Source of the DNA: an uncultured Bacteroidales bacterium | GTDB taxonomy: Bacteria; Bacteroidota; Bacteroidia; Bacteroidales; Paludibacteraceae | Direction: 5' to 3' | Assembly (NCBI GenBank): GCA_946614295.1 | Contig: CAMOGT010000022.1 | Coordinates: 1-11,846 of the forward strand | Length of the DNA: 11,846 nucleotides | Part shown: positions 1 through 11,846 of the stretch, in pieces | Layout: each line of letters opens with the position of its first letter | Position numbering within the stretch: position 1 is the first letter of the stretch | The notes under the pieces: model-generated | The model's database searches: none | The model's input: the letters and a program-made list of their open reading frames with translations, nothing else | What the model was told of the DNA's origin: nothing | Program-made: the position numbers and the translations under genes

Positions 1-416
1 GCTTCGCTATAGACTACGCAGCCGGTACCGAGGTGCGCATCCTGCTCGGCGGCAGTACCGGTAGGCAGAACCTGACTCAACTGATCGTAGTTAGCCGCAT
101 CGCGGGTCTCCAGACCCCAGTAGGGGTGGAACGTGGCCTGGTTAGGACGATACTCCTGCAGGTAAAGCACCTTGAAGGACTTGGTGTTATTATCGAAGAA
201 CGGCATCGGGTCACCTACATAGCCGGTGTACGGCGCATAATAGGTAGTAGCCGGCTTCTCATCGCCGGAGGCATAATAAGTCGTTGTGCCGTCCCAGTCT
301 TTCTGCTCGACATCATCCTTTTTCTCGCAGCCGGAAAGAGTAGCGCATAATAACATGAGACCTACTCCGACTCTCCCCATATGGAGGGAGAAACTATTAT
401 TCATTGTTGCTTTCAT
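1..416 (-). CDS. GH32-like beta-propeller lipoprotein, C-terminally cut by the window edge
   Basis: Only the first 138 codons are present; the frame stays open to the left edge. The N-terminus is a lipoprotein signal peptide with a lipobox LSGC (Cys30), followed by the acidic stretch EKKDD, which resembles the surface-export signal of Bacteroidetes lipoproteins. Residues 66-90 (GDPMPFFD, then KVLYLQEYRP) can be lined up by eye with the first propeller blade of the canonical GH32 protein at 8775-10190 (NDPNGMFYD, then HLYYQHNPFG). Asp69 falls at the catalytic nucleophile position, and WMNDPNG is replaced by YVGDPMP. Later segments (YWGLETRDAANYDQL, then LGTGCVVY) match the following strands of the same fold. 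I infer a divergent fructan-active or fructan-binding protein on the cell surface; activity cannot be judged without the rest. The chosen ATG lies 5 bp after the upstream gene's stop. An in-frame ATG at 422, overlapping that stop as TAATG, is an equally possible start. Confidence 0.72.
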   Translation of the reverse strand, partial: MKATMNNSFSLHMGRVGVGLMLLCATLSGCEKKDDVEQKDWDGTTTYYASGDEKPATTYYAPYTGYVGDPMPFFDNNTKSFKVLYLQEYRPNQATFHPYWGLETRDAANYDQLSQVLPTGTAAEQDAHLGTGCVVYSE

Positions 417-421
417 ATCCA

Positions 422-1789
422 TTATTTAGATAAATAGTTAATAGCATTTTCCGTTATTTTGGCGACATTGGCGTGGTAGTATTCGGTGACGCCCTCTGCC
501 ACGGTGTACCAGTCATAGCAACCGGAGCCGATACAGATGATGCCTCCGTGTGTTCCGTTAGCCGGATACTCCCATGCCACTACGGCATCATTGCCGCCGG
601 CGATATCTACAGCGCCGGTCTTGGTGCAGAACTCCGCCTTGGTGGCGTAGCCTCCCCAGTCAGAACCGATATGATACTGTGCGGTAGAGTTGGTGATGCG
701 GTATCCTTTGTCGCAGGTATAGACCGAATTGGGGTTCTCGGAGTTCATCACGAGGTTCTGCCAGATAGCGTGGTCGGTATGGCCGGCGATGCTGAATTCC
801 CACGGATTATTGATCGTCTCGGCGTCATCTTCATTCTGCCCCCAGCAGTTATTCGGCACACAGTCCGCTTCGCCCAGGTATGCCGGCAGATAGGTGGCAT
901 AGCGGGTGAGGAGGAAGGCTCCGCCGTTGTTATAGTACTCCTTCAGTTTCTCTATAGCCGGCAGCGCGTCAGCGGCGTTTGTCTCGAATTGACCCTTGCC
1001 GTCAATACCGCCGTCCTTATGGAGATGCCACCATATTACCTTGCACTCGCTCAGATCCACATGTCCTGCCGCTATGTCGGAGAACGAAGCATATTGCGCA
1101 TCCTCGATCGTGCTCAGCAGCCATGCGCACGCAGCCTGCTCCTCTTTGTTGAGTTGCTGCTGGGTCGGAGCCAGACCCGCATAGAGTGCTTTGGGTTTGC
1201 CCATCACTTTGACGGTAACAACGTATGCCGTCGAGGCGGTGTTATAGGTTACAGTGAACGTCACCGGATTGGTGAAATCACAGGGCACGCCGCTCATCGG
1301 CGATACCGTCGCTCCTTCGGTCATGGTAATGGTGGGCACCATATTCTTGACATTGGTGCCTTCCGGTACCTGTACCGTGACGGTATGCTGCGATTCGTTG
1401 ATGATACCTGCGTACTCGTTATTGAGTTTGAAACTGAGGATATGCGCCTCGTCATGCTTTACGCGGATGGTGAACTCCTGGTATAAGTTTCCGTTCGTCA
1501 CCACGATTGCGCGCGGCGTAAGGAGGTTCAGTTTGTCTCCTACACGCAGGTTCGCCTCGGCACCGGCAGAGAGCTGGAGTTCCGTGACGGTCATAAGTTG
1601 CTCGTCATAAGTCTCCGGGATAGCGACCACTACGGTCCTTTTCGCCGGATCAATCGTACCTTTGTATTGGCCATCCAGCGTGATGGCTTCGATATTGCAA
1701 TCGCCTTCCAGATTGAAGGAGTTGTCTTTTTTGCAGCTTGCCAGCATCAGCGAGCAGAGTGCAAAGATATATACCATTATTCGTTTCAT
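422..1789 (-). CDS. Fructan PUL surface glycan-binding lipoprotein (BT1761-like, DUF4960-type)
   Basis: This 455-residue protein begins with a lipoprotein signal peptide (lipobox LASC, Cys19, followed by KKDN). Two Ig-like beta-sandwich repeats follow at about residues 28-112 and 113-196; each ends in a similar strand (FTIRV, YVVTVKV). A C-terminal alpha/beta domain occupies about 200-455 and contains a glutamine-amidotransferase-like core pattern (VIWWHLHKDGG near 251-261, GGAFLLTRYATYLPAYLG near 289-306, HGGIICIGSG near 414-423). From memory this matches the DUF4960 family found beside SusCD in Bacteroides fructan loci, where BT1761 binds levan at the cell surface. I saw no glycosidase motif. 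Many Trp and Tyr residues in the last domain fit carbohydrate stacking, which is inference. The start codon is one base after the SusD stop, so translation is probably coupled. The glycan-binding role rests mainly on position and family resemblance. Confidence 0.8.
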   Translation of the reverse strand: MKRIMVYIFALCSLMLASCKKDNSFNLEGDCNIEAITLDGQYKGTIDPAKRTVVVAIPETYDEQLMTVTELQLSAGAEANLRVGDKLNLLTPRAIVVTNGNLYQEFTIRVKHDEAHILSFKLNNEYAGIINESQHTVTVQVPEGTNVKNMVPTITMTEGATVSPMSGVPCDFTNPVTFTVTYNTASTAYVVTVKVMGKPKALYAGLAPTQQQLNKEEQAACAWLLSTIEDAQYASFSDIAAGHVDLSECKVIWWHLHKDGGIDGKGQFETNAADALPAIEKLKEYYNNGGAFLLTRYATYLPAYLGEADCVPNNCWGQNEDDAETINNPWEFSIAGHTDHAIWQNLVMNSENPNSVYTCDKGYRITNSTAQYHIGSDWGGYATKAEFCTKTGAVDIAGGNDAVVAWEYPANGTHGGIICIGSGCYDWYTVAEGVTEYYHANVAKITENAINYLSK

Positions 1790-1790
1790 A

Positions 1791-3530
1791 TTACCATCCT
1801 CCTATGTTTTGTGTATAATGTCCGTTGGAAGCGGATATCTGCGAGAAAGGAATAGGCAGATACTCGTTCTTGTTGGCGGTGAAATGCGCCTCGCTGTAGA
1901 TTGCGCAGTTATCCGCCTCTTCGGCGTAGTACTTGTTGATTACTTTCTCCGCCTCGCCCCAGCGCACGAGGTCAAAGAATCGCTCGGACTCCATGGCGAG
2001 TTCAAGACGGCGCTCCATCTTCACGCGCTCCAATGTCTCCTCTTTGCCATAACCGCCCGGATAGGGTTTAACGAGCATATGCGCGCCGTATTGGATATCA
2101 TATCCGTCGAGCATCGCCGTACTCTGTGCGGCACGCGAACGGAGACGGTTTACCAGACTAATGGCGTCGCCCAGATCGGTACCAAGTTGTGCTTCCGCCT
2201 CTGCACGCATCAGCAGCACATCGGCGTAACGCAGTACGATACGGTTCATTGGGCTGCCCCACCATGCGCCCTTGATCAGATACTCGGTGTCGGGGTCCAC
2301 ATTATGTTTGAGGGATACATAGTAGCCATACAAACCGTTGGAACGACTCCAGGTCATGGTCTTGGCCATCATGTAGTTGGGATTGAACATATACGGGAAG
2401 CCGGGAACGCCAACGGTAAGCCACAAGCGCGGGTCGGCATTGTCGCTCAATTTCCAGTCCGTCTGGTTATAGCTGTCCAGCAGAGGCAGACCGGCATCAT
2501 CAGTATGGAACGCGTTCACGAGGTTCTGGCTGGGTTTATAGAAATCACAACCGCCGTCGGTTACACCCGGGATATTCGGAACGATCAGACCGTACGACCA
2601 GTTGCAGTTTCCGTTCTTCGTACCGTCGTTCATCGAGTACTGCATCGCCCAGATACTCTCACGCCCGTTCTCATATTGAGGCTCCGGACGGAAGTTATTA
2701 TGCAGGTCGGGCTCAAGATCATATCCGGCATACAGGGAAGGATCGGTGTATTTGATTACCTGCTTGAGATCCTCCTCGTTGATACTCGTTACCTGATGGG
2801 TATTCGGATCGTCCTGACGGTAGGCCTTATAGAGATATACCTTGGCGAGCAGCGCAGCAGCGGCGGCTTTGGTAGGACGGCCTTTTTCTACTTGTGTCTG
2901 AGGCAGCGTATTGAAGGCATAGGTGAGATCATTGGCGATAACCTGCCATCCTTCGTCATTGCTGTACTCCGTGTTGGAGAGATTGTTGTATTCATCCTGG
3001 GTCATATTCGGCTTGATGACAAACGGAATATTCTTATACAGACGCTTCAAAAGGAAATGTCCGTACGCACGGAGAAAATACATCTCGCCGAGGCGTTGCT
3101 CTTTGAGTTTGTAGCTCTCGTCCATCTCCAGCAGCACGTCAATAGCGGCGTTGGTACGGCTCAGTGCATTATACAAACGCACCCACATGTCATTGATATT
3201 CCAGTTGGTCGTCAGCACGCCTTGGGAAATCTCCAGCTGGTGGAATACATCGCCGTCCGATGTTCCGTTTCCGCCTTTGTAGGCGTCATCGGAGCGGACG
3301 TCAAAGTTCCACATGGAGAAGGAGGAGTTGATATCCTCGGCGGAGATGAAGACGGCATACGCAGAGATAACCATGTTCTCCACTTGCTTCGGGTCGCGTA
3401 CCTGCTCCTCGCTCAGGGTCGCCTGCGGGACATTGCCGTCCATAAACGAACAGGCGCTGAAGAAACTACAGAGGAACCAGGCATAAAGGGCGATGGTTAA
3501 TATCTTATTTGGTTTCATAACAGTATTCAT
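1791..3530 (-). CDS. SusD-family outer-membrane glycan-binding lipoprotein (RagB/SusD)
   Basis: The protein is 579 residues from the ATG at 3530, a usual length for SusD homologues. It has a lipoprotein signal peptide with lipobox FSAC (Cys27), then a helical TPR-like SusD fold. Family hallmarks near the C-terminus are RIVLRYADVLLMRAEAEAQLG, followed by RRLELAMESERFFDLVRWGE and the closing YLPIPFSQI...QNIGGW. SusD proteins cap the SusC channel on the cell surface and hold the oligosaccharide for import; the fructan substrate here is inferred from the neighbours. The reading frame opens at 3536 with a TTG, but the ATG at 3530 or the one at 3518 (MKPNK...) are better starts, and both give a complete signal peptide. 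The gene sits 27 bp after SusC and 1 bp before the DUF4960-like gene, so the three are surely co-transcribed. Confidence 0.95.
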   Translation of the reverse strand: MNTVMKPNKILTIALYAWFLCSFFSACSFMDGNVPQATLSEEQVRDPKQVENMVISAYAVFISAEDINSSFSMWNFDVRSDDAYKGGNGTSDGDVFHQLEISQGVLTTNWNINDMWVRLYNALSRTNAAIDVLLEMDESYKLKEQRLGEMYFLRAYGHFLLKRLYKNIPFVIKPNMTQDEYNNLSNTEYSNDEGWQVIANDLTYAFNTLPQTQVEKGRPTKAAAAALLAKVYLYKAYRQDDPNTHQVTSINEEDLKQVIKYTDPSLYAGYDLEPDLHNNFRPEPQYENGRESIWAMQYSMNDGTKNGNCNWSYGLIVPNIPGVTDGGCDFYKPSQNLVNAFHTDDAGLPLLDSYNQTDWKLSDNADPRLWLTVGVPGFPYMFNPNYMMAKTMTWSRSNGLYGYYVSLKHNVDPDTEYLIKGAWWGSPMNRIVLRYADVLLMRAEAEAQLGTDLGDAISLVNRLRSRAAQSTAMLDGYDIQYGAHMLVKPYPGGYGKEETLERVKMERRLELAMESERFFDLVRWGEAEKVINKYYAEEADNCAIYSEAHFTANKNEYLPIPFSQISASNGHYTQNIGGW

Positions 3531-3557
3531 TTTCAATTTTCACCTTTCATTTTTCTA

Positions 3558-6500
3558 TTAGAACGTTACTTTCGTTCCGAGCGTCACGGTCAACGGAATA
3601 GGATATTTGAAATTGGGGTTCTCCGGATCTACGCCCGTGAAGGACTTGCTATGGATCGTGAAGACGTTCTGCGCGGAGATATACCAGCGCCAGTTCTGCA
3701 TCTTCATCTTCTCCGTAGCCGATTTGGGGAGGTTGTAACCCAATTGGATGTTACGCAGTTTGAGGAATGATCCGTCCTCTACCCAATAGGTGGACACACG
3801 CTTCTCGTTGTTGTTGTCCGAGAGTGAGAGAGCCGGGATATTACTGTCCGGGTTCGTCGGACTCCAGGCATCCAAGAGTCGAGTACCCTTATTGAGGAAA
3901 CCGATGTTGAGTCCAGCCCAGATATCCGTCTCACGCTTGAGATCGGAGATCACATCCACTTTGCCTACGCCCTGGAAGAAGAGCGTGAGGTCGAATCCTT
4001 TGTACTCGAAATAGAAATTGGCACCGAAGGAAACAGCCGGTACCGGAGAGTAAATCCAATCTTGGTCCGCCTCGTTGATAACTCCGTCATTATTGAGGTC
4101 CTTGTAGCGTATTCGGCCCAGACCGGCACCCTCCTGATAAGCATGGTTGTCTATCTCATCCTGTGATTTGAAGATACCGTCTGCTATGTAGCCCACTTGC
4201 GAACCGATGGCGTGTCCCACTACGGACTTGACGCCGTTGCCGCCGAACCTGCCGCTGGCAGCTACGGTCTCCGGCAGCTTGACCACCTTGTTGCTGTTAT
4301 GCGAGATATTCGCCGCTATATCGTATTTGAATCCGCCGCTGGTCTGGTTGCGATAACCTACACTGAATTCCACACCCATGTTATCTACGGCGCCGGCATT
4401 CACCCATTGGGATGAACCTTCACCCATCGCTGCAATACCGTCCATGAAGACAAGGATGTCTTTCGTCTGCTTGTAGTACCAGTCCAACGAACCATAGAAT
4501 GTCTGCTTGAAGAACGAGAAGTCCAGACCTACGTTGGTCTGCATCGTCGTCTCCCATTTGATATCATCGTTTCCTATCTGGTCACGCTTGAAACCGGAAG
4601 GCAGCGTCTGACCGCCGTTGGTGCCCATGATATCATACGAAGTACCGTACGACTGACCGCCCGACTCGTTAACTCCGTAGTTGGGGATATAAATCGTGTA
4701 GCGCGCAATCTGAGATATATCCTGATTACCGGTCTGACCCCATGATACACGCAGCTTGAGGTCATCCATCCAGGACGATGCGCCGCTCATGAATTTCTCT
4801 TGGCTGATACGCCATCCGGCAGATACGGAGGGGAAGAAAGCAAAGCGGTTGTTCTTACCGAAACGGCTCGATCCGTCGCAACGGGCGGTAAAAGAAATCA
4901 GATACCGGTTGTCGTAGGTATAGTTCGCCTTCGCGAAGAACGAGAGAAGCGAATAACTGCCGCCTGTTCCGTATGCCTGTGCCTGACCTACACCCGCATC
5001 CGGCCACATATAGTCCGGACTGAGAACCAGGAAGCCCTCTTTATAACCGGAAAACAACTGGTCTATGGATTTGTTCAACTCGGTACCTACCAGGAAGTCC
5101 GCACGGTGCTTGCCTTTCTCCAGGTTATAGGTCACAATGGCATTCCACATCCATTTGGTCCAGTGCTCCTGCTTCGCCTCCACGGCGTTCTTGTCATTCG
5201 CCATCGTGCCCTCCGTAATCGGATAGGTGAAGATACGCTGGCTTTTCTGGGCATAGTCGATACCTGCCGTGGTGCGGATATGAAGACCCTTCACAGGGTT
5301 GATATCGATGAAGGCGTTTCCGAAGATACGCCAGTATACATATTTATTGTCTTTATTGCGGTTGAGCCTTGCCAGCGGGTTTTCACGGTCAGGATAACCG
5401 CCTACGGGACCGGCAAAATCACCGTCCTTCGTATATACCGGCAGTGAGGGGTTGAACTGCAGCACGTTCTCCAGGAATTTATCCGGCGCTACTACCTCGG
5501 ATGTACGGCTCAGGGTGAAGTTCTCGCCGATCGTCACTTTGTCATTGAAGAGCTTGTAATCGCTGTTGGCACGGGCTGAGAAACGGTCGAAATTGGTATA
5601 TTTGATGATACCGTCATTGCGGTAGTACCCTAACGAGAAGAAACTGCTTCCTTTCTTGCCGCCGTGCGATACGGCTACGTTGTAGTTCTGTATCCAACCC
5701 GGACGGGTGGTCTCTTGGTACCAGTCGGTATTGGCGGCGGGTACCGTACCTGCTTCATCCAGATATTTGTTCATCGTGATTGTATTGAGGGCCGGATAAC
5801 CTTGGTTGTCATATCCCCAGTCATAGTGATACCCCAGCGCATTGCTGTTCGGGTTCATGCCGTCGTTCACATATGCCTGCCACATCACCTTGCCGAACTG
5901 CTCCGAGTTCAGCACTTTCATCTTGTTCACGTAGTTCTGCGAGGAAACGGAGGCGTCGAACGTCACATTCAGTTTGCCCTCCGTACCTTTTTTCGTAGTG
6001 ATGATGATCACACCGTTCGCAGCACGCGATCCGTAGATGGATGCAGAAGCGGCATCCTTGAGGATTTGAATGGACTCGATGTCGTTCGGGTTCAGTTCGT
6101 GCATGCCTGACTTGGTAGCCACTCCGTCAATGATGTACAGCGGATCTTTGTCATTGAGCGTTCCCTCGCCACGGATGCGTACGGTAGCCGCTCCGGACGG
6201 GTTTCCGTCCGCTTGGATGTTCAGACCCGGCACTTTTCCTTGAAGCGCCTTCATCGGGTTGTTCTCTTGCTGCTTCTCCAAGTCCGCCGAACTGATGGCG
6301 GAGATCGCACCGGTGAGGTCGGCCTTGCGCTGGGTGGTATAACCCGTCACTACTACCTCGTCGAGGATCTCGGTGTCTTCAGACAACAGCACTTTTAAGT
6401 TCTCGCCGGCGCCCATCGTCTGGGAAGCGTAACCTACATAGCTGATTTCCAGCGTAGCATCATCGGCTACCTCCAACACGAACTTACCGTCAAAATCGGT

Positions 6501-6653
6501 AATGGTTCCGTTGGTGGTACCTTTTTCTAAGACACTGGCTCCGATAATCGGTTCGCCCGTCGCCTGGTCAACTACCACACCCGATGCCGGGCGCGCTATT
6601 ACAGGAAGAGCGAAAAGCACCATCAGGAGTCCTGTGATAAATGTTTTTCTCAT
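3558..6653 (-). CDS. SusC-family TonB-dependent outer-membrane transporter
   Basis: This 1031-residue protein has the full SusC layout. There is a signal peptide (about 1-20) and a carboxypeptidase-regulatory-like domain (about 24-92, with VVVDQATGEPIIGASV and FDGKF). The TonB-box region DEVVVTGY is at 98-105. The plug domain starts near 110 and contains ALQGKVPGLNIQADG, then DPLYIIDGVAT and the GSRAANGVIIITTKKG segment. A large beta-barrel ends in the aromatic residue of VTLGTKVTF. SusC proteins import oligosaccharides across the outer membrane using TonB energy and pair with SusD. Fructan oligosaccharides are the likely cargo given the GH32 and fructokinase genes of the same operon. The ATG is preceded by an A/T-rich stretch without an obvious Shine-Dalgarno site, as is common in Bacteroidetes. 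It lies 19 bp after the fructokinase stop. No truncation or frameshift is visible. Confidence 0.96.
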   Translation of the reverse strand: MRKTFITGLLMVLFALPVIARPASGVVVDQATGEPIIGASVLEKGTTNGTITDFDGKFVLEVADDATLEISYVGYASQTMGAGENLKVLLSEDTEILDEVVVTGYTTQRKADLTGAISAISSADLEKQQENNPMKALQGKVPGLNIQADGNPSGAATVRIRGEGTLNDKDPLYIIDGVATKSGMHELNPNDIESIQILKDAASASIYGSRAANGVIIITTKKGTEGKLNVTFDASVSSQNYVNKMKVLNSEQFGKVMWQAYVNDGMNPNSNALGYHYDWGYDNQGYPALNTITMNKYLDEAGTVPAANTDWYQETTRPGWIQNYNVAVSHGGKKGSSFFSLGYYRNDGIIKYTNFDRFSARANSDYKLFNDKVTIGENFTLSRTSEVVAPDKFLENVLQFNPSLPVYTKDGDFAGPVGGYPDRENPLARLNRNKDNKYVYWRIFGNAFIDINPVKGLHIRTTAGIDYAQKSQRIFTYPITEGTMANDKNAVEAKQEHWTKWMWNAIVTYNLEKGKHRADFLVGTELNKSIDQLFSGYKEGFLVLSPDYMWPDAGVGQAQAYGTGGSYSLLSFFAKANYTYDNRYLISFTARCDGSSRFGKNNRFAFFPSVSAGWRISQEKFMSGASSWMDDLKLRVSWGQTGNQDISQIARYTIYIPNYGVNESGGQSYGTSYDIMGTNGGQTLPSGFKRDQIGNDDIKWETTMQTNVGLDFSFFKQTFYGSLDWYYKQTKDILVFMDGIAAMGEGSSQWVNAGAVDNMGVEFSVGYRNQTSGGFKYDIAANISHNSNKVVKLPETVAASGRFGGNGVKSVVGHAIGSQVGYIADGIFKSQDEIDNHAYQEGAGLGRIRYKDLNNDGVINEADQDWIYSPVPAVSFGANFYFEYKGFDLTLFFQGVGKVDVISDLKRETDIWAGLNIGFLNKGTRLLDAWSPTNPDSNIPALSLSDNNNEKRVSTYWVEDGSFLKLRNIQLGYNLPKSATEKMKMQNWRWYISAQNVFTIHSKSFTGVDPENPNFKYPIPLTVTLGTKVTF

Positions 6654-6672
6654 GATTATTTGTTATTTAGGA

Positions 6673-7575
6673 TTATTTTAAGTTCTCGGGAAGTACCGGC
6701 ATCGCGCCGTTTTGGGTACATACGAAGGCGGAAACGGATACCGCTTTCTCATGCGCCTCACGGATGGATTTGCCCAGCAGTAGCTGCGCTACGAAGGTAG
6801 CCGTGAACGAATCGCCGGCTCCTACTGTATCCGCCACTTTCACTTTCGGAGTGGCTACATAGCTCTCTTCATTCGCCGTAAAGACATACGAGCCGATCGC
6901 GCCGCAGGTCAGGATAAGCATCTGCAGGTCATATTTGGCTATCAGTTCGTGACATATGCTGCGCGTCTTTTCCGCATCTTCCGCTATCAGCTTGCCCGGG
7001 ACGGTGGAAACACCCAGCAGCATCGTCGCTACCACATCCAGTTCCTCGTCGTTGATCTTGAGCACATTGGCGCGATTGAGACTCTCTGCGATTACCTCGG
7101 CGGTGTACCAGTTCTGACGCAGATTGATGTCGAATACACGCAGTGCATCTGCCGGAGCCTCGTCGAGAAATGCGTGGATGGTCTCGCGGCTCGTCTGGGA
7201 GCGCTGGGCAAGCGAACCGAAGCATATTGCCTGCGCATGACGGGCTGCATACAGCATTTCGTCGGTCAGAGGGATATTATCCCATGCTACGCCCAGACAG
7301 ATATCATACTGGGGTACACCCTTCGAGTCAAGCGTCACCTTGACCGTTCCGGTCGGCTGCTCTACTACAGGCAGGATATGTTCCAGCCCTACTCGCTCGA
7401 ATGTTTCTACAATCTCGTCGCCCAACTCATCGTTTCCTATGGCAGAGATGGCCAAGCCATCCAGACCGAACTGGGATACATGGTAAGCAAAATTGGCTGG
7501 GGCGCCGCCCAGTTTGCGGCCATCAGGCAGGCAGTCGAATAACGCCTCGCCTATTCCTATTACGTATTTTTTCAT
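6673..7575 (-). CDS. Fructokinase (PfkB/ribokinase-family carbohydrate kinase)
   Basis: A 300-residue cytoplasmic sugar kinase of normal family length. The N-terminal PfkB region shows the substrate-binding GGAPANFA motif (23-30). The C-terminal signature DTVGAGDSFTATF (249-261) carries the anion-hole GAGD with Asp255 as the expected catalytic base. In a fructan locus the expected reaction is ATP-dependent phosphorylation of fructose to fructose 6-phosphate, feeding glycolysis; BT1757 has that role in B. thetaiotaomicron. The gene follows the permease by 18 bp and precedes SusC by 19 bp, so uptake and phosphorylation are co-expressed. PfkB kinases for other sugars (ribose, 2-keto-3-deoxygluconate, adenosine) look alike, so the fructose assignment rests on both the sequence style and the context. 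Confidence 0.9.
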   Translation of the reverse strand: MKKYVIGIGEALFDCLPDGRKLGGAPANFAYHVSQFGLDGLAISAIGNDELGDEIVETFERVGLEHILPVVEQPTGTVKVTLDSKGVPQYDICLGVAWDNIPLTDEMLYAARHAQAICFGSLAQRSQTSRETIHAFLDEAPADALRVFDINLRQNWYTAEVIAESLNRANVLKINDEELDVVATMLLGVSTVPGKLIAEDAEKTRSICHELIAKYDLQMLILTCGAIGSYVFTANEESYVATPKVKVADTVGAGDSFTATFVAQLLLGKSIREAHEKAVSVSAFVCTQNGAMPVLPENLK

Positions 7576-7593
7576 ACTATTAGATATGTTAAA

Positions 7594-8754
7594 TTATTTC
7601 TTTATCTTCAAGGTATAGAATAGCAGATAGAGTGTGCCTACCGTCATCACGCATACGGCGCCTACCGTGCCGAAAGCCTGGGATGCGTAGCCCATGAAGA
7701 GCGGGAAGATGGTTCCGCCGAAAAGACCCATGATCATCAGGCCGGACACCTCGTTCTGCTTCTCAGGCTCCGCTTTCAGCGCCTCCGCAAACACGATGGA
7801 GAAGATATTCGAGTTTCCGAAACCCACCAGCGCAATGCCGGTATAGAGCAGGGCCTGCGTCTGGCCGAAACTCATCAGAATCATAGCCGCCAACATCATC
7901 AACGCACTGATGGCGAAGAAAGTCTTGCCCGATACATAGCGCAGAATGAACGAGCCGCTGAAACAGCCGATGGTACGGAAGATGAAATAGAGAGAGGTAG
8001 CAAACGCTGCCTGATGTAAGGTCCAACCCAGACGCTCCATCAGCAGTTTCGGAGCGGTGGTGTTAGTGCCTACATCAATTCCTACGTGGCACATGATGCC
8101 GAGGAAGCAAAGAAGTACAAACGGACGCCCGAGCAGCCGGAAGCAGTCCGCGAAACCCGACGCTTTGCCTTCGATAGGTTTTTCCTCTATGTGGGTGAGA
8201 TAGAGAAATATCGTAGCCAATACACCGATTATACCATACACCACAAAGATGATACGCCAGTCCAGCCCGAAAGACGGAATGGCGGCTACGGCTCCCCAGG
8301 TCATGATAATCGGCGCCATGAATGATGCTATCGCCTTGACGAACTGACCGAACGTCAGGGTGGCTGCGAGTTTGTCGCCGCTAATCAGATTCGTCACGAG
8401 CGGGTTCAGACTCGTCTGCATGATAGCGTTGCCGATTCCGAGAAGCGAGAAGGCAACCAGCATCAGGTAGTAACTGTTGCCGCATAGGGGCAGCAATAGC
8501 GACAGTAGCGTCACGCCTAACGATACGAGTACCGTATTCTTACGGCCGATCCGGTTCATCAGAGCCGATGTCGGTACCGAGAATATCAGAAACCAGAAGA
8601 ATACCAGACTCGGGATGAAATACGTCTGCGATTCGGTCAACCCCAAATCGGCTTGAACATGGTTGGATGCCGCGCCTACCAGATCCACAAAACCCATCGT
8701 GAAGAAGGTCAGCATCACCGGCAAAAATGCCATGAAAGATGTTTTCTTTTCCAT
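7594..8754 (-). CDS. MFS sugar/proton symporter, fucose-permease (FHS) type, probable fructose importer
   Basis: A 386-residue integral inner-membrane protein with about 12 hydrophobic segments. It carries an MFS motif-A-like sequence NRIGRK (67-72) in the loop after the second helix, and an acidic residue in helix 1 (FVDLVG, Asp24), the region where fucose permease has its protonation site. The style (MAFLPVMLTFFTMGFVDLVG at the start, NPLVTNLI after helix 4) fits the FHS group of proton-coupled monosaccharide symporters. Next to a GH32 enzyme and a fructokinase, fructose is the likely substrate, as proposed for BT1758. The frame opens at a GTG at 8778 that overlaps the upstream TGA, but the ATG at 8754 (MEKKTSF) is the more usual start and leaves a 20-bp gap. 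Substrate specificity is inferred from context only. Confidence 0.88.
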   Translation of the reverse strand: MEKKTSFMAFLPVMLTFFTMGFVDLVGAASNHVQADLGLTESQTYFIPSLVFFWFLIFSVPTSALMNRIGRKNTVLVSLGVTLLSLLLPLCGNSYYLMLVAFSLLGIGNAIMQTSLNPLVTNLISGDKLAATLTFGQFVKAIASFMAPIIMTWGAVAAIPSFGLDWRIIFVVYGIIGVLATIFLYLTHIEEKPIEGKASGFADCFRLLGRPFVLLCFLGIMCHVGIDVGTNTTAPKLLMERLGWTLHQAAFATSLYFIFRTIGCFSGSFILRYVSGKTFFAISALMMLAAMILMSFGQTQALLYTGIALVGFGNSNIFSIVFAEALKAEPEKQNEVSGLMIMGLFGGTIFPLFMGYASQAFGTVGAVCVMTVGTLYLLFYTLKIKK

Positions 8755-8774
8755 AAGTATTAAATCATTAGAAA

Positions 8775-10190
8775 TCACAAATTACAATCATATAGGGTCG
8801 CCTTGCCGCCTTCCACCTTAATATGGTTATAGGGCTTGGACGGGAATACAAGGTTCGTCATCGCCCAGTAGCCGTTGGCATCAAAAGCCTCAATGGAGCA
8901 ATGGTCAAGGAAGAGAATCACGTGATACGAATCCTGCTTGACAAAGAGCGGCGTAGTCGTTGCGCCGGTGAAATCCGCGGAGAAAGAGCAATCGCCCGAC
9001 TCGGTGCGGTCCATCGTGAAGGTGTGTTTATATACATTGAGGGTCATGACCACGCTCTCGCCGCAGTCATTGGAGAGGGTGATGACACCCGTCTCGGTGC
9101 CGCTCATATCCAGCTCAATGATGGCTATATCGCCGAGCTGCTTTGCCTCCGCTCCCTTGATAGCCATACTTTCCGGAGAGGGCAACACGCGTACGCGCAC
9201 CTCACCCGCGTCATCCTTATATAGACTCAACTCACGCGCGATCGTGTTTTGCGAGCGGAAGGAGACGGTAGGCACATTGTTTGCATACTGCCAGTTGGAC
9301 ATCCAGCCCAGGGATACTACGCGGTTATCCGGAGCGTTATGCCAGGTGAAGGTGCTGTAGTTATCCTTGCCGTAGTCCAGCCATTTGGTCTCGGCGGGAT
9401 CGTCGGTGCAGGTAAAGCTGTGACCGTCCCATTTCCCTACGAAATACTGCGTGGCACTGCCGCCGAATAGACCGCCCGGGTTAAGACTGACCAACAAAAT
9501 CCAATCGTCGCCGAATTGCAATAACTCCGGACACTCCCATACGCCTCCGTGGGCGCCGTAACCTGCACCGAAAGAAGATTCGTATTTCCATTCTTTCAAA
9601 TCGGCTGAGGAATAGAAACGGATCTCCTGCTGGCATGCCAATGTCATGAGCCAGCGTTGGCTCTGCGCATCCCAGCATACTTTCGGGTCGCGAAAATCAG
9701 AAACATCGCCTCTCAGTACGGGGTTACCCTCATATTTGGTGAACGTCATGCCGCCATCGAGACTATAGGCGATGGATTGATGCTGACCGCATATCTCCGA
9801 TTGGGTAAATACCGCCACGATGGCGTTCTCGCCAAATCCTGCTGTATTAGTACGGTCTATTACGATAGAGCCGGAGAAAATCGTTCCTAACGAGTCCGGA
9901 GAAAGAGCTATCGGCTGGGGCTCCCAATGGATGAGATCCGTAGAGGTAGCATGCCCCCAGTGCATCGGACCCCAGGTCGTACCGAAAGGATTGTGCTGAT
10001 AATAAAGATGCCATACTTGTGCGGCTTCGTCATAGAACATACCGTTCGGGTCATTCATCCAGTTCTGCGACGGAGAATGATGATACACGCTGCGATACGG
10101 TTCATCGGTGGGATGATGAGCCGGTTGGCGGGTACAGGATGCCATGACGCAAACCAGAGAAACTAAGAGGAAAATGGTTGTCTTTTTCAT
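8775..10190 (-). CDS. GH32 beta-fructosidase lipoprotein (levanase/inulinase/invertase type)
   Basis: A 471-residue glycoside hydrolase of family 32 with all three catalytic signatures. WMNDPNG (44-50) carries the nucleophile Asp47, RDPK (167-170) the transition-state stabiliser Asp168, and WECPEL (218-223) the acid/base Glu219. A five-bladed propeller (about 35-330) is followed by the C-terminal beta-sandwich (about 335-471), ending with the typical FLDHCSIEAFDANG segment. The signal peptide ends in lipobox MASC (Cys19). The next residues, TRQPAHH, are not acidic, so I predict a periplasm-facing lipoprotein rather than a surface one. It would release fructose from imported fructan oligosaccharides. 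Endo versus exo action and beta-2,1 versus beta-2,6 preference cannot be read from the sequence. The frame opens at a TTG at 10226, which lies inside the promoter's -7 element, so the ATG at 10190 is the start. It is the first gene of the operon. Confidence 0.96.
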   Translation of the reverse strand: MKKTTIFLLVSLVCVMASCTRQPAHHPTDEPYRSVYHHSPSQNWMNDPNGMFYDEAAQVWHLYYQHNPFGTTWGPMHWGHATSTDLIHWEPQPIALSPDSLGTIFSGSIVIDRTNTAGFGENAIVAVFTQSEICGQHQSIAYSLDGGMTFTKYEGNPVLRGDVSDFRDPKVCWDAQSQRWLMTLACQQEIRFYSSADLKEWKYESSFGAGYGAHGGVWECPELLQFGDDWILLVSLNPGGLFGGSATQYFVGKWDGHSFTCTDDPAETKWLDYGKDNYSTFTWHNAPDNRVVSLGWMSNWQYANNVPTVSFRSQNTIARELSLYKDDAGEVRVRVLPSPESMAIKGAEAKQLGDIAIIELDMSGTETGVITLSNDCGESVVMTLNVYKHTFTMDRTESGDCSFSADFTGATTTPLFVKQDSYHVILFLDHCSIEAFDANGYWAMTNLVFPSKPYNHIKVEGGKATLYDCNL

Positions 10191-10223
10191 CGTATTAAAT
10201 CGTTTTTGAGGTTTTTGACGGTG

Positions 10224-10255
10224 CAAAAGTACAACAAATTATACACGCGCACAAA
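10224..10255 (-). promoter_or_regulatory. Bacteroides-type promoter for the fructan operon
   Basis: On the minus strand a perfect -7 element TACTTTTG (10231 down to 10224; consensus TAnnTTTG) is preceded, with a 20-bp spacer, by TTTG (10255 down to 10252) at the -33 position. This matches the known primary-sigma promoter of Bacteroides. The predicted transcript would begin near 10218, giving a leader of about 28 nt before the GH32 ATG at 10190. The -33 TTTG is the end of a seven-T run that directly abuts the dyad at 10261-10319, so an activator bound there could touch RNA polymerase. Confidence 0.75.
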
Positions 10256-10319
10256 AAAATATGTTGCAAAATATGACACGTATGTTTCACTGCAACAAAT
10301 CGTGCATATTTTGCAACAT
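10253..10319 (-). terminator. Possible intrinsic terminator of the regulator transcript
   Basis: Read as RNA from the minus strand, the dyad would fold into a 15-bp stem extended by 4 bp beyond a single bulge, with a 20-nt loop. It is followed after one A by seven Us (10259 down to 10253). It begins 22 nt after the regulator's stop codon, a normal place for a terminator. The stem is A/T-rich at its base, so strength is uncertain, and the same bases may instead act as a DNA operator. Confidence 0.4.
10261..10319. repeat. 59-bp dyad with perfect 15-bp arms, candidate regulator operator
   Basis: ATGTTGCAAAATATG (10261-10275) is repeated exactly in inverted form as CATATTTTGCAACAT (10305-10319). 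Just inside, CACG (10277-10280) pairs with CGTG (10301-10304) if one base (10276) is bulged. The centre holds a second, imperfect dyad, TGTTTCA-C-TGCAACA (10283-10297), about the same axis. The heptamer TGCAACA thus occurs at 10291-10297 and 10312-10318 in direct orientation 21 bp apart, and inverted at 10262-10268. It lies immediately upstream of the -33 element, the place expected for an AraC-type activator site. Binding by the regulator encoded next door is inferred. Confidence 0.65.
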
Positions 10320-10341
10320 TTCTACCACTCGGGCGCTGCTT

Positions 10342-11817
10342 CTACCTTGCGCTGGGCAGATGCCCGAAGTACTCTTTATAGCATTTGGAGAAATAGCCGG
10401 GAGAGGAGAAACATAGTTCGAGCGCCACCTGCTGGATGGTCATGTCGGTCGTACGCAGCAACTCATCCGCGCGGACTAACCGGCGCTCACGGATGTAGTC
10501 TAAAGGCCCCTTGCCGGTGATTGCCTTGACGCGGCGGAAAATCTGCGTGCGGCTCAACGCAAGCGCACTACCGAGAAACTCCACATTCAGCTTCGGATCG
10601 GTCAAATGGTCATCTACTATCTGCTTCAGCCTTTCCCCGAAGGCTACATCGCGGTGACTCAGTTGAATGGCTTCCTGTACCTCCTCCAGTTGCGGCAGGA
10701 TATCACGCTTGATTTCCTTTTTGATGCTTCCCTGGGAATAGAATAAAAAAGCGAGTATGATCAGGAAAAGAAAACTGACGCCTACGATGATCAACACGAT
10801 CACTATGCGCCCATAGCGGATCTGTTGCCATCGCGATTCGGATTGCAACTGTACTATATGCAGGGTCTCAAAATCATGCATCCGCGCGCGGTACTGCATC
10901 AGCATCGGAGTGGCAATACTGGCATCTATCAGGATAGTCTCCAGTACCGTATCGCGCACAAAGGGCTCTCGGGACAATATGTGCGCGGCGGTTTCTATAA
11001 TCATATCTCCTCGTGAGGGATAGGTGGCGGAGCACTCGATTGTGCCGTCTAAAATAGCCTCCAACCCCAGTGTAATACCGTCAACACCCATGATCCGCAC
11101 GCTGCCTTTGCCGTACCCTTTACTGTCGCGTACTGCCTCTGCCGCTCCTATGGCCATCAGGTCATTATGCGCCACAATGGCATCTACATCCTTGTGTGTA
11201 CGCAAATAGTCAAGTACTACGCGGTAGGCGTCCTCTTTGTACCAAGAACCCATGACGGACGCGACTTCGGGATGGATGCCGCCGGATTGGGCTATCCGGT
11301 CCATCATCCCCTGATGACGAAGTGTAGCGGGAGTAGAGCCGGGAAGACCGGCTACCTCCAATACATGAAGCGCCTGTTTTTGGGTCGATTGGATAGAAAG
11401 GACCCAGTCTGCCATCAACTCACCTACACGGTAGTTATCTCCGCCGATAAAAGCAGTCCAATCCTCACCGCTTACTCGCCTGTCTGCAATAATGACAGGT
11501 ATTCCCGCGCTGTAGGCTCGGGTAACGGCAGGCTTGACCTCCTCCCCTACATTAGGACTGACAATCAGCAAATCCACCCGCTCGGCGATGAAACTGTCTA
11601 TCTGCGCGCATTGCAACTCACTACTGCCGTACGCGATGCGCCGCGATATGCGCATCTCCGGGTGCAGCAATAACTCACGCTCCATCTCATCATTCATTTT
11701 TTGCCGCCACGCATCATCCAAACATTGGCTCAGACCGATACGATACTGTCCCTGACGCGTGCCACATCCCGTCAAAACAAATAGTAAAACAAATGTACTG
11801 ATAATTATGTTTCTCAT
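10342..11817 (-). CDS. Membrane one-component regulator: periplasmic sugar-binding domain, one TM helix, AraC-type HTH
   Basis: A 491-residue protein built in four parts. An N-terminal signal sequence ends in lipobox LTGC (Cys18). A periplasmic-binding-protein domain of the ribose-binding type (about 25-310) has YRIGLSQCLDDAWRQKMNDE, VDLLIVSPN at 81-89, AFIGGDNYRVGE, VDAIVAHNDLMAIGAA near 211-226 and MGVDG at 243-247. One transmembrane helix spans about 337-360. After a basic, helical linker (361-394) comes an AraC-type DNA-binding domain (395-488) with two helix-turn-helix units (LGSALALSRTQIFRRVKAITG and VALELCFSSPGYFSKCYKEYFG). The sensor resembles that of BT1754, the fructose-sensing hybrid two-component protein of B. 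thetaiotaomicron, but the histidine kinase, ATPase and receiver domains of that class (several hundred residues) are missing. The frame is continuous and no remnant is visible. I infer that fructose binding is passed straight through the membrane to activate the operon downstream. It might also control its own promoter. Confidence 0.88.
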   Translation of the reverse strand: MRNIIISTFVLLFVLTGCGTRQGQYRIGLSQCLDDAWRQKMNDEMERELLLHPEMRISRRIAYGSSELQCAQIDSFIAERVDLLIVSPNVGEEVKPAVTRAYSAGIPVIIADRRVSGEDWTAFIGGDNYRVGELMADWVLSIQSTQKQALHVLEVAGLPGSTPATLRHQGMMDRIAQSGGIHPEVASVMGSWYKEDAYRVVLDYLRTHKDVDAIVAHNDLMAIGAAEAVRDSKGYGKGSVRIMGVDGITLGLEAILDGTIECSATYPSRGDMIIETAAHILSREPFVRDTVLETILIDASIATPMLMQYRARMHDFETLHIVQLQSESRWQQIRYGRIVIVLIIVGVSFLFLIILAFLFYSQGSIKKEIKRDILPQLEEVQEAIQLSHRDVAFGERLKQIVDDHLTDPKLNVEFLGSALALSRTQIFRRVKAITGKGPLDYIRERRLVRADELLRTTDMTIQQVALELCFSSPGYFSKCYKEYFGHLPSAR

Positions 11818-11819
11818 GC

Positions 11820-11842
11820 TGCAACATTTTCACGCTGCAAAA
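11820..11842. repeat. Operator-like motif upstream of the regulator start
   Basis: TGCAACA (11820-11826) is followed by TTTTCACGCTGCAAAA (11827-11842), so a second, similar heptamer TGCAAAA starts 16 bp after the first. The TTTCAC-TGCAA pairing resembles the centre of the dyad at 10281-10300 (TTTCACTGCAACA). The motif overlaps the regulator's -7 element and its predicted short leader, a position that suits negative autoregulation. Sharing of the motif is visible; binding is inferred. Confidence 0.45.
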
Positions 11843-11845
11843 TTA
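11838..11845 (-). promoter_or_regulatory. -7 element of the regulator promoter
   Basis: The minus strand reads TAATTTTG from 11845 down to 11838, a perfect match to the Bacteroides -7 consensus TAnnTTTG. The predicted transcript start near 11832 would leave a leader of only about 15 nt before the ATG at 11817. The -33 element would lie beyond the window, so the promoter cannot be fully confirmed. Confidence 0.5.
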
Positions 11846-11846
11846 G

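Follow-up and report, generated by a model that had tools for sequence, protein, structure and literature searches.

How can a membrane protein that carries a sugar sensor at one end and a DNA-binding domain at the other govern a fructan locus without the kinase and receiver that lie between such parts in hybrid two-component systems (HTCSs), and where does such a protein come from? The question is raised by the window, the whole analysed stretch of 11,846 nucleotides, in which a regulator gene stands next to six other genes of a fructan locus:

10342..11817, reverse strand: one-component membrane regulator, 491 aa, stop codon included (open reading frame, Pfam, AlphaFold2 model)
8775..10190, reverse strand: GH32 fructan hydrolase, first gene past the operator (Pfam PF00251/PF08244)
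7594..8754, reverse strand: MFS sugar transporter (Pfam PF07690; an inner ATG is assumed as start)
6673..7575, reverse strand: PfkB-family sugar kinase, fructokinase-like (Pfam PF00294; top NCBIfam match fructokinase, below its cut-off)
3558..6653, reverse strand: SusC-type TonB-dependent transporter (Pfam)
1791..3518, reverse strand: SusD-type lipoprotein (Pfam)
422..1789, reverse strand: DUF4960/DUF5018 protein (Pfam)

In the following, OCS denotes the one-component form, which has no kinase and receiver; L-numbers designate loci and G-numbers genomes.

Architecture of the regulator and its family

The regulator can be divided into five parts:

11764..11817, reverse strand: lipoprotein signal, residues 1-18, with lipobox LTGC and C18 (sequence, conservation)
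10918..11748, reverse strand: periplasmic sugar-binding domain of the BT1754 type, residues 24-300 (Pfam, structure match, pocket residues)
10735..10809, reverse strand: transmembrane helix, about residues 337-361 (hydropathy, continuous helix in the model)
10642..10734, reverse strand: cytosolic helical linker, about residues 362-392, at the position of the HTCS kinase and receiver (alignment)
10345..10641, reverse strand: AraC-type DNA-binding domain, residues 393-491 (Pfam, HTH tree, conservation)

The open reading frame starts with ATG and runs without interruption over the full span of 10342-11817. Pfam finds PF13407 (residues 34-280) and HTH_18/HTH_AraC (residues 417-490) and, at E≤0.001, none of HisKA, HATPase_c and Response_reg, all of which were detected with the same library in the control HTCS L059; the protein has the periplasmic sensor and transmembrane helix of an HTCS without its HisKA/HATPase_c and receiver. 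An H-box-like pattern is likewise absent from all 120 homologues among the matches listed. NCBIfam matches, 25 of 34 of which were shown, are to sugar-binding proteins and AraC-/LacI-type regulators, all below cut-off. The HTH_18 domain reaches 66.9 bits against a cut-off of 33.6 and its helices are visible in the AlphaFold2 model. The regulator is thus a member of the AraC/XylS DNA-binding family with two HTH motifs and, combining a predicted transmembrane helix and a DNA-binding domain in a single protein, has the layout of a transmembrane transcription regulator. These results uphold the earlier note, which had described an intact frame devoid of H-box, ATP-binding boxes and receiver; its single membrane helix is also what hydropathy gives apart from the signal segment, and its linker of about 35 residues agrees with the cytosolic part found here.

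The AlphaFold2 model, a monomer with a mean pLDDT of 89.4 and a pTM of 0.65, shows a BT1754-like fold and an unbroken helix from residue 299 to 403 that spans the membrane segment and enters the DNA-binding domain, with confidence dropping to 60-70 in the linker. In the 32 core OCSs mean identity is 0.76 in the linker as compared to 0.47 in the transmembrane helix and 0.88 in the DNA-binding domain, and the distance between A302 and F393 is 91 in 29 of them. At the N-terminus C18 is invariant across a 68-row alignment and a lipobox-like pattern occurs within the first 60 residues of 111 of the 120 homologues among the matches listed. This lipoprotein signal (LTGC) is absent from the earlier note.

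Among solved structures the best match, both by sequence (E 5e-54) and by fold (first in Foldseek, TM 0.89 by target, 34% identity), is 2x7x, in which BT1754 contributes its fructose-binding domain. D112, R113, R167, N218 and D246, which we take to be sugar-touching residues after ribose-binding protein, are invariant in the 63 aligned proteins (32 core OCSs, 5 divergent OCSs and 26 HTCSs). The sensor is a CUT2-type sugar-binding fold (Peripla_BP_4) with the conserved pocket kept, and homology at about 34% identity suggests a fructose-like monosaccharide as ligand.

Is the short form an accident of one locus? A homologue search gave 667 matches at E≤1e-20, and the 120 among the matches listed are all two-domain proteins of 441-536 aa; since the search is restricted to lengths between 0.55 and 1.75 times that of the query, full HTCSs exceed its upper bound, whereas the genome scan had no such limit. 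A sequencing or assembly deletion is rejected by these matching lengths and by the many genome assemblies in which the gene is found. A pseudogene is rejected by the open frame and by a dN/dS of 0.07 to the nearest full copy (L006), most pairs being saturated at synonymous sites. GH32 or SusC fructan genes follow the regulator in 47 of 51 informative genomic copies. The protein alignment was made without the frame-broken or N-holding copies L031, L040, L043 and L053 and the contig-edge copies L046, L047, L049, L051 and L052. Pfam finds no histidine kinase or receiver in the six other genes of the window, and none above 60 bits was found in the fetched flanks of L001-L053; unlinked HTCSs are present elsewhere in genomes with regulator-type OCSs. 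The domain combination, which had seemed unusual for a fructan locus, instead appears from these comparisons as a conserved family, mainly of rumen Bacteroidales, next to an independent Lewinella-type family. No title or abstract opening in the literature searched describes the sensor-transmembrane-AraC architecture.

Operator and promoter

Between the regulator gene and the GH32 gene lie three further elements:

10262..10318, reverse strand: operator, 57 bp, two-fold symmetric, with four TGTTGCA-like half-sites at offsets 0, 21, 29 and 50 (pattern scan)
10252..10255, reverse strand: TTTG, presumed -33 element, 6 bp past the operator (same position in 47 of 49 sites)
10224..10231, reverse strand: TACTTTTG (TAnnTTTG), presumed -7 element, 30 bp past the operator (spacing shared by 48 of 49 sites)

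The two promoter elements are putatively assigned by their consensus. The operator of the window agrees with 28 of 28 scored positions, the best score in a single Markov control of the same 1.3 Mb being 20 of 28. At a score of at least 26 of 28 it lies 3' of the regulator gene in 46 of 51 informative copies. Moreover, it was found in 41 of the 42 searched genomes carrying the gene, at 58 distinct sites, with no matches to reversed-pattern controls; because operator copies share descent, the 41 genomes do not count as independent trials. Of the 53 OCS loci, 11 (L003, L004, L027, L031, L040, L041, L046, L047, L049, L051 and L052) belong to genomes outside the search. In G211 (L011) the gene is present and no operator is found at up to 3 mismatches, and in L029 the gene is adjoined only by a decayed copy. 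GH32 or SusC genes or, in one case, a regulator copy are preceded by 56 of the 58 sites, among them the operators of G222 and G227, which have no adjoining regulator gene. The operator of G226 lies next to a contig end and is hence not counted as a trans case. The distance between operator and promoter is constant (48 of 49), with either GH32 or SusC as the next gene.

The same operator design is found at 13 of 26 fructose-HTCS loci and not in a Markov control, and all 14 sites at these loci stand before SusC, MFS or an ORF preceding GH32; a scan of one strand did not find it at the other 13 loci. At 24 of 28 and on both strands it is absent from the regions retrieved for the divergent OCSs L109-L113, of which L112 and L113 carry a simple half-site pair in place of the 57-bp operator, and likewise from those of the HTCSs L114 and L059/L117; nor was it found in Lewinella L205. 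As the design is common to core OCSs and Bacteroides-type HTCSs and missing in the branches between them, it may have been lost there or have evolved again. HTCS motifs have been described as direct repeats with a mean spacing of 21 bp (Ravcheev 2013, PMC3878776). The regulator is predicted to bind the 57-bp operator.

Probable descent from fructose-sensing HTCSs

Phylogenetic trees indicate that both the sensor and the DNA-binding domain are kin to those of fructose HTCSs. All 37 OCS domains fall on the same side of the HTH tree (98/94), and a second HTH tree, which includes 27 other AraC-type genes from two genomes, separates these from a group of OCS and fructose-HTCS domains (94/95). This second tree, whose bootstrap had not settled, contains 11 OCS and 17 HTCS rows, with L173 and L185 (duplicates) and L194 (no match) left out. 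It also rejects the idea that the DNA-binding domain was taken over from some unrelated AraC protein encoded in these genomes. In tree building 14 rows, mostly near-copies or truncated, were set aside; the HTCS L074, with an interrupted frame, is in no tree, and the kinase tree lacks 5 of the 26 HTCSs, missed by the H-box pattern.

The sensor tree is less simple, as it nests the HTCS L059 among the OCSs and rejects a single OCS clade without L059 (p-AU 8.6e-5). It could thus be imagined that the Bacteroidales OCSs arose three times, or by fusion of a fructose-HTCS sensor to the DNA-binding domain of another regulator, and not by one reduction of an HTCS. Consistent with such a history, the Bacteroidales OCS linkers show no receiver scar and the operator design is missing from the divergent OCSs; it is set back by the HTH trees, the first of which keeps the 37 OCSs together while the second groups its 11 OCS rows with the fructose HTCSs, and by L059 itself. 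In L059 a regulator-type sensor is joined to the kinase-receiver-HTH module of another HTCS, and since its kinase-receiver and HTH parts group with the HTCS L114 (100/99), L059 is most simply a recombinant, although the alternative placement of its HTH with the core OCSs is not rejected (p 0.108). We regard the multiple-origin or fusion history as a serious contender that is nevertheless rather less probable than a single reduction. Two positions, D390 and K429, correspond to the D and K of the motif by which an HTCS DNA-binding domain contacts its receiver. At D390 aspartate is found in 32 of 32 core OCSs, 0 of 5 divergent OCSs and 23 of 26 HTCSs, and at K429 arginine in 32 of 32 core OCSs and lysine in 5 of 5 divergent OCSs and 26 of 26 HTCSs, both positions being matched to BT4124 by a 39-residue spacing alone.

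The reduction itself has left a trace in a second group. Nine Lewinella-type proteins lack kinase and receiver, and a receiver scar is present in all nine. A single origin of these proteins and the Bacteroidales OCSs is rejected (p-AU 7.6e-58, in a test with 26 of the 111 listed HTCSs), and kinase and receiver appear to have been lost a second time, independently, in the Lewinella-type lineage. The view that a fructose-type HTCS was cut down to a one-component membrane regulator, as the earlier note had it, is therefore supported by the sensor, the HTH tree, the operator design and the Lewinella scar. The loss as such is seen, with its scar, in the Lewinella type; in the lineage of the window, whose linkers have no receiver scar, the one-component form may have arisen by deletion or by exchange of the cytosolic half, with kinase and receiver lost from, or never joined to, the combination of sensor and DNA-binding domain.

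Proposed mechanism and comparison with known systems

How could a sugar signal reach the DNA in such a protein? We consider it likely that the regulator, anchored in the inner membrane and descended from fructose-sensing HTCSs, activates the fructan operon under the control of sugar and without phosphorylation. The lipid-anchored, BT1754-type periplasmic domain would close around a fructose-like monosaccharide, and the movement would travel along the continuous helix 299-403, probably within a parallel dimer, through the membrane and the short conserved linker into the AraC-type domain. In place of kinase activity, the paired DNA-binding domains would change their spacing or rotation, and two dimers, with four domains, would fill the 57-bp operator, whose two 21-bp direct repeats face each other a short way upstream of the presumed -33 element. 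The bound regulator would then activate transcription of GH32-MFS-PfkB and/or SusC-SusD-DUF4960. That phosphorylation plays no part is suggested by the missing domains, and the dimeric or tetrameric state, activation as opposed to repression, and direct signalling through the helix are likewise inferred.

Work on HTCSs gives this mechanism some footing. The HTCS receiver is reported to suppress the DNA-binding domain, and releasing their contact to allow phosphorylation-free binding (Gao 2024, PMC11253607). HTCSs are reported to bind DNA as intact proteins in the membrane, and the sensor of BT1754, together with its transmembrane helix and 14 cytosolic residues, functions on another HTCS body; counting against the proposal, a BT1754 chimera in which only the DNA-binding end was exchanged is reported not to signal (Lowe 2012, PMC3404733). 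A wider proposal, to which we lend slightly less than even confidence, is that the transmembrane signal is a generic helix movement, readable by a kinase or by a pair of DNA-binding domains, so that fructose HTCSs would have become phosphorylation-free membrane activators at least twice, keeping sensor and fructan regulon, and at least one HTCS (L059) would have been rebuilt by returning such a sensor to a kinase module.

Alternatively, the regulator could be a membrane-held repressor, the sugar-free protein occupying the operator and sugar releasing it, a reading we regard as unlikely. A tethered pair of DNA-binding domains without receiver could bind constitutively, yet the operator stops 6 bp upstream of the presumed -33 element at a distance fixed in 48 of 49 sites and does not cover the promoter, a position usual for an AraC-type activator. 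HTCSs with a non-consensus contact between receiver and DNA-binding domain may bind unphosphorylated, and BT2391 represses its PUL (Gao 2024, PMC11253607); on the other side, the fructose HTCSs share the operator design at half of their loci (13 of 26), and their type member BT1754 is needed for upregulation of its PUL (PMC3404733).

Activation by the intact, membrane-held protein is also to be preferred to proteolysis after sugar binding that frees the DNA-binding domain as a soluble factor, which is highly improbable. Regulated proteolysis of membrane regulators is a known phenomenon and model confidence drops at the linker, but the conserved linker length (identical in 29 of 32 core OCSs) and sequence fit rigid transmission better than a cut site. 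Moreover, target DNA was recovered with an antibody against the BT1754 periplasmic domain, indicating that the intact parent type binds DNA (Lowe 2012, PMC3404733). Equally improbable is phosphorylation supplied by a separate kinase or by a heterodimer with a full HTCS. G010 has both a regulator-type OCS and a fructose HTCS and other unlinked HTCSs occur in such genomes, but the regulator has no known phospho-acceptor domain by Pfam, an HTCS with a matching sensor was not found in 9 of 10 OCS genomes (E≤1e-10), and a survey of 200 genomes gave 13 with an intact copy, 35 with the HTCS type and none with both (E≤1e-40; up to 7 candidates scored per genome).

Membrane one-component regulators have possibly evolved from two-component systems (Demey 2023, PMC10269533), and the fructan loci show that step with parent type, product, likely recombinant and independent repeat. 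Furthermore, DNA-binding domains joined to a dimeric membrane sensor are described as needing suppression, which was found in the receiver (Gao 2024, PMC11253607); a regulator without receiver, if sugar-controlled, must have another route of suppression, which thereby becomes directly testable. The parts are also small enough for use in gut Bacteroidales as a membrane switch that responds to sugar.

With BT1754 (HTCS_Fru) of Bacteroides thetaiotaomicron the regulator shares the sensor fold, the aligned pocket and the same kind of fructan locus, and with the HTCS relatives of BT1754 the lineage of the DNA-binding domain and, in half of them, the operator design; it differs in having a linker of about 31 residues where BT1754-type HTCSs have HisKA, HATPase and receiver between transmembrane helix and HTH. 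XylR of E. coli, like the regulator, combines a periplasmic-binding-protein-like sugar domain with an AraC-type domain, and differs in being soluble and cytosolic, without signal peptide or transmembrane helix. SusR-like regulators have a different sensor, and in place of the SusR-type sensor and C-terminal HTH Pfam finds a periplasmic binding protein and HTH_18 in the regulator. XylR is named in PMC11253607.

The regulator is a newly recognised variety of transmembrane transcription regulators (TTRs), with which it shares a transmembrane helix and a DNA-binding domain in one protein and which are described as probably sensing external signals and acting at the membrane (Demey 2023, PMC10269533). 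Judged by their names, the characterised TTRs in Table 1 of that paper (ToxR, CadC, TcpP and others) include none with a periplasmic-binding-protein sensor and a C-terminal AraC domain. Rsp of Neisseria gonorrhoeae is similar as a condensation of two-component parts, the PilS receptor and the PilR DNA-binding domain, but belongs to other families, has another sensor and is reported to repress pilA (PMC10269533). SusR-like regulators of Bacteroides likewise sit in the membrane, carry their sensor domain on the outside and control a polysaccharide locus; their two boxes are six or seven helix turns apart (PMC3878776), whereas the repeats here are spaced by two turns.

The regulator and its family

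The regulator gene and the elements around it lie in the window as follows:
10342-11817, minus strand: regulator gene, an intact open reading frame of 491 amino acids by ORF call
10262-10318, minus strand: predicted operator between the regulator gene and the GH32 gene
11818-11846: leader of the regulator gene, in which a full operator is not present
1-416, minus strand: beginning of another gene, which encodes a lipoprotein-like signal and runs past the left end of the window

Downstream, on the same strand, follow genes for GH32, an MFS transporter, a PfkB kinase, SusC, SusD and a DUF4960 protein. Two parts that define hybrid two-component systems (HTCSs) were looked for in the regulator and both were absent, and it therefore falls outside this class. 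It is a transmembrane one-component regulator (OCS), in which a sugar sensor and an AraC-type HTH domain are joined by one TM segment. A Pfam profile search of the regulator matched PF13407 (residues 34-280) and HTH_18/HTH_AraC (417-490) but neither HisKA, HATPase_c nor Response_reg at E<=0.001. In L059, a true HTCS serving as positive control, the same profile search found HisKA, HATPase_c and Response_reg. Among solved structures, 2x7x is the closest match in both sequence and fold; it shows the fructose-binding domain of BT1754, a protein that one regulon study names HTCS_Fru (Ravcheev, 2013; PMC3878776). The N-terminus carries a lipoprotein signal whose C18 does not vary across 68 aligned rows, and a lipobox-like pattern occurs in 111 of the 120 homologues listed, so the sensor is probably anchored to the membrane at both ends. 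The structure predicted from the 68-row alignment (mean pLDDT 89.4, pTM 0.65) consists of the binding domain and a single helix, 299-403, that crosses the membrane and continues into the DNA-binding domain as its first helix.

A homology search of 5.8 billion proteins returned 667 at E<=1e-20, and all 120 listed of these contain both domains (441-536 aa). Proteins outside 0.55-1.75 times the query length were filtered out of this search, which excludes any full HTCS from its matches. A genome scan without length limit yielded 79 loci, 53 OCS loci (L001-L053, including some contig-edge or frame-broken copies and, in L046, an N-terminal piece only) and 26 HTCS loci (L054-L079); among the latter, the frame is open in 25 (883-979 aa) and interrupted in L074. 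L004 and L046 are too short to show the following genes. The remaining 51 OCS loci are informative, and fructan genes, GH32 or SusC, come next in 47 of them but not in L011, L033, L037 and L038. Among 200 genomes of the family to which the L006 genome belongs, 51 matched at E<=1e-40 with up to seven candidates scored per genome: 13 had an intact OCS, three a broken or contig-edge copy and 35 the HTCS type (two short-framed HTCSs were checked separately), and none of the 51 had both types at these settings. In the phylum, 20 of 395 genomes matched (up to three candidates scored each), namely L006's own genome, genome G413 with a second kind of OCS, 15 of HTCS type as assigned by frame length alone (>=908 aa), and G281, G351 and G494, which have either a sensor kinase or a binding protein on its own. 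The protein of G281 (L202:3140-4987), a sensor kinase of 615 aa, shares the sugar-binding domain, HisKA and HATPase but lacks receiver and HTH, amounting to a fructose HTCS in split form; its gene lies beside an ORF for an MFS-like transporter and a gene for a PfkB kinase. The lone sugar-binding proteins (L203:2281-3225, L204:2042-2974) are 43-48% identical to an HTCS fructose sensor and perhaps represent the stock that gave rise to it; an ABC-type ATPase ORF, judged by eye, is directly next in L203 and one gene further in L204.

Operator and promoter geometry

Directly 3' of the regulator gene, before GH32 or SusC, lies a predicted operator of 57 bp with two-fold symmetry, composed of the half-sites TGTTGCA, TGTTGCA, TGMAACA and TGCAACA at offsets 0, 21, 29 and 50. 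Forty-six of the 51 informative loci have it at >=26/28; the copy in L029 is decayed and none was found in L011, L033, L037 and L038. One order-1 Markov control set of the same 1.3 Mb reached a maximum of 20/28. A whole-genome scan at <=3 mismatches covered 42 OCS genomes, with the genomes of 11 OCS loci outside it, and found the operator in 41, at 58 distinct sites (1-3 per genome); the reversed pattern had no sites in the genomes searched. The exception, G211 (L011), has a regulator of 70% identity, and fructan genes were not matched in its 7.2-kb locus.

A regulator gene is the direct neighbour of 38 of the 58 sites. The other 20 are not next to the first-found regulators; 18 of them precede GH32/SusC genes or, once, a second regulator copy. 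In G002 a full operator with promoter (L101:1501-1557, L121:2335) lies ahead of an ORF for a secreted protein of 282 aa, some 16 kb away from the regulator, and around a 26/28 operator in G231:C7 (L158:514-570) no recognised fructan gene was found within 8 kb. In G222 and G227 (L151-L154) operators precede SusC and GH32 with no adjoining regulator gene, and the regulator, encoded on a different contig, would have to act in trans; G226, where the contig ends beside the operator, is not countable as such a case. Some genomes carry two diverged regulator copies (L160 in G234, L162 in G220, L109/L110 in G203), and in G234 an operator sits before the second copy itself, which suggests cross-control. 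Several relatives (L001, L002, L006, L024, L005, L010) have a single TGTTGCA half-site immediately 5' of the regulator start codon.

Forty-nine sites have intact outer half-sites; in 48 of them exactly 30 bp separate the operator from TAnnTTTG, and in 47 TTTG begins 6 bp past the operator. At this spacing an AraC-type activator would be in contact with RNA polymerase. All these operator counts reflect conservation and not independent events, as the copies share ancestry, but GH32 and SusC promoters are distinct contexts that have a single geometry in common.

Probable descent from hybrid two-component systems

The same operator design, TGTTDCA half-sites in 21-bp repeats placed head to head with 0 or 1 central base, occurs in 13 of 26 HTCS loci (14 sites, one strand scanned) and was absent from one Markov control. 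Five of these sites lie before SusC, two before MFS and seven before a 508-795-aa ORF preceding GH32. For 16 B. thetaiotaomicron HTCSs, Ravcheev, 2013 (PMC3878776) reports direct repeats spaced by 21 bp on average. However, the design was not found at 24/28 on either strand in the regions retrieved for the divergent OCSs L109-L113 and the HTCSs L114 and L117 (=L059), which counts against simple inheritance. When 27 further AraC-type genes of two genomes are included in a tree, the HTH domains of OCSs and fructose HTCSs group together (94/95, bootstrap not settled). Of the receiver-contact pair, matched to BT4124 numbering by the 39-residue spacing only, D is present in 32/32 core OCSs, 0/5 divergent OCSs and 23/26 HTCSs, and K is R in 32/32 core OCSs and K in 5/5 divergent OCSs and 26/26 HTCSs.

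How often did the one-component form arise? In the sensor tree the HTCS L059 falls inside the OCSs as sister to the core group (100/99), and OCS sensors as one group without L059 were rejected (p-AU 8.6e-5). In the HTH and kinase trees its HTH and kinase-receiver parts group with the HTCS L114 (100/99), and the 37 OCS HTHs all fall to the same side of one branch (98/94); placing the L059 HTH with the core OCSs was not rejected, however (p 0.108). The L059 genome carries an OCS as well. The simplest reading of these trees is a single Bacteroidales origin, with L059 as a later recombinant of an OCS-type sensor on an HTCS body. Three separate origins are possible, and so is assembly by joining of a sensor to an HTH domain instead of deletion.

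Outside Bacteroidales, the trees and alignments point to a second origin. The G413 protein (561 aa) has the same two domains, and neither a kinase nor a receiver was matched at E values up to 1. Against most HTCSs it aligns to about residue 402 and resumes at about 401-411, with some 360-380 HTCS residues missing, and retains K-P-F and the last receiver helix (EDKPFD...). This scar is present in 9/9 such proteins listed; at least nine exist (517-572 aa), three under Lewinella or Neolewinella names, and they nest among HTCSs, the named ones mostly from Saprospiraceae. One origin shared with the Bacteroidales OCSs was rejected (p-AU 7.6e-58, L059 and L114 allowed in). The G413 locus has MFS, SusC, SusD and GH32 genes; the OCS operator design was not found there.

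Sensing, signalling and precedent

W37, R38, D112, R113, R167, N218 and D246 are invariant across 32 core OCSs, five divergent OCSs and 26 HTCSs, and N89, D35 and Y266 each differ in one OCS of this alignment. Several of these residues correspond to sugar contacts in ribose-binding-type proteins, so selection appears to maintain the pocket, whose ligand is probably a fructose-like monosaccharide.

The linker hardly varies in length (A302 and F393 are 91 residues apart in 29 of the 32 core OCSs) and is better conserved than the TM segment (0.76 versus 0.47). A protein built of this sensor, linker and HTH domain would probably regulate its DNA binding by the geometry of the dimer, and activation rather than repression fits the promoter geometry. 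According to two studies, HTCS receivers keep the DNA-binding domain silent and a loosened receiver contact permits DNA binding without phosphate (Gao, 2024; PMC11253607), and HTCSs bind DNA as intact proteins, presumably at the membrane (Lowe, 2012; PMC3404733). In the latter study, the BT1754 sensor together with its TM and 14 residues of the cytosolic part could still signal when fused to the body of a different HTCS, if less strongly than the native protein did; a chimera swapping the DNA-binding end alone failed.

The class of transmembrane one-component regulators is described by Demey, 2023 (PMC10269533), together with one earlier chimera, Rsp, assembled from two-component parts. A description of the OCS family was not found in titles and abstract starts of the open-licence literature, most subscription journals lying outside. 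Two related genomes, G004 and G193, encode membrane AraC-type one-component regulators with TPR sensors (L168, L174, L179, L181 and L194, the TPR being weak in L194), so the principle is common and what is new is the route from HTCS to OCS.
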